A DNA stretch of 64,000 nt from Opitutales bacterium. GTDB lineage: Bacteria > Verrucomicrobiota > Verrucomicrobiia > Opitutales > JABSRG01. How positions within the stretch are numbered: the stretch's first letter is position 1; every line of letters begins with the position of its first letter. Location: positions 1-64,000 of the forward strand of contig JANQKZ010000060.1 in the NCBI GenBank assembly GCA_028280845.1. The letters are read 5' to 3'. The translations under genes and the position numbers were made by a program. The notes below the pieces were generated by a model that saw only the letters and a program-made list of their open reading frames with translations, searched no databases and was not told where the DNA came from. Shown one piece after another: positions 1 to 64,000 of the stretch.

Positions 1-662
1 TGACTATTCAGTTCCCCGATGCCGCCGAGCCCGCGCTTCACCGCTTGAGCTGCTCCTTTGCCCCGGCTACCCACTCCGCCTTGATTGGCCCTAATGGCGC
101 CGGAAAGAGCACTTTTCTCAAAGCCGCAGCCGGCCTCCTCCCCGCGCAGTCCGGCAGCCTTACGGTGTTCGATTGCCCTGCCATCCATTGCCATCCCTCC
201 ACCTGCTACCTTCCACAGCGATCCAACATCGACTGGGAATTCCCCATTACGGTGGAACAGATGATTCTGACTGGCAGCTATATCCATTTGGGCTGGTTAA
301 AACGACCAGGGCGTAAGGAAAAGGAACAGGTCCAGCAGGCAGTGGAACGCCTCCACTTAACCGACCTAACCCAGCGACGCCTCTGCCAGTTATCTGGCGG
401 GCAGCAGCAACGGGTCCTCCTCGCCCGCGCGCTGGTCCACGATGCTCAGCTCTACCTGCTGGATGAACCCTTCACCGGGCTAGACAGCGCCACCATGGAA
501 ATCTTAAGCGAAGTGATCGGTGAGCTGCGAGCCGAGGGGCGGACCCTAATCACGTCGATCCACACCTGGGAGCATTTGCCAATCGAATTCGATCAAATGA
601 TCTACCTGCAGGACGGCCGGATCCAGCCCCCGCCAGAAAGCACAGATACTTTTTCCCCATGA
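1..662 (+). CDS. Zn/Mn-type ABC transporter ATP-binding protein (5' end outside window)
   Basis: ATPase subunit of a metal-ion importer; it would hydrolyse ATP in the cytoplasm to drive the membrane permease encoded next. The reading frame is open to the left edge (codons start at base 3), so the true start lies outside the window. The Walker A motif GPNGAGKST is at about 87-113, the signature LSGGQQQR at about 390-413 and Walker B LYLLDEP at about 450-470. The stretch PQRSNIDWEFPITV after Walker A is typical of the MntB/ZnuC/SitB branch. Its TGA overlaps the ATG of the permease gene (ATGA), so the two are translationally coupled. The metal (Zn, Mn or Fe) cannot be told from the sequence, and the solute-binding protein is not in the window. 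Confidence 0.93.
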   Translation, partial: TIQFPDAAEPALHRLSCSFAPATHSALIGPNGAGKSTFLKAAAGLLPAQSGSLTVFDCPAIHCHPSTCYLPQRSNIDWEFPITVEQMILTGSYIHLGWLKRPGRKEKEQVQQAVERLHLTDLTQRRLCQLSGGQQQRVLLARALVHDAQLYLLDEPFTGLDSATMEILSEVIGELRAEGRTLITSIHTWEHLPIEFDQMIYLQDGRIQPPPESTDTFSP

Positions 663-1474
663 GCTGGCTGACCGCGCCCTTTGAATACGGATTCATGCGC
701 CAGGCCCTGGTCGCCGCGATCCTGTGTGGGTGGAGCTGTTCACTCGTTGGCGTATTTGTCGTGCTCCGTCGCATGGCCTTCCTGGGCGGGGCCCTGACGC
801 ATACAATCCTACCCGGGCTGGTCTTTGCCGCGTTGAAGGGCTTTCAACTGTTTTGGGGCGCCCTGGCCGCGGGCCTGATTACCGCTTTAGGCGTGGGCTG
901 GATCAGTGACAAACGGACCATCCGGGAAGATACGGCCATTGGTATTGTCATGACCGCCTTTTTTGCCCTCGGCCTCCTCATGATGAGCCTCGAAAACAAC
1001 TTTCGCAGCTTTAGTGGTTTGTTGTTTGGGAATGTTTTAGCGGTCTCCGGCAACGAGCTGGTGCTGATCGCGACCGTTTTCGCAATCGTTGTCCTCGCAC
1101 TCATCCTTTTCCACAAAGAATGGGAGCTGGCTACCTTCGATGCGGAGTATGGAAAATTGATCGGAATCAAACCCAGGCTGCTGCATTACGGACTTCTGGT
1201 CCTGGCAGCCCTTAGCGTGGTTTCCGCGGTCCAGGTAGTCGGAGCACTCTTGGCCGCCGCCCTGCTCATCACACCACCGGCGACCGGTCTCCTCCTCTCT
1301 CGCCAGATCCCGGGGATCATGGCTGTAGCGATTTTTACAGCCACCTTGTCAGCCATGGTCGGCCTGTATGTTTCCTATTACTTTGCCGCCTCCTCCGGTG
1401 CCGCCATTGCGCTTACCTCTACCGCCTGCTTTATTTCGGCAAAATTATTTCGCATGTTTCGCCCACTGGATTAG
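659..1474 (+). CDS. Metal ABC transporter permease (ZnuB/MntB family)
   Basis: 271-residue polytopic inner-membrane protein of the ABC-3 permease family, partner of the preceding ATPase. It has the expected seven to nine hydrophobic segments and the family stretch AFLGGALTHTILPG near residues 40-53, which corresponds to the AFLGDALSHAVLPG region of Zn/Mn permeases. Its start codon overlaps the ATPase stop codon by four bases, so the two genes form an operon. Length and hydropathy fit a complete protein. The roughly 200 bases after it, up to the convergent hrpB end, hold only a weak GC hairpin near 1594-1608 without a clear U-run. Confidence 0.93.
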   Translation: MSWLTAPFEYGFMRQALVAAILCGWSCSLVGVFVVLRRMAFLGGALTHTILPGLVFAALKGFQLFWGALAAGLITALGVGWISDKRTIREDTAIGIVMTAFFALGLLMMSLENNFRSFSGLLFGNVLAVSGNELVLIATVFAIVVLALILFHKEWELATFDAEYGKLIGIKPRLLHYGLLVLAALSVVSAVQVVGALLAAALLITPPATGLLLSRQIPGIMAVAIFTATLSAMVGLYVSYYFAASSGAAIALTSTACFISAKLFRMFRPLD

Positions 1475-1679
1475 AGCAACCCGCACAGGTAAGAGCTCCG
1501 CTGGCAATTGAGCGTTTCACAGAGTTGGGTTTAGTGGGCTCGTGCCCTTCGAGAAGCACAACCCGGGGCTGCGCATGACGGTTTGAGGCGTAGCGCACGA
1601 GAAGTGCGTGGGCCCCAAACCAACACCCCAATCGCCCATTCCACGCCCCACCAATGCGAGTGTTTGGATATCACATGCA

Positions 1680-4235
1680 TTAACGCCATTCGTGCTTGGG
1701 ATAGCGCCCTTTGAGCTCCTTCCTGATCTCGGGGTAACTCGTTTCCCAAAAGGCATCCAGCCCCGTGGCATCCAGGATCTGGACCGGGCGGCGATTCGGG
1801 GCCAATAACTCCAGGCGTAGCGGATAGGTTCCATCCAGAATGACGAGGGATTGACCCGGAACATCAAAGAGATCCTGGATCGTAGCCCTTAAGATAACCT
1901 CCCCCGTTTCGGCATAGTGAAGCTTGAAGGGACGACGCCGATTAGGCAGCTCCAGGGTTTCCGGAGCCACCTGGTTCATCCAGGCTTCCATCCCGGAGGG
2001 AATCCAGGTTTTGAGCACCGGCCACAGCTCCCGGGACTTCAACTCCCGGTAGGCTCTAGCCCCATCACAAAACGCTAATATCAGAAATTTCCGGGCCTCT
2101 TCATCTATGGGGGAAAACCCCGCATCGGGCAGCCGGGCTGCAACCACATTCACTCTTCGAATCCATCGCTCCACTGATTCATCCCATGCTTTTATCGGCA
2201 GATTTCCCTCTAAAATCTCATTGGTGAGCAGCTCTGCAGCTTGTGCTTGGATCTGGCCGGGATCTCCCGGTCTTTCGCTTAAGATCAAATCCAGGTATCG
2301 ATGTCGTTCATGGGCAACGACCTCCTTCGCTCGGGAATCATAGGTAACATCTGCCGAAGTGGTGATCGCTTGAGGGAAGAGCTCCTCCAACCACTCAGGT
2401 TCGATCGCAGTGACCAGATTGAGCTGAAGGGATACCCCTCCCTTCCGGTTGACCTCTTCCAGGTCAGCGGCCACCAGATATTCGGTCTGATCCACTCGGC
2501 TCCGTGGGCTCAATTCTCCACGGCGGCCATGAACCAGAGCGCAGCGTCGGGTGGCCTTGTCAAACCGACGGCCAACGCTATCGGGAAAGGCAAGGAGAAT
2601 CCCTTTTCTCAAGACCGATTCATCGACGGGACTCGATTCCAGATTCAGGCCGATTCGCTGGGCAATTTCCATAAATTGGTGGGCAACCTGTTCAGCCTGC
2701 CGGGCTGCTCCTGCATGGATCCCCATTTCTCTGCAGGATCCGAGAGCATAGTTCTGACCCTTGGCCCACTCCCACGCCCGGAGCAGGACGAAAAAGTCAC
2801 TGGCCCCAACTGCTTCCAGCTTGAGCTCCTCCTCCCTGCGGGCATCGTCCCGCTTTTGCTTTAGCGGCTGAAGTAGGGATCTGCCTTGAACCATAGCGGC
2901 AAACAAAGCCATCGTCGGGAGGCACCGATTCCTATCCCCATAAACCAGCATCCGGGAAAACCGGGGATGTAGCGGGAAGGCCGATAATCGCTGACCCAGT
3001 GAGGTGAGGCGGGTTCCGTCTGGCTCCATTGCGCCCAAATCCACCAGTTCCCTTATCGCACGCTCGTATGCGTCCTTTGGTGGCGATGTCACCCAGGGCA
3101 GACTGCGCGGGTCAGGAATTCCCCCGGCAACCAGGGTTAAGAGCATTTCACTGAGATCCACCCGCAGAATTTCCGGGGAAAGATATTGGGATCGAAAACC
3201 ATGTTCCTTTTCTCTCCACATACGAATACAAGTTCCGGCCCTGATACGACCGGCCCGACCCGCTCGTTGATCGGCGGAAGCCTGGCTGGTGGCTTCGATC
3301 AGGAGGGTATTGATTCCCCGCCGTGAATCATACCGCTCGATTTTAGCCAGCCCACTATCCACTACAAGCGTTACCCCGGAAATGGTGATTGAGGTTTCGG
3401 CCACGTTAGTCGAGACAATGATTCGCCGACTGCCCGTTTCGGAGGACACTGCACGATCCTGTTGGGCGGGAGATAGCTCCCCGTATAGCGGCAGGCATTC
3501 GTACTCCTTAAAGGTCCGGTCTCTCATCAAAGTGTCGAGTGTGCGACGAATTTCATACATCCCGGGAAGGAATACCAGGATATCCCCACTCGGGTGGGCT
3601 CCTGCTTTCAGATGGGCTTTTAGCGCCGAACGGATGCGCTCCCAAATGGGCACCTGCGGATCTGCCAATGCTCCCGTTACATAACGCGTGTCCACTGGAT
3701 AAAGACGCCCCTCCGCCTCAAAAAACTCAAAATCTCCAAACCGACCGCCCAATTCTTCTGTCGACAGGGTAGCCGACATCACCCCAATCGATAAATCCGG
3801 ACGACTTGCGCTCTGTAGATGGAGCAGTCGAGCCAGGCTGATATCTCCGAACAAATTGCGTTCATGAAATTCATCAAACACCACGCAGGACACGCCATCC
3901 AATTGTGGGTCTTCCAGCAACCGCCGTAAGAGCACCCCCTCCGTGACAAACTGGATTCGGGTATCCTTGGAAATCCTTCGATCGAAACGGACTTGGTAAC
4001 CTACCCGACCCCCCAGTTTGGTTTGTTCCTGATCCGCCACCCATCCCGCCAGGAGCCGGGCCGCCAACCGCCTGGGCTCCAATATCAGAATGTCACCTTC
4101 AAAAACCTGGGAAAGCATACGCGGCACCTGGGTCGATTTTCCAGAACCGGTAGGAGCTGTCAGGACCCATCGGCGGCATCCAGACCGCATACGATCCAGC
4201 AAGGTGTCTCGAATAGCCTCTACAGGAAATTCCAC
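1680..4235 (-). CDS. hrpB: ATP-dependent RNA helicase HrpB
   Basis: 851-residue DEAH-type helicase of the HrpB family. Walker A GSGKST lies at residues 30-35, the DEFH box at 121-124, motif III SAT soon after, and the helicase C-terminal motif QRAGRAGR near residue 330. The HA2/OB region and the HrpB-specific C-terminal domain follow, giving the family's usual length. The family unwinds RNA; its cellular job is poorly defined in most bacteria. The gene stands alone, convergent with the metal transporter. A hairpin with a U-tract at 4283-4323 separates it from the SYLF genes upstream, so it is probably transcribed from its own promoter between that terminator and its ATG. Confidence 0.93.
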   Translation of the reverse strand: MEFPVEAIRDTLLDRMRSGCRRWVLTAPTGSGKSTQVPRMLSQVFEGDILILEPRRLAARLLAGWVADQEQTKLGGRVGYQVRFDRRISKDTRIQFVTEGVLLRRLLEDPQLDGVSCVVFDEFHERNLFGDISLARLLHLQSASRPDLSIGVMSATLSTEELGGRFGDFEFFEAEGRLYPVDTRYVTGALADPQVPIWERIRSALKAHLKAGAHPSGDILVFLPGMYEIRRTLDTLMRDRTFKEYECLPLYGELSPAQQDRAVSSETGSRRIIVSTNVAETSITISGVTLVVDSGLAKIERYDSRRGINTLLIEATSQASADQRAGRAGRIRAGTCIRMWREKEHGFRSQYLSPEILRVDLSEMLLTLVAGGIPDPRSLPWVTSPPKDAYERAIRELVDLGAMEPDGTRLTSLGQRLSAFPLHPRFSRMLVYGDRNRCLPTMALFAAMVQGRSLLQPLKQKRDDARREEELKLEAVGASDFFVLLRAWEWAKGQNYALGSCREMGIHAGAARQAEQVAHQFMEIAQRIGLNLESSPVDESVLRKGILLAFPDSVGRRFDKATRRCALVHGRRGELSPRSRVDQTEYLVAADLEEVNRKGGVSLQLNLVTAIEPEWLEELFPQAITTSADVTYDSRAKEVVAHERHRYLDLILSERPGDPGQIQAQAAELLTNEILEGNLPIKAWDESVERWIRRVNVVAARLPDAGFSPIDEEARKFLILAFCDGARAYRELKSRELWPVLKTWIPSGMEAWMNQVAPETLELPNRRRPFKLHYAETGEVILRATIQDLFDVPGQSLVILDGTYPLRLELLAPNRRPVQILDATGLDAFWETSYPEIRKELKGRYPKHEWR

Positions 4236-4282
4236 GCTCTCTTATTGAATCTTCCCTCCACTCAATTCCAGTTTAAATCAGG

Positions 4283-4323
4283 ATAACAAAAACCGGGGAG
4301 CGGACTTAGTCCGACCTCCCCGG
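4283..4323 (-). terminator. Intrinsic terminator on the minus strand, upstream of hrpB
   Basis: CCGGGGAG (4293-4300) pairs with CTCCCCGG (4316-4323), extended inside by CGGAC/GTCCG around a TTA loop. On the minus strand the stem is followed directly by TTTTTGTTATCC. It would end leftward transcription that comes from the SYLF genes, about 385 bases after the nearest stop codon, and insulate hrpB. Confidence 0.8.
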
Positions 4324-4707
4324 CTCGTGCTTACTCTCTTACTACCTCTATGAAAAGTTTATCTATAAGAAGAAATATCGGTCTGATTATTCCGTTCTTT
4401 AATGTGAAATCCAGGTATCGAGAGAATGAAATCCTGAATTCGAGATCACAGTAGTTGCTATTTTTAAAAAATCAAGGATCAGTTTTCTTAATGACCGGCA
4501 TGCATAAGATTAGTTCCGTCATATTTTAGTTCACACAAATGACACAATTCTGCTCAAAGCAGTTGAAATTAATATATTTAGGTAACTGATTCAAATATAT
4601 GCATGCGCTTACGTTCAACACGGTTAGCTGAATTTCTCTCCACAGAAAAAAGGGTTGGTAATACAGGGTGTTAGCAGAAATAATGAAAACCCGCTTAGGA
4701 TCCTGAT
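4324..4707. other. AT-rich stretch without a recognisable gene
   Basis: About 380 bases between the 4708 stop codon and the minus-strand terminator at 4283-4323. Base composition is clearly richer in A and T than the neighbouring genes. I find no open reading frame of note on either strand and no tRNA-like fold. If transcribed from the SYLF genes it would be a long 3' untranslated region, or it could carry an RNA of its own. Confidence 0.5.
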
Positions 4708-5310
4708 TTATTTCCCTTCCAGCTCATTTAGATCCTTTGCCGGCCAGTATTTTGTGGCCTGAACCGTAGCCTGTAGAGCAAGCCCATTCTCGGTAAACTG
4801 GAACATCTTTACTCCCTTGGGGACATTGCCCTCAAAATTGGCAGCTCCTCCCTTATCACCCGATTTCGCAGCAGCATCGGCCTGGCCACTGAAGTCCCAG
4901 CCTTTGTCGACAAAGTCCTCCATCAACTCGCGATCATAAAACACGAAGAGGCCCCGATAGTCTTTCACTCCGATTCCAAGGCCAAGTCCGGCAGACCCCA
5001 TATTCATAAAGAACTCTTCACCAGATTGATTATCCACGACCATGCCCTGGCCACCAGCAAAACTGCCAAAGATGACATTCACTCCAATGTTGGAGAAAAC
5101 CGCGTAACCCTCAGCGTCATAGAGCTCCTCCTTCAGCCCCCTGTTTTCCAGAAAGGCCCGCCCCAGCAAGGAATCCCGCATCTCGCGGATCTCCTTTCGC
5201 TTAATTTCGGCTTTTTCGGCCTTAGACCGGAAACCGACCTGGGTAAACCCAAGCGCGAGCAGCGCGGACAGGACAAGAAGGGGGAAACGGGAGGTCATCA
5301 ATGCTTTCAT
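4708..5310 (-). CDS. Secreted SYLF (Ysc84-like) domain protein, copy 1
   Basis: 200-residue protein with an N-terminal signal peptide (hydrophobic PLLVLSALLALGF) followed by a SYLF/Ysc84 domain (PF04366 type). The family features are visible: the EGYAVFSNIGVNVIFG stretch, a glycine-rich GSAGLGLGIG segment, the DYRGLFVFYD motif and a GKxWDFSGQADA-like stretch. The family is linked to lipid or membrane binding; the bacterial role is unknown. It is a paralogue of the gene just upstream. A hairpin plus T-run ends one base before the chosen ATG, so there is no Shine-Dalgarno sequence; ATG at codon 5 (MTSRF) is an alternative start. Confidence 0.85.
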   Translation of the reverse strand: MKALMTSRFPLLVLSALLALGFTQVGFRSKAEKAEIKRKEIREMRDSLLGRAFLENRGLKEELYDAEGYAVFSNIGVNVIFGSFAGGQGMVVDNQSGEEFFMNMGSAGLGLGIGVKDYRGLFVFYDRELMEDFVDKGWDFSGQADAAAKSGDKGGAANFEGNVPKGVKMFQFTENGLALQATVQATKYWPAKDLNELEGK

Positions 5311-5338
5311 AAATAAAAAGGTCTCTCAGGGAGAGACC
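5311..5338 (-). terminator. Intrinsic terminator or attenuator between the two SYLF genes
   Basis: GGTCTCTC (5320-5327) and GAGAGACC (5331-5338) form an 8-bp stem with a 3-base loop. On the minus strand it is followed by TTTTTATTT and then immediately by the ATG of the downstream SYLF gene. It can end transcription of copy 2 and so control copy 1, or it can shape the leader of copy 1. Confidence 0.7.
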
Positions 5339-5376
5339 CATTTTAAAAAGGATTCGTTTCCTGAAAAGAAAGAAAA

Positions 5377-5958
5377 CTAGTTCCAGTCCTTCGCCACCCA
5401 GTATTTGGTGGCCTGAACTGTGGCTTGGAGGGCTAACCCAGCTTCGGTAAATTGATACAATTTCACCCCGCTGGGAGCGTTGCCTGCAGTCTCGGCAGCT
5501 CCTCCCTTTTCACCAGCTTTTGCGGATGCTTCGGCCTGGCCGCTGAAGTCCCAGCCGCTTTCAATGAATTTCTCCATCGTTTCCCGATTACTGAATACCA
5601 TGATAGCACGGTAATCTTTCACTCCGGCCCCAAATCCGACTCCACCAGATCCCATTTTCATAAAGACCTCCTTGCCGTTTTTGTTGTCGACCACAATTCC
5701 GGATCCACCGGCCGCACTCGCAATAATTATATTTACTCCAATATTGGTAAAGGCCGCATATCCCTCGGCTTTTTTTACCTCTTTCTTAATGCTTGGTTTT
5801 TCTTCATAAGCCCGGGCAAGGAGCTCATCTCGCATCTCCCGAATTTCGTCACGCTTCTTGTTCGCTTTCTTGGAGTTATTATCGAAACCCGCTTGAGAGA
5901 ATGCCACGGCGCCCATGGCGAAAACAAGGAGGATACGGGAGAAGTGAGAAGATCTCAT
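5377..5958 (-). CDS. Secreted SYLF (Ysc84-like) domain protein, copy 2
   Basis: 193-residue paralogue of the 4708-5310 product, with the same order: signal peptide, a basic KRDEIREMRDELLARA helix, EGYAAFTNIGVNIII, the glycine-rich MGSGGVGFGAG segment, DYRAIMVFSNRE, GWDFSGQAEAS and a C-terminal LALQATVQATKYW shared almost exactly with copy 1. It was clearly produced by tandem duplication. The signal sequence directs it across the inner membrane. Function is unknown beyond a general lipid-association property of the SYLF family. The Smr gene lies 30 bases upstream on the same strand. Confidence 0.85.
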   Translation of the reverse strand: MRSSHFSRILLVFAMGAVAFSQAGFDNNSKKANKKRDEIREMRDELLARAYEEKPSIKKEVKKAEGYAAFTNIGVNIIIASAAGGSGIVVDNKNGKEVFMKMGSGGVGFGAGVKDYRAIMVFSNRETMEKFIESGWDFSGQAEASAKAGEKGGAAETAGNAPSGVKLYQFTEAGLALQATVQATKYWVAKDWN

Positions 5959-5988
5959 AAAAAACGTCTAATCCACAGGACCAAGAAA

Positions 5989-6273
5989 TCAATGCCCGAT
6001 TGGCTTTAAACTCGCCAGGGTCGCGCCCCAGGATCCTGTTCCGGAAGACCCCAGCCGGAACCCGTCCACATGTGGGTTTCGCTCCAGGAGACGGTGGACG
6101 GTTTCCCTTAAGGTTCCGGTTCCCTTGCCGTGGATAATCCGGATCTCGTGGATTCCTTTTTCCCGGCAGAGTTCGATATAGTCTGGAATCAAATCCCCCA
6201 ACTCCTGGGGTCGAAAGGTGTGCAGATCCAGTTCGCCGGTAATGGGCATTTCAACCGCATCATCGGAATCCAT
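5989..6273 (-). CDS. Small Smr (MutS2 C-terminal-like) domain protein
   Basis: 94 residues, almost entirely one Smr domain. The LDLH motif lies near residue 16 and the HGKGTGTLR loop near residue 48; both are the family's conserved nuclease/nucleic-acid-binding signatures. Stand-alone Smr proteins can nick or bind branched DNA or act on RNA; which applies here is unknown. It starts 14 bases after the stop codon of the 286-residue gene, so the two are co-transcribed. Confidence 0.85.
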   Translation of the reverse strand: MDSDDAVEMPITGELDLHTFRPQELGDLIPDYIELCREKGIHEIRIIHGKGTGTLRETVHRLLERNPHVDGFRLGSSGTGSWGATLASLKPIGH

Positions 6274-6287
6274 TTGGTTGGCCTGGT

Positions 6288-7148
6288 TTAGAAATTGTAT
6301 TCGCGAGTAATATTGACCACAACAGTGCCCACCCCCTCGAGTTTGAGGTCCGTCCGGCCTTCCGGAGGGGTGAATCGCATGCCGCCGACCATACGGTAGA
6401 GAACCGGCCAGGAGGTACGCGTTTCCACGAGAAGCATGCCAGCGGCATTTACCTCTGCGGTAAGATCTCCGTCCATCACAGGGCCTCGCAATGTCGTATG
6501 GACGGAAAATTCCGCCACTTCCTCGCCCTTATACATCCGGGTGGAGTGGAGGGTGATATACATCTCCGTAACGCTCAGGCCGCCCTTGAAGCCCATCATT
6601 TCACCAGCCTTCGCTACGGGCAGATTGAGAGTATCGCCAATCTTTAAATTTCTCCCCCGGAGAAACTGGGGTAAGAAGCTGACTTCACGAAGATCTGGAA
6701 AATCCCGGCGGAGCAGCTCTTTTTCCGCCTCAGTCACCGTAACCCCCTGTTCGGCAGCAATGGCATCCATCCCGGTATCATCAATCCATAAAATGTAGGA
6801 ATTTCCGGCCAACGGAGTATTTTGGGCGGGGGGCTTCTGTTTAACTTCAAAGGACCGAATCACATCCACCCGGGCTTTGGCCACAGCCCAGGCTCCCGGG
6901 GAAATATCCAACAGGGTTACTTTCATCTCCTGGTCATACACATTCCGGCTCACGAAATTGTTCACCATATCGGAACCCATTGTAAATCGACCCGTAGCCG
7001 AGGTGGTAATGAATCGTTCTTCAACAAAGGATACGCCAGGACCGGCGGTATATTCCTCAAAAACCACTGCTTTGTCAGTATCGGCAAGAGCACCTGTCGC
7101 CAGGAGCGAGGATAACAGAAGGATGGAGGTAACGGAGCGAATGGTCAT
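6288..7148 (-). CDS. Secreted protein of unknown function
   Basis: 286 residues with a clear signal peptide (SVTSILLLSSLLATGALA, cleavage after ALA near residue 22). The mature part is rich in beta-strand-like alternation and lacks membrane segments, cysteines and any motif I recognise. It is probably periplasmic or surface-associated. It sits between a two-helix membrane protein and the Smr gene in a leftward operon. Confidence 0.8.
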   Translation of the reverse strand: MTIRSVTSILLLSSLLATGALADTDKAVVFEEYTAGPGVSFVEERFITTSATGRFTMGSDMVNNFVSRNVYDQEMKVTLLDISPGAWAVAKARVDVIRSFEVKQKPPAQNTPLAGNSYILWIDDTGMDAIAAEQGVTVTEAEKELLRRDFPDLREVSFLPQFLRGRNLKIGDTLNLPVAKAGEMMGFKGGLSVTEMYITLHSTRMYKGEEVAEFSVHTTLRGPVMDGDLTAEVNAAGMLLVETRTSWPVLYRMVGGMRFTPPEGRTDLKLEGVGTVVVNITREYNF

Positions 7149-7214
7149 AAATGCTAGTGTTTGGGTGTTCTTAAATGAGAATGAAGCAGATCCACAACGG
7201 AAAAAAAGCCGTTT

Positions 7215-7424
7215 TTACTTTTTCCGATTCAAATGAAACCAGAAAAAACCAAGCAGGCCCACGGTCAAAACAATCTCAATGATAAACAAAACCCAGCTCA
7301 TGTTCCCTAACATGTTGTTAGCCTGAGGGGTCAGGAGAAAGACGACCAAAGGAAGTTGAAATAAAACTACAATCGTCGCCACGATCGCAAAAGGAGGACG
7401 AAAGCGAGGGTTAGGTGGATTCAT
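7215..7424 (-). CDS. Small two-helix membrane protein
   Basis: 69-residue protein starting MNPPNPRFRPP. Two hydrophobic segments (PFAIVATIVVLFQLPLVVFLL and WVLFIIEIVLTVGLLGFFWF) and a basic end (HLNRKK). I prefer this start over an upstream one at 7517, because the longer form would run over 100 bases into rmuC with low-complexity sequence; the chosen ATG overlaps the rmuC stop region by 14 bases, a usual coupling arrangement. No family recognised. Confidence 0.75.
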   Translation of the reverse strand: MNPPNPRFRPPFAIVATIVVLFQLPLVVFLLTPQANNMLGNMSWVLFIIEIVLTVGLLGFFWFHLNRKK

Positions 7425-8820
7425 CGGATTTGTTTTCACTGAGTTCAGCGCTCCGTGGAAGTTCTGGCACCCCCTGCACTCCTTCGAGCGTGTCGAGGGC
7501 CTTCTCACTCCCGGCATGTAATTCCTTCAAGCGCCGTGCGGCCGGCAACAGGCGGGTATCCGCGGAGCGAACTGCATCATTGTAAGCCTTCACCGAACGT
7601 TCCAGGTTGATTCCCAACTTGGAGAAATGTCCGGCCAGTACCGCCAAACGATCATAGACCACTTGCCCCTGCTCACTGATAACCCTGGCCTCCCGCGCGA
7701 TCTCCTCCTGCTTCCACCCGTACGCCACTGCCTTTAGCAAGGCAATCAAAGTGGTGGGTGTGGCCAGGATAACCTTCTGATCGATGCCATATTCGATCAG
7801 TCCGGGATCCTGTTCCAAGGCCGCGCTGAAAAAGGTTTCGCCTGGAAGAAAAAGGACTACGAATTCGGGCGTATCATCAAATTGCTCCCAATATTGCTTA
7901 GTACCCAGCTTCTTGAGATGGTCTCGGATCTGTCGGGAATGTTGAACCAGGTAGCCGACCTGTTTGTCTACATCCTTCGCTTCAATCGCGTCGAGATAGG
8001 CCGCCAGGGGGGCTTTGGCATCCACGACTACCTTCCGCCCGTTCGGCATATGAATGAGCATATCCGGGCGCTGGCTACCTGCTTCCAGGCTTACCGTGTC
8101 CTGCTCCGTAAAATCGACATGATTGAGCATCCCGGCCAGCTCAACCGACCGACGCAACTGCATTTCTCCCCATTTACCGCGCACCTGCGGAGCCCGAAGG
8201 GCCTTGACCAGATTGCCTGTTTCGGCCTGGAGGGCTTGCTGGGCCTGCAACAGACTGTGCACCTGCTCCCGGATGCCACCATAGGCCTCTTTGCGTTTTT
8301 CTTCCATTTCCTGAATGGACTTGCCAACCCGGCCCAAAGACTCCTCCAGGGGTTTCACCAGGTTCCGGATCGCTTCCTGGCGTTTACTCAGGTCGCCTTT
8401 TGCTCCTTCCTGGAACTTTTCCAGAGTAGCCTTGGCCAGCTCAAGGAAAGACTGATTGTTGCTTTTCAGGGCATCCGCTGAGAGCGCGGTAAAGGACTCC
8501 TTGAGCTGAACCTCCGCTTTCTCCAATAACTCAACCTTCTCATTGAGCCGCTTTTCATTCTCTTCGCCGCGAACCCGAGCTTCGGTCAATCCTTGCTGGG
8601 CTTTGGTAAGCGACTGAGCCAGGTCGTCTCGCTCTACACCAATAGCCTCTAAATCCACTTCCAATTTGGACACTTGGTTACTCAACCCTTCAATTTCCGC
8701 TTCAAAGCGAATACTGGACTCGCGTGCTTTTCGTCCACCGACCTGGCCTCCGACAAAGTATCCAATCCCCCCAATGACAAGGGAGCCGACGAAAAGTAGA
8801 GTGAAGCTAAGTGGGTCCAT
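7411..8820 (-). CDS. rmuC: DNA recombination protein RmuC
   Basis: 469 residues. An N-terminal membrane anchor (SFTLLFVGSLVIGGIGYFVG) is followed by a long coiled coil (about 35-200) and the RmuC nuclease-like core with the family stretches VRGKWGEMQLRRSVELAGM, KVVVDAKAPLAAYLDA and VVLFLPGETFFSAAL. RmuC limits recombination at inverted repeats in the species where it has been studied. Its ATG shares one base with the stop codon of the 54-residue ORF upstream (TGATG), which suggests translational coupling. Confidence 0.93.
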   Translation of the reverse strand: MDPLSFTLLFVGSLVIGGIGYFVGGQVGGRKARESSIRFEAEIEGLSNQVSKLEVDLEAIGVERDDLAQSLTKAQQGLTEARVRGEENEKRLNEKVELLEKAEVQLKESFTALSADALKSNNQSFLELAKATLEKFQEGAKGDLSKRQEAIRNLVKPLEESLGRVGKSIQEMEEKRKEAYGGIREQVHSLLQAQQALQAETGNLVKALRAPQVRGKWGEMQLRRSVELAGMLNHVDFTEQDTVSLEAGSQRPDMLIHMPNGRKVVVDAKAPLAAYLDAIEAKDVDKQVGYLVQHSRQIRDHLKKLGTKQYWEQFDDTPEFVVLFLPGETFFSAALEQDPGLIEYGIDQKVILATPTTLIALLKAVAYGWKQEEIAREARVISEQGQVVYDRLAVLAGHFSKLGINLERSVKAYNDAVRSADTRLLPAARRLKELHAGSEKALDTLEGVQGVPELPRSAELSENKSDEST

Positions 8821-8984
8821 CAGCGAGTGTTTTGATCATAGAGTTCAACCGCATCTGCAAGATCCGCCAATACTTTAAACGGGCACTCGAGCCGTTGTCT
8901 GCATGGATCCTCCTTCAAGCCACCGCTTTCAAAATGCCGCAACAGGTTACATTTCACTTCCACCTTCGCACTTTTTCCTTTCAT
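8820..8984 (-). CDS. 54-residue ORF coupled to rmuC, unknown function
   Basis: Read directly on the minus strand from ATG at 8984 to TGA at 8820-8822. The product begins MKGKSAKVEVKCNLLRHFES and ends ADAVELYDQNTR. It carries three cysteines (residues 12, 28 and 34), is charged, and has no signal peptide or membrane segment. Evidence for being real: the stop codon overlaps the rmuC start by one base (TGATG), the frame fills a gap without another gene, and residue usage looks protein-like. No Shine-Dalgarno is obvious. No family recognised. Confidence 0.6.
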   Translation of the reverse strand: MKGKSAKVEVKCNLLRHFESGGLKEDPCRQRLECPFKVLADLADAVELYDQNTR

Positions 8985-9093
8985 AGCAAAGAGATCCAAT
9001 ACCCGGCCCCAACCGATAAAAAGCCTGGAGCAAACAACATAACATACACTTCATGGGGCCGCCTGCCTCCTGTCAAAAGGCAAGCACATTTGC

Positions 9094-9774
9094 TTAAGAA
9101 AAGGCGGTCTCAAACACATCAAAGCTGGCGGCGAGGTCCACCAGGATTTCCAGCACGATTTCAAACCGCTCACGTGCGTCGTCGTCGGCAATTTGTCCAG
9201 CCTCATAGTATTTCAGTTCTTCCTTTTTTAATTCAATGGTCCCTGAACTTCTTCGAGCTTCAAACAAGTCCAGGAGTTTGTCTTTTATCGAATCGACTAA
9301 ACCAATCCGGATAAACGATTCCGCGTTCCCTTTGATTAAGATTTCCTCATCAAACCGGCGGTCTCCGGCCTGGATATCCTGCATGCCCAGCCCCTTCCCC
9401 ACTTTAGAAAACAGGTGCTCCCGGCTGAGCGTGAATTGTTTCCTTCGGGAATTGGATATGGTCAAACAGGCGCAGGCGTAAGTGGTGCTCGATTTACCAC
9501 TACTGACTACGTAGTGATAGACCCGTGTCGGATAGGGCCCCATGTATCCATTCAGGCTGTAAGGGGTTCGAATCCATTTCAACAAGGGGTTCCCCGGGTA
9601 GCGAGACTCCCCACCCCGGAGCTCCAAGCCCACCCGGCCACCCAGTTTTTCCATGGCCAGTGGCCGACGGGAGATTCCTTTTCCCGCCTTAGTCACGATG
9701 ATAGTGACTACACAGACAAATACCCCGATCTGAAAGACGATCATGAGGATGATAAAGATGACAAATCCATCCAT
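9094..9774 (-). CDS. Membrane-anchored protein of unknown function
   Basis: 226 residues from ATG at 9774: one N-terminal transmembrane helix (VIFIILMIVFQIGVFVCVV) and a soluble domain of about 190 residues with the stretch GDRRFDEEILIKGN, which recalls membrane-anchored DUF3137-like proteins; that link is tentative. A longer frame to 9966 exists but is rejected, because its extra residues lie antisense to the SRAP remnant and do not look like protein. It is probably first in the leftward rmuC operon. Confidence 0.75.
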   Translation of the reverse strand: MDGFVIFIILMIVFQIGVFVCVVTIIVTKAGKGISRRPLAMEKLGGRVGLELRGGESRYPGNPLLKWIRTPYSLNGYMGPYPTRVYHYVVSSGKSSTTYACACLTISNSRRKQFTLSREHLFSKVGKGLGMQDIQAGDRRFDEEILIKGNAESFIRIGLVDSIKDKLLDLFEARRSSGTIELKKEELKYYEAGQIADDDARERFEIVLEILVDLAASFDVFETAFS

Positions 9775-9892
9775 GAATCCATTACACCATAAAGCTGTAT
9801 CCCGATTTTTGAATCCAAAAGACTGAAGTGCCCAGCGCTCATGCATAGAAAATTTGAGGTGATTATCCCGAAAACTATGCCACCATGATGGA

Positions 9893-10180
9893 ATGTGTGG
9901 CCAATACACCCTTTTAATCAGCCTTCGGGTATGGGATAAGCAATTTCTGCCTAAAAACGCTTCCACCCCGGATGCAGGCGATAGTATCGCACCCAGCCAG
10001 CCTATCCCCCCTATTCGAAAGGAGGCGGTATCAGCGGGTCACACCCCAAACACAGTCCTCTCCCGCAGGGGGTCCATTCCCTTCTGGACCGAGGATAGGG
10101 TTGAGAGACCGGCCCCCTTTCAAGCCCGATCTCAAGCCAAACGCAAGGGCGGCGAGACGGAGCAGGCTGCGCTCTTTTAA
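9893..10180 (+). pseudogene. Truncated, degenerate SRAP (YedK/HMCES-type) gene
   Basis: The 95-codon frame begins MCGQYTLL, the N-terminus of SOS-response-associated peptidases with the catalytic Cys2. It continues with IAPSQPIPPIRKE (family: YNIAPSQPIPVIR), then RRGSIPFWTEDR (family: MRWGLIPxWAKD) and FQARSQ (family: xNARSET). Full family members have about 200-240 residues and these carry the rest of the active site, including a conserved His and Glu; here the frame ends after 95 codons and the EamA gene begins 20 bases on. The family crosslinks to abasic sites in single-stranded DNA. The changes W-to-R and N-to-Q and the truncation suggest a decaying copy. Confidence 0.65.
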
Positions 10181-10200
10181 GCAATCTGGTCTTCCATTCA

Positions 10201-11097
10201 ATGAATACCTATTGGGGAGAGTTCCTTTCCGTATCGTGTGCCCTCATGTGGGCCGTCGCAGTCATCCTTTTCCGGGTGGCCGGACTGACCATCTCTGCAT
10301 GGAGCCTGAACCTCTTTAAAAATACCGTCGGCACCGCCCTGTTCCTGGTCACTTTCCTCATCCTATACGGGGTGGAATGGCCCGAAGTGCCGCTCAGCCA
10401 GCTCCTCATTCTGATATTTTCCGGCATTCTGGGAATCGCCATCGCCGATACCTTCTACCTCAAGGCGTTGAATCTCCTCGGTCCCAGTCGACATGCCATT
10501 CTACACTGCCTCTTCAGTCCCTTCGTCATCCTCCTGTCCTTTACCTTCCTTGGAGAGCGCATGGTGATGCTCCAGCTCGGCGGGTTTATCCTTATTCTGG
10601 GAGGCGTTTTCCTGGTTAACTTGAAAAAGCCTAGAAGCGAAATTCGCCTCAAGGCCCTGGAGTGGGGACTCCTCGCCGGAGTCGGCGCTGAATTTCTCAT
10701 GGCCGCCGGAATTGTCCTGACCAAACCTATCGTAACGGAGGGCTCCCCAGTCTTTGTCGCCGGGATTCGCCTGTTTGGAGGAACCGGGGCCATGATTCTC
10801 TGGGCCGGCCTTCGAGGATCGCTCCGAACGAACCTGGACGAATTCAAATCTCCTGACATTCCCTGGAAAACCTTGATCGTGGGTTCTGTCCTCGGGACTT
10901 ACCTCTCCATGATTGTATGGATCGCCGGATACAAGTTTGTGGATGCCTCGATCGCCGCCATATTGAACCAGACCTCGGTCATCTTCATCATTCTGCTGGC
11001 CGCGCTCTTCCTGAAAGAAAAAGTCACTCCACGGCGATGGATTGGAACGCTCATGGGGGTGGCCGGTGTCATATTAATTGTCCTCGCCGGGTCTTGA
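10201..11097 (+). CDS. EamA/DMT-family membrane transporter
   Basis: 298 residues with ten predicted transmembrane helices in two EamA repeats (about 5-140 and 150-295). Each repeat ends in the family's LGE/LKEKVTPRRWIGTLMGVAGVILI pattern (second copy) or FLGERMVMLQLGGFILILGGVFL (first copy). Such proteins export or import small metabolites such as amino acids or sugars; the substrate cannot be told. It starts right after the SRAP remnant and is followed by the lipoprotein gene. Confidence 0.9.
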   Translation: MNTYWGEFLSVSCALMWAVAVILFRVAGLTISAWSLNLFKNTVGTALFLVTFLILYGVEWPEVPLSQLLILIFSGILGIAIADTFYLKALNLLGPSRHAILHCLFSPFVILLSFTFLGERMVMLQLGGFILILGGVFLVNLKKPRSEIRLKALEWGLLAGVGAEFLMAAGIVLTKPIVTEGSPVFVAGIRLFGGTGAMILWAGLRGSLRTNLDEFKSPDIPWKTLIVGSVLGTYLSMIVWIAGYKFVDASIAAILNQTSVIFIILLAALFLKEKVTPRRWIGTLMGVAGVILIVLAGS

Positions 11098-11165
11098 TCC
11101 GTTTCCCTATGATTATGACGCCCTAATGAACATTAGCGCCGGGACCCTGTCCTCATCGCCTTCCC

Positions 11166-12059
11166 ATGCAACCGTTTATTCGATTCGTCTATTCCCTCCT
11201 GTTCGGGGGCATCCTGCTTTTGTCCTCTGGCTGTGGTCTCTTCCGGGAAGACGATCCCGATGACATTCCACCATTGGCCCCTGAGGAAGAGACCATCACC
11301 TTGGCAGACCAGCGCCTGTTGGAAATATACGAACGCCAGCAGGAAATCATGACCCGGTATGGGGAAAACCCGGATAACTACAGTCAGTCTACTATGGAGA
11401 TGCGGGTAAACCAGGTGGTCAGTTCCTACCAGGCCTTCCTCGCTGACAATCCAGAAGATGTAGAGGCCTACATCCTATTTGGAAAATTCCTTATTTCAGT
11501 TGGGCAATGGGAAATGGCCATTCGCCAATACCTGATCGCCGATCGCCTCGACCCGACCCTTCCTGTTCTCAAGCAACAGATCGGTAACTACCTGGCTGAA
11601 ACCGGGCGCTACATGGCCGCCCTCCCCTATTTTCTCAACGCCACCGACCTCGCCCCGGATGAGGCTTTGTATTTCTATCAACTCGGATGGTTGCTCTATG
11701 AATACGGCGAGCAGTTTATCGGGGATGGTTTTTATGAGCGAACCACCTTGGAATCCCAAATGATGACTGCGTTCCGGAAAGCCGTAGCGCTCGACCCGGA
11801 CCACCTGCCATACCAGCGGACCTACGGAGAAGCATTTTACCTCCTGGAGGAACCCAATTGGGAGCTTGCCTTCGATGTATGGAACCAATTGCTGCCCAGA
11901 GTGGAAGATCCGCTCGACCGCCAGGCGATTCACCTCCACCGTGCGAGGGTCCTGGCTTATCTGGGAGAAAAAGAAATTGCCTTGAGTATTATGGACAGCA
12001 TCGACGACCCTGCTCTGTTAACTTCGAAAAATAAGGTTCTGGAGGAGATCCGGAACTAA
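11166..12059 (+). CDS. TPR-repeat lipoprotein
   Basis: 297 residues. A signal peptide with lipobox LSSGC puts the lipidated cysteine at residue 23. The mature part holds several tetratricopeptide-like helical repeats (for example residues about 75-215, with the pattern AYILFGKFLISVGQWEMAIRQ). TPR lipoproteins usually serve as protein-protein scaffolds at the outer or inner membrane. The site-2-protease homologue starts 22 bases downstream, so the two may act together. Confidence 0.85.
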   Translation: MQPFIRFVYSLLFGGILLLSSGCGLFREDDPDDIPPLAPEEETITLADQRLLEIYERQQEIMTRYGENPDNYSQSTMEMRVNQVVSSYQAFLADNPEDVEAYILFGKFLISVGQWEMAIRQYLIADRLDPTLPVLKQQIGNYLAETGRYMAALPYFLNATDLAPDEALYFYQLGWLLYEYGEQFIGDGFYERTTLESQMMTAFRKAVALDPDHLPYQRTYGEAFYLLEEPNWELAFDVWNQLLPRVEDPLDRQAIHLHRARVLAYLGEKEIALSIMDSIDDPALLTSKNKVLEEIRN

Positions 12060-12081
12060 ACCACTGAATTAAAACGAATAC

Positions 12082-12732
12082 ATGAATAGTTCTCCCGACC
12101 TCATGCAGGGGTTGCTCCTCTACCTGATCCTCCTGGCCAGCGTGTGCTTGAGAGAGTGGGCCCAAGCCTGGGTCGCGGACCGCATGGGAGATTCCACCCC
12201 CCGCATGGACGGTCGGACAAGCCTCAACCCGGCCAATCACATCGACCCCCTCGGTACGGCCATCTTTCCCCTCATCTTCATCTTCCTCCTGGGCTCACAG
12301 ACTCCCTTTGGGTGGGGGCGTCACCTCTACATGAACCCCGACAATTTCCGGAATCCCACCAGCGGCGAAATCTATGCACGCCTGGCCGGACCCGCCTGTA
12401 ATTTTCTCATCGCCCTGGTGGCAGCCATCATCGGAGGACTCACGTTTAATAGTGTCCCCCGGCTCTATGAGTTAATGTTCATGTTTATCGGGATCAATAC
12501 CACCCTCATTATCATCAACCTGCTGCCCGTTCCTCCCCTCGACGGAGGTTATATCCTCAAGGCCGTGATAAAGATGTCGGAAGAACAATTCCTCAACCTC
12601 GCCCGCTTCTGTTTTTTTATCCTGCTCGGGTTGTTTCTCTTTCCCCCCACTGCCCGGGTCATTCAACTCGGTTTCGCCTTCTTTAACGGGCTCTTCCTGC
12701 GGGTTATGAATATAGCGGCAGGCGCAGGTTGA
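12082..12732 (+). CDS. Site-2 protease (M50) homologue lacking the HExxH histidines
   Basis: 216 residues, six hydrophobic segments. The family landmarks are present: GRTSLNPANHIDPLGT, PFGWGRHLYMNPDNFRNP, LAGPACNFLIA and PPLDGG with D154. The zinc-binding HExxH motif, which should be at residues 24-28, reads REWAQ here, so both histidines are replaced (R24, Q28) while E25 is kept. With two of three zinc ligands gone it should not be an active protease. A pseudoprotease acting on membrane substrates or partners is the likely role. It follows a TPR lipoprotein and is convergent with metW. Confidence 0.85.
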   Translation: MNSSPDLMQGLLLYLILLASVCLREWAQAWVADRMGDSTPRMDGRTSLNPANHIDPLGTAIFPLIFIFLLGSQTPFGWGRHLYMNPDNFRNPTSGEIYARLAGPACNFLIALVAAIIGGLTFNSVPRLYELMFMFIGINTTLIIINLLPVPPLDGGYILKAVIKMSEEQFLNLARFCFFILLGLFLFPPTARVIQLGFAFFNGLFLRVMNIAAGAG

Positions 12733-12762
12733 GCCTCAGGATCCCTCATAGAATTAGGCGTT

Positions 12763-13380
12763 CTACCTGGGCTTCCGACTTAGGTCATAGATGACATAGC
12801 CCGAAAACAACTCGGGCCAGAAGGAACACTCCGATTCCCAGTCCGCCCCAAGCGCCACCCGGCGGTGGATGGTGATATCCAAATCAACGCAAAACTCCTC
12901 AAACTCGGCCAGAGAAAATGGATTTGCCGGCCGTCGCTCAAACCATTTATCGGGAAAGACATCGTTGCGGATCCTCCGCCCGAGCCTGAGGTGACTGAGC
13001 CGGTTGCGCCAGTAGCTGAAATTGATAAACCCAACGGTAAGCCGCTCTCCCACACGAAGCCCTTCTTCGAGGGTCTCCCGGGGATTCTCCAGCTCTTCCA
13101 CGGTCCGGGAGCAGAGCACATGGTTAAAGGTATTATCCGGAAACGTTTTTAAATAGGTCAGTACATCTCCCTGGTATACCGAGACCCCGCGCTTCACCGC
13201 CGCCTGAATTTTGGATTGAGAGATATCCACCCCAACTCCGAATACCTGCTTCGTCTTGATCAGATGCTCAAGCAAGATACCCCGGCCACAACCAAGATCC
13301 AGGACACGCGACCCCGGTTCCACCCATCCACTGATGATCTGGAAGTCCACATGACGGCGCTGTTTGGTCTTGGAGCTCAT
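12763..13380 (-). CDS. metW: Methionine biosynthesis protein MetW
   Basis: 205-residue class I SAM-dependent methyltransferase-fold protein. The SAM-binding motif VLDLGCGRGILLEHL is at about 23-37. Its ATG overlaps the metX TGA (ATGA), the pairing seen in many Proteobacteria, where MetW supports homoserine acylation by MetX. That context is the main support for the name. Confidence 0.9.
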   Translation of the reverse strand: MSSKTKQRRHVDFQIISGWVEPGSRVLDLGCGRGILLEHLIKTKQVFGVGVDISQSKIQAAVKRGVSVYQGDVLTYLKTFPDNTFNHVLCSRTVEELENPRETLEEGLRVGERLTVGFINFSYWRNRLSHLRLGRRIRNDVFPDKWFERRPANPFSLAEFEEFCVDLDITIHRRVALGADWESECSFWPELFSGYVIYDLSRKPR

Positions 13381-14552
13381 GACTGCACTAGATTGGGAGA
13401 GACCAGGAAACCCCGTACCAGATCATATAGCTCAGGTGCATGCAGCAGGAAGGAATCATGCCCCATTTCCATCTCCAGTTCCGCATAGGAGGCCTGCTTT
13501 CCAGCCTGGGTCAAGGCATGGACGATATCTCGGTTCTGGGAGGGAGGAAAGAGCCAGTCCGATTTAAACCCAATGATCAGGGATCGGGCTTTCACGATTT
13601 CAAATACCCGGTCCAATCGCCGATCAGAATCACGCCCGGGCAGATCAAAGAGGTTCAAGGCACGGGTAAAATAAAGGTAGGTATTGGCATCAAACCGATT
13701 CACAAAGGACTGCCCCTGGTAGCGTAGATAACTCTCCACCTCAAACTCCACGTCGAACGGATCCTGGTTCGCACCACCCCCTTCGGATGCTCGCCGACTC
13801 CGCCCAAATTTCTGAGCCATGCCTTCGTCGGACAGGTAGGTAATATGCGCCATCATACGGGCCACGGCCAACCCAACATCAGGCCCTTCATCAGGAAGAT
13901 AACTCCCTCCCCGCCATTTGGGGTCGGTAATGATCGCCTGCCGGCCTACTTCATCAAAGGCAATGGCCTGGGCACTTTGGCAAGCCGTGGTGGCCATCGG
14001 GACGATCCGGTCCACCCGGTCGGGAAACTGTACCGCCCATTCCAATACCTGCATACCCCCCATACTTCCCCCGATCACGGCATGAAGCTTATCAATGCCA
14101 AGATAATCCATGAGTTGGGCCTGGGCTTTCACCATGTCTTCAATCGTAACCCGAGGGAAACTCAACCCATACGGCCGCCCCGTCTCCGGATTGATGGAAG
14201 ATGGCCCCGTGGACCCTTGGCATCCACCGATACAATTCGTGCAGATGACAAAATACTCCCGTGTATCCACGGCTTTCCCCGGACCGATAAAATGATTCCA
14301 CCAACCCACTTTGCGGTCGGTCACGCCATGAACGCCCGCGCAATGATGATCGCCACTCAGGGCATGGCAAATCAGGATCGCGTTGGAATGGCTGTCATTC
14401 AATCGCCCATAGGTTTCATAGCGAATCGTGATTCCTGGTAACCTGGAACCATTGTGAAACGTAAAGGGCGCGGACAATAAAAAATCCTGCGGGGTTACCA
14501 AACCAACCTCGCCTTCTTCTAGCGACTGATACTCATCCCCTGATGGATTCAT
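13377..14552 (-). CDS. metX: Homoserine O-acetyltransferase
   Basis: 391 residues from ATG at 14552; alpha/beta-hydrolase that activates homoserine by acylation in methionine synthesis. The nucleophile elbow is GGSMGGMQ and the C-terminal catalytic histidine lies in MGHDSFLLH. A longer frame begins at 14639 but its first 29 residues do not resemble the family; that upstream ATG is itself followed by AGGAGG. The acyl donor (acetyl or succinyl) cannot be assigned safely from sequence alone. It is the first gene of metX-metW. Confidence 0.92.
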   Translation of the reverse strand: MNPSGDEYQSLEEGEVGLVTPQDFLLSAPFTFHNGSRLPGITIRYETYGRLNDSHSNAILICHALSGDHHCAGVHGVTDRKVGWWNHFIGPGKAVDTREYFVICTNCIGGCQGSTGPSSINPETGRPYGLSFPRVTIEDMVKAQAQLMDYLGIDKLHAVIGGSMGGMQVLEWAVQFPDRVDRIVPMATTACQSAQAIAFDEVGRQAIITDPKWRGGSYLPDEGPDVGLAVARMMAHITYLSDEGMAQKFGRSRRASEGGGANQDPFDVEFEVESYLRYQGQSFVNRFDANTYLYFTRALNLFDLPGRDSDRRLDRVFEIVKARSLIIGFKSDWLFPPSQNRDIVHALTQAGKQASYAELEMEMGHDSFLLHAPELYDLVRGFLVSPNLVQS

Positions 14553-14769
14553 AAAACCGTTATTGCAGTGGATTCTGGCAGATTCAAAAGTAATAACTGT
14601 GTCGTATTCCGAACCGCACTCCAGAAAATTCCTCCTCATTGGCCCTGCTCGGTCCGGGACCGCATGGCCGACTCAATCCCGATGGGATGCCCTCCACGAT
14701 CCTTCGCTGCTCTAAGGATTGCCAGAAATGTATATCTGAAATGGTCTCCCGACTGCTCCGCGACGCGGA

Positions 14770-15516
14770 TCACCCCTCAGCCAGGATGGATTCGTCGATA
14801 TCGTAGTTCGAGTGGACGGACTTGACGTCTTCCAATTCCTCCAGGGCATCAACCAGGCGTAATACCTTCTTTGCTGTATCCGAATCGCCCACAGGGACCA
14901 GATTGTTGGGGATATAAGCCAACTCACTGGAGTCTGCTTCAATTCCTGCGTCTTCCAGCGCCTTGGCCACCGCATCATAATCTCCGATGTCGGTAAATAC
15001 CTCAAAGTGATCCGCTTCAACCACAACGTCCTCCGCACCAGCCTCAAGGCCGATCTCCATCAGGTTTTCCTCGTCTGTCTTATCTTTGGCGATGAGGAAT
15101 TGCCCCTTGCGCTGGAAGTTGAAGGCTAAAGCTCCTGCACCAGCCAGATTGCCGCCATTCTTCGAAAAAGTGCTTCGCACCTCGCTGGCGGACCGATTCT
15201 TATTATCCGTGGTCACTTCGACGATCAGCCCAACTCCACCAGGCCCATAGCCCTCGTAGGTCAACTCTTCAATGATGACCCCCTCGATTTCGCCGGTACC
15301 TTTTTTGATGGCCCGGTCGACGTTGTCCGCTGGCATGTTGGCGGCCTTCGCCTTCTGGATCTGGGTTCGCAGGCGGGGATTCATATCGGGATCCCCCCCA
15401 CCCGCGCGCGCCGCCAGGGTCAGTTCCTTCGAGATAACACTAAAGATTTTTCCACGCTTTGCGTCGACCACGGCCTTATGCCGTTTCGTCGTAGCCCATT
15501 TACTATGACCTGCCAT
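14770..15516 (-). CDS. YebC/PmpR-family protein
   Basis: 248 residues, full length for the YebC family. It starts MAGHSKWATTKRHKAVVDAKRGK, the usual N-terminus (MAGHSKWxxIKHRK), and contains GPGGVGLIVEVTTDNKNR, also diagnostic. Members act as transcriptional regulators or, for YebC itself, as a ribosome factor for proline-rich sequences. It lies just downstream of yidC on the same strand. Confidence 0.92.
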   Translation of the reverse strand: MAGHSKWATTKRHKAVVDAKRGKIFSVISKELTLAARAGGGDPDMNPRLRTQIQKAKAANMPADNVDRAIKKGTGEIEGVIIEELTYEGYGPGGVGLIVEVTTDNKNRSASEVRSTFSKNGGNLAGAGALAFNFQRKGQFLIAKDKTDEENLMEIGLEAGAEDVVVEADHFEVFTDIGDYDAVAKALEDAGIEADSSELAYIPNNLVPVGDSDTAKKVLRLVDALEELEDVKSVHSNYDIDESILAEG

Positions 15517-15581
15517 ATACCGAAAATGAAATGGGGTTGGAGCTAAAGGTTCAACTGGTAAATTTGAGGCGTTTCGAAGCC

Positions 15582-17624
15582 CTACTTCCGCTTCTTGCGC
15601 TTCTTCGGGGTGGAGGGAAGTCCACTGCCCCCACCCCCTTTCAGGCGCTTGGTCGCTCCCAATCCATCCATTTGCTGCCGGGAAAACCGGGATTCCTGCT
15701 TCACCGGGGTCTCTTTCTTTTTGGCGGGCTTGGCCGGGGCGACCTTAACCCCTGTCTTTTGCTGTTCCTTAATGGCTTCAATCTCCGGGTTCAGTTTCCG
15801 GTTGATGAGGAATTGCTGCAGCATGGTCAGCAGAGCATTCGTGGTAAAGTAGACGAAGAGTGCAGCTGCGAAATTATACAGAATCACGACTAAGAAGGCT
15901 GGCATCCAGCGCATCATCTTCATTGTCATCTGCTGGGTCTCGTCGGCCGTCTCCGGCATGGGAGTCATCCGCATCTGGAAGAACATCACCACCCCGTATA
16001 TCAGGGGCATCAGGTTGAGCGGAAAACCTCCAAGCACCGCAAACTGGTCTGGGTAGGACAAGCTGTCCATCCAGAGAAGTCCGGCAAAACGAAATTCCGG
16101 GGCCACCCGCAGCATACCGTACAACCCGATAAAGACGGGAATCTGCACCAGCATCGGGATACAGCCGCCCATCATGGCTGCGGGGTTAATATCGTGCTTC
16201 TTATACAACTCCCCCATGGCCGATTGCATCTTGCGTGGGTCATCCTTATGCTTTTCGCGGATCTCTTTCATCTCCGCCTGGAGCGGCTGCATTTTGACGG
16301 CATTCAACTTCTGGGCTCGCATTCCCCGGGAAGTGAAGGGCCAGAAGAACAACTTGATAATCAGCGTAAGGAGGATGATGGAAAGCCCCCAGCTGGGGAC
16401 AATCTTATGAATTCCGTGCATGAAAACAGTCAGGGCCTGGCTGATAATATCCGGCCCCCAATATTGCATGAGTCGCTCCTCACTTTGTCCCAGATTCTGC
16501 AGGCGGAGGAATTCCTTGGGCCCGATATAAAACGTCGTTCCCAGAATGGTCCTCTCTCCGGGCTGCAGGGCATTAAAGCGATAGCCAACGCTTCCAGCTA
16601 TTCCAAGCTCCTTCCAGCTATCCTCGCCTTCCCGTTCCAGTTCTTGAGCCTCAATCCGAACCGACCGGGCTCGGGAACCGCCAGCGTCGGAGAGCACTTC
16701 TTTGAGGATACCGACGAAGAATTGGTTCTTGATGCTGGCCCAGGTCAGGGAATTGACATCCCGCGCTTCGCGGTAGGACTGATCCTGCTCCTTTCGGCCA
16801 ATCCCGAGAAACCCATTGCTCCCAATAAATTTCCGCGCCTTCACATACTTAATATCCCCTTCCGTGTAGTAGCTCACGTTCAGGTATTCACCCACGCTCT
16901 GGCGGTCATAGGCCAGGGAGGCCGTACTCCCCAGGTGAAGGAAAGTCTGAGGTAGGGAGACCAGGTTTTCGCCCCCGTTCTCAAATAAGACTTCATGGCT
17001 GACCACATAGGGATCCTGCCCATTGGCTTCCCCGGCAACACGGTAGGTGCGCTGCAAGCTCAGGCCTTCCGGGGTTATGAACCGAAAAGTGATGGTGTCT
17101 TCCGTATGCCGAACCACCTCAAACTGGGGAAGAAAGGGTTGCACATCGCCCCGGGCATTCTGGAACAGCAACGCATGCGACGGAACCAGGTTGCCTTCAT
17201 TAAAAACGTAGGGGTCTACCCCGCCGCTGGGCTCTGTTTTGAGAAACTCGACCGTCTCAATCGCCCCTCCCGTAGTAGTAAAGGTTACCCGGATAAAAGA
17301 ATTTTCCAGGACAAAGGTATCTCCCGGGTGGACGTATTCAGGAAGGGTGACCTTCTCCCCGGCCGTAGGTATGCTTCCAGTATCTACCGCTTCTCCCGGG
17401 GCCTCTGTCACGGCGCCCTCGGGAAGTCCGGTTAAGCTTTCCAGCCCCGGGCTGTCCCCGGAAGCCGGGTCCTGGGAATTTTGGTCTTCCAGTTGAGGTT
17501 GGTTCTGCAGCTCCCAGATCCGCCGTTCTCGCTGGTAATCCTGCGCTTCCTTGGCTTGCCAGATAAATACGCCAAAACCGATAATGAGAAATAGGAGTCC
17601 TAAAAATGTGTTCTTTTTATCCAT
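15582..17624 (-). CDS. yidC: Membrane protein insertase YidC
   Basis: 680 residues. The first helix (about 6-23) is followed by a large periplasmic domain (about 90-380) and the insertase core (WGLSIILLTLIIK, then HDINPAAMMGGCIPMLVQIPVF). The position of the groove arginine of E. coli YidC (R366) is a lysine here. The C-terminal tail is long and very basic (ending KKRKKRK), as seen in YidC proteins that bind ribosomes through the tail. It lies in the conserved rpmH-rnpA-yidD-yidC order. The protein inserts membrane proteins alone or with SecYEG. Confidence 0.95.
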   Translation of the reverse strand: MDKKNTFLGLLFLIIGFGVFIWQAKEAQDYQRERRIWELQNQPQLEDQNSQDPASGDSPGLESLTGLPEGAVTEAPGEAVDTGSIPTAGEKVTLPEYVHPGDTFVLENSFIRVTFTTTGGAIETVEFLKTEPSGGVDPYVFNEGNLVPSHALLFQNARGDVQPFLPQFEVVRHTEDTITFRFITPEGLSLQRTYRVAGEANGQDPYVVSHEVLFENGGENLVSLPQTFLHLGSTASLAYDRQSVGEYLNVSYYTEGDIKYVKARKFIGSNGFLGIGRKEQDQSYREARDVNSLTWASIKNQFFVGILKEVLSDAGGSRARSVRIEAQELEREGEDSWKELGIAGSVGYRFNALQPGERTILGTTFYIGPKEFLRLQNLGQSEERLMQYWGPDIISQALTVFMHGIHKIVPSWGLSIILLTLIIKLFFWPFTSRGMRAQKLNAVKMQPLQAEMKEIREKHKDDPRKMQSAMGELYKKHDINPAAMMGGCIPMLVQIPVFIGLYGMLRVAPEFRFAGLLWMDSLSYPDQFAVLGGFPLNLMPLIYGVVMFFQMRMTPMPETADETQQMTMKMMRWMPAFLVVILYNFAAALFVYFTTNALLTMLQQFLINRKLNPEIEAIKEQQKTGVKVAPAKPAKKKETPVKQESRFSRQQMDGLGATKRLKGGGGSGLPSTPKKRKKRK

Positions 17625-17633
17625 GAAGAAAAG

Positions 17634-17972
17634 TCAGGAATGAGTGCGATGGTCCGCTTTGGAATGCACAATAGGGGTGGATTGCGGGGGCACCGGGTCA
17701 TACCCCCCTTTGGACCAGGGACCACAGCGAAGTAACCGACCGGCACTTAACCCCAAACCCCGAATCACCCCATGCTGTTGGAAAGCTTCGATCGCGTATT
17801 GGGAACAGCTTGGGTGAAACCGACACCCGCAGTGACTTCCGCCCAAGGTATGAATCAGCGGGGAGACCACCCATTGATACCCGCGAATGACCAGGATGAA
17901 CGGCAGGGCCAACCAGGAGGATCTCCCCTGGAGCGACGGCGTGTTTCCTGTTGATGTGTGAGCGTCAGACAT
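17634..17972 (-). CDS. yidD: Membrane protein insertion efficiency factor YidD
   Basis: 112 residues with the family signature CRFHPSCSQYAIEAFQQHG and RLLRCGPWSKGGYDPVP. An N-terminal amphipathic/hydrophobic stretch (WLALPFILVIRGYQWVVSPL) is present. The gene overlaps rnpA by eight bases and lies nine bases before yidC, the usual arrangement. Confidence 0.93.
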   Translation of the reverse strand: MSDAHTSTGNTPSLQGRSSWLALPFILVIRGYQWVVSPLIHTLGGSHCGCRFHPSCSQYAIEAFQQHGVIRGLGLSAGRLLRCGPWSKGGYDPVPPQSTPIVHSKADHRTHS

Positions 17973-18348
17973 GAGGCAGTGGATCCTCCTTGGAGGACAG
18001 TTTTTGGCGGAAGTTCCGACAGGCTTTCAAGAAACGGGACTCCAGCCCCGGAAATGATTCCTGCAGGAAAGTGGAACGCATGATAATGACAACATCACAG
18101 CCGTTCGGCAAGACCCCGGGATGCCGGCGGAAAATTTCACGCATCAGGCGGCGCCCACGGTTGCGCACGACGGCCGAGCCAACCCGGCGAGAGGTGATGA
18201 CACCAAGCCTCGGCAGAGCAGCCGGGTCGTGATCTTCACGCAAAGCAGCCTGAAAAATAAAGGCTCCACAATGGATGCGAAGCCCGTGCTGCTGGAGCCG
18301 TTCAAAATCTGCCCGATGCCGCAATCGTTGTTGGGAAAAAAAGCGCAT
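17965..18348 (-). CDS. rnpA: Ribonuclease P protein component
   Basis: 127 residues with the RnpA signature VRNRGRRLMREIFRRH near residues 61-76. It supplies the protein subunit of RNase P, which matures tRNA 5' ends. It follows rpmH by 37 bases and overlaps yidD. Confidence 0.93.
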   Translation of the reverse strand: MRFFSQQRLRHRADFERLQQHGLRIHCGAFIFQAALREDHDPAALPRLGVITSRRVGSAVVRNRGRRLMREIFRRHPGVLPNGCDVVIIMRSTFLQESFPGLESRFLKACRNFRQKLSSKEDPLPHV

Positions 18349-18385
18349 GGGGCCTGGAGACCACCCTTGAGGGAGGTCGACCGTC

Positions 18386-18520
18386 TTAGGCGGTCAAACG
18401 CTTGCGGCCTTTAGCCCGGCGGGCGGCCAGCACTTTGCGGCCACTCTTGGTGGAATTCCGTTTCCGGAAGCCAAATTTTCGGGCCCGGCGCAACTTGGAT
18501 GGTCTGTAAGTGGGTTTCAT
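18386..18520 (-). CDS. rpmH: Ribosomal protein bL34
   Basis: 44 residues, starting [21 protein letters not shown]. Very basic, canonical length and sequence for bL34. A longer frame to 18577 is rejected, because the family starts at this methionine. It is first in the rpmH-rnpA-yidD-yidC cluster. No dnaA gene or DnaA boxes are visible near it, so there is no sign of oriC here. Confidence 0.95.
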
Positions 18521-18621
18521 CGGAAAATGTAAATATGGAAAAGAGCAGAAAAAAGACCGCGGGACGCCCGGTGTCAAGGCTTAGCGCAGATAAAGAAAGC
18601 AATGAAGCGGGTATCCCTGCC

Positions 18622-19554
18622 TTATCGGGACCCTTCCACAATTCTCAAGTAGGCTTCCCGGTATCGATCCAGGGTACCGGAAATGACAGAATCGGGCAAG
18701 GCTGGTGGAGGTGGCGATTTATCCCAGTCGCTGGTTTCCAGGAAATCCCGCACAAACTGCTTATCAAAACTGGCCTGAGCCTGCCCGGGCACATACGCGT
18801 CCACCGGCCAATAACGGGAGGAATCAGGCGTCAAAATCTCGTCAATCAGGTGAAGCCGGCCATCCCCATCCAGACCAAACTCAAATTTGGTGTCGGCCAG
18901 AATAATTCCGGCCTGCTCCGCCCGGGCCCGACCCATCTCATACAGGGCAAGGCTGGTGTCTACCACCTGATCGTAGAGCGGCTCGCCCACCAGGTCGGCA
19001 GCCTCCTCTTGGGTAAGGGGAAGATCATGCCCGGATTCCGCCTTGGTTGACGGGGTAAATAAGGGCCGGGGCAGCACATCACTTTCCCGCAACCCGGGTG
19101 GCAAGGTATAATCCCAAAGCGCTCCGGTCTCCCGATAAACCTTCCAAGCGCTGCCGGAGAGGTAACCCCGAACCACTGCCTCAATCTTCAGGGGCTGGAG
19201 GGACTTCACTAACATGGCGCGCCGGGATAAATCCGAGGATGTCCCGAATATCGCCTCGAGGCGATCATTCTGGTGATCCAGGAGATGGTGGGGCACCAGC
19301 CCAGAATCGGCCACCAGATCGAACCAGAATCGGCTCATCTGGGTAAGGATAATTCCCTTCCCCGGAATGCCCTCCTCCATAATAACGTCAAAGGCAGAAA
19401 GCCGGTCACTTGCCACCATGAGAATGCCCGCCTCGCATTCATAAAGCTCGCGCACCTTCCCCGATGCCAGATGGGGAAGAGGTATCTCGAAGGTGGTTTG
19501 AGCACGAGTGTTAAGATCGCTGATCCGTTCGAGGTAGGTGTTTGTAGTTTCCAC
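18622..19554 (-). CDS. purC: Phosphoribosylaminoimidazole-succinocarboxamide synthase
   Basis: 310 residues, eukaryote/SAICAR-synthetase-length form. The motif SGKVRELYE (family: GKVRDxY) is near residue 31, then MVASDRLSAFDVIM, KIEAVVRGYLSGSAWK and ILADTKFEFG. It ligates aspartate to CAIR in purine synthesis. purB, which acts on its product, lies 11 kb away in this window. Confidence 0.94.
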   Translation of the reverse strand: METTNTYLERISDLNTRAQTTFEIPLPHLASGKVRELYECEAGILMVASDRLSAFDVIMEEGIPGKGIILTQMSRFWFDLVADSGLVPHHLLDHQNDRLEAIFGTSSDLSRRAMLVKSLQPLKIEAVVRGYLSGSAWKVYRETGALWDYTLPPGLRESDVLPRPLFTPSTKAESGHDLPLTQEEAADLVGEPLYDQVVDTSLALYEMGRARAEQAGIILADTKFEFGLDGDGRLHLIDEILTPDSSRYWPVDAYVPGQAQASFDKQFVRDFLETSDWDKSPPPPALPDSVISGTLDRYREAYLRIVEGSR

Positions 19555-19665
19555 GCAAAAGACAAAAATCTGGTTTTTCGGGGATAAATGAAGAAGGGTT
19601 CCCCGGCTGCTTCAATGCGAGGACTCTTGCCTATTTCCCTCACTTAAGAAAGTTTAAAAAAGTAC

Positions 19666-19693
19666 TTGCCCAGCACACTGAACAGGCTACGTT
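19666..19693 (+). promoter_or_regulatory. Possible tRNA-Glu promoter
   Basis: TTGCCC (19666-19671) and TACGTT (19688-19693), 16 bases apart, with the tRNA beginning 15 bases downstream. The match to the sigma-70 consensus is moderate, but the position fits. Confidence 0.35.
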
Positions 19694-19708
19694 CCTCTTT
19701 CTCCTTGG

Positions 19709-19786
<78 letters not shown>

Positions 19787-19792
19787 CTTTAC

Positions 19793-19829
19793 GCCCTCTG
19801 CGAAATTCACGCCGAGGGCTCTTTTATTT
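19793..19829 (+). terminator. Intrinsic terminator after tRNA-Glu
   Basis: GCCCTC (19793-19798) pairs with GAGGGC (19814-19819), with an inner GCG/CGC extension, followed by TCTTTTATTT. It lies seven bases after the tRNA. Confidence 0.75.
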
Positions 19830-20141
19830 ATGCCCACTCTTTAGCCAATGGGATGAGATCCACCAGGGTTCGCCACTCCGAACCCGCCGCAGTTTCTCTC
19901 ATGCCTGAATCACTCCTCACAGGTTTGACCCACCACTGCATCAAAAGCTTCCTTCGGTTTCCGTTATACAAATGTAAAAAAAATCTGAAATCTAAGAAAT
20001 AAGGAGGGGATTACTGAAACAAATCCATATCAATACGTTTTATTAGAGTATGCACCTTTCCCCAATTGAGCTTTGACAAATGAATCATCCCTTAATCAAA
20101 TTTCCGTCTATTCGGGCATAAAACAATCATCAGTTCAGCCA
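19830..20141. other. Intergenic stretch with a promoter near its right end
   Basis: About 310 bases between the tRNA terminator and the secreted STRG protein. No gene is seen. The right part is AT-rich and contains the promoter candidate listed at 20073-20101. An AAGGAGGGG stretch near 19999-20007 is not followed by a useful frame. Confidence 0.5.
20073..20101 (+). promoter_or_regulatory. Promoter of the STRG-repeat protein gene
   Basis: A perfect TTGACA (20073-20078), a 17-base spacer and TCAAAT (20096-20101) put the transcript start near 20108, about 34 bases before the chosen ATG. The apparent TTG start codon of the longer frame is part of this -35 box. Confidence 0.5.
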
Positions 20142-21260
20142 ATGTCTAGTTCCGCCATATCCCCTACGAGTAAGCCCTTAAAATTCGGTTTAATTGTATT
20201 CTCTCTTCTCTTTGCTTTTTCGTTATCCGTTCAAGCCCAGGCACCTATTGATCCTCCTCCCAATCCACCGGACACGATCACTCCACCTGTCGGAGATCCT
20301 CCAACCCTTCCCGGCGATCCCCCCTCACAAGATCCGGGAACTCCCCCCAACTTAATTTTCTCCGAATTAATCAACGTCTCTACTAGAGGCAAAGTGGATA
20401 TAGGTCCCGGTGAAGACTTTAACGTTGGGTTTGCCATCCGGGAAGGGGACGGCACCACCCTGGTCGCACAGGCAATCGGAGCAGGTGGATTAGGCGCATT
20501 TCTTCCAGGGGTAGATATGCTGGAGAATCCTCAAATTACCGTCTTCCAAGTCGAAGATGTTAATGGAGCTGTCAATCCCCCCCTAGCGGTTGGCTCCAAT
20601 ACAAATTACAGTGCAGATCCTAATGTAGGGCTTCTGAATGGCACGAGTCTTGACCCGGAAACGGGTTCCCTTCCCTTAGGTGCAAATGATGCCTCCCTCG
20701 TCCTGATAGATCTCCCTATCGGAAATTATACCATTCAAGTAACGGACGAAAGCGGAGATAGCGGAGTAGTCCTTTCCGGTGTTAGTTTCTTAAATGGCAG
20801 TGGTTTTTCTGAAGACACAACAAATCTCATAAACGTATCAACCCGCGGGAAAGTGGATAGTGGACCTGGTGAAGATTTTAACGTCGGATTTGCAGTCCGC
20901 GGGAATACCCCTAAAAACATCGTGTGTCAGGCAATTGGCAGTGGCGGCTTGGCTCCGTTCCTTCCTGGAGTTACCCTGCTATCCAATCCTCAGATTAGTG
21001 TATTCCAACTGGAAGATGAAAACGGTGTTGTGCAGAATCCTCCTCTTCTGGTTGGAACCAATGATAACTGGGCGGATGATCCCAACCTCGTCTTCATTCG
21101 AGGGACGTCTTTCGATCCTGAAACCGGATCCCTGCCACTAGGCGCAAATGATTCTTCCCTCCTTCTCGAACTTACCCCTGGAAACTACACGATTCAGGTC
21201 ACCGACGTTGGCGGTGGATCGGGTGTAGTATTGGCCGGTGCTTCCGAAATCGATATATAA
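20142..21260 (+). CDS. Secreted protein with two STRG-type repeats
   Basis: 372 residues from ATG at 20142; signal peptide with hydrophobic core FGLIVFSLLFAFSLSV and cleavage after QAQA. A proline-rich linker (about 36-75) is followed by two homologous units of about 140 residues. Each runs INVSTRGKVD, GPGEDFNVGFA, AIG(A/S)GGL, FLPGV, a NPQI(T/S)VFQ strand, GT(S/T)xDPETGSLPLGANDxSL and GNYTIQV. The same domain ends the beta-helix protein at 23442-25271. Function unknown; likely displayed at or released from the cell surface. Confidence 0.8.
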   Translation: MSSSAISPTSKPLKFGLIVFSLLFAFSLSVQAQAPIDPPPNPPDTITPPVGDPPTLPGDPPSQDPGTPPNLIFSELINVSTRGKVDIGPGEDFNVGFAIREGDGTTLVAQAIGAGGLGAFLPGVDMLENPQITVFQVEDVNGAVNPPLAVGSNTNYSADPNVGLLNGTSLDPETGSLPLGANDASLVLIDLPIGNYTIQVTDESGDSGVVLSGVSFLNGSGFSEDTTNLINVSTRGKVDSGPGEDFNVGFAVRGNTPKNIVCQAIGSGGLAPFLPGVTLLSNPQISVFQLEDENGVVQNPPLLVGTNDNWADDPNLVFIRGTSFDPETGSLPLGANDSSLLLELTPGNYTIQVTDVGGGSGVVLAGASEIDI

Positions 21261-21330
21261 ATCGATTGTTTTGTTTCCAGCTCACCTCAAAGTGAAGGAA
21301 TCCAGCTTTCCTGGTTGCCATAGCAAATAG

Positions 21331-21362
21331 GTGAGGCATGCCTCACTGGCTGAGGCGCTTTT
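21331..21362 (+). promoter_or_regulatory. Two mutually exclusive hairpins before the methyltransferase gene
   Basis: TGAGGC (21332-21337), GCCTCA (21340-21345) and TGAGGC (21351-21356) allow either a palindrome GTGAGGCATGCCTCAC (21331-21346) or a second stem with loop CTGGC followed by GCTTTT. This is the layout of a weak terminator or attenuator. The next ATG is at 21369. Confidence 0.4.
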
Positions 21363-21368
21363 CAATCC

Positions 21369-22061
21369 ATGGATGAACGATTCGAGGATCTCTCAAGAAA
21401 TGCTTATAAGAAGGTGTGGACACGCCTATCCACCACGCCCGAACTGGCTAAGCTGTATGTAATTGGAGAAGTCTCCGAAGAAGAGATTTTAGCCCAAGCC
21501 AGGCATACCCAGAAACGATTAGAAGAGAGAATAGGTATTCTTCCAACAGATGACGTATTGGAAATAGGCTGTGGCATTGGACGGGTTGGCCAAGCATTAG
21601 CGTCAAAGTGCAAAAGCTGGACTGGGTTGGATGTGAGCGAGTCGATGCTCTCATATGCTAAAGAGCGCCTATCGGAATTTGATAATGTTCACCTCGTTGA
21701 AGGGAATGGCTACGATCTGTCTGTTCTTCCGGACAATTCATTCCACAAGGTGTATTGTACCGTAGTGTTTATGCACCTCGACGATTGGGAAAGGTATCGC
21801 TACCTGGAAGAGTCGTTGAGGGTTCTCAAGCCCGGTGGAGTTTGTTACGTTGATAATATCAATTTAATGCATCCGGAGGGATGGAAGTTTTTTATGGAAC
21901 ACGCCAATATCCCCATAAAAGATCGCCCCCCTCATATGTCCCGCTGCTCTACCCCTCAAGAGATTGAAACCTACTTTAACCAAGCCGGATTTGCGAATAT
22001 AGAACAAACATTATCAAATCTCTGGATCGAGACAACCGGGCAAAAAGCGCTCACCGGCTGA
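21369..22061 (+). CDS. Class I SAM-dependent methyltransferase
   Basis: 230 residues. Motif I VLEIGCGIGRVGQAL lies near 59-73, followed by WTGLDVSESML, NSFHKVYCTVVFMHL and LRVLKPGGVCYVDNI, the usual Rossmann methyltransferase pattern (Methyltransf_11/25 type). The substrate is unknown. A convergent GT-C-like membrane protein gene follows, so a role in glycan or cell-surface modification is possible. Confidence 0.85.
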   Translation: MDERFEDLSRNAYKKVWTRLSTTPELAKLYVIGEVSEEEILAQARHTQKRLEERIGILPTDDVLEIGCGIGRVGQALASKCKSWTGLDVSESMLSYAKERLSEFDNVHLVEGNGYDLSVLPDNSFHKVYCTVVFMHLDDWERYRYLEESLRVLKPGGVCYVDNINLMHPEGWKFFMEHANIPIKDRPPHMSRCSTPQEIETYFNQAGFANIEQTLSNLWIETTGQKALTG

Positions 22062-22074
22062 TCTGTGGGGGGCT

Positions 22075-23310
22075 TTATTCTGAGTCTGGCCCTTCGATTC
22101 TAATCTTCCACCCTTCGGGGTTGATTGGCACCACAAGCGGCTCTTCACCAATCCTTTCGCAATAATTGTGCCATGCTTTATCAGGCAAAGGGTCGCTGCG
22201 AAATCCAGAAGTAAGCGAGGCAATCAAGATAAAAAGGAGGGCAATCCAACCTGAAATTTTGATCTTCTCCTGCAGCAGGATAATTGACCAAATCGTCATC
22301 AGGTAAGGCAAAAAGAAATATCGAGGCCCGTTAGACGAAGGTAAAAGGATCCCCCAATCATTCTTAAACTTATATAGTACTGCCAGAAACAAGATAACAC
22401 CGAATGACAGACAGACCATCGACCTCCAGTGGCGAGCTTGAAGAATCTTCCAGAAATACACACAAAACAAAGGAAGCAGGAGCACCCAGATGAAGGAAGG
22501 CAACCCGGCAGAAATAGTGACCCCTAGGAATAATTCGCCCAGAAAACGCTTTCCTATGAGCTCAAGCAATACTTCAAGGTCCGGCCCTTCGCCCTGGATT
22601 TCAGGGGGCTGGCTATGAATAAAACTTAACTGGACCAAGGTGATAATAAAAACTACCCCAGCGAGTACTACGGAATAAGAATCTCTTTTTATCAGGGCTC
22701 GCCCGACAAAGAAAGGGGAGAGCAACAGCAAAAATGGCCCAGATAAACCACACAGGAGGAGAAGCAAAAAATCTGACGCAACGGATAGGCCTTTTCTAAA
22801 AAAATTCCCCGAAGGTGCAGTTTTGAATAGGGTAACCAGTAGGAGAGGACATAAAATCCACTGGAGATTAGTGATATTTAAAAAAACCTCGTTTTCGAAA
22901 TGCGGAACGAATACCAGGCTAAGCGCCAGAAGTGGTCGATGACTTATGGACAACCGATTGGAATATACAGACACCGCCACTCCAATCGTAATCAAAAGAC
23001 ATAGGTAGTTGTAGACTGCCGGCACCCAGCAATATGGAAACAACCGGTCCGCAAAGGCGGCTACCAGTCTGGGGGCTAAGTGCAAATAGCCGTTATACGG
23101 CGTAAAGATCGCCCCGAGGCCGAGCTCCAGTTGTTGTTGAAAGAAGATCACTCCATCTTCAGCCCAAAGTTGAGGGTTCACCAGTGAATCCGGTTTCCGC
23201 ACAAATAGCACAAACCCGGAGATTAGTCCTACGATCACCATCTCGAGGCTCCGCTTACCTTTAACTCCGTTATTTCGAGCCCCCCCATTCAGACTATCAG
23301 AAACCGTCAT
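22075..23310 (-). CDS. Polytopic membrane protein, GT-C-like
   Basis: 411 residues with about ten hydrophobic segments. Near residues 40-75 are NPQLWAEDG and YNGYLHLAPRL, an acidic first-loop motif seen in a widespread family of uncharacterised GT-C-fold glycosyltransferase-like membrane proteins. By analogy it could transfer a sugar from a lipid-linked donor in the periplasm; this is inference. It is convergent with the methyltransferase gene. Confidence 0.7.
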   Translation of the reverse strand: MTVSDSLNGGARNNGVKGKRSLEMVIVGLISGFVLFVRKPDSLVNPQLWAEDGVIFFQQQLELGLGAIFTPYNGYLHLAPRLVAAFADRLFPYCWVPAVYNYLCLLITIGVAVSVYSNRLSISHRPLLALSLVFVPHFENEVFLNITNLQWILCPLLLVTLFKTAPSGNFFRKGLSVASDFLLLLLCGLSGPFLLLLSPFFVGRALIKRDSYSVVLAGVVFIITLVQLSFIHSQPPEIQGEGPDLEVLLELIGKRFLGELFLGVTISAGLPSFIWVLLLPLFCVYFWKILQARHWRSMVCLSFGVILFLAVLYKFKNDWGILLPSSNGPRYFFLPYLMTIWSIILLQEKIKISGWIALLFILIASLTSGFRSDPLPDKAWHNYCERIGEEPLVVPINPEGWKIRIEGPDSE

Positions 23311-23373
23311 AACTTGGATTCATCAATATTCAACACCCAGAATATGGATGACCAGAAGCCTCCAGACGAGCGT

Positions 23374-23407
23374 TTAAAAAAAGGGGACCGGTTGGCTACC
23401 GGTCCCC
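23374..23407 (-). terminator. Intrinsic terminator after the beta-helix gene
   Basis: GGGGACCGGT (23383-23392) and ACCGGTCCCC (23398-23407) form a 10-bp stem with a 5-base loop; on the minus strand TTTTTTTAAACG follows. It ends the TonB receptor/beta-helix operon 34 bases after the stop codon. Confidence 0.9.
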
Positions 23408-23441
23408 TTGTATCAAATAAACGAAAGGAATAACTTAAACT

Positions 23442-25271
23442 TTATTCCAAGGCGTCCGCACCAGCCAGGACGATCCCGGTTAAATCAGCGCTTCCGTCAG
23501 CAGCGATCACCTGGATCGAATAATTCCCGGGGGCCAGGTCGAGAAGGATCAAAGAGGAATCATTATCTCCAAGCGGAATATTGCCGTCGACCGGATCAAG
23601 AGGAGTTCCGTCTAGCAGCATCCAATTTGGATCATCAGCCCAGTTGTCATTGGAAGCAATAATCTCTTGCTCGGGGCTACCGGGATTCCTCACCACGTTG
23701 ATGAAAGGATCATCCAGGAGATTGGCACCCGGCAGGAAGTCTGTCAGTGCGCCCGTTCCCAAGGCACGAACCACTACATTAGCGGGCTCGCTTCCGGTAA
23801 TGACGAAACCAACATTAGTTTCTTCACCGGTACCATCACTTACGAAGCCACGGGTAGAGACATTGATAATTTCATTATCTGGACCGGATCCCGAATTACG
23901 ATTCAGATAACCCAGGAGATCGAGCGCCGTCCAGCCGAGGAGCCAGTTTTCGCCACCAAAAGCGCCGCGGTAGGAGGTTTGAGTGAAAAATGCATCATCC
24001 GGAACGGCACCAGCACCAAACCATGCAGGAGATCCTTCCTGAGGGATGGGATCTAAAACCATGGTTCCAGGCTCACGAGAGATACCGCCTAGCATCGGAT
24101 CTGCGATATGGTTTCCATTGCTCTCATAGACAGATGAGGAATTAATGGCTCCACCACCATCAAGATTAGCTGCAGTGTTGTTCGCCGGAATATGGCTCCA
24201 CCAGAGATTGTTTTCGATGGTCGGGATTACATTATCGACTGGATCATCAATCTTGATCATGGTTTCGAAACCAGTAGCAATCGAGTTGCGAAGGGTAATT
24301 CTCGCATTATCGCGCATATGGAAGGCACCGTTTGTTCCCGTGTTCCCCATACCAATGAAGGTTCCGTTGTAAATCGTGTAATCAGCAACAGGGGTAGCAT
24401 TCAATGGGGTGGTTGCACCATCCCACTCACCTCCGAAGTCCATACCCTCATTAGGAGCATTATCGGATTCCGTATCGTTGAAGAAACGACCAATCGTGAA
24501 GAAGAATTGGACATTTCCGCGATAACCTTGGTCCAAGTCGAGTGAATCATCCCGGTTGAAAGCAACACAGATATAAGAGAGGTTTACTGTACCACCGAAG
24601 CACTCAACTCCATCGTCTTTACCAGCAAAAATTTCGATGTGATGGATGGTGGTCTTATTACCAACACCGCCGAGGGTCAGGCCATTGATTTCATTTCCCC
24701 CCCCAATATCGAAACCACCGTGACGAATGGACACATAAGTCATTATCCCCCCATTGTGCTCATCGTTAGTGCCGCCGAAGGTGATCAGATCCTGCTGACT
24801 ATCTGGCAGTGAGAATCCTTCGATCTGGTCGGTGACAGGGTTGGAAACCGACCCGTCATCTGCACGGGAATTAATTACAGCATCACCAAGGATAACCACC
24901 CCACCCCAAAGGCGTGTATCTCCAGCCCCACCGGTACCAAGAGGTTGGTCCACGATGGAGGTGAAAACGATCGGTGCTGAGGCAGTACCTTGAGCATCAA
25001 TCATTGCGCCGTTAGTAATAACAAGGGCGGAGCAGGGATCACCACTGGTGATATTTTCGGGGAGCCTTGAGACAATCGTCGTTCCCGGCTCAATGGTGAG
25101 GGTAGCACCATTGGTAACAAACACATAGCCATTGAGCTCGTATACATTATTCGATGTCCATGTGGCATTTGCGTTAATGATTCGGTCTACAACAACGTTC
25201 TGGCCGAATGCACTGGTAGCCAGGCAGCCGATCAGACTGAATAGACAGAACAATTTTTGATATCGCTTCAT
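23442..25271 (-). CDS. Secreted beta-helix protein with C-terminal STRG domain
   Basis: 609 residues from ATG at 25271, where MKRYQKLFCLFSLIGCLATSAFGQ is a good signal peptide; an in-frame upstream start at 25364 overlaps the receptor gene and is rejected. Residues about 30-450 look like a right-handed parallel beta-helix (ELNGYVFVTNGATLTIEPGT; GGIMTYVSIRHGG; IHHIEIFAGKDDG). Residues about 465-605 are one STRG-type domain (IINVSTRGFV; NVGFVITG; RALGTGAL; GDNDSSLILL; GNYSIQV). It follows the TonB-dependent receptor by about 50 bases, so the two probably work together in capturing a substrate at the outer membrane. Confidence 0.85.
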   Translation of the reverse strand: MKRYQKLFCLFSLIGCLATSAFGQNVVVDRIINANATWTSNNVYELNGYVFVTNGATLTIEPGTTIVSRLPENITSGDPCSALVITNGAMIDAQGTASAPIVFTSIVDQPLGTGGAGDTRLWGGVVILGDAVINSRADDGSVSNPVTDQIEGFSLPDSQQDLITFGGTNDEHNGGIMTYVSIRHGGFDIGGGNEINGLTLGGVGNKTTIHHIEIFAGKDDGVECFGGTVNLSYICVAFNRDDSLDLDQGYRGNVQFFFTIGRFFNDTESDNAPNEGMDFGGEWDGATTPLNATPVADYTIYNGTFIGMGNTGTNGAFHMRDNARITLRNSIATGFETMIKIDDPVDNVIPTIENNLWWSHIPANNTAANLDGGGAINSSSVYESNGNHIADPMLGGISREPGTMVLDPIPQEGSPAWFGAGAVPDDAFFTQTSYRGAFGGENWLLGWTALDLLGYLNRNSGSGPDNEIINVSTRGFVSDGTGEETNVGFVITGSEPANVVVRALGTGALTDFLPGANLLDDPFINVVRNPGSPEQEIIASNDNWADDPNWMLLDGTPLDPVDGNIPLGDNDSSLILLDLAPGNYSIQVIAADGSADLTGIVLAGADALE

Positions 25272-25320
25272 GATTTTTCGGATTCTGTGAAGGTAGGTTA
25301 GTGGATTAGTTGAAAAAGTT

Positions 25321-28300
25321 TTAATAAAACTCATAATTGAACCCGAGGGAGAGCGTCGTTCCAATTTCCTTGAGTTCGTAAATATTGTTTACACCTTGAA
25401 AATCCTCGACGCTCTTCTCCCGATCAGAGTTTAGAATATTTTTCGCGGAGAATTTTAGCGTCCATTTTGGCCCAAGTTCCTGAGAAAAGATAAAGTCGAG
25501 GGTTGGTGCGGTTCGCTCCAGAAAATCAGGAATAGGACCATTCGTGATCACCGAGAGGCGATCTCCTACCATATTATAAGCCAAGGTGGCTGTGGTTCCC
25601 CAATCGAATTGATTAAAGGTAATATCAGCATTGAAAGTATAAGGAGATTGTTCTATCAGCTTTCGGGTATCCGAGGCATCAGGAATAAACTGTCGAATTA
25701 CCTCCAACTCCTCTGCTGGTATCCCAACTTCTGATTCAATTAGCGCAAAATTGGTTCCTACGGAGAAAAAGCGAAGGGAATCCGAGAAGTAGTCCAAGGA
25801 CTGGCGATACTCTAATTCAATCCCATATACCTTTCCTTTGTCCGCATTTTGGGGAGAAATCGCGACGCGGCCACCAGCACTCTGCTCGGCTACCTCAATC
25901 GGTTTAGTCAAATCTTTATAGAAAACACTGACAGCAACAATTTCACCAGCACGTGGAAACCACTCCCACCGCACATCAAAGTTGTGAATGAGGGACATTT
26001 CGATATCAGGATTCCCCTGATAAACCGACGCAAGAAAAGGGCTTACTACAGTAATGCCGGCCAATTCCCTATACTGCGGTCTGGCCAGAGTCCGCCCGTA
26101 GGCAGCCCTCAAATTCATTTCACCATTTAGGGCGTAAACTAGACTCAGCGCAGGGAGAAAATCGGTTTGGTCAATTTCTGCTGGTTGAAACCCATTGGCT
26201 CCGGCAGGTGAAGTGGTGGTGAATTCGGTTTTCTCTGCTCGCAATCCCAAGATGGTACGAAGCTTATCATTAAGCCGCATATCTGCCATCAGGTAGCCCG
26301 CCAGGATGGATTTATCAGCGTCGTAATTCGCAAGGTCTATACTTTGGTCAGTCAGCGTATTGGCAAACAGAACGAAATCAGGCCCGCGGTCGGCAATACC
26401 CACCTCACCCGGATAATTAGTTAGAATCTCTTTTGAAGCTATGGCATTGGACCAGCGATATACATTTTCACGATATTCCCGTCCACCATCTACATAGCCC
26501 ACTCCCGTTTTAATAAAAGAACCCTCCATAAAATTAAACCGAACCGGGAATTTGAAGTCAAAGGCCAGGTCCAGATTTTTTTCCTCCAAATCCCGGAAAT
26601 AGCGGTTGTTTCCACTACCAGAAGCCTGCGCAAATTGATTGGACTGAAGATCAAAGAAATAGTCCATAACCCGAAAATCCGGCTGCTTTTGAGTACTTTT
26701 TCCCCAAGATGCCCTGTAATTGAGTTCAAGGTCGTTGTTTGCACCGAGGAAGTCCTTCCCCTCAAATTGAATAGAAGACACGCCTCGCTCCGTATATAGC
26801 ATGTCGTAAGCTTCAAAATAACGCCCACCTTCGCTCCGCTGGTTTTCTCCTCCACCAATTCGAACCACATCGTCAGCGCTTTGGTTGTGCAACAGACGGA
26901 GAGAGTATTCGTGGTTGCTACTCGGCTTGTAAGCAAGCTGTCCAAAGAGTCCCCAATTCACGAAATGGTTCGTTTCTTTAACTCCGAAATTATCTGCTCT
27001 AAAGGGAAGATTTCCAGCATCCGGATCTAGATTGGGAGTGAAGGTGAATCGATCAAGATCTGTAGAATAAATCCGAAGGGGGGCTACAAAATTGTCTGCG
27101 GCCGGATCAATATCCCCTTGAGAGTAGCGAGCAGAGGTCCCTCCTTCATAGTGGCTGACCCCATTCGAATAATTTAGACTGAAAATATACCCGAGGGCAG
27201 AATCTTCTTTAAATTGAATTTGGTCCCCGATGGAGAAGTTAAAGTCGTAAGTTGGGGCCCCCGTTTTTGTAGAGGGAAAATATACCTCGTTATTGAAGGA
27301 GTTTATAATGCGATCCAATTCCTCAGCCGGTCCGAAGTTTCCGTTTCTTGCTTCAAAACGGGCAAAGGTTGCAGAGGGAACTCCCGATTCTGGAATATCC
27401 GGTTCAGAACGCGTCCCATCATCAATAGCAAGCCAATCCGTTCCTCCCCCGGGAATACTGAGCACATCTTTTCCTGTAGCTGCGGTATTGTATTTTATGG
27501 AAAACCCAACTTTTCCAAAAAACTGATCCGGAAATGATTTGGTTCTCATGTCGACACTACCGCCGGAGAAGTTTCCGGGTTGGTCAGGCGTAAACGATTT
27601 CGAAGTTACAATACTTTCCAATACCTCAGATGGGAACTGGTCCATTTGAACTGCACGACGATCGGGGTCAGCGCTTGGTACCGTAGCCCCATTTAATAGG
27701 GTATTGCTATACCTGTCTCCCAAGCCACGAACTAAAAGGTATTTTCCATCTACAACCGAAGCTCCGGTAATCTTAGTCATAGCCTCAGCCGCGTCAGAAA
27801 CACCAAGCCGGGTGAAGGCCTCGGCCCCCAGTGCATCGCTAAGAGTCGAGGCTTGTTGCCTAACCCCCAATAGCTTCATTTCGCCTGTCTGAACATCATC
27901 AAACGTGACCACAAAAGCGTCGAGCTCCTCAATATCGCTAGACTGAGTAAAGAGGGCTAAATCCAAGTTAGCAACCTCACCGGAAGCAACTTGAACTCCT
28001 TTAACACGCAAAGGCTGGTATCTTCCTTGGCTTACCGTCACGACATACTCCCCAGGGGGCACGTCCTTAATGCGGAAATTCCCACTTACATCAGATATGG
28101 CAAGGTAGGTGGTGCCATCTATTTTCACCATAGCACCCAGAACATTATTCCCAAGGTCACCATCTACCACAGATCCAGCTATGATTCCCGGCTCTTGATT
28201 ATAATCAACCGTGGCTAACTGAGGGGAGGATGGCTCCTGTGCATCTGAGGTTGCTGAGCCTTGCTCACTATCATCCGATGAAGGGGCTTGAGCATTTAGA

Positions 28301-28371
28301 AATGATAATCCAGTAAGAAATGCTACTGTAGCAATGGTGCAAACCCATCGCAGAAGTCGTGATCGTCTCAT
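25321..28371 (-). CDS. TonB-dependent outer-membrane receptor
   Basis: 1016 residues. Signal peptide of about 28 residues, then a carboxypeptidase-regulatory-like beta-sandwich domain (about 60-140; GAMVKIDGTTYLAISDVSGNFRI), a TonB-box-like ELDAFVVT near 150, the plug (VRGLGDRYSNTLLNG; GGSVDMRTKSFP) and a beta-barrel to the end, finishing GFNYEFY with the expected aromatic C-terminus. Such receptors import oligosaccharides, peptides or metal complexes with energy from TonB-ExbBD. The substrate is unknown. The downstream beta-helix protein is in the same operon. Confidence 0.93.
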   Translation of the reverse strand: MRRSRLLRWVCTIATVAFLTGLSFLNAQAPSSDDSEQGSATSDAQEPSSPQLATVDYNQEPGIIAGSVVDGDLGNNVLGAMVKIDGTTYLAISDVSGNFRIKDVPPGEYVVTVSQGRYQPLRVKGVQVASGEVANLDLALFTQSSDIEELDAFVVTFDDVQTGEMKLLGVRQQASTLSDALGAEAFTRLGVSDAAEAMTKITGASVVDGKYLLVRGLGDRYSNTLLNGATVPSADPDRRAVQMDQFPSEVLESIVTSKSFTPDQPGNFSGGSVDMRTKSFPDQFFGKVGFSIKYNTAATGKDVLSIPGGGTDWLAIDDGTRSEPDIPESGVPSATFARFEARNGNFGPAEELDRIINSFNNEVYFPSTKTGAPTYDFNFSIGDQIQFKEDSALGYIFSLNYSNGVSHYEGGTSARYSQGDIDPAADNFVAPLRIYSTDLDRFTFTPNLDPDAGNLPFRADNFGVKETNHFVNWGLFGQLAYKPSSNHEYSLRLLHNQSADDVVRIGGGENQRSEGGRYFEAYDMLYTERGVSSIQFEGKDFLGANNDLELNYRASWGKSTQKQPDFRVMDYFFDLQSNQFAQASGSGNNRYFRDLEEKNLDLAFDFKFPVRFNFMEGSFIKTGVGYVDGGREYRENVYRWSNAIASKEILTNYPGEVGIADRGPDFVLFANTLTDQSIDLANYDADKSILAGYLMADMRLNDKLRTILGLRAEKTEFTTTSPAGANGFQPAEIDQTDFLPALSLVYALNGEMNLRAAYGRTLARPQYRELAGITVVSPFLASVYQGNPDIEMSLIHNFDVRWEWFPRAGEIVAVSVFYKDLTKPIEVAEQSAGGRVAISPQNADKGKVYGIELEYRQSLDYFSDSLRFFSVGTNFALIESEVGIPAEELEVIRQFIPDASDTRKLIEQSPYTFNADITFNQFDWGTTATLAYNMVGDRLSVITNGPIPDFLERTAPTLDFIFSQELGPKWTLKFSAKNILNSDREKSVEDFQGVNNIYELKEIGTTLSLGFNYEFY

Positions 28372-28475
28372 GTGTTGTTATAGTCCGTTTTCGCAGCAAA
28401 GAATATCGCCACGAACTCACTGGTTCCCATAGCTTACTGCAATAGAATAAGCCTCACTTTGCGGAACTTTAACAA

Positions 28476-28532
28476 TGTTACATTTCACGAAAATCGTAAC
28501 ACAAAGGCCTTCTTGAAGCGTGATCGTAACAC
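28476..28532 (-). promoter_or_regulatory. Repeated ATCGTAACAC sites before the receptor gene
   Basis: ATCGTAACAC occurs at 28493-28502 and again at 28523-28532, 30 bases (three helical turns) apart. TGTTAC at 28476-28481 is the inverse of GTAACA. The sites lie about 105-160 bases upstream of the receptor ATG and could bind a regulator. Confidence 0.45.
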
Positions 28533-28605
28533 TTCTCAGGACCACCAATAGCAGCCTTTCGATAAGGCCAAAAACCGGCTAATGAGTAAAAGAAGGCTCG
28601 CTGAT

Positions 28606-29487
28606 TCAGCCACCATCACCCGGGATTTCCGGGATGTCAGGAATGACAATATTAGGAGGGCCGGTAGGGGGACCGGAACCTGGATCAAAGCCCGGGATAG
28701 TTGGGATATCCACGTCCCCAGAGCCACCACCCGCAGTACCTCCACCTGTCCCTGGAGCCGCACCCGGAGTAACGGTCGGTACTTTAATCCCAAGAGAAGT
28801 GCCGGGATCCGGAGGAGCTCCACCCGCAATTCCACCGAAAGCACCGGGCAGCCCCCCAGAACCATCAAAGTTGACCGAGTCCGGGTTCGCTTGTTGGGCT
28901 GCAACAATCATTTCAAAGCGCTTCATGACCTCCGGAGGGATCTCCGGTGGAGGTCCGGCCGGGGGGCCACCCACCGGGGGAGGTGGAGGAGTGGCCGGAG
29001 GAACTAGGGACGGAGGTTGGGCCGGTGCAAGATTTGGGGTAAGACCGTAAGCGAGTCCGGGATTGTTATTCAGGCGCTTCCCTGATGGCAGGATCAGGTC
29101 CAGATAGTCTCGATCCCCTTCCCACTCTACTAAGATACGGGCCTGGTCCATGTCAAAATCCAGAATGGTAAAGGGCGCACCTGCTGCCGCATCCTTTAAT
29201 CCTAACCAATGGCTCTTTTTATCCGAAAGATGGTGGAGAGAGAATTCCCAGGTTTCTCCGAACCGCACGACACTCCGGAATTCGAGCTCCTTGTTGATTT
29301 TCGACGGACCGGTCGGTTTCGCCTCTGCTTCAATCAACTTTGCCTGGGGGGCGGTTGCAGGAAGAAACGGGGAATCCGAAATCAGGGAATCCTCAGCCAG
29401 GCAAATCTGGCCAGCCAGACTGAGGATAAGTCCGGCTAGAATCTTGTCCCAGATAGTATGGGAATCCTTGATGGGTAAGTTATTCAC
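28606..29487 (-). CDS. Secreted Pro/Gly-rich protein of unknown function
   Basis: 293 residues. Signal peptide (ILAGLILSLAGQICLA), a globular part to about residue 150 with beta-strand character (SVVRFGETWEFSLHHLSDK; DYLDLILPSGKRL), then a long proline- and glycine-rich tail (PPATPPPPPVGGPP; GGGTAGGGSG). No known domain recognised. The tail suggests an extended surface-exposed or wall-spanning region. It is divided from the receptor gene by about 230 bases with putative operator sites. Confidence 0.75.
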   Translation of the reverse strand: MNNLPIKDSHTIWDKILAGLILSLAGQICLAEDSLISDSPFLPATAPQAKLIEAEAKPTGPSKINKELEFRSVVRFGETWEFSLHHLSDKKSHWLGLKDAAAGAPFTILDFDMDQARILVEWEGDRDYLDLILPSGKRLNNNPGLAYGLTPNLAPAQPPSLVPPATPPPPPVGGPPAGPPPEIPPEVMKRFEMIVAAQQANPDSVNFDGSGGLPGAFGGIAGGAPPDPGTSLGIKVPTVTPGAAPGTGGGTAGGGSGDVDIPTIPGFDPGSGPPTGPPNIVIPDIPEIPGDGG

Positions 29488-29620
29488 GAAAATTAAACAC
29501 TAGCTCCCTCCCCGGAATCAGCAAGCTCGCAAAACCAGGCCAAATTCACAAGAAGAGGAGCTCTGTCATTATTAGAACGACAAAACCCTTGAAAAGTTGC
29601 GCAAAAAATTCGGCGACGTC

Positions 29621-30880
29621 CTAAGGAACCGAGTACGGGTCTAGGGTTTTGTTCACGCGGACAAAGGATAGTTCGGCAAATTTGGGCACTCCGTTTTCGA
29701 ACGGCACCTCCACTTCACCTTGGATCAGCGGAAGGGCATACTTAAAGAACTGGTAGTTCATGGAAACCCCATCTTCGTTGATCCAGTTATTCGGTAAAGA
29801 CTTTACCCCGTTAGCAATTTCGCCCAGCTCAGTGAGTCCCGTTTCACAGGAATAAAAATCGGTTTCGCCTCGAAGGAGCGTGACCATTTTGTCCGTTTGT
29901 CCATCAACTGCAGCACGGACAGCAGCCTCTCCCGCCATATAGGCTTCGTTATTATCCGCCAGCGAAGAGCAGTGGGCTGCAGCCCGTTGGGCAAATCCAA
30001 GCTTGTTAGTCCGAACCTTAACCTCCAGATGCTGTTCGATCTGGCTTTTCAAATAATCTCCGACTCCACCCAATTGAGAGTGGCCGAAAGCATCTGTGGC
30101 TCCTTCCGTGGTCACATAATTTCCATCTCCGTCAACGAGACCTTCCCCGACGACGATAAAACAGTAGCGCTCCTTTTTGAGGACGCGACGAACATCCTCC
30201 ACCAGTTTTTCCGGAGAAAACGCCACTTCTGGCAAATAAACCAGGTGGGGTGGATCATTGGGATGGTCTCTGCGTTTGGCCAAAGCGGATCCAGCAGCAA
30301 TCCACCCCGCACTCCTTCCCATGACTTCCAGTATTTGAACCAGGTCGTGCTGTCCCATCGCCTGGCTGTCTTGGGAAATCTCTCGCACCGTCGTGGAAAT
30401 ATATTTGATTACACTCCCGTAGCCAGGACAATGGTCTGTAGACACTAAGTCGTTATCAATGGTTTTCGGAATTCCAATTACTCGTAGCGGGTAATTACGC
30501 TCTCGGGCTAAGTTAGAAATTTTATCGGCTGTATCCTGGGAATCGTTGCCGCCGATATAAAAGAAATAGCGTATATCATGCGCCTCAAAGACCTGGAGGA
30601 CACGTTCGAAATCCAGCTGCGAACGGAGCTTATACCGACAAGTTCCCAGCGCTGCACCCGGTGTATGCCGGAGAGCACGAATACTCTGTTGAGATTCCTC
30701 CGCGAGATCAATCAGGTCCTCTTGGAGGATGCCCAGAATCCCATTCACGCCACCATAGATCTCTTCGATGCATTCATGGTTTAAGGCCTCATTAATGACT
30801 CCCGCCAGGCTTGAATTAATTACCGAAGTTGGGCCCCCGGACTGGGCCACCAGAACGTTTCCGATGAGTTCTTCTGACAT
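29621..30880 (-). CDS. 6-phosphofructokinase, probably PPi-dependent
   Basis: 419 residues. AQSGGPTSVINSSLAG at the N-terminus, then GGNDS at 110-114 and PKTIDND at 138-144. In ATP-dependent enzymes the first motif is GGDGS and the second starts with Gly-Thr; the acidic residue at 113 and K139 are marks of PPi-dependent enzymes. The Asn in GGNDS (in place of Asp) is unusual against the textbook GGDDS. It would interconvert fructose 6-phosphate and fructose 1,6-bisphosphate in glycolysis. Confidence 0.88.
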   Translation of the reverse strand: MSEELIGNVLVAQSGGPTSVINSSLAGVINEALNHECIEEIYGGVNGILGILQEDLIDLAEESQQSIRALRHTPGAALGTCRYKLRSQLDFERVLQVFEAHDIRYFFYIGGNDSQDTADKISNLARERNYPLRVIGIPKTIDNDLVSTDHCPGYGSVIKYISTTVREISQDSQAMGQHDLVQILEVMGRSAGWIAAGSALAKRRDHPNDPPHLVYLPEVAFSPEKLVEDVRRVLKKERYCFIVVGEGLVDGDGNYVTTEGATDAFGHSQLGGVGDYLKSQIEQHLEVKVRTNKLGFAQRAAAHCSSLADNNEAYMAGEAAVRAAVDGQTDKMVTLLRGETDFYSCETGLTELGEIANGVKSLPNNWINEDGVSMNYQFFKYALPLIQGEVEVPFENGVPKFAELSFVRVNKTLDPYSVP

Positions 30881-30985
30881 AAAACTATTGCGATTAAAAC
30901 GGCTACTCTTGGTTCTCGCCGCTCGTCATTGCAATGACAAAAGCCAAAATTTTCCGATGTCAGTCAACCCCTCACTCAAGAAGAA

Positions 30986-32410
30986 TCAGAGAATCTCCAG
31001 GGGCTGGTAAGACTCCGCCTCCGGGACTTCCTTTTCCCATTCTTTTACCCTCTCCAGGAAGCGGTCTATCTGCTCGTTTGCGGCCCCCACCTGCTCTGCT
31101 GCATGATCCAGAAGCTGGTCCAGAGTGTCCCGGGATAGACCCAGCTCCGGGTCGCCTGCCAGCCGCGCCATCAAGTCATTTTCCAGGCTTTGTCCCTGGC
31201 GCAGGGCAGAAACCACTTCGAGGGCGTGTTTCTTGATCACGCTATGGGCCGTTTCACGCCCCACCCCGGCTTTGACTGACTCCATAAGAACCGTGGTGGT
31301 CAGCAGGAACGGAAAACTGCGCCGGTTCTCCAACTGGATGATGGCCGGAAAGACCTCCATTTGGCGTAGCACCGTATGGAACGTTTCCAGCAGTCCATCC
31401 AGCGCAAAAAAGGCATCGGGGATTACCACGCGACGCACCACCGAGCAGGATACGTCCCCCTCGTTCCACTGATCGCCTGATAGCCCCGCGGCCATCGAAA
31501 GATGTCCCCTTAAAATGGTCTGGAACCCATTAATCCGCTCACAACTACGACTGTTCATTTTATGCGGCATGGCACTGCTGCCCACCTGACCTGGGGCAAA
31601 CCCCTCGCTGGCCAGCTCATGCCCAGCCATCAGCCTCAACGTTTTGGCAAAGCTGGACGGCCCCCCGGACAGGGCATACAATGTACTGACCACCTGAAAG
31701 TCCAGCGTACGCGGGTAAACTTGCCCCACGGAATCCATCAGTTTTGGTAAACCGAAATAGGTCAGGACCTCTTTCTCCACGTCGTGGACGACCTTACGAT
31801 TCCCGTCAAACAGCTGGATCTGGTCAACCTGGGTTCCCACTGCCCCCTTTAAGCCTCGGGCAGGATAGCGGCTGATCAGATTATGGAGGGAATCCAGGGC
31901 AATGGAAAACTCTTCCCCGAACATAGCCAGGCGCTTACCCATTAAGGTCGGCTGAGCCGGTACATTGTGGGTGCGGGCAGTAATGACTTCGCCTCGCCAG
32001 TCCTCAGTTTGCTTCCCCAGCTCCCTCATTATAGCTACCGACTTCAGGCGAAGCAACTGAAGGGCACGGAAAACCTGGAGCTGCTCCACATTTTCCGTGA
32101 GATCCCGGCTCGTCATCCCCTTATGGATATGCTCGAATCCGGCCAGGGCGTTAAATGTTTCAATTCGAGCTTTCACGTCGTGGCGGGTCTTCCGCTCACG
32201 CTCATTGATCTCATCGAGGTCCACTTGATCTGCAACAGCTTCATAGGCCTCAATCGCTTCTGCGGGAATCTCAAGTCCGTGGTTCCGCTGTGCGCGCATC
32301 AAGGCAATCCAGAACTGTCGCTCCAACTTTACCTTCCCGATCGGTGACCAGATGTCACACATGGCAGGGGAAGCATAACGTTGTGCAAGTACGTTAGGAA
32401 TGGTCTCCAT
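30986..32410 (-). CDS. purB: Adenylosuccinate lyase
   Basis: 474 residues of the fumarase/aspartase superfamily. The signature loop is SSAMPHKMNSRSCERI near residues 280-295, and TSRDLTENVEQ and RTHNVPAQPTLMGKR are the other conserved regions. It cleaves SAICAR and adenylosuccinate in purine synthesis. It sits between phosphofructokinase and holA on the same strand. Confidence 0.93.
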   Translation of the reverse strand: METIPNVLAQRYASPAMCDIWSPIGKVKLERQFWIALMRAQRNHGLEIPAEAIEAYEAVADQVDLDEINERERKTRHDVKARIETFNALAGFEHIHKGMTSRDLTENVEQLQVFRALQLLRLKSVAIMRELGKQTEDWRGEVITARTHNVPAQPTLMGKRLAMFGEEFSIALDSLHNLISRYPARGLKGAVGTQVDQIQLFDGNRKVVHDVEKEVLTYFGLPKLMDSVGQVYPRTLDFQVVSTLYALSGGPSSFAKTLRLMAGHELASEGFAPGQVGSSAMPHKMNSRSCERINGFQTILRGHLSMAAGLSGDQWNEGDVSCSVVRRVVIPDAFFALDGLLETFHTVLRQMEVFPAIIQLENRRSFPFLLTTTVLMESVKAGVGRETAHSVIKKHALEVVSALRQGQSLENDLMARLAGDPELGLSRDTLDQLLDHAAEQVGAANEQIDRFLERVKEWEKEVPEAESYQPLEIL

Positions 32411-32502
32411 TTTGAGAAAAACCTAAAATTTGAGGGATTCTCCAAGGCGTGACGACTCTAAAAAGCAGAGCATATCCAATCCGGCTCCTCCTGCGCAGAC
32501 AC

Positions 32503-33588
32503 CTATCCTAAGCAACGGATCGTAGCCTCCCGCATGACGGCCTCCTGATCATTCGGGCGCTGAATAATAGCTTCAAACGCCATCAAGAATTCAGTTTGAA
32601 AATCAATCAACCGCTTCAACTTGATCCGCTTGGCCGTGTTTAGCAATCGGCTGAGATAGAATGGGTTCTGGGAGAAGATGTTGAACGCACTCTTGGGTTC
32701 CTTACCCCCGTAAAGATGCTGATAGCGAACGGACGCCGCCTCGAGGGTACTTTTATTAACATGGCCGCCAATGTCCCCCGAATCGCTGAGAACCCGCAGC
32801 TGAATGAGCAGCCGATTCATACGTTGCAGGTTTGCGATCAAGCCACGCGCATCCGGACGGGTGAAGAAGTGGCGACGTAAAGCCGCCAACGCAGCTTCCA
32901 GGTCCAGGGTATAAAACACTTCCGCGGCTTCAAAAAAATCGGCCTCGCCGAAGTTGGGGACAAAGGAGCTGACCAGCGTTTCATCAATCGTGGCCCCCTT
33001 GCCCCCCACATACGCTGCCAGTTTTTCCGTCTCCAGCTTGACCAAGCGGGCATTGTGGCTGACCCGCTCCACCAGAAGGTTCGAAGCAACCTGCGTCATC
33101 GTCACCTCGTTGGCCTCACAGGCTTTTTGAATCAGGGCAAACAAGGCCGAGGAATCTTTGTCCCCTCCAATATACTCATAGGAGGAATGTTTTTGTAACC
33201 ATTTGAATACGCTCCTGCGCCGATCCACCGGAAATGCGGTCAGCAGCACTTTCACCCCCTCGCCATCCAGTCCACTCAATACAGGCTTGAGTTGATCATC
33301 GAGAAACTCCTGGGTCCCCTTGGCCCGACCGGTAATGCTATCAGCCAGAAAGGAGATATCTTTAAACCAGACCACCTTGGCTGAGCCGAACATGGGCAGG
33401 GTTTGCACCGAAACCTTAAAACTGCGAACCGCCTGCTCAACTTCAGAAAAATTCCCGACGCCCCCCTCGATGATTTCCTGACCGAAGTCATCGGCCCCAC
33501 TCTCCTCCACGAGCCGGTTAAACAACTGGCGTCCCCGGTCTTGAACCAGATAGTCATCATCTCCGCAAATAAAGGTAAAGGCAGCCAT
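32503..33588 (-). CDS. holA: DNA polymerase III subunit delta
   Basis: 361 residues, HolA family by N-terminal FICGDDDYLVQD, PMFGSAKVVWFKDI and the clamp-loader C-terminal helical domain (FFEAAEVFYTLDLEAALAALRRHF). It opens the sliding clamp in the clamp loader. It lies 18 bases downstream of cinA. Confidence 0.88.
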   Translation of the reverse strand: MAAFTFICGDDDYLVQDRGRQLFNRLVEESGADDFGQEIIEGGVGNFSEVEQAVRSFKVSVQTLPMFGSAKVVWFKDISFLADSITGRAKGTQEFLDDQLKPVLSGLDGEGVKVLLTAFPVDRRRSVFKWLQKHSSYEYIGGDKDSSALFALIQKACEANEVTMTQVASNLLVERVSHNARLVKLETEKLAAYVGGKGATIDETLVSSFVPNFGEADFFEAAEVFYTLDLEAALAALRRHFFTRPDARGLIANLQRMNRLLIQLRVLSDSGDIGGHVNKSTLEAASVRYQHLYGGKEPKSAFNIFSQNPFYLSRLLNTAKRIKLKRLIDFQTEFLMAFEAIIQRPNDQEAVMREATIRCLG

Positions 33589-33606
33589 CGTTGTCTACGG
33601 AGTTGC

Positions 33607-34893
33607 CTATCGGCTCGTGCCCACTGCAGCCAGGAAGTCTTCCACTCGATACCTAATCAGTTTTCGCCGCAGGAAATCCAGCGCAGCGTGCACGGCCCGC
33701 TCTTTAACTGTCAATCGCTCTCCAGAAAATACCAGTTTCTGGGACCAGACACCCACCTGCGAATAATACCCCAGGTAAATGGTACCTACAGGATTTTCCG
33801 GAGTGCCCCCACCCGGCCCGGCAAACCCCGTAATGCTCAAGCCGTAATCCGTGCTGAATCGCTCGGCAACTCCAGTGACCATGGCAACGGCACACTCCGC
33901 ACTGACGGCCCCATGCTGTGTGAGGATGGACTCTGGCACATCGAGCATCTCGATTTTAGCATCATTGTTGTAGCAGACAACACCACCGGCAAAGATCTTG
34001 GATGCCCCGGGAATATTCGTAAAGGCGTCTGAAAGCAGCCCCCCGGTACAGGACTCAGCAATGGCAAGAGTCTTCTCCACACCTCGCATCTGATCGAATG
34101 CGATCTTCGCCAAAGAATGGTGCCCATAGCATACAAAGTCATCGCCCAGTTCGATCCGGCATTGTTCGCCAATCTTTTCAATTTCCTCCGTGGACAGCCC
34201 ACCGTTTGGACTGCTCAGCCGCAAATCAACGATTCCGTGGTGAAAACAAAAAGACACGCGTAATCCCTCGATGCTTTCAAGTATAGGGTTCAACCGGGAT
34301 TCCAGCGCACTCTCCCCCAACCCGTAGGTCCTCAGTTGGAGATAGGCTTGGTCCGTAAAGTTCATTCCCTCCTCTTCCAACAGGGGAATAACCCGTTTAT
34401 TCCACATCGGCCGGAGTTCCTGTGAAGGCCCAGGCAGCATGATGAGAATTTTCCCGTCCTTCTTAAGAAAGATTCCGGGAGCCGTTCCAAATTGATTCAC
34501 GAGTTCGACAGCCCCCTTGGGCAGATAGCACTGCTTGAGATTGTTGTCTGTCATGGTTCGTCCCATTTTGGTAAAGCGGTCTTCAATCCGTTGACGAATC
34601 TCCTCGTGGAATTCCAATTCCAGATTCAACAGTGACGCGATAGTCTCTCGCGTCAGGTCATCACTGGTAGGCCCCAATCCCCCCGTGGTAATAACAATAT
34701 CATTTTGATCCCAACTATCCTTGAAAAAGCGTTTGATATCCTCCGGATTGTCCCGAATGACCAGATTTCGCTGGACCTCCAACCCGAACCGAGTCAACTG
34801 ATCCCCCAAGTATGCCAGATGTCCGTTTTCCCGTATCCCAATCAGTAGCTCATCCCCCAGATTTATTATTTCTAGCTTCGGTTGCACTGACAT
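33607..34893 (-). CDS. cinA: CinA-family protein, MoCF-like plus nicotinamide-nucleotide amidase domains
   Basis: 428 residues. The N-terminal MoCF/COG1058 domain has NLGDELLIG and TTGGLGPTSDDLTRE; the C-terminal amidase (PncC-like) domain has AESCTGGLLSDAFTNIPGASK and SITGFAGPGGGTPENPVGT. It recycles or repairs pyridine nucleotides (nicotinamide mononucleotide deamidation). A second, stand-alone copy of the C-terminal domain is at 45996-46478. Confidence 0.92.
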   Translation of the reverse strand: MSVQPKLEIINLGDELLIGIRENGHLAYLGDQLTRFGLEVQRNLVIRDNPEDIKRFFKDSWDQNDIVITTGGLGPTSDDLTRETIASLLNLELEFHEEIRQRIEDRFTKMGRTMTDNNLKQCYLPKGAVELVNQFGTAPGIFLKKDGKILIMLPGPSQELRPMWNKRVIPLLEEEGMNFTDQAYLQLRTYGLGESALESRLNPILESIEGLRVSFCFHHGIVDLRLSSPNGGLSTEEIEKIGEQCRIELGDDFVCYGHHSLAKIAFDQMRGVEKTLAIAESCTGGLLSDAFTNIPGASKIFAGGVVCYNNDAKIEMLDVPESILTQHGAVSAECAVAMVTGVAERFSTDYGLSITGFAGPGGGTPENPVGTIYLGYYSQVGVWSQKLVFSGERLTVKERAVHAALDFLRRKLIRYRVEDFLAAVGTSR

Positions 34894-35032
34894 TAATAAT
34901 TCCTAACAAAAATTTGAACGATTTTCTAAATATATACGGGTCGGTTTAATATCGCGAGTTGAAGGACCATATTTCAACGGTAATATTATCGGTATTCAAG
35001 AAAGGCCACACCTCTCCCCCTTAGCCACAGAC

Positions 35033-36526
35033 ATGGCGTCCAATCCTGCATCCCGCATAAAAGAGCAAGTCCGCCGGATTTCCCACAACCCCGGAGTCTA
35101 CTTGATGAAAGATCGTTTCGGGCAGGTGCTTTATGTCGGCAAGGCAAAGGACCTCAAAAAACGGGTTTCTACCTATTTTCAGCCCTCCCGGCGTTTTGCT
35201 ATCGCCCAGCCCAAGGTTCAGGCAATGATTTCCCTGGTCCATGACGTGGAGACCATCGAGCTTCGCAATGAGGCGGAAGCCATACTTCTGGAGGGTCGGC
35301 TCATCAAACAGTATAAGCCCCGCTACAACACTGATTTCACGGACGACAAGCGGTTCCTCCTCGTCCGAGTCGACACCCAGGCCGCCATTCCTCGCTTTCG
35401 CCTGGTTCGAAATCGCAGGGAGGACCAGGCCCGCTATTTTGGCCCCTTTGCTCAGAGTGGAATGTTGAGAAGAACCTTATCCCAGATGCGCCGCAAATTC
35501 GGCATTCTCCTCGGGGATGCCCGTCCCGTCCTGCAACCGGATGGCCGTTACCAGCTTTACGACGACATCCGCCAGGAAATCTATGGCCACAACAATTGGG
35601 TCACCCGAGAGGAATATGGGGAGCGGGTCGAAGCCGCATGCGTTTTCCTCGAAGGGAAATCGAGGGAATGGCTGGAAGAACTGGAATCTGCCATGCAGGC
35701 GGCAGCGGAAAATCAACAATTTGAGCGTGCCGCAGAGCTTCGTGATGCCGTCCAGGCCCTAAAGCGAACCCTCTCCAAAACTCGGAAATTTACTCGAAAT
35801 CACCCGGTGGGATTTAACACCACCGAAGATGCCCTCGAAGGACTGAAGACGGCCCTGGGACTCGACCAAATTCCCCGCACCTTGGAATGTTTCGATATTT
35901 CACACATCAGCGGCACCTTTCTCGTCGCCTCCATGGTCCACTTTGCTGACGGGGTTCCAGACAAAACCCAGTATCGCCGCTTTAAAATTAAAAGCTTTAT
36001 CGGCAATGATGACTTCCGAGCCATGGAAGAGGTCGTCGGCCGGCGTTACCGTCGCCTTCACGAAGCGAACAAACCATTCCCCAATCTCGTCGTGATCGAT
36101 GGGGGAAAAGGGCAGGTCAATGCCGCCCTCAAAGCCTTCCTGATCCTCGACCTCCCCCCACCTCCACTGGTGGGTTTGGCGAAAAAACTGGAGTCTATTG
36201 TGTTCCCCGACGAACGGGCGGACTTAAGGCTATCTCATCACGACCCGGGGCTCCAGCTCCTCCAACGCCTGCGGGATGAGGCCCACCGATTCGCCAACAC
36301 CTTTAATGCGGAACTCAGAAGCAAGCGGCTTAAAGAGTCCGTTCTGGATGATTTTTACGGCCTTGGGCCCGTTCGCAGAAAGGCCCTCATGGACCATTTC
36401 CAGTCTCTCGATCGATTGAAAGCTGCTGATATTCAATCGCTTCAGGAGGTCGAGGGTATTGGCCCCAAACTGGCCGCCGAACTAAAGTCATTTCTTGATT
36501 CTCATTCCCCCGGATCCCATGAGTGA
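35033..36526 (+). CDS. uvrC: Excinuclease subunit UvrC lacking the cysteine cluster
   Basis: 497 residues, shorter than the usual 600 or so. GIY-YIG nuclease at about 18-95 (GVYLMKDRFGQVLYVGKAKDL), UVR motif at about 225-243, RNase H-like endonuclease domain from about 285 (FDISHISG, VIDGGKGQ), and helix-hairpin-helix pair at the C-terminus (YGLGPVRRKAL, VEGIGPKLA). The region that holds four cysteines for a [4Fe-4S] cluster in E. coli UvrC (154-178) reads as residues 158-190 here with no cysteine; only C203 and C286 exist in the whole protein. It makes both incisions in nucleotide excision repair. Confidence 0.93.
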   Translation: MASNPASRIKEQVRRISHNPGVYLMKDRFGQVLYVGKAKDLKKRVSTYFQPSRRFAIAQPKVQAMISLVHDVETIELRNEAEAILLEGRLIKQYKPRYNTDFTDDKRFLLVRVDTQAAIPRFRLVRNRREDQARYFGPFAQSGMLRRTLSQMRRKFGILLGDARPVLQPDGRYQLYDDIRQEIYGHNNWVTREEYGERVEAACVFLEGKSREWLEELESAMQAAAENQQFERAAELRDAVQALKRTLSKTRKFTRNHPVGFNTTEDALEGLKTALGLDQIPRTLECFDISHISGTFLVASMVHFADGVPDKTQYRRFKIKSFIGNDDFRAMEEVVGRRYRRLHEANKPFPNLVVIDGGKGQVNAALKAFLILDLPPPPLVGLAKKLESIVFPDERADLRLSHHDPGLQLLQRLRDEAHRFANTFNAELRSKRLKESVLDDFYGLGPVRRKALMDHFQSLDRLKAADIQSLQEVEGIGPKLAAELKSFLDSHSPGSHE

Positions 36527-37067
36527 TGTTAACCAGCAATTGTCCACCTTCCTTCAACAGAGCCCTTCCATTCATCCGACGGCCTATGTCCATCCCAGGG
36601 CCTATGTGGAAGGGGCCACCACCTTGGGCCCGCTTGCCAGTGTGTGGCCCATGGCCGTCCTCCGAGCCGATATTAATTCCATTATAATTGGAGAAGGCAC
36701 CAATATCCAGGATGGTTGCATCGTTCATCTAGCAGATGATTTTGGCGTGTCCATTGGCTCCTACTGCACCGTGGGTCATATGGCTGTTGTCCATGCCTGC
36801 ACCGTGGAGAACAACTGCTTGATCGGCATTCAATCGACTATTCTGGATGGGGCTTTCATTGGCCGGGATTCCATCATTGGGGCGCAGGCATTAGTCACCC
36901 GCAACACCAGGATCCCACCCCGCAGTCTCGTGCTGGGGTCCCCGGGAAAAGTCGTCCGCTCCTTAACCAGTGAGGAAGTCCGGCAAAACGCAGAACTGGC
37001 GAGAAAGTATATTACGGTCGCAGAGGCCCACCGCCATATGACCGGACCTACTCTGGATAAACCATGA
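36519..37067 (+). CDS. Gamma-carbonic anhydrase-family protein
   Basis: 182 residues from ATG at 36519; left-handed beta-helix of hexapeptide repeats. The zinc-binding histidines appear as IVHL and GHMAVVH (second and third five residues apart), the gamma-CA pattern. A longer frame from 36495 is in conflict with uvrC and the family N-terminus. It overlaps the uvrC stop by eight bases. The 3' end overlaps the convergent sulfotransferase gene by 20 bases. Enzyme activity is not certain for many members. Confidence 0.88.
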   Translation: MSDVNQQLSTFLQQSPSIHPTAYVHPRAYVEGATTLGPLASVWPMAVLRADINSIIIGEGTNIQDGCIVHLADDFGVSIGSYCTVGHMAVVHACTVENNCLIGIQSTILDGAFIGRDSIIGAQALVTRNTRIPPRSLVLGSPGKVVRSLTSEEVRQNAELARKYITVAEAHRHMTGPTLDKP

Positions 37068-38016
37068 CCGGACTCTTCGCTAAGGGAAAGTCCGCCACCG
37101 CATGTTTGACCTCAACTCGGTGGGGAACCCCCTTGGCCAGGTATGGGGAGAGGTCAAAAGAGAAGGCATGCTTACCATTACCAATCCCGTGCTCCTTTAA
37201 CCCGGGTCGAAACCCACCCGCGGTGAAACGCTTGACACACTTTAGGTCGACCCAAAGTTCCAATTCTACCGGGTCTTCCCTGCCTTCCTGGTATGCCCAG
37301 CCCCCAATCTGGTTCCAGCTTGCCCGGTCGATGACCCCCTTGAATTTCGAGGCCTCACCTGCCAATTTATAGCGGGTATTGTTCAGAGATACCACACCCG
37401 ATAACTCGGCCACGCGTCCTTCATCGAGGTCAACCCTCAGGAACTGGCCAAGAGCGGTCACCAGGTTATCCGGGAAGAGCAAAGCTTTTTCGTAGGAGAA
37501 AAAGAGTGTGGGAAAGTGGTTTTTCCCGGTAAAGGCAATCGCGGACCCCAGGTAATTCAAAGCATCCTGCATCGCCGACAGAAAGTCGTTTGCCCCAGCC
37601 ATCTGGTTTCGCGTAGTCGTTGCCACGGGGTCACGCACACAAAAGATGAAGATGGGATTCCGCAGCTCCTTCCCCAGAAAGTCGATATACTCCATTGTTG
37701 CCGGGTACTTCCATCCCCAGATTGGAAAGGTCTTGTTTCTTTCCTTGATGATTTTTTTCAAACGACCAGGATCCCGATCTCGAATTGCGTGACGAATCTC
37801 AATATCCTCGAGCAAATTCGAGTCTAACTCCTCCCCCATATTAAATCCCATATTGATCAATAACTGGGTCAACATGGTAGTTCCGCTCCGCGCCGGGCCA
37901 GTCACCACGATCGTGGCCTTCGCCAGCGGAGTATCCAGCGGGTTGAGAATATGGATTCCTGTATTAAATAAGGGACGCTCTGATTCCATGGGAACTTCCA
38001 TGCTTTTAAATATCAT
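37048..38016 (-). CDS. Sulfotransferase-family protein with C-terminal beta-sandwich domain
   Basis: 322 residues. The PAPS-binding loop is VTGPARSGTTMLTQLL near 33-48; an ELDSNLLED and FIFCVRDPVATTTRN (3'-phosphate region) support the sulfotransferase fold. The last 95 or so residues are different: GGWAYQEGREDPVELELWVD, then FRPGLKEHGIGNGKHAFSF, then VPHRVEVKHAV. That is the recurring beta-sandwich domain often appended to bacterial glycan-modifying enzymes. It probably transfers sulfate to a surface glycan, or is a PAPS-independent relative. Start could also be at codon 6 or 10. Confidence 0.75.
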   Translation of the reverse strand: MIFKSMEVPMESERPLFNTGIHILNPLDTPLAKATIVVTGPARSGTTMLTQLLINMGFNMGEELDSNLLEDIEIRHAIRDRDPGRLKKIIKERNKTFPIWGWKYPATMEYIDFLGKELRNPIFIFCVRDPVATTTRNQMAGANDFLSAMQDALNYLGSAIAFTGKNHFPTLFFSYEKALLFPDNLVTALGQFLRVDLDEGRVAELSGVVSLNNTRYKLAGEASKFKGVIDRASWNQIGGWAYQEGREDPVELELWVDLKCVKRFTAGGFRPGLKEHGIGNGKHAFSFDLSPYLAKGVPHRVEVKHAVADFPLAKSPVMVYPE

Positions 38017-38150
38017 TCTTTTTTGTCAACGGCCTCGTCACTCGAAAATTTCGGCCTGTCCCGGCTTAATCGGCCCCGGGATCCACACACAAAACGGGCC
38101 TAAACGAGCCCTCACTTGATTCAATCCCAAAACCGACTAAACTGGCAGTT

Positions 38151-38675
38151 ATGAAATCTTTCTTTATCTTTATAAATCTTGCCAGCCTTTTGGCCTTTAT
38201 ACCCGCACAAGCTATGGATGAACCTATTGCCGTTGGGGCCAACGCCCCCATATTGAAATCAATGGATGAGAATGGAAACTCGGTCCACCTTGGAGACCTT
38301 TATGGGAAGGGGCTGGTTCTGGTTTACTTTTACCCCAAAGCAGATACCCCCGGCTGCACCAAACAGGCATGTAGCCTCCGGGATGCCTACACCACATTGA
38401 GTGATCTAGGAGTCACCGTGGTAGGAGTGAGCATGGATACCGCTCAGGACCAACTCGCTTTTAAAGAAAAATACAATCTCCCCTTCACCCTATTGGCTGA
38501 CAAATCCGGAGAGGTGGTGAAAGCCTTTGGCGTCCCCGTTCGCATGCGGGGGGAAAACGGATTTGCCAGCCGTCAAGCATTCCTGATCGAGGATGGTAAA
38601 GTCGTGTGGCGAGATCTGAAGGCCTCTACGGAAGAGCAGGCCAAGGATGTATTAGCCGTGCTGGCTTCTCGCTAA
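38151..38675 (+). CDS. Secreted peroxiredoxin (BCP/PrxQ type)
   Basis: 174 residues. A signal peptide (FFIFINLASLLAFIPAQA) precedes the AhpC/TSA domain. The catalytic motif PGCTKQACSLRD carries the peroxidatic C69 and a resolving C74 five residues on, as in the BCP/PrxQ subfamily. It reduces hydroperoxides in the periplasm. It shares a four-base overlap with the convergent RND pump gene end. Confidence 0.9.
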   Translation: MKSFFIFINLASLLAFIPAQAMDEPIAVGANAPILKSMDENGNSVHLGDLYGKGLVLVYFYPKADTPGCTKQACSLRDAYTTLSDLGVTVVGVSMDTAQDQLAFKEKYNLPFTLLADKSGEVVKAFGVPVRMRGENGFASRQAFLIEDGKVVWRDLKASTEEQAKDVLAVLASR

Positions 38676-41600
38676 TGCGTTTGAAGTGCAACCGGCTTCG
38701 CTCCCTCCAGTTCAGCTTTGACCTCCTTCCGGTGGAATAACTTCTCTCCAAGGTAGAGAAGCGATGGAGTTAGAATCAGGGTCAAGCCAGTGGCAAAAAT
38801 TAAGCCGAAGGCTACACTCGTAGACAGCTGGGTCCACCACTGCGTAGACGGGGCTCCATGGCTGATATGGCGAGTGAAAAAGTCAATATTCAGGGAAAAC
38901 ACCATCGGGAGTAGACCCAACACTGTTGTCACAGTAGTCAAAAGGACGGGCCGCAGACGTTGGGCCCCCGTGCGAAGCACAGCTTCTCGAGGAGCCATGC
39001 CTTTCCCCCGCAAGATTGCATAGGTATCAATCAACACGATATTATTGTTCACAACAATACCCGCCAGGGAAATCACCCCGATCCCATTCATGACAATTCC
39101 AAATGGCTGTTGGGTAATAATCAGTCCGAGAAATACGCCTATCGTGGAAAAAATCACCGCGCTGAGAATCAGGAGTGCGTGGTAAAAGTTATTAAACTGA
39201 GTCACCAGGATCATCCCCATAACAAACATGGCGATCAGGAAGGCTTTCATGAGAAACGCCTGCGCCTCCCGTTGCTCCTCATCCTCCCCCCGGAACCGGA
39301 CTTGCACTCCTGGCGACACCCGACCCGGGGCGGCCATCCATTCCTGAACCTCCTTACTCAGATCATCGGCCAGGAAGCCCTCCTTCACATTGGCCGATAG
39401 CTTCAAGACCCGCTGAGAATCCGTTCGTTGGATATTACCCACCTTGGGCGCCGGGTTACGTTCAATAAACTGCCGTATAGGAACCAAACCAAACGGCGTC
39501 TGGATCCTCAAATCATCTATGGCCTGTAAGCTCCGCTTCGTCCTGGGATAGCGCACACGAATTTCAACTTCCTCATCCGTTCCCTCCGGCCGGTAAGTCC
39601 CCACTTCCAGGCCATTGGTCACAAATTGAATCGCATTGCCCACCTGGGTGATGTCTGCCCCGTATTTGGATGCCTCGACCCGATCCACCTCCACTTGCCA
39701 CTCAATTGCAGGAACCGGGCGGGTATCATCAATATCGATCAGGCCTGGCATCGATTCCATCTTTTCCCGTAACGCCAGCAACATGGGCTCAATGCGATCA
39801 CTGAAGCGGGAGGAAATTTCAACCTGGATAGGTTTGCCTACAGGCGGACCCGCATCCGGCTGCCGCTCATTTAAGATGATGCCCGGCACTCCATTCATCA
39901 TGCGTTCAAAATCCCCGGAAACACGGGCCCAGACTTGCTCAGCCGATCCATTTGGCACCTCGACTCGCAGTTGCGCAACTTGCTTGGGTAAACTGGATGT
40001 GACCAGGGCTTGGGTACCGCTAAACAGGTCGACCGTAATGATACCGTCAATCCCTTGTAGTTGGCGAGCTGCTCGGGCCATCAATCGCCAGTGTGCATCC
40101 CAGGTTTCCAGCGAGTCCGGACGTATATCCACCACGATTCGTTCGGGCTTGCTCATCCGCCTAAGCTCAACCCGCGAACCATCTAGGACTTTTCGTAAAT
40201 CTCGAGTCCAGGCGGCAGTATCCGGTTGCGCATCTTCTTCCAAAAAGACGACCAGTCGTCCTGGAGGTACATCACTCTTATGATCCATTAAAACATCGCT
40301 TCGCTCGACACGCACCCCGGGAATTAAAGCGGCAAGTCGTTCTTCGACACCATCGATTTTCTCCTCGATGAGCGAAGTCGGCATTCCGGATAGGGCATCC
40401 AGTTCCAGGACAATAGCCCCTCCGGGGGCAGCCTCCACCAGGCGATACCTGAATTCCGATACCCCCTCTACCCAACGCCGGATTTCACTCATGATCTCAT
40501 CAGAGGTAGCCCGGTTTTCCCAATAGGCGAACTCCATTTGAATCACGCCGTGCACATCTTCCAGCAAGTCCATACCGGGGAAACTCGTAGAACTTCTTGA
40601 ATAAAATGTATCCACACCATCAATACTCAGGATCCGATCCTCAACATCTTTGACCAGATCATCCATCTCCCATGGAGACAGGTTCCCCCGCATCCGAATA
40701 TCCAAGGACATGGTTTCGGGCTCCACATCCGGAAAAAACTCCACACCTTTACCCACCGCACCGTATAGCATGAAAACACCGACTAGAGAAAACGCAGCCC
40801 CCATGACAGTTTTAATTGGATGGTAGAGGAAGAGCTTCAGGATACGTACATAGATCCCCGTAAACCCGCCAACACACTCCACATCGCCCTTTTCTGAGGC
40901 TGCCAGACTCTTCATTGTGGCGGGATTCGCAGCGCCGGGTTTCCCGATAAGGGAGCCGATTGTTGGCACAAAAATGAGGGCCATTACCAGAGAGGCCGAC
41001 AGGGTCGCAATCAAAGTAATGGGGAGGTATTTCATAAACTCGCCGACCATTCCCGGCCAGAAGAGCAAAGGCATGAAGGCCGCTAAAGTTGTTGCCGTCG
41101 AAGCGATGATGGGCAGCGCCATGCGTTGCGAGGCCAGCAGGTAGGCCTGGGACCGATGAATCCCCTCAGACATTTTCCGGTCCGCAAATTCAGTCACGAC
41201 GATGGCCCCGTCGACTAGCATGCCAACCGCAAGGATCAGGCTGAAGAGGACGACGATATTGATCGTCAGCCCCAGAATGGAAATGACGAGGATGCCCGCA
41301 AGGAAGGACCCCGGAATCGCCACACCGACCAACAGCCCTGTCCGTAACCCAAGGGCCCCGACAATAACCACCATGACAAGAATGATCGCGCTCAGCACAT
41401 TATTCTGCAAATCCGTCAGCATCAGTCGAATATCGTCAGACTGGTCCTGGGTATAAGCGACGTTCAAGCCTTCCGGCCAATACTGCTGCTCCTGCTCCAC
41501 GATTGCCCGCACCTTATCCACCGCATGAATTACATTTTCCCCAACCCGCTTTTTAACTTCAAGGGTGACGGCGGGCAACCCATTGACCCGGGCAAACCCA

Positions 41601-42403
41601 TCCGGATCCTTGAAAGTTGAACGCACAACCGCCACGTCGGACACCCGAACCACCTGATCGTCCACAACCTTGATGGGGTTGTTTAAAATGTCGTGCACAT
41701 CCTCGAACAATCCCGGAACTTTAACGGGGAGCCGACCACCGCCGCTATTCAGGTTGCCAGCGGCTACCAGCTGATTATTGCGACGGGCCAAGGCAAACAT
41801 ATCGTCTTGCCGGAGGTTATAGGTCTCTAAATAAACAGGATCGAGGAGGATTTCTACCACTTCCTCCCGGTCGCCCCCGATATCCACCTCAAGCACCTCG
41901 CTGATGCCCTCCAGCTTGTCCTGCAGATCACGGGCAAGCTTGACCAGAGTGCGCTCGGGAACATCGCCCGACAGAGTCACCACGATAACGGGAAACATGG
42001 CCAGGCTGACTTCGTTCACTTCCGGTTCCTCGGTCTCCTCGGGGAGTTCAGCCTGAGCCAGATCCGCCTTTTCACGTACATCCGCCAAGGCAGAATCCAC
42101 ATCAAAACCAGCCTCAAACTCCAAGGTCACACTGGCGAACCCTTCGGAAGCCTGGGCCGTCATCTCCTTGACTCCCTCAATCCCTCGCAGCTCAGTCTCC
42201 ATCGGGCGGATTAACATGCGCTCCGCATCTTCAGGAGAGATGCCCTGGTGAACCATGGACACATAGATGATTGGTATCGTAATATCTGGGTTCGCTTCCT
42301 TGGGGATCGTCAAATAGGCATAGAGCCCGGAAGCTAGGATCAGAATAAGGCAAAGGATAACCGTCCGGCTACGGTGCAAAGCAGACTCAATAAAGCGATT
42401 CAC
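38672..42403 (-). CDS. RND-family efflux pump
   Basis: 1243 residues, about 200 longer than AcrB-type pumps. Twelve membrane segments with AcrB landmarks: helix 1, the VGALGLRTGLLVGVAIPGSFLAG block, GMLVDGAIVV, ASTATTLAAFMPLLFWPG, and in the second half ISLAGIVVNNNIVLIDTYAI and LLTTVTTVLGLLPM. The extra length is in the second periplasmic loop (about residues 540-900). It drives proton-coupled export, with the adaptor encoded upstream and a TolC-like channel elsewhere. Confidence 0.93.
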   Translation of the reverse strand: MNRFIESALHRSRTVILCLILILASGLYAYLTIPKEANPDITIPIIYVSMVHQGISPEDAERMLIRPMETELRGIEGVKEMTAQASEGFASVTLEFEAGFDVDSALADVREKADLAQAELPEETEEPEVNEVSLAMFPVIVVTLSGDVPERTLVKLARDLQDKLEGISEVLEVDIGGDREEVVEILLDPVYLETYNLRQDDMFALARRNNQLVAAGNLNSGGGRLPVKVPGLFEDVHDILNNPIKVVDDQVVRVSDVAVVRSTFKDPDGFARVNGLPAVTLEVKKRVGENVIHAVDKVRAIVEQEQQYWPEGLNVAYTQDQSDDIRLMLTDLQNNVLSAIILVMVVIVGALGLRTGLLVGVAIPGSFLAGILVISILGLTINIVVLFSLILAVGMLVDGAIVVTEFADRKMSEGIHRSQAYLLASQRMALPIIASTATTLAAFMPLLFWPGMVGEFMKYLPITLIATLSASLVMALIFVPTIGSLIGKPGAANPATMKSLAASEKGDVECVGGFTGIYVRILKLFLYHPIKTVMGAAFSLVGVFMLYGAVGKGVEFFPDVEPETMSLDIRMRGNLSPWEMDDLVKDVEDRILSIDGVDTFYSRSSTSFPGMDLLEDVHGVIQMEFAYWENRATSDEIMSEIRRWVEGVSEFRYRLVEAAPGGAIVLELDALSGMPTSLIEEKIDGVEERLAALIPGVRVERSDVLMDHKSDVPPGRLVVFLEEDAQPDTAAWTRDLRKVLDGSRVELRRMSKPERIVVDIRPDSLETWDAHWRLMARAARQLQGIDGIITVDLFSGTQALVTSSLPKQVAQLRVEVPNGSAEQVWARVSGDFERMMNGVPGIILNERQPDAGPPVGKPIQVEISSRFSDRIEPMLLALREKMESMPGLIDIDDTRPVPAIEWQVEVDRVEASKYGADITQVGNAIQFVTNGLEVGTYRPEGTDEEVEIRVRYPRTKRSLQAIDDLRIQTPFGLVPIRQFIERNPAPKVGNIQRTDSQRVLKLSANVKEGFLADDLSKEVQEWMAAPGRVSPGVQVRFRGEDEEQREAQAFLMKAFLIAMFVMGMILVTQFNNFYHALLILSAVIFSTIGVFLGLIITQQPFGIVMNGIGVISLAGIVVNNNIVLIDTYAILRGKGMAPREAVLRTGAQRLRPVLLTTVTTVLGLLPMVFSLNIDFFTRHISHGAPSTQWWTQLSTSVAFGLIFATGLTLILTPSLLYLGEKLFHRKEVKAELEGAKPVALQTH

Positions 42404-42405
42404 GG

Positions 42406-43533
42406 CTATCTTCCACTTGGTTTTAGTGTGGCGACCGGCTCACCCGAAATATCGGTCAAGGATTCCTTCACCGGCTTCACGACATCCCCCTCCTTGGCAA
42501 AGCCCTGTCCCACCACGATCAGGTCAAAGGACTCAGGAAGCCCGGAAAGCCAGACATAGTCCGTATCCGCCTTAACCAATTCTACTGGATAAAAAACTAC
42601 GCGATTTCCTGGATCCACTGCCTTAATCCCTAATATGCCATCTTCATTGAGAGACAACAGGGCGGGAGACAGGCGATGCGCCAACACTTCTCCGATGGGA
42701 ATGTGCACATCACAAGTGATGCCCGCCCGAATCATTCCATCCGGGTTCGGACATTCCAGTTCAACACGAAAGGTGCGACTCACCGCATCACCGCCTGGAG
42801 CAACATAACGCACCGTTCCTTCCAACGACGGCCCACTGTTGCGCAAGACGGCAAAGCCTCGACTCCCCGGATGGATAGAGGTCACATTTTTCTCCGTCAC
42901 AGTTCCTGCAATCACAATCGGATTTAGCTCGATAAACTCAGCCACAGGATCCCCCGCCATGACGTAATCCCCATCCTCGACAAACCGGTCGAGCAGAAAA
43001 CCATCAAAAGGGGCCGCTACCTGGGTGTTTTCCAGGTCTTCCCGGATCGTTCGAACCAAAGCCTCGGCGACCAGCAACTGGGTTCGTGCCTGTGCAAGGG
43101 CCGTCTCCGCCTGATACCCCTTATCCGCCAGGCTTTGGGCCGCCTCAAATTCCAACTTCCGCTGCTCCACCAGGGCTCGTGCCTGGTTTAATTGATCGGT
43201 TCGGTCCAAGGCTTCAATCGAGAGGATAGGTTCCCCGGCAAGGAGCCGGCCGCCTCGCCTTGCCGGCACAGCGTCAATTCGCCCGCCGGTTTCCGCCTTT
43301 AAAGTCACCGATCTGGCAGGTTCGGTCTTACCTGAGAAAGCAGCAGTTTGGCTCACTGTCTGAGCAACCTGCTCGCGCACACGAACCGTCAACATCGGGC
43401 GGCTCGGCACATCACTAATTCCCGCGGCCAGTTCCGCCTCGTCCGTGGATGCTCCCGTAAACACTCCCGACAACAGCCATAGCCCGAGGACTACAATAAA
43501 TCCGAGTGCAATAAATTTAGGGTTTTTCATCAA
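42406..43533 (-). CDS. RND efflux adaptor (periplasmic membrane-fusion protein)
   Basis: 375 residues: N-terminal anchor (FIALGFIVVLGLWLL), then biotinyl/lipoyl-like domain, helical hairpin (DQLNQARALVEQRKLEFEAAQ, then ALAQARTQLLVAEALVRTI) and beta-barrel (VAAPFDGFLLDRFVEDGDYV). It links the inner-membrane pump to an outer-membrane channel. Its stop codon is three bases before the pump's ATG. Confidence 0.92.
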   Translation of the reverse strand: MMKNPKFIALGFIVVLGLWLLSGVFTGASTDEAELAAGISDVPSRPMLTVRVREQVAQTVSQTAAFSGKTEPARSVTLKAETGGRIDAVPARRGGRLLAGEPILSIEALDRTDQLNQARALVEQRKLEFEAAQSLADKGYQAETALAQARTQLLVAEALVRTIREDLENTQVAAPFDGFLLDRFVEDGDYVMAGDPVAEFIELNPIVIAGTVTEKNVTSIHPGSRGFAVLRNSGPSLEGTVRYVAPGGDAVSRTFRVELECPNPDGMIRAGITCDVHIPIGEVLAHRLSPALLSLNEDGILGIKAVDPGNRVVFYPVELVKADTDYVWLSGLPESFDLIVVGQGFAKEGDVVKPVKESLTDISGEPVATLKPSGR

Positions 43534-43663
43534 TAGCCTGTTTTGAATAAGCGAGTCAAAAAAGCGGGTGGCCGCTTCATCTAAAGAAACCGGAAATAAT
43601 AAGGGCCTCTCAAATCGAAAGGCAAGGATACTGTCTCCCCATCGGTAGAAGGCTCGGTTCCAG

Positions 43664-44146
43664 CTATTGAACCAGGACTTCCAGATCCCTTATTTGGTCC
43701 CGTAATTCCGCGGCATCTTCAAACCGCTCGTTGCGAATCGCATCCTGCAGTTCCTTCTCCAGATATTGAAGCCGGTTCTTCAGCACTTCCTCTTTCGATG
43801 AATCCCGGGGAACTTTTCCCACATGCAAGGAGCCTCTATGCATCCGCTTAAGGATAGACGGCAACACGTCCTCAAACGCCCGATAACATTCCGGACATCC
43901 TAAGCGACCCCGTTTTTCAAAATCCTTTTGGGTCAGCCCACATACTGGACAGGATCGCCCGGAGGCTTTGGGTTTAGGTAAATCGATAGAGCCGATCAAA
44001 TTGTAGGCATCCGGTTCCAATAAGCCGTCCGATTCCGCTTGGCTCTGAGGAATCGCCTTCTTGACCACCCCATCCGCCGTGACAAACGTGATATAAACCA
44101 TAGTTTCCGCCGGGGTTGGCTCAGGATTTTGTGTATCAGGATCCAT
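43664..44146 (-). CDS. McsA-like UvrB/C-motif protein with a single zinc finger
   Basis: 160 residues. CPVCGLTQKDFEKRGRLGCPEC (split: CPVCG at about 87, CPEC at about 104) is the second zinc finger of McsA, and the C-terminus is a UVR motif (NERFEDAAELRDQI). The N-terminal zinc finger of typical McsA is absent: the position of its second CxxC reads IPQSQ. McsA activates the protein-arginine kinase McsB; no mcsB gene follows here. Confidence 0.8.
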   Translation of the reverse strand: MDPDTQNPEPTPAETMVYITFVTADGVVKKAIPQSQAESDGLLEPDAYNLIGSIDLPKPKASGRSCPVCGLTQKDFEKRGRLGCPECYRAFEDVLPSILKRMHRGSLHVGKVPRDSSKEEVLKNRLQYLEKELQDAIRNERFEDAAELRDQIRDLEVLVQ

Positions 44147-44235
44147 TTATCGTCTCTATCAATTCCAGCATGTTAGTTTCCCCTCTCTTCGCAAAGCGGC
44201 AAATAAAGAAAATTAGCTTTTTTTTAGGTCACCGG

Positions 44236-44263
44236 TTGAAATTTCAAATATTCTGCCGATATT
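44236..44263 (+). promoter_or_regulatory. Promoter of small-RNA candidate 1
   Basis: TTGAAA (44236-44241), 16-base spacer, GATATT (44258-44263), with the predicted start near 44271 at the base of the first hairpin. The second copy has the same arrangement (TTGAAT-17-GATATT). Confidence 0.55.
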
Positions 44264-44270
44264 GGAAATG

Positions 44271-44352
44271 TGACTCCTTCTAGGAGTCGGGGTAACAGAA
44301 CAAAGTAGAAAATGAAGCGCGCGGCTTAGGGGTAGGTCGCGCGCTTTTCTTT
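44271..44352 (+). ncRNA. Small-RNA candidate 1 (first of a tandem pair)
   Basis: About 80 nt. Hairpin 1: GACTCCT/AGGAGTC (44272-44278 with 44282-44288). Then a single-stranded linker starting GGGGTAACAGAA and ending AAAGTAGAAAAT. Then a strong terminator stem of ten or so base pairs built on GCGCGCGG/TCGCGCGC (44317-44344) with an AGGGGT loop, followed by TTTTCTTT. The linker and terminator loop match copy 2 almost base for base; the stems differ by compensating changes. No ORF of any size fits inside it. Confidence 0.75.
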
Positions 44353-44413
44353 GTACGGCTCTCAAGCCGGATTTGTTAAAAATCTGATAAATATTTTTTT
44401 ATGAAAATTGTTC

Positions 44414-44442
44414 TTGAATAAGGAGGCGTTGTTGCAGATATT
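44414..44442 (+). promoter_or_regulatory. Promoter of small-RNA candidate 2
   Basis: TTGAAT (44414-44419), 17-base spacer, GATATT (44437-44442), with the predicted start near 44450, again at the base of the first hairpin. Same geometry as copy 1. Confidence 0.55.
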
Positions 44443-44449
44443 GTAATCC

Positions 44450-44534
<85 letters not shown>

Positions 44535-44538
<4 letters not shown>

Positions 44539-44570
44539 TAAAAAAAAGGCCGCAGGAAATTACTGCAGCC
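44535..44570 (-). terminator. Intrinsic terminator after the HTH protein gene
   Basis: GGCTGCAG and CTGCGGCC (plus strand 44548-44555 with 44563-44570) form an 8-bp stem; on the minus strand a run of seven T follows. It lies about 28 bases after the stop codon at 44598 and nearly abuts the terminator of small RNA 2 on the other strand. Confidence 0.8.
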
Positions 44571-44597
44571 ATTGAGGGGAAGGGGCTCAGGTAAGCC

Positions 44598-44978
44598 TTA
44601 TTTCAGCTTGTCATAACCACCCTTCATAATTTTAGCAACGACGACATAGCTGATTTTGTGGGCTTTGGAAACCGCATTCATGGAGGCACCCGCTTTTACT
44701 TCCTTCTTAATTGCATCTCGAAGCTCAGCCGTGACCTTAGTCCGAGTACGTTTCCGGCCGGCAGTAGCAGCGACCGCTCCGGTTAATTTCACATTATATT
44801 TTTCTACAAGGGCCTCAACCAGCGCTTTGGGAGTCTTATATCCACTACTCTTTACGAGGGTTTCTAATGCCTTGTCTTTGGCTTCTTCCTCTTTCTTCTT
44901 CAAAAGCAGATTCTTTTTCAACTGAGCGAGTCGGGCTTCTTCTTTTTCTATTGTTTTAAGTTCTTTCGATATATTCAT
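44598..44978 (-). CDS. Coiled-coil plus helix-turn-helix protein
   Basis: 126 residues. N-terminal half is a charged coiled coil (about 3-45: KELKTIEKEEARLAQLKKNL). The C-terminal half has GRKRTRTKVTAELRDAIK, then ASMNAVSKAHKISYVVVAKIMK, which looks like the helix-turn-helix of the resolvase/HTH_7 type. It is probably a small DNA-binding, perhaps nucleoid-associated, protein. A TATTAT -10-like box lies close to the ATG, so its leader is very short. Confidence 0.75.
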   Translation of the reverse strand: MNISKELKTIEKEEARLAQLKKNLLLKKKEEEAKDKALETLVKSSGYKTPKALVEALVEKYNVKLTGAVAATAGRKRTRTKVTAELRDAIKKEVKAGASMNAVSKAHKISYVVVAKIMKGGYDKLK

Positions 44979-45995
44979 ACTTCACTGGTATAATAATTAG
45001 GGGATAGGTGCAGAGCTTAAGGAGTACCTATAAGGAGGAGATTTCAATACATTTTTCGCTATTTATAAGAATGAAGTATCATTCCACTGCTCTTTCCGGT
45101 GAGTTCAGTTCCTGGTCACATCCCGATGGAGGCATGCTCGGTCCTCTCTGTGCCCGCCAATTCCAATCCTCCTCAGCTTTGGCTATCCCGGGGAAATCCC
45201 ATTAAGGGACGCCTCCGCACTCGATTGCAAAAATGCCCTGTGCACCAGGGTTGTCGATTCTTCGACCTGCGTGGGAAGAAATTCATCTGCGTTGAAAAAT
45301 CCAAGTCCCGTGAAAACGGAAGTATTCTTATAAATACCTGAGTCCGGCCTGCGCATCCCGCAGGCAACTACACATGTTGTATCACATCGAGGGGGCAAGC
45401 AGGGAAACGTGCCCTACTCCTAGTCGAAAACAGGAACAAAAGCAAACATCACCCTAGGTTTAACTCTAATAATTCACATCTGCAGCCTTGTGTGTTTATA
45501 GCTACTCGTTGGAAAAAATAGCCGCCCTCGATTAGTCCCGGCAAGAACCAGACATATCTGTATCAATCCATTATGTTTACGGCGTATTCGATTCTTACTC
45601 AGCCTCCTCGTATGCCAACGGGCCTTGCACCACCTCTTTTGTCAATACCAGCTCGGGCTCATTCTATATATGAACGCCTGTATCACTTAAATAGCGAACG
45701 GAGCTCCGATTCCATACAATTGGTATTTAGTGGATTCACACAATGAACCCCTGCCACGGAAGTGTTTTCGGTCATTTTTTAAATGAAAGGGGCCTCCCCA
45801 TACCTCCAGAAAACGTTGGACCCCGGACCGGGTAAGCCTTAGCCAGGATGCGATAGACCCAGAGACGCTTTCTTATGACCAACTTTTCCAGCATCAAGGC
45901 ATGCGAACGATCGACAGCCGCAGCCACAGATTTCTAATTTGGCAGGCAGAACTGGACGACTTCGACCTTATAAGACATGATGTTCATTTCATAAA
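44979..45995. other. About 1 kb without a convincing gene
   Basis: Short open frames occur (for example 45571-45744 on the plus strand, 57 codons starting MFTAYSILTQPPRMPTG, and an ATG-less frame of about 70 codons ending at 45997 with the stretch WTPDRVSLSQDAIDPETL), but none has a good start site, family resemblance or clear coding character. They may be worn remnants of older genes. No inverted repeats or IS ends were seen. Confidence 0.45.
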
Positions 45996-46478
45996 ATGAA
46001 TCTGCTGCACCATTTGTCCACCTTGATTCGGCAAACCGACTACACCTTGTCAACGGCCGAAAGCTGCACTGGAGGCCTGGTGGGACATTTTTTAACAAAT
46101 ATTCCGGGCAGTAGCCGATGGTATCGCGGAGGGGTCATTGCCTATTCGAATGATGTGAAAATGGACCTTATCGGAGTGAAGTCCCAGACACTTGAACAAT
46201 TTGGAGCCGTCAGCCCGCAAGTTGCCAAAGAAATGGCTCTCGGGGCCTGTAGTCGGTTTCGATCGTCGATCGGGCTCAGCTCGACCGGAATTGCCGGCCC
46301 CACGGGGGGAACCGAAACCAAGCCTGTTGGCCTCGTTTTTATGGGAATCTGTATGAATGAACAGACCATGGCCCGGAAATTCGTCTGGCCGTACGACCGC
46401 GAGGGCAACAAAGAAGCCAGTGCGGAGCAGGCGATTCAAATGGTCATTGACCTGCTGTCAACTTCGCTCCCATCTTGA
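45996..46478 (+). CDS. Stand-alone CinA C-terminal domain (PncC-type amidase)
   Basis: 160 residues: STAESCTGGLVGHFLTNIPGSS near 19-40 and GLSSTGIAGPTGGTETKPVGLVFMG near 95-119. It equals the C-terminal domain of the cinA product at 33607-34893. It deamidates nicotinamide mononucleotide in PncC enzymes. The C-S lyase gene begins six bases after its stop. Confidence 0.88.
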   Translation: MNLLHHLSTLIRQTDYTLSTAESCTGGLVGHFLTNIPGSSRWYRGGVIAYSNDVKMDLIGVKSQTLEQFGAVSPQVAKEMALGACSRFRSSIGLSSTGIAGPTGGTETKPVGLVFMGICMNEQTMARKFVWPYDREGNKEASAEQAIQMVIDLLSTSLPS

Positions 46479-46484
46479 GCGCTT

Positions 46485-47624
46485 ATGTTCGACCGCCATA
46501 CCGAGAGATCAGGATCCTCCAGCCTCAAGTGGGATAAATATAAGGGCAAAGATGTACTCCCGATGTGGGTGGCAGATATGGATTTTCGGTCGCCTGAACC
46601 CGTTATTCAAGCGCTGCAGGAGCGAGCGGACCATGGTGTCTTTGGATACACCCTCCCCGATAAAGAACTGGTAGATACAGTCGTCCGGTATCTGAAAACA
46701 CAGCATGGATTCTGCATTGAACCCAATTGGCTGGTCTGGTTACCCGGCCTCGTTCCTGCATTAAACCTTACCTGTCGCGCATTCCCGGGAGATGTAGCCA
46801 CGTTCACTCCGGTCTATCCTCCCTTTCTGACCGCCCCTGACTATGCCGGCTGTACTTGCCATTGCTCATCCTTGGTTCCATCCGGCAATCATTGGGCCAT
46901 CAACTGGGAAGATCTCGAAGCGGGAATCACGGATGAAACAACCATTCTCATGCTATGCAACCCGCATAACCCGGTGGGTAAAGTGTTTAGCCGAAATGAA
47001 CTGGAGCGCCTGGGGGACATCGCCCAGCGTAATGATCTGATCATCTGCTCCGACGAAATTCACTGTGACCTGATTCTTGAGCCGGATCAAAAGCATATCC
47101 CCACTGCAACCATCTCTCCGGAAGTTGCGGCACGTACCATTGCCCTCTACGCCCCAAGTAAAACTTACAATCTCCCCGGGTTGTCCTGCGCCTTCGCTGT
47201 CATTCCCAATACCCGGGTACGTCACACCTTTAAACAGACCATCCGTGGCATTATCACGGAAGTGAATGCTTTTGGCTTCGCCGGGTGCCGGGCCGCCTAT
47301 CAGTTCGGAGAGCCCTGGCGACAAGATCTGATCACCCAACTGCGTGCCAATCGTGACTTTCTCTACCGGTTTATCGAAACCCATTGCCCGGAAATCAAAC
47401 TGCTGCCCATGGAGGCCACCTACCTGGCTTGGATCGATGTAACGGCACTCAAGCTAGACGATCCGGTGAAATGGTTCGAAGACCATGGACTGGGCCTCAG
47501 CGATGGCAAATTTTTTGGACAACCCGGCTATGTCAGAATTAATTTTGGGTGCCCCTTCGACACCCTTAAAGCGGGATGTGATCGCCTCTCCAGAGGAGTC
47601 CAGGCCGCACGTTCTCTTTTATGA
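46485..47624 (+). CDS. MalY/PatB-family C-S lyase (PLP aminotransferase fold)
   Basis: 379 residues, fold type I. VLPMWVADMDFRSPEPV (25-41), NPHNPVGKVF (159-168), SDEIHCDL (189-196) and APSKTYNLPGLSCAF with PLP lysine K226 are the PatB/MalY marks. It cleaves cystathionine or cysteine conjugates. Its last bases overlap the next ATG (ATGA). Confidence 0.9.
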   Translation: MFDRHTERSGSSSLKWDKYKGKDVLPMWVADMDFRSPEPVIQALQERADHGVFGYTLPDKELVDTVVRYLKTQHGFCIEPNWLVWLPGLVPALNLTCRAFPGDVATFTPVYPPFLTAPDYAGCTCHCSSLVPSGNHWAINWEDLEAGITDETTILMLCNPHNPVGKVFSRNELERLGDIAQRNDLIICSDEIHCDLILEPDQKHIPTATISPEVAARTIALYAPSKTYNLPGLSCAFAVIPNTRVRHTFKQTIRGIITEVNAFGFAGCRAAYQFGEPWRQDLITQLRANRDFLYRFIETHCPEIKLLPMEATYLAWIDVTALKLDDPVKWFEDHGLGLSDGKFFGQPGYVRINFGCPFDTLKAGCDRLSRGVQAARSLL

Positions 47625-47971
47625 AAATCTACGTCTACGACAAATGTTCTACCTGCCGTAATGCTCTGCAGTGGGCAGACGGGCATAACCTGGCTTACAC
47701 CAAAGCCGCCATCCGAGAAACGCCTCCAAGCACAGAGGAATTAAAAACCATGCTGGGCTACTACAATGGCGAACTCAAACGACTCTTCAACACCTCCGGC
47801 ATGGACTACCGCGCCCTCGGCCTCAAAGACCGCTTGCCCGGCATGTCTGAGGAGGAGGCGCTTGAGTTGCTGACTAGCAACGGCAATCTGGTCAAGCGCC
47901 CCTTTGCCCTGGGAAACGGTAAGGGCCTCGTCGGCTTCCGCCCCAAGGAGTGGGAAGCCACCTGGCTATAA
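47621..47971 (+). CDS. ArsC/Spx-family thioredoxin-fold protein
   Basis: 116 residues. KCSTCR puts C9 and C12 in a CxxC near the N-terminus, then [14 protein letters not shown] and NLVKRPFAL, as in the ArsC/Spx/YffB family. It may be a thiol reductase or a redox regulator; arsenate reduction is not shown by the context. It ends by overlapping the convergent kbl gene by six bases. Confidence 0.85.
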
Positions 47972-49156
47972 GCCAAACTCAACTTTCACCTTGCTGAATT
48001 GCTCGAGGGCAAATTCAAGGTCCTCTTGAGTATGGACAGCTGATACCTGTGTCCGAATCCGGGCTTTCCCTTGGGGCACTACCGGATAAAAGAATCCGAC
48101 CACGTAGACCCCAAGCTCCAACATGCGAGCGGCCACCCGTTGGCTGAGCTCCGCATCTCCCAACATGATCGGAACAATAGGATGAGTCCCGGCAAGGATA
48201 TTCATCCCCATGTTTTCCAGCTCGGAGCGGAAAAAGCGAGTATTCGCCTCAAGCCGATCCCGAAGCTCTGAGGACTGCTCCAGCAACTCCAATACCTTCA
48301 AGGAAGCCGCAACAATCGGAGGGGCGAGCGTATTCGAAAAGAGGTAAGGCCGAGAACGTTGCCGCAACAGCTCAATGATCTCTTTTCTCCCTGAAGTATA
48401 TCCACCGCTTGCACCGCCCAGGGCCTTCCCCAGGGTTCCGGTGTTGATGTCGATACGATCCAGAACCCCGCAGTGCTCATGAGTTCCACGACCCTTAGCC
48501 CCCATGAACCCAACCCCATGGCAATCATCTATCATCACCAGGGCCTCATAATTCTCCGCCAGGCGGCACACCCCTGCCAAATCCGCAATGATACCGTCCA
48601 TGGAAAACACGGCGTCGGTGGCAACAAGAATAAACCGGGCTCCGGCCTCCCTTGCGGCTCTGAGCTGAGTCTCCAAATCCTGCAGGTCGTTGTTCTGGTA
48701 TCGATAGCGCTTGGCTTTACATAAACGAATTCCATCAATGATGCTGGCATGGTTGAGTTGGTCACTGATTACGGCGTCCTCCGCCGTAAGCAGAGTTTCA
48801 AAAAGTCCCCCATTGGCGTCGAAACAACTGGGATACAGAATGGTGTCCTCCGTCCCAAGAAAGTGGGATATCGCTTCCTCCAAGGCTTTATGCTGATCCT
48901 GGGTACCACAGATAAACCGCACGCTGGCCATTCCAAACCCACGCTCCTCCAAAGAGCGCCTGGCGGCCTCAACAACTTCGGGGTAGTTGGCTAGACCAAG
49001 GTAATTATTGGCGCAAAAATTCAGCACCTTCGAGCCATCCCCCAAGTGAACCCAAGCCTGTTGGGAATCTGCGATGGGGCGCTCCTGCTTAAAGAGACCC
49101 GCTTCCTTTATCGATGCCAGTTCGGCATCCAAGTGCGACTTTATTTGGGAATACAT
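47966..49156 (-). CDS. kbl: Glycine C-acetyltransferase (2-amino-3-ketobutyrate CoA ligase)
   Basis: 396 residues, alpha-oxoamine synthase family. [11 protein letters not shown] (45-55), [11 protein letters not shown] (132-142) and [14 protein letters not shown] with PLP lysine K244, the number used in E. coli Kbl. It splits 2-amino-3-ketobutyrate into glycine and acetyl-CoA in threonine breakdown. No tdh gene is in the window, but a threonine dehydratase remnant lies right next to it. Confidence 0.92.
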
Positions 49157-49215
49157 GCGTCATGTATAATTTGAAATCCGCTCAGTCTCCACCCTATTCC
49201 ACAACTATCCACTAA

Positions 49216-49806
49216 AACTGGGGCACATGGAGTATAGCATTGTTTCTCTCCCCCGCCCAGTTGACCCAAGGCGTGCGAGCAGGGACACCCCATACCCTTG
49301 CCCTGCCAGCTACCACCACTCTCGCCGTGCAGGAAATCGGGGCCAATGCTTTCGCTATTGCCCTGCCCTTAATCGAGCGGGTCGTCACCATAAATGAAGA
49401 TGATATAGCAATCGCAATTCTTCGCTTCCTCGAACTCGAGAAAAGCGCGGTTGAAGGGGCAGCCACCACCCCCCTCGCCGCCCTACCCAGTGGGCAAATC
49501 CACGACCTTGAAGATAAGCATATCATCCTTCCGATTTGCGGTGGAAATATAGATCCCGATATCATCAGTCGGATCATCGAAAGGGGTCTCGTCGCCGATG
49601 ACCGAATGGACCGTTTTTCTGTTGCAATCAACGGCCGCCCCGGGGGCCTGGCCCGCTTGGCAGGCACAATCAACCGTTGTGGGGCCGCCATCCACGACAT
49701 CTTCCACGACCCCGCATTCAACGGTCCTGATGTGGCCGCCGTCCAAGTCCTGTGCGTCGTCGAAACCCGCGACCCAAACCACATTCAATCCCTACTCCAA
49801 ACCTGA
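49216..49806 (+). pseudogene. C-terminal remnant of a threonine dehydratase (ilvA-like)
   Basis: The open frame matches only the second half of the enzyme: TTTLAVQEIGANAFAIALPL, IERVVTINEDDIAIAILRFLE, VEGAATTPLAAL, ICGGNIDPDIISRIIERGLV, then an ACT-like domain (MDRFSVAINGRPGGLARLAG). The first 200 or so residues, with the PLP lysine, are absent; a stop codon lies at 49213 and only about 80 bases separate it from kbl. A start codon for the remnant would be TTG at 49240. Either a deletion remnant or a retained ACT-domain protein. Confidence 0.75.
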
Positions 49807-50054
49807 AGGCAAGAAGGCTTCTCCCCCAGATCTATATAAATTTTTCCATGATTCATTATTTAAATTAACCTCAGGCCGATATCTTGTTACGAATTAATCC
49901 CATACAACCTAAATTTTGCTTTGCAAATACGCCTTTTCATAAGCAATAAGATAACTCTAAATACCTTTCTTCGACGGGTTTACATACAAAACAAGTCATC
50001 GCTATCACCTGCCTCAGGTCAGTTTCGGGGAAAGCGCAACATCCAACCAAATAC

Positions 50055-50969
50055 ATGGCACGTAAAATCAGTTTTCTGAACTACAAAGGAGGGGTCGGCA
50101 AAACCTCCCTGATCGTTAATGTCGCAGCTAGCTTAGTACGTCGGGGTAAACGGGTGTTGCTGGTTGACCTCGATACTCAGTCCAACACCAGCATCTGGCT
50201 CATGCGACTGAACCGCTGGAATGAATTAAATTCGACCGGAAAAGGTGCCTTGTATTCCATCTTCGATCCCGGGCATGACACCCTTTCCAGTATCGTGATC
50301 AAGGATGTCGTCCAGGATAAACTGGGGAAAGCGATTCTCCCCGGCCTTGATGTCATTCCCACCACTTTTAATCTGGTAGATATCGAAAGTGAGTATCGAG
50401 ATGATCCCAAGTGCCCCAGCTTCGTTCTCTTCCGCCGGCAATTGCAAGAGCTGGAACCCCAATACGATTTCATTCTGTTCGATTGCCCACCCAATATCCT
50501 GAGAGCTTCGCAAAATGGCGTGTTTTCCAGTCAGGAACTCCTGGTTCCCTGTAATCCGGATGCCCTCAGTTTAATTGGTTTCACCCTCTTGGTGGAAAAA
50601 CTCATGCTCTTCAACCAACGGAGTGCGACTTTCCGTGAAGCAGGGCAGGGCAACCCACCTCAAGTGTCCGGCCTGGTTTTCAACTCTATCCAGCCCGGAA
50701 TGGATATCGAGGTCCCCAAGATGCGGATGCAACTGCGCATGAATCAATTTAAGAAGCAAAAACGCACCGCGCCCGGCGCCAAAATATTTTCGTCTTATAT
50801 CCGGCGTGCTGCCGTAGTCCAGCGGGCTGTCACGTTGGGCATGCCTGTCATCAATGTGGCCGAGCAGGGCTCCTCCGAGGAGACCGACGCTGTCGTTCAG
50901 GATTACCTGGCAGTTGCTGACGAAATTATCCGCCACCGTCCCCTCGGCATGGAGGAAGAACTTGCTTAG
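50055..50969 (+). CDS. ParA-family ATPase
   Basis: 304 residues. Deviant Walker A KGGVGKTS at 11-18 with the signature lysine, Walker B/switch region FDCPPN near 140, VLLVDLDTQSNTS near 34-46. No N-terminal HTH, so it is a Soj/MinD-size protein. No ParB gene follows; instead come two unknown proteins and then the convergent TssM/TssL cluster. It may position a membrane complex rather than segregate DNA. Confidence 0.9.
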   Translation: MARKISFLNYKGGVGKTSLIVNVAASLVRRGKRVLLVDLDTQSNTSIWLMRLNRWNELNSTGKGALYSIFDPGHDTLSSIVIKDVVQDKLGKAILPGLDVIPTTFNLVDIESEYRDDPKCPSFVLFRRQLQELEPQYDFILFDCPPNILRASQNGVFSSQELLVPCNPDALSLIGFTLLVEKLMLFNQRSATFREAGQGNPPQVSGLVFNSIQPGMDIEVPKMRMQLRMNQFKKQKRTAPGAKIFSSYIRRAAVVQRAVTLGMPVINVAEQGSSEETDAVVQDYLAVADEIIRHRPLGMEEELA

Positions 50970-51032
50970 CATTGGTCGCGCGTTTACTTTTTTATTCAAC
51001 AACGGGAACAAAAACTACCTCAGGATTCACAC

Positions 51033-52016
51033 ATGTCCGACACCCCAGGCCCTCATGACTCTTCCCAGGACGCTCAGCTTGCCGAACTTTGGGATCAGGT
51101 AAGAAAGAAATTCGCCACCTCCATTATGGTGGAAACCAGCCTCTCCAGCCTCGCTCAAAACGCGGAAGCCATGGACTGGCCTATCGATGGCGACGATGAA
51201 ACACCGTCAAAATACATCGATTTCTCCTACGATGAGTTGAAGTTGCTCCCGGAATTTGCCCCGGATCACTCCCGGATTGGGCTCCTTGTTGACATCCTTC
51301 ACGAGACTCTCGCTTTCGATGATCCCTTTGGAGATATGGCGGAGCAGATAGAGGCCTCCACTTCTGCCGGGGACCAGACGGTTACCCGCGTGTTGGAAGA
51401 TCTTCAAATCCCCAGCGATTACCCAATTAAGCTCACAAACCTGTCGGAAGAGTCTCAGGATCTCTGCACGGCTGAAGGCATCGAGACCATTGGCCAGTTT
51501 GCTGAATTCGCGCAGAACATGGCGCAAAACGTCGTCATCGGTGGAGATTTCCGCGCCTTCATCAATGCCCTCCAGCAGTGTGATGAGGAAGAAATCGGGA
51601 ATTATCTCCCCTTCCGGCAAAACCACAAGGGACTTCATGCCCCTGAAGCCTTTGGCATGGTGATCCACTCGCTTTCTGAAGACCAGAAACTGGGGCTCGC
51701 TCAGTTCTTCGGAGTCTCTCTAACTGAGGCTGAACAGGCCAAAGCGTCCTCCGAAGTCGATACCGCCAACCTGGTTAATCGGCTTCAGGCAAAGATCTCT
51801 CCGATCCTCCTTTACTTTGGTGAAGAGCGGGAGCGCCTCAGCCAAATGGTTTCCAAAGGCGAATCCCTCGACCGGACCTTCCTCGTCCTCGGAGACGAAA
51901 CGGTCGAAAAGATCAGTATCGGACTCATCGGAAATATTTTCAGTGGAAAGACCGTAACGCCCCCGAAGCCGAAAAAGCAAAAAGGTGGCTTCTTCGGGCG
52001 GTTATTTGGTAAATAA
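51033..52016 (+). CDS. Protein of unknown function with basic amphipathic C-terminal tail
   Basis: 327 residues, soluble, acidic through most of its length (for example DWPIDGDDETPSKYIDFSYDEL). A helical stretch near 110-180 has LTNLSEESQDLCTAEGIETIGQFAEFAQ. The end is PKPKKQKGGFFGRLFGK, a basic amphipathic peptide; the TagF protein at 56266 ends GGPKGFLKKLFGG in the same style. No domain recognised. Second gene of the parA operon. Confidence 0.8.
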   Translation: MSDTPGPHDSSQDAQLAELWDQVRKKFATSIMVETSLSSLAQNAEAMDWPIDGDDETPSKYIDFSYDELKLLPEFAPDHSRIGLLVDILHETLAFDDPFGDMAEQIEASTSAGDQTVTRVLEDLQIPSDYPIKLTNLSEESQDLCTAEGIETIGQFAEFAQNMAQNVVIGGDFRAFINALQQCDEEEIGNYLPFRQNHKGLHAPEAFGMVIHSLSEDQKLGLAQFFGVSLTEAEQAKASSEVDTANLVNRLQAKISPILLYFGEERERLSQMVSKGESLDRTFLVLGDETVEKISIGLIGNIFSGKTVTPPKPKKQKGGFFGRLFGK

Positions 52017-52037
52017 CCTTAAACTCGCTCCAATCCT

Positions 52038-52787
52038 ATGAGACCAACGGAAATCCGCAGGCAGGCCGAAACGGGCGGAGCTCCGCGTAAAGGCTTTACC
52101 CGGCCGGACCTCCCTCCCCCGCCCCCACCACCTCCACCGAAAAAGCGGAAACTGTCCCTTCGATTGGAATCGGCCGGTCCCTCGGCCGTCGAGCGACAGG
52201 CTCACCAGAATATTCAGAAAATGATGTCCATTACCCGCTCCCCCTTCGACGGGGCGGGAAGCGGAGGCACCGGCGGAGGTCAACCCGGTTCGGCTGTGGC
52301 ATCATCCGAACTAGCCGAGCTTGAAAGCTCTCTCAAAGAATACAAGCGGGAGCTCAATGAAAAGGAACGCGCCTTGGAGAACCTCGAAGTACGTTTAGCT
52401 GAAAAGGAGCGCGACCTTTGGGAATCGGAGGCCCTGTTGAAGGCTCGAGAAAAGATGGTTCAGGCTCAGATGCAGATGCGGGAACAGCAAGCCAGCAGCG
52501 GGTTGACCCAGGAGGAAAAAGAAGCCCTCGAACAAATGAAGCGCGAACTGGATGAACAGGAAGAGCGCATCAAGGGAATGAAAGATGAATTTAAAGAACG
52601 TGAAGCGTTCATTGAGCAAAGCGAAGAAATGCTCATGCAAAAAGTCCAGGACCAGCAGGAACGCGAAATGGAACTCGAACAGCGACTCGAAGTGGTCAAA
52701 TCCCGCGAATCCGAACTCGGTATCGAATCGCCACCGGAACCGAAAAAACCCGCCTCCTCTGCTGAAGATGAGTGGGGGTCCTTCTAG
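52038..52787 (+). CDS. Coiled-coil protein with proline-rich N-terminus
   Basis: 249 residues. A basic/proline block (FTRPDLPPPPPPPPPKK) at 20-36, a glycine-rich spacer around 73-88, then one long coiled coil from about 90 to 230 with heptad-like ELESSLKEYKRELNEKERALE repeats; the end is EDEWGSF. It may bridge partners of the ParA ATPase and the secretion complex. Third and last gene of the parA operon. Confidence 0.75.
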   Translation: MRPTEIRRQAETGGAPRKGFTRPDLPPPPPPPPPKKRKLSLRLESAGPSAVERQAHQNIQKMMSITRSPFDGAGSGGTGGGQPGSAVASSELAELESSLKEYKRELNEKERALENLEVRLAEKERDLWESEALLKAREKMVQAQMQMREQQASSGLTQEEKEALEQMKRELDEQEERIKGMKDEFKEREAFIEQSEEMLMQKVQDQQEREMELEQRLEVVKSRESELGIESPPEPKKPASSAEDEWGSF

Positions 52788-52848
52788 TAACCCGCTGTTA
52801 ATGCGGATGTCAGGAGGGGTACCCTCTTGGCGACTAGAATTCCATCCC

Positions 52849-55800
52849 TTATTCCTTGATTGAGAACTCCACCTGCGGTTGGTCCGCCTCACGGCTTTCT
52901 GGATCGACCAGGAAGGCACGACCCGCTTCCAGTCGACCGGAATTATTGAAATAGGTCATCACCGCTTGCTCACGGAACCGCGCTAACTGGAACAAGTCAT
53001 CGGGCTTCAGGGAAAGCCGGGAAAGGGCAGCGACCTCCAGCGCCTCCAGAGGGAGGATCTCCTCATCAAAGGCCATATCCAGCGGTTCTTCTTCCTCGTC
53101 CACCACCGCAATAGGTTCTTCGCTCGTCGGAGGCTCGGGAGACAGGTCTTCTGGAGCCACGGGTTCTACGGGAATAGTTCGCTCGACGAAAATGGGTTCC
53201 TGTTCGGGAGCCTCGATAGGCTTAAACCGACGCACCCACCGTTGAAAGAAATTCGGGGAAGAGGACACGAGGCCGGTCTCCAATTCTACCGTTTCGGTTG
53301 AAAATTCAGGCGTGATCTCCGGCATTCCTGCTTCAGTCGTCTCTGTTTCGGGTACCGCAGCAGAACCCGGATCGGGCGACAGTCCCGTCACCGCTGCACC
53401 ACTTGATGATTCCTCGGCCAACCGGGCGATAGAATAAAGTGGGGGACTCCACTCCGGGTTCTCCTGCAACAGGGCAAGCAGCGCTACATAGACCGATTCA
53501 TCAGCCTGGAAATCACCTTGGGGTGCGCCCGCCTCAGATTGTTGAATACTGATTAGCCAGCGATTCAACATCTTCTTTTTCAGGGCTGTCTCATCAATGA
53601 CGGGGGCCACGTAGCCGGATACATCGATATTGACGTTGGGTCTATCCTCCAGGGCTTCTATCAGCAGGTTGAGCACTTCCTCCCCATCTGTATTTAACAG
53701 GGACGTTCCCGGATCAAAAGCCACCAGGGACAGCTCCTTCTCAGAACCAACCATATTTCCGAGGAGGGAGAACGGCGCAGTCACCGCCTTGGTAATGATG
53801 TTCCCGAGCGCTTGGAGAATCACACCTCCCAGCTTGAAGTTAGGATCATCAATGTCGCCCCGCACGGGTACATTCAAATCGATGACACCATCCTTATCCT
53901 TAAGCAGGGCTAGACCCAGGTCGAGGGGGAGGTTGATTGCATCTTCGGAGGAGACCTTCTCGCCCAACTCCATCTGATTCACCCGGACATGATTTTTACC
54001 GTCAATCTGGCGCTCAATCAGGGTATAATCCAATTCCATTTCCACCGTGCCCTTATCCAGCTCGCGACCAAGGTATTTCCCTGAGTAAGAGTTGAAAACG
54101 GTCATATTCAAAGGACGCAGAACGATGGATATTGTAGAATCCTTGATCTGCTGGAAGGGAGTCAGCGTCCCGGTCACCGTGAACGCAGCCAATCCATCAA
54201 AGGTGCCTGACATATCGAGGATCGCAGCAGACTTATTCATGTTAGATAGCCCGGCTACGGTTCCACTCAAACCCTTCACCCCACCCCGGAAGGCAGGATT
54301 CACCGCCTCGTCCACGAGGATGAAAGAGGTATTCTGTAATTCTAATTTACCAAGCGCCAGGTCGACTGGCAGGTCGACTCCCTGATCCAGAATCGAGCCC
54401 AAAGTCGCCGCTTCCGCTGCCTCTACCACAACCTGTTCCCCCTCGGTCTCCGCGTCAGGAAAAGGCAGGAGGATGGATTCATCCGCCAACCGGACCACCT
54501 GCACTACCAATGCGTCGAGGAAGATCTCGTCGGCCTTGATCTGAAGCGGATCCGACACCAGCTCGAGACCCCTGGCCGCAGCCGTCTGGAAAGACACCAG
54601 TTCATCCGGGTTTTCCGTATGCACCGTGGCAAACCCGTCCAACGCTCCATCGCCCACAATCTTCACCACCGGAAGAGTCCCCGGTTCACTTGCTTCAGGA
54701 GCAGCCTCCACCTCGATAGACCCTTGGAATCCTCCAAAACCGCGCTCCATCTCGATCAGGAGAAAATCCGAAAGATAGGGCTGAATCAAGGGCGTCGCCA
54801 GCTGATCTGCGGAAACATTCACCTTGGCATAAAGAGGATCTATTCTGGCCTCCCCATCCACTTGAATGGTTCCCTCAGGCAACAATGAATAATCCCCATT
54901 GATCCCGATGAGTTGAGAAAAATCGGTCGACAGGGGCCCCATTTCGAGGCGGTTGATAACCACTTCGGCATTGGCTGGCGTGGAAGGCACCTGGTCCTCC
55001 GCAATCACACGATAGTCCTCCATGACAAAGGATTGGATGACGATATCCAGGGCTTCCCCCTCCTTCAGGATTTCTTCCTCAAGCTCTTCAATATCTTCAA
55101 CAGGTAAATCCAGTTGCATCATCTCAATCAAATTAACCGAACGCTCGGAGGACTGAACCACGGTGACGGACCCACCCGTCATGAAGACTTGCTCCACCTC
55201 AGCATCTTTCTCTGGCCATCTGGCTGATATTCCCGTCACCTCTAGCGAGGGGACGCGGATAACTTCCTCGGTCCCCACTTTGGACAGGATCACCATTTCA
55301 GAAAGCCCGACACTCCCCGAACTCACCTCCGCAAACAGCTCCCCATCCCTGAACTGGACTCGATAGTCCATCTCCGTATCGATCACAGCCGTCTCCAAAA
55401 CGAAGTTCACGATAGGGCTGTAGTAGGCGTCCAGGGATTCGATTTTGATCGAATCGAGTTTAAAACTGCCACTGCTGCTCAGGCTGGGAACATCCACGGT
55501 TCCCTGCCAGGACACCTGCCCGCCATTCAGGGCAATGGCGTTGAACTCCATTTCATTTCCCTCATCACCCAGGGTGGAGAACTGGTTTATGGAAAAGTTG
55601 ATGGGCGAGAAGACCGCACTGAATTCACCTTCAGGAACCTGGTCAATGGCCTCCACCTTGCCATTGGTGACCTCCAGGAGCTCAATCCAGACTTTGGGAA
55701 CAGTGAATGGCTCGAGCACCGCTTTAGCACGCTCAGGATCTGGAGGAGGAAGCAGGTCAAATACATTGAGTTCCGTGGGCGTCGTCCGAACGACCCGAGC

Positions 55801-56214
55801 ATAGGGACCGACCAGGATGATTTCCTTCACCACCAATCCCCCCTTAAAGACGGAGGAGATCTGGATATTCCCACGACCTTCTTCCAGGCTCAACAGGACT
55901 TCACCTGACTTGTCGTTTACCTGTAGACCCCGGATCACCCCGGATAGGGTAAAGGGGTTCAGGGAGACTTTCTCAATCGAGGCCGTTACGCCAATCCGCT
56001 TCTCCACCTCTTTCGGAACGATGGTCTTCACCAACCAGGGGGCGAAGAAAAAGCCCAGGAGCGTGTAAGCTAGAAATATAACGACGAATACACCCCCGGT
56101 AATCAGCCCATACTTCATGGCCGGTGGATAATCCGGAGCCGCTGTCGGCACACCCTCTTCTCCTTGCTCCAATTGACCGAGTAATGTCTCTTTCCGTTTC
56201 ATAGAAGATCCCAA
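52849..56214 (-). CDS. Large DUF748/AsmA-like membrane-anchored protein
   Basis: 1121 residues. One transmembrane helix near residues 33-55 (YGLITGGVFVVIFLAYTLLGFF), then a long beta-rich DUF748 region typical of AsmA-like lipid-transport proteins (for example LQVNDKSGEVLLSLEEGRG, then DVSLKDINLPV-like repeats). Near residue 800 an OmpA-like module starts: SLVAFDPGTSLLNTDGEEVLN. A proline/glutamate-rich segment follows before the end. Start could also be ATG at 56202. It lies 51 bases after tagF, so it belongs to the same operon. Confidence 0.85.
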   Translation of the reverse strand: MGSSMKRKETLLGQLEQGEEGVPTAAPDYPPAMKYGLITGGVFVVIFLAYTLLGFFFAPWLVKTIVPKEVEKRIGVTASIEKVSLNPFTLSGVIRGLQVNDKSGEVLLSLEEGRGNIQISSVFKGGLVVKEIILVGPYARVVRTTPTELNVFDLLPPPDPERAKAVLEPFTVPKVWIELLEVTNGKVEAIDQVPEGEFSAVFSPINFSINQFSTLGDEGNEMEFNAIALNGGQVSWQGTVDVPSLSSSGSFKLDSIKIESLDAYYSPIVNFVLETAVIDTEMDYRVQFRDGELFAEVSSGSVGLSEMVILSKVGTEEVIRVPSLEVTGISARWPEKDAEVEQVFMTGGSVTVVQSSERSVNLIEMMQLDLPVEDIEELEEEILKEGEALDIVIQSFVMEDYRVIAEDQVPSTPANAEVVINRLEMGPLSTDFSQLIGINGDYSLLPEGTIQVDGEARIDPLYAKVNVSADQLATPLIQPYLSDFLLIEMERGFGGFQGSIEVEAAPEASEPGTLPVVKIVGDGALDGFATVHTENPDELVSFQTAAARGLELVSDPLQIKADEIFLDALVVQVVRLADESILLPFPDAETEGEQVVVEAAEAATLGSILDQGVDLPVDLALGKLELQNTSFILVDEAVNPAFRGGVKGLSGTVAGLSNMNKSAAILDMSGTFDGLAAFTVTGTLTPFQQIKDSTISIVLRPLNMTVFNSYSGKYLGRELDKGTVEMELDYTLIERQIDGKNHVRVNQMELGEKVSSEDAINLPLDLGLALLKDKDGVIDLNVPVRGDIDDPNFKLGGVILQALGNIITKAVTAPFSLLGNMVGSEKELSLVAFDPGTSLLNTDGEEVLNLLIEALEDRPNVNIDVSGYVAPVIDETALKKKMLNRWLISIQQSEAGAPQGDFQADESVYVALLALLQENPEWSPPLYSIARLAEESSSGAAVTGLSPDPGSAAVPETETTEAGMPEITPEFSTETVELETGLVSSSPNFFQRWVRRFKPIEAPEQEPIFVERTIPVEPVAPEDLSPEPPTSEEPIAVVDEEEEPLDMAFDEEILPLEALEVAALSRLSLKPDDLFQLARFREQAVMTYFNNSGRLEAGRAFLVDPESREADQPQVEFSIKE

Positions 56215-56265
56215 GATTTGACCAGAGCTTCAGAATAAACCCAATCCGCACCGTGTCAAAAGAGC

Positions 56266-57309
56266 TTAGCCTCCAAACAGCTTTTTCAGGAACCCTTTCG
56301 GCCCGCCATTGGGGGGTGCCGCGCTCGCGTCACGAATAATGGGCTTCGCTTCTCCACGCATGATCGCTTCCAGGAGCAGCTTCACCTCGGTCTTCAAGTT
56401 ATCCGGCAGGTTGTAAGGGACATCACTCGCCATGGGGATCCCCTCCAGGTTCAATTTGAAAAAGGAAAAATCCTGCTCATCCGGCTCACCGATCAAGACA
56501 TCACACCAGTTACGCGAAAGGTGGGCCGATAGAAAAATCGGCACCATGGGATCGATCTCCGCCCGAAAGAAGCGGAGCCAATTCAGGATCCCCGTCACTG
56601 GGCTGGGGTTCAGGAGTGGAAGCCGGATATGCCGCCCCTGCCCCGATTGTTCGGCGCGCCGGGTTGAAAATTGACCCAATGTATAATCCTGAAACTCGTT
56701 CCGACAGGTATATATGAGCCGTTCCCAGGCTGTAGTCGGCTCGGAAAAACTTGGATTATTAAATAACTCCTGAAAATCCTCACCCGACAGGGGTGGCACC
56801 ACTTCTGAACCTGCCAGGGTTCCGATACGCTCACGCAACTGAGCCCGGCCAAGCTCCAGAACTTCAATCACCTCACCGGAAGTTTTCGCAGCCCGGCATT
56901 CCCGCTCCAGCACCTCCAACACCGGGGCAACCATGGGGAAAGCCTGAAGCAGGGAGACCCCGCCTCCATGAATTCCCACCAGCATCGGGTATTTCGCCCG
57001 TCCTTTTCCGTCCTTCGAAGGCCACATCCGCGCGGCAAGAAAGGATCGGCGCCCCTGCCAAAGAACAAGGTGTTCGAAATCCGGAATCACCTTTACCGGT
57101 TCGGTCTTTTCCCAGATTCCTGAATCAATCGCACCGCGAATTCCCTTCACATACAGGATACTCTGGCAAAGGGCCAGGGTATCATTCACGATCCCAAGGC
57201 CTTCAATATGGTCATCCCACCCGGGATGCTTCCCGAAAGCAAATATGCTGAGGTCCGAGGGAGAGGTAGGGGTTTCGGCAAACAGGGCTTTATAAAATAA
57301 ACTGGCCAT
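56266..57309 (-). CDS. tagF: TagF-like type VI secretion-associated protein
   Basis: 347 residues. FAFGKHPGWDDHIEGLG near 24-40 corresponds to the GKLPGWGDFI motif at the start of TagF (BMA_A0400 family), followed by SFLAARMWPSKDGKGRAKYPMLVGI. TagF proteins act after translation to restrain T6SS assembly. The last residues, GGPKGFLKKLFGG, form a basic amphipathic tail. It begins three bases after the tssM stop. Confidence 0.85.
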   Translation of the reverse strand: MASLFYKALFAETPTSPSDLSIFAFGKHPGWDDHIEGLGIVNDTLALCQSILYVKGIRGAIDSGIWEKTEPVKVIPDFEHLVLWQGRRSFLAARMWPSKDGKGRAKYPMLVGIHGGGVSLLQAFPMVAPVLEVLERECRAAKTSGEVIEVLELGRAQLRERIGTLAGSEVVPPLSGEDFQELFNNPSFSEPTTAWERLIYTCRNEFQDYTLGQFSTRRAEQSGQGRHIRLPLLNPSPVTGILNWLRFFRAEIDPMVPIFLSAHLSRNWCDVLIGEPDEQDFSFFKLNLEGIPMASDVPYNLPDNLKTEVKLLLEAIMRGEAKPIIRDASAAPPNGGPKGFLKKLFGG

Positions 57310-57312
57310 GGC

Positions 57313-60300
57313 TTAGTTGATTTCGAAGTCGTCAATCGAGGGCCAAGTCTCGCGTGGGGGAAGCGGTTGGGAAAAATTGAGCGTGAGGACCATCGCCTTG
57401 GATTCCCCCCCCACGGCGGGCAGTTCCATCAACACATGCCAGACTTCTCCTTCCTCAAAGACCTCTCCAACCTTTTTCTCCGCACGGATACTGCGCGTTT
57501 TCAACAGGAGCTGGAGCGGAGCCCACGCCCCTTCGCGCTCGATCACCTCTTCCGGTTGCTCCGATTCGGCAACCTGGAAGAAGTTGAAGGCCACCCGCTC
57601 GTTGGTCAATTCAGCTCGGCCTATTTCTTCATCAAGTTCAAGAAAGGACCGGGTGCGCTCATTGTCGTTTACCGAGATATCCCGATAAACCAGGCCCGCG
57701 TAGACACTATTGAACTCCCGGTCCGGATAAAATAGAGCAAGCAACTCCTGCTGCTTAGGCTGGGAAGTCAGGGTAAAGGTACAGATACGAGGATTGCCCC
57801 GTTGGGTTATCAGCACATTCACCATACCCATGAGGGGGTCATAGCTCTTCGCCAGCGATGAGAGCGTATTCTGGTCGGACCTTGGTAACGCAAAATATCC
57901 ATCCGACCCGAGGTCGCGGTCGACCGCATCAAGCGTATCCCGAAGCGCTACCATATCCTCCGCAGTTAAGATTCCGTCATCTTCTTCCGAAACGAGGGGG
58001 AACCCGATCTGGTCGCCTACCGCAGTTTTGACCGCCTCTTCATACACCCGGGCCGCGCCTCTCATCCCTTGAGTGAAATAGAAATCCAACAGGTTTTCCA
58101 TGCCATCCCGGAAGCTGTCTTCACCTATCCCTCGATAGTCCTTCACGTCATCTTTCAGACGGTCATAGCGGCGCAGGGCCGGCCGAAGCGCATCGTCTAA
58201 CTCACCAACCCGGATCTGAAAATCATCAAAACTATCCGGATAATCGCTGAGTACCGTTTCATAAAGCTCCGCTCTAATTTGAAAAGCATAGGGATCGCCC
58301 AGCCCGGGGATTTCGAGAAATTCCTGGTCGTAATCCTTCAGGACCTGAACTTCGTCGATCGACATGACATTAGAGATCTGGTCAACAAAAGCCTGGCTCT
58401 CGCGGTCGATCACCTGGGCCAGCTGGGAAAACAAAGGATAAGCTTCCATGCCACTGGCACCTTCTGCCCGGGAGGAAAGGTCGCGGGCACTATTACCAAG
58501 CCGTTGCTCAAGATTCTGAACGGCCTGGCTCATGCCATTGACCGCACTCTCCAGCGAGGCCTCATAAGACCCAAACAGGGAGAAGCCCCTATCCTCATCC
58601 ATTTGGTAACGTTCAGCCAAGGCCTCCACTTCGCGTTCCAGGTTACGGATTCCCCGGCGATAGCGGTCATACCCCTCTCTCACCGCTTCGAAATCATTCT
58701 CGTCCTCAAACGCATTCATCTCCTCCAATAAGGCATCCTCATATCGCTTTGCATCTTCAAACGCCGCAATAGAACTCGCGATCAATCGAAGCCCGCCCAG
58801 CTCTGCCTCGCTCTTCGCCCGATGAAAAGCTAAGTATTTTTGGATTCCACCGGCAATGGCTTCATTTTCTCGAAGCGTCCGCCCACCAGAGGCCCATTGC
58901 GGCGGCCATACCGCTTCTTCGTCTTTTAATCCGCTGCTGAAATAAATATCCCCAAGGAGCTGCGGGAGATTCGCCCCAATAGACTCTCCGGTAAGGAATT
59001 GCATCAGGGGTTCCAATACATTCACATCGGCCAGAGGATCCGGAGGTATTCCTGCGATCCGATCTGCATTCTCCTTCTCCATGGCCAGGATCGTGGCCAG
59101 GGCATCGGTGGCTTGGTCATTCCAGTCCTCGGGCTCCATTTCAATGAACTTCTCGTGGCTCAAGTCCACAAGTGGCTTTAAAATATAATACTCAAACGCG
59201 ACCCGCTGGGCCTTTAAGCGTTCCTCTTGGGAGGCCGCGTTCAGGAAGAGTAATTTGAATACTGCGGGAACCCGGATTTCTTCCTTTGCCAGATTGTAGA
59301 GACGCTCATGGAAAGACTCCAGGGTCAAGGTCATATCTTCCAGGTCAATTGCCCCCTGTGTATTGTTGAAATAGGTGCCAGCTTCGCGGCCTTCGTATAC
59401 CACAGGGGGAACCACACCATCCCCACTCACCAGGGTTGGGTCTTCGAGATACTGCCAGTAGACAACCTGCGACCCGATACTCTCTTTCAAACTCTGCGCC
59501 GCATAATACGCAAAGGCCGCAATCCCGACCAGTGCAGCAATTCCCGACCACAGGACCACCATCTGGCGCTGTCGGAGTTGTTTTCTTGCGTTGGTGGCTC
59601 GGGTGATTAGCCGACTCTCCTTAAACACTTTCTCCATGCAGAGGTCGCGGAGAAAGTAGGCCTTCTCCTTTTCCCACAGACGTCCTTCGGGTAATTCATC
59701 CATGCCGAGATCCAGAGCCTGGGCCAGCTCTTCATCTAAGGCCGATCCCTCCTGCAGGGAGGATGTAAAATATATTCCGCGGAGAAACAGAGGCTTCTGG
59801 GACCACTCCCCGGCGGCAAATATCGTTTCCAGATAGCGGCGCAACCGGGGAAAAATGCTTTTCAACTGGGACGGGTAGGAAAAGAGAATATCCACCTCAT
59901 CCATCCGTTTTCCCCCAATCTGCAAGGGATTCGGATCTTCAATCAATCCGAGGCGCTTCCGGTAAAGCGCACTCATATAGGCATCGAGAAGATCTTCCAG
60001 CTCATCTGCCTTAAAAGGTTCATCCAGAGATCGCGGGTTCGACCAGCCCACCATTTGGTGTTGGAGCCGCGGGTCATGGATATTCTCGAAAAACTCCCGG
60101 AACCCCGGTACCAGATCGCTCTTCGTCACAAGAATAAATACCGGGAAACGAATATCAAGCGCTCGCTGAATGTCGGTCAACTGACCGGCCAATTTGCGTG
60201 CCTTCGCATCGAGATCCTCCTGATTGTCTTTAATCAACGTATCGGAGGGAATACAGAGAAGCATCCCATTGATCGGACAGTTGGGGCGTACCCGCTTCAG

Positions 60301-60879
60301 GAGTTTGAGGAACTCCTGCCATTCCGAGGTTGATCCAGGCGAGACATCTTCAAAGATTAGACGGCCCGCCGTATCCAGGAAAACGGCCTGATTGGTAAAC
60401 CACCAATTCATGTTAATCGTTCCCCCCGTGCCCTGCAGTTCATCCTGCAGCCCGGGTGGAAATCCGACATTGCTGTGGCGGATGGCTTCGGTCTTACCCG
60501 AACCAGGCTCGCCTACAACTACATACCAGGGTAAACTATAGATATCTTTCCCGGCATTCTTAAATTTCTGCACCCCGTCTTCGAAAGAACGACGCAAATC
60601 GTCCAGCTTGGCCCGTTGAGCAGCCCCACCTACGCCACCGGTGGATTTGTTATGGGTGCCCAAAGCCAGGGAAAGGCGACCTGCTCTCCGCTTGTCCATT
60701 GCTTTCAGCACTAGCGTGTACAGACCCAGCATAACCAGAACAGCCACCACGCCACCGCCAAGGACCAAGAGAATTTTCGCCGAGAGTATTGTGGCAAGAA
60801 AGATGACACCTGCAATCACCAGGAGGGCAATGACCCCTAAGAGACCCTTAGCCCAAATAGGAAGACTTCCAAAATTCAT
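57313..60879 (-). CDS. tssM: TssM/IcmF-family T6SS membrane-complex protein
   Basis: 1188 residues from ATG at 60879 (eight bases after the tssL stop; a longer frame at 60930 would overlap tssL). Two N-terminal helices (10-57), then the cytoplasmic NTPase domain with Walker A GEPGSGKT at 123-130 and FLDTAGRLIFE as the Walker B/switch region, a third helix (VVLWSGIAALVGIAAFAYYA) near 440, and a large helical periplasmic part. It forms the core of the trans-envelope complex with TssL. The C-terminal end has the beta-rich TssM C domain appearance. Confidence 0.9.
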   Translation of the reverse strand: MNFGSLPIWAKGLLGVIALLVIAGVIFLATILSAKILLVLGGGVVAVLVMLGLYTLVLKAMDKRRAGRLSLALGTHNKSTGGVGGAAQRAKLDDLRRSFEDGVQKFKNAGKDIYSLPWYVVVGEPGSGKTEAIRHSNVGFPPGLQDELQGTGGTINMNWWFTNQAVFLDTAGRLIFEDVSPGSTSEWQEFLKLLKRVRPNCPINGMLLCIPSDTLIKDNQEDLDAKARKLAGQLTDIQRALDIRFPVFILVTKSDLVPGFREFFENIHDPRLQHQMVGWSNPRSLDEPFKADELEDLLDAYMSALYRKRLGLIEDPNPLQIGGKRMDEVDILFSYPSQLKSIFPRLRRYLETIFAAGEWSQKPLFLRGIYFTSSLQEGSALDEELAQALDLGMDELPEGRLWEKEKAYFLRDLCMEKVFKESRLITRATNARKQLRQRQMVVLWSGIAALVGIAAFAYYAAQSLKESIGSQVVYWQYLEDPTLVSGDGVVPPVVYEGREAGTYFNNTQGAIDLEDMTLTLESFHERLYNLAKEEIRVPAVFKLLFLNAASQEERLKAQRVAFEYYILKPLVDLSHEKFIEMEPEDWNDQATDALATILAMEKENADRIAGIPPDPLADVNVLEPLMQFLTGESIGANLPQLLGDIYFSSGLKDEEAVWPPQWASGGRTLRENEAIAGGIQKYLAFHRAKSEAELGGLRLIASSIAAFEDAKRYEDALLEEMNAFEDENDFEAVREGYDRYRRGIRNLEREVEALAERYQMDEDRGFSLFGSYEASLESAVNGMSQAVQNLEQRLGNSARDLSSRAEGASGMEAYPLFSQLAQVIDRESQAFVDQISNVMSIDEVQVLKDYDQEFLEIPGLGDPYAFQIRAELYETVLSDYPDSFDDFQIRVGELDDALRPALRRYDRLKDDVKDYRGIGEDSFRDGMENLLDFYFTQGMRGAARVYEEAVKTAVGDQIGFPLVSEEDDGILTAEDMVALRDTLDAVDRDLGSDGYFALPRSDQNTLSSLAKSYDPLMGMVNVLITQRGNPRICTFTLTSQPKQQELLALFYPDREFNSVYAGLVYRDISVNDNERTRSFLELDEEIGRAELTNERVAFNFFQVAESEQPEEVIEREGAWAPLQLLLKTRSIRAEKKVGEVFEEGEVWHVLMELPAVGGESKAMVLTLNFSQPLPPRETWPSIDDFEIN

Positions 60880-60886
60880 ATAACAA

Positions 60887-61597
60887 TCAGTTAGATTCAG
60901 AAATTGAGGGATCCTTATCGACCGTGGCATTAATCGCGCGACTCATATCACCGGAAGCTTGATCGAAGAGGAGAAACACGGAAAGAAAGACAACGGCAAA
61001 CAACCCCGCGAAAGCGATCAGAATGCCGACCAGTTTCGATCCCGGCGGTTCGACCAGATCACTGCGGTCCGTATGCTCATAGCAGTTCGGGGCGATGGGC
61101 GCATTCGGGTCAGCCTCAATATACTTGCGGATGCGCTGTCGTACTTTGTCCATCCGCTGCTTAATAAAGTCGGTTTGCTCCCGGTAATAACCGGTAAACC
61201 CTAAGCCGAGGCAGGTATAGAAGATGGATAGACATTCGGAAGCATCATCCGAATTATCCGCCTCGAATTCTTCCATCATATCGAAGAATTCCTCGTCGCC
61301 GGACAGATGGCCATGGTCATAGGCTAACCGATTCTCCTCCCAATCCTCAGCCGAATTGATCCCTGAGTTTACAATGGATTCATCAATAAATATGATGATG
61401 GGCACCCGAATACGATCATATAGCTTATTCAAGCGACTATCCGCTCCCGCCGCCTTGTCGACCTTTTCCAGGAGGTCGGTCACCTCACCTCGAATCACGT
61501 GGTAATCGAGTTGACCTCCATTCCTCGCTATTTTGTTTACCTTGCAGATATACTGAAAGACCGGCTCGCACAGGTGGACCAGGTTAACGTGATTCAT
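60887..61597 (-). CDS. tssL: TssL/DotU-family T6SS membrane-complex protein
   Basis: 236 residues. The cytoplasmic DotU domain starts LCEPVFQYICKVNKIAR and contains IFIDESIVN and ECLSIFYTCLGLGFTGYY, the family's main blocks. A single C-terminal transmembrane helix (KLVGILIAFAGLFAVVFLSVFLLF) follows, as in TssL. No peptidoglycan-binding extension is present. It pairs with TssM. Confidence 0.88.
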   Translation of the reverse strand: MNHVNLVHLCEPVFQYICKVNKIARNGGQLDYHVIRGEVTDLLEKVDKAAGADSRLNKLYDRIRVPIIIFIDESIVNSGINSAEDWEENRLAYDHGHLSGDEEFFDMMEEFEADNSDDASECLSIFYTCLGLGFTGYYREQTDFIKQRMDKVRQRIRKYIEADPNAPIAPNCYEHTDRSDLVEPPGSKLVGILIAFAGLFAVVFLSVFLLFDQASGDMSRAINATVDKDPSISESN

Positions 61598-61644
61598 AGG
61601 GAATGGGAGTAGAGTTAAAGGTTGTACAAAATCGAGTCTCTGTA

Positions 61645-62406
61645 TCAGGCACGCGAACCGCGCATTAAGTCTTCTGTGTACCGCACAATGGCGCGGTGGA
61701 TCTCCTGTTCTATCTGATCCTCATGTAAATCCTCAAACAGCTCTGTGTATTTGATCCAGCACTTCGCCTGGTCGCCCCCAAGAAACGGTCCTTTCGTTCC
61801 TTCCCGTTTGACCATATTCTGAATTCCCATGGGGGCAAATTTGGCTGCTTGCTTACGCCCATAGGTCCGCCCCATCGGACCGATGGCCCCGATCAATCCA
61901 GCGGCCAACTGCTGGGTCTTTTCAAACACAGGATTCATCTCCTCTTCTTTGTAGCTCTTGGTCTGGAAGATATAGTCCCGGATCATGGCGGGAACCGAAA
62001 GAATATTTCCCGATTGCCGCTTGGTCTTGGATTCCGGCGCTATATTTTTCCACACCGTCCACACCAGTTGATCCAGAGTGACCAGCAGAGGAACCAGTTT
62101 ATTGAGGAGAAAAGTCGCCTGCTGCTGGTTGACCGCAGCCAACTCTTTCGTGCCGAGGCGCTTGGTGACATTCTCAGACAGGACCATGCGACCTGCCCCG
62201 CCATACTCCGCTTCCTCCAGAACAGCTTCTCCCCCGACCCGGCCTCCGCGGCATTCCATGGCCAGAGAGTCGAGGAATTCATTATGTTCAGGGAGTGGCC
62301 GCAGCTTTAACTCGTCTTTAATCGCTTGGATCAGTTGGGTCGGACGTGAGCCGGACGCCTTGAATTCCTCGGCAATCCGGTGAGCAGCCTGCGCTGGAGT
62401 ATCCAT
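61645..62406 (-). CDS. Possible stand-alone TagH C-terminal domain protein
   Basis: 253 residues from ATG at 62406 (MDTPAQAAHRIAEEF); a longer frame at 62547 overlaps the FGE-like gene and is rejected. The end, KCWIKYTELFEDLHEDQIEQEIHRA, resembles the helical C-terminal region of T6SS FHA proteins (TagH/Fha). No FHA domain is present. The match is by eye and weak. It is followed by tssL. Confidence 0.55.
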   Translation of the reverse strand: MDTPAQAAHRIAEEFKASGSRPTQLIQAIKDELKLRPLPEHNEFLDSLAMECRGGRVGGEAVLEEAEYGGAGRMVLSENVTKRLGTKELAAVNQQQATFLLNKLVPLLVTLDQLVWTVWKNIAPESKTKRQSGNILSVPAMIRDYIFQTKSYKEEEMNPVFEKTQQLAAGLIGAIGPMGRTYGRKQAAKFAPMGIQNMVKREGTKGPFLGGDQAKCWIKYTELFEDLHEDQIEQEIHRAIVRYTEDLMRGSRA

Positions 62407-62479
62407 AAAAGTATCCGTGAGAGAGAGGTGAAGTGGAAAGTGTGTCGGCCTGAAAATTAAAACACAAGGTTTTGCGGGA

Positions 62480-64000
62480 TTAAGACTCCGGAGATGCAGG
62501 CGTAGCCATGTAAGCATATTGGGCCCGCAGAATGTTCCGCAACTCAAACCCGGGAGGAACCAGATCGATCACGAAGCAAAGACGAAATCCCACATCGGAA
62601 TACCCGTAATTGGGGACTAGCCCCTCCACCTTTCGATAACCATTCGGGGTCACTTCGGGTGGAGATAAGGCAGAGGCCCCGGCGACATAGAAATCCTGCC
62701 CATCGAAAAGAAACTCAGACACATTGCCGAAAAGGTGTCTGAGCTCCTCCGCAGGGTCCTGTCCTCGCGCCTCTACGTCTGCAAAATAGATGAACCCATC
62801 ATTGTGGACGGAATCCACAACCTGAGCAGCCCGCCCCTCCGCGACTTCTGGAATCAGGTAGGTGGAGAAGCTCTCGCGATCGGGCCACGGTAAATTTGAG
62901 GCCGGGGCATCCTGGTAGTTGGGGCTATTGGCGACAAAGGCCCGTTGTTGTTCCCAGAAGCTATCTCGTATGTTGTCATCGGTCGGATCCACATTGGGAA
63001 AAGTCTGGACCATATATTCCCATATTTCCGGTGTCGGGATCGTACAACCCAACCGCTCGGCAAACCCGAGCGCAAGTTCTGGAGGCAAGTGCTGGATCGG
63101 GTAGAATTCGTCGGGGGGCAATAGGCCCTGACCATTAAAGTAGCGATCCGCGATCACCGCGGGAACGCCTGGCAATGGATTCAACCAGTCATCTCGGGGA
63201 GGCAGAATCTCACCACTGTCGTACTCCACTTCCCAAACCCTGGGTCCGTTTCGGGTATCCCTCCCACTGGAACTATCCGCAATGAAGAAATACTCCTGCA
63301 GGTCTGGCCAGTTGTCTACTCCAAGATCAAAGACAACCCCGGAAAAGAGTCCGAGATAAGCCTCAGTAGTGCCGATGAAAAAGGACCCGCCGTCGGGATT
63401 TACGATCCGGAGAAACTCCAACTGATGCTCAAAACCATAGGGATCCTCCCAACTGTAAATGTAATTGTCTTGGGTAGAGAGGCTATCCTCGAAAGTCCAA
63501 CCCACAGTAGCGGGACCCAACTCTCTCGGTCCGGGTTCCGGTTTCGGAATAGTCGGGTCAAACCCGTTGAGCGCTCCTTCGATATTTCCACGTTCGGATA
63601 CGGTGGAAAAAGTTTCGTTCTCGCTGAGTCGACGAAGAATTCCCTGCTTATCCCCTTCCACTTCGGTACCCTCAGCAGTCCGGAGATTGGGGTTGGACTG
63701 CAATTGAGCTATCTCGGAGTGGAGAAAATACTTCAGTTGATTGCGCTCGGACAGGTCCGAATTGGACAACTCATATTGCCCCATTGACAGGAAAGCGGCG
63801 TCCATCCGGGCCGGATCAGGTGCGACCTCCAGACTCTGTCGCCAACGATCCTGTCCGAGCTGTTCTACCGCATTACGAACTTCACCCGTCGTCCGCGAAA
63901 GCAGCGAAGACCAGGCACCGGAATCAGATGCATAATCCGCTTCGGTAGCGGGCCAGTTTTCAAAATCATCCAGCTTGCGGTAGGCCTGATAGGATAAGGC
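62480..64000 (-). CDS. Protein with C-terminal FGE/SUMF1-like domain (5' end outside window)
   Basis: The frame is open through the right edge (codons read ALSYQAYRKLDDFENWP at the margin), so the N-terminus is missing; 507 codons are visible. The last 200 residues show the sulfatase-modifying-factor fold: LGCTIPTPEIWEYMV, LRHLFGNVSEFLFDG, FYVAGASALSPPEV and YSDVGFRLCFVIDL (family: NVWEWV, RGGSW, GFRC). In T6SS loci such domains occur in regulatory proteins; copper-dependent oxidase activity needs cysteines that I do not see here, so a structural role is likely. Confidence 0.75.
   Translation of the reverse strand, partial: ALSYQAYRKLDDFENWPATEADYASDSGAWSSLLSRTTGEVRNAVEQLGQDRWRQSLEVAPDPARMDAAFLSMGQYELSNSDLSERNQLKYFLHSEIAQLQSNPNLRTAEGTEVEGDKQGILRRLSENETFSTVSERGNIEGALNGFDPTIPKPEPGPRELGPATVGWTFEDSLSTQDNYIYSWEDPYGFEHQLEFLRIVNPDGGSFFIGTTEAYLGLFSGVVFDLGVDNWPDLQEYFFIADSSSGRDTRNGPRVWEVEYDSGEILPPRDDWLNPLPGVPAVIADRYFNGQGLLPPDEFYPIQHLPPELALGFAERLGCTIPTPEIWEYMVQTFPNVDPTDDNIRDSFWEQQRAFVANSPNYQDAPASNLPWPDRESFSTYLIPEVAEGRAAQVVDSVHNDGFIYFADVEARGQDPAEELRHLFGNVSEFLFDGQDFYVAGASALSPPEVTPNGYRKVEGLVPNYGYSDVGFRLCFVIDLVPPGFELRNILRAQYAYMATPASPES

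Follow-up and report, generated by a model that had tools for sequence, protein, structure and literature searches.

The window, the whole stretch of 64,000 nucleotides that was analysed, belongs to the genome of an Opitutales bacterium (G000; 62 contigs, 4.79 Mb). Its forward strand carries a gene related to the site-2 proteases (S2Ps) directly downstream of a gene for a TPR-repeat protein, followed by two genes on the reverse strand. The features relevant to this analysis are:

11166..12059, + strand: gene for a TPR-repeat protein (Pfam TPR_17 and others), directly upstream of the S2P gene with a gap of 22 bases
12082..12732, + strand: gene for the predicted S2P-fold pseudoprotease, 216 residues (open reading frame; Pfam PF02163; AlphaFold2 model)
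12151..12165, + strand: REWAQ replacing HExxH (R24, E25, Q28), codons AGA GAG TGG GCC CAA
12238..12240, + strand: H53 of NPxxHxDPxG, common to members with and without the zinc motif (100/100 living rows; 18/18 of the R..Q/PPLPG family)
12322..12327, + strand: H81-L82 in place of the P-V of living members (of 100 living rows, 97% have P and 98% have V; G166 has H-I)
12541..12543, + strand: D154, the third zinc ligand position, kept in the window (replaced by E in G166 and by P throughout the family of 18)
12763..13380, − strand: metW-type gene, downstream neighbour (open reading frame; neighbourhood)
13377..14639, − strand: metX-type gene, downstream neighbour (open reading frame; neighbourhood)

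Here and below, we call rows with an intact zinc motif living and those that have lost it dead.

An S2P homologue without its zinc motif

A sequence-only reading of this locus had described an uninterrupted S2P gene behind a TPR gene, with REWAQ in place of HExxH and with PPLDGG, NPANHIDPLGT and the landmarks of the fold preserved. All of this was borne out. The reading frame is open throughout, residues 24–28 are R-E-W-A-Q, PPLDGG, NPANHIDPLGT and GWG are present in the translation, and Pfam recognizes TPR repeats in the upstream gene. The Peptidase_M50 profile matches the window protein with 44.8 bits, above its curated cut-off of 27.2 and hence sufficient to place it in the M50/S2P family by sequence homology; the match covers residues 129–173 only. 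A search against NCBIfam with the same protein gave no match. Among solved structures, the top phmmer match was MjS2P (E 1.4e-5).

An AlphaFold2 model built on 6 sequences reached a mean pLDDT of 81.4 and a pTM of 0.77. In a Foldseek search, 3b4r was the best hit and the sole row below 0.001 (E 5.6e-4), with a low TM-score of 0.43. In a second look with VIA-align, the nine best rows were all S2Ps (Z 8.8–12.4) and the next row scored 6.1; the individual values were 11.0 for MjS2P (3b4r), 8.8 for SpoIVFB (8vjl) and 12.2 for RseP (7w6x). The window protein is thus predicted to have the S2P fold, which its model shares with these three structures. MjS2P, SpoIVFB and RseP are proteases with a zinc site, and S2Ps in general are known as signalling proteases.

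In the available text of a review on bacterial S2Ps, HExxH and the LDG motif are attributed to all members (PMC10202637). The window protein retains the Asp of the latter (D154, in PPLDGG) together with E25 and lacks both His residues of the former, which makes it a pseudoenzyme in the sense of an enzyme homologue without catalytic residues. In the tree set, all 100 rows with an intact motif have His at the columns of R24 and Q28. Since the motif aligns with that of the relatives without gaps, these residues were genuinely substituted rather than altered by a frameshift. Moreover, the R24 codon AGA is three base changes away from either His codon (CAC, CAT), so R24 cannot be explained by a single base error. 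A second deviation, absent from the sequence-only reading, lies in the conserved block GW(G/A)(K/R)PV, where the window has H-L at P81-V82. Together with the H-I of G166, this is a derived feature common to both.

Distribution and origins of the altered motif

Matches to the S2P were found at E 1e-8 in 169 of the 372 genomes of the order and in 78 of 384 of the class. In family f13, 81 of 200 genomes match and 119 show no match at the sensitivity of the search. The only other genome of the window's own family that was compared (G001) has no orthologue, and neither a TPR nor an S2P gene was seen beside its metX-metW pair. A scan of genome contigs with the window protein recovered a single relative, L038, from an alphaproteobacterial MAG with HExxH.

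A first census covered L038 and 144 rows of the order; 10 of these 145 had altered motifs. The full census draws on 252 genomes and comprises 253 distinct rows, of which 226 have H, E, H and D in place and 27 are altered: f13, 58 intact and 21 altered; f16, 14 and 3; f21, 2 and 1; f27, 8 and 1; all other families in the order combined, 94 and 0; elsewhere in the class, 49 and 1; L038 is intact. Excluded before counting were another M50 protein (L033), second copies from included genomes (L339–L342, L060, L061 and others) and candidates of 60 bits or less, which represent other M50 types; L062 (G069), with intact HEYGH and PPLDG, is likewise not among the 253. Also outside the census are G444 (partial) and G379 (weak), both of f13, and roughly 25 of the 169 genomes of the order with a match, although the later f13 and class searches may have taken in a few of these.

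The most frequent altered form, R..Q with PPLPG or PPLPS, accounts for 18 rows from seven genera of f13 (the family of 18). RAWAQ with D occurs in L310, and RQWAK with E (PPLEG) in L048 of genome G166. Two rows from one genus, L317 (G397; REWAR/PPLDG) and L318 (G376; REYAH/PPRDG), are possible intermediate stages in the loss of the active site. The remaining forms are REFGR with PPLDG retained in L078 (G114) and L141 (G126) of f16, YEFGH in L105, HEWGR in L137, and QRYCQ with PPLEG in L300 (G646), which belongs to another order of the same class, sits on a very long branch and is apparently another loss of the zinc site. In both f16 rows, L078 and L141, D37 of the GD motif is replaced by Cys.

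We built trees from alignments stripped of the HExxH region, the LDG motif and GWGKP. The family of 18 holds together in these trees, with a SH-aLRT value of 99 for all 18 in a quick tree of 130 rows and with 100/100 for the 13 of them contained in a careful tree of 52 rows. The window protein pairs with G166 (84 in the quick tree; 99/96 in the careful tree, whose bootstrap had not fully settled). Both branches are long, that of G166 extremely so with 2.3 changes per column, and the pairing could therefore partly reflect long-branch attraction. L310 and two g105 rows group weakly in the careful tree (80/80). One f13-like clade of 62 rows (97, quick tree) holds the family of 18, the window with G166, and L310 with the g105 rows; its remaining members are living.

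In a first tree that kept the motif columns, all R..Q/K rows known at that stage, seven in number, grouped together (SH-aLRT 84). With these columns removed and more rows added, the R..Q/K rows fall at two or more places. The trees do not show a single origin of all R..Q forms, and AU tests do not reject a single R..Q clade (p 0.40 with 16 rows; p 0.21 with the two g105 rows added). On these trees, f16 (REFGR) and G646 (QRYCQ, PPLEG) appear as separate losses. In the f16 inactivation, Arg again took the position of the first His.

The sequence-only reading had asked whether the R/Q pair is conserved in a clade, and had held that HExxH in all close relatives would point to a recent mutation or a sequencing error. 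The pair is invariant in the family of 18. Among the genomes compared, the refuting condition does not hold, since the lineage paired with the window, G166, shares R24. The majority of relatives (226/253 rows) nonetheless keep HExxH and D.

Conservation and gene neighbourhood

Within the family of 18, R24 and Q28 are present in 18/18 rows, the Arg being encoded by AGA, AGG, CGC, CGT or CGG. Four positions that are each conserved in 98–100% of 100 living rows are changed in all 18: E25 and N107 are lost, N146 is D and D154 is P. In contrast, G36, D37, H53 and D55 are each retained in 18/18. NG86 dN/dS ranges from 0.015 to 0.309 in 27 dead pairs and from 0.016 to 0.251 in 49 living pairs; only pairs with an identity above 70% and a dS of 0.1–2 were counted, and the pairs are non-independent, most dead ones coming from one genus. 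Between G326 and G187, the dead S2P gives 0.11, compared with ∼0.14 for the neighbouring TPR gene and ∼0.13 for prmC.

The window protein itself has kept 32 of 36 conserved non-catalytic columns, whereas only 57 of the 168 other columns (34%) show the majority residue. Living rows keep on average 0.95 of the conserved non-catalytic columns, with a minimum of 0.78. The earlier proposal of a kept pseudoprotease rather than decay therefore finds direct support in the family of 18, with its invariant R/Q and dN/dS far below 1, and indirect support for the window through these 32/36 columns and the pairing with G166 obtained without the motif columns. The wider family thus makes the stronger case for retention, the window protein the weaker one.

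The gene order TPR - S2P - prmC (prmC in f13) is found in dead and living genomes alike, and metW, metX, yebC and yidC lie close by in several of them; all five names are those we take these neighbours to bear. From this common order it follows that the dead copy has the genomic position that a living copy holds elsewhere. The living small S2Ps of G034 (L008) and G247 (L040) resemble the window in this order, in 47–49% identity and in the same fold landmarks; they differ in having kept HEWAHA and PPLDG.

The TPR and S2P genes of the window are presumed to share one transcript. Of the altered f13 genomes with TPR coordinates, 19 in all, 18 have 8–34 bases between the end of the TPR match and the S2P match; in the nineteenth, G429, the two lie on different contigs. 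No TPR homologue was detectable in G166 within 13.5 kb around the gene. In f13, the TPR gene is near universal (194/200 genomes) and the S2P gene is not (81/200): TPR is core and S2P optional. For this reason, co-loss of the two genes as evidence of a partnership is unsupported.

A predicted zinc-free membrane protein and its possible role

Because both His residues are gone, zinc would not be held and cutting would not occur; judged by its residues, the window protein very probably performs no zinc proteolysis. The dead S2P is also likely to have been kept by selection, as the substitution patterns suggest. That it is the partner of the TPR protein is a more tentative proposal, drawn from gene order. 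As a whole, we somewhat favour the explanation that the gene encodes a selected S2P-fold membrane protein that does not cut zinc-dependently and serves the TPR protein as a non-cutting partner. Such a protein would keep the cleft with which the ancestral protease bound substrates or partners, and could act as an anchor, a client holder or an assembly factor in the membrane. The Arg may place a permanent positive charge in the pocket vacated by zinc, and in the window R24 could pair with E25 or D154.

The closest known case is the plant protein EGY3. In the available text of PMC9355673, it is called the only pseudoenzyme homologous to the S2P family and confined to plants, and that of PMC10978774 describes it as lacking HExxH and helping to stabilise other chloroplast proteins. 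Like the window protein, EGY3 is a conserved S2P homologue without HExxH; for EGY3, an action other than cutting is reported (PMC10978774, PMC9355673, as far as their available text goes). Unlike it, EGY3 belongs to the plant chloroplast, and the window protein groups with bacterial relatives in the trees. We know of no link of EGY3 to a TPR operon. No bacterial pseudo-S2P was found in a literature search that lay largely outside subscription journals, and the window lineage would be a bacterial counterpart to the protein that PMC9355673 singles out. The loss of the motif with apparent retention of the protein suggests that it serves some purpose that does not involve cutting. A bacterial lineage that is zinc-free, under selection and in the slot of living orthologues would amount to a natural separation-of-function experiment, and swaps of dead and living copies between related bacteria could reveal which functions of the S2P fold are independent of cutting.

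We also consider, as a speculation that is rather unlikely to hold in full, that an intramembrane metalloprotease repeatedly became a zinc-free membrane receptor within one order, with Arg for the first zinc His in f16 and, independently, in the f13-like lineages to which the window belongs, and often Gln for the second. The Arg-filled pocket would then be a new functional site that holds a client or the TPR partner in the membrane.

These readings have to be weighed against others. The assembly is in 62 contigs, but a sequencing or assembly error has a negligible chance of explaining the motif: R24 alone would require three base changes, the alignment is ungapped, and R stands at the same column in G166 and the family of 18. 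Codon distance, alignment and other genomes likewise rule out a frameshift and a recent single mutation. Under relaxed selection ahead of gene loss, the protease would have become dispensable in these bacteria and the window copy would be a relic not yet broken. Loss is indeed frequent, given the absence of a match from 119/200 f13 genomes and from the sister genome G001, and the branches of the window and G166 are long; the intact frame, the 32/36 columns, the three changes in the R24 codon and the invariant R and Q with dN/dS well below 1 in the related 18 make a relic improbable. The window keeps E25, H53, N107, N146 and D154, and one could imagine a metal enzyme that uses other ligands (E25, Q28, H53 or D154) or another metal. 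In the family of 18, which shares the R..Q pair, E25, N107, N146 and D154 are gone, and an Arg in the site would be hard to square with a metal cation, so that we regard such an enzyme as very improbable.

The sequence-only reading had compared the protein to iRhoms, which, according to the available text of PMC3149277, keep the fold of an intramembrane protease without its catalytic residues. The window protein shares this feature, but iRhoms are rhomboids and not S2Ps, and the regulatory action is reported for iRhoms; the likeness is one of analogy only. A corresponding trans-acting regulator would bind substrates of living RseP-type or other M50 proteases and shield them or hand them over. 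Binding in the cleft without chemistry would fit, and the window genome also encodes an RseP-type protein with HExxH, which is the only other match of the window protein there; a near-full-length, strong RseP-type match was also found in the other altered-motif genomes tried, G060 excepted. However, the dead copy replaces the living one in its slot rather than standing beside it, and 17 of the 18 family genomes have no second profile match at E 1e-10, the exception being G153. The same RseP-type match is also present in living-copy genomes, so that nothing pairs specifically with deadness. We therefore consider a regulator of this kind unlikely.

A second, active paralogue, which the sequence-only reading had proposed to look for, was not found in the window genome. 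The candidates with HExxH, the RseP-type protein and two larger M50 proteins, are of different kinds. The latter two (L003 and L004, on contigs C32 and C1) are encoded by frames 735 and 721 codons long and combine HEMGH/HEFGH with RFDGYY.
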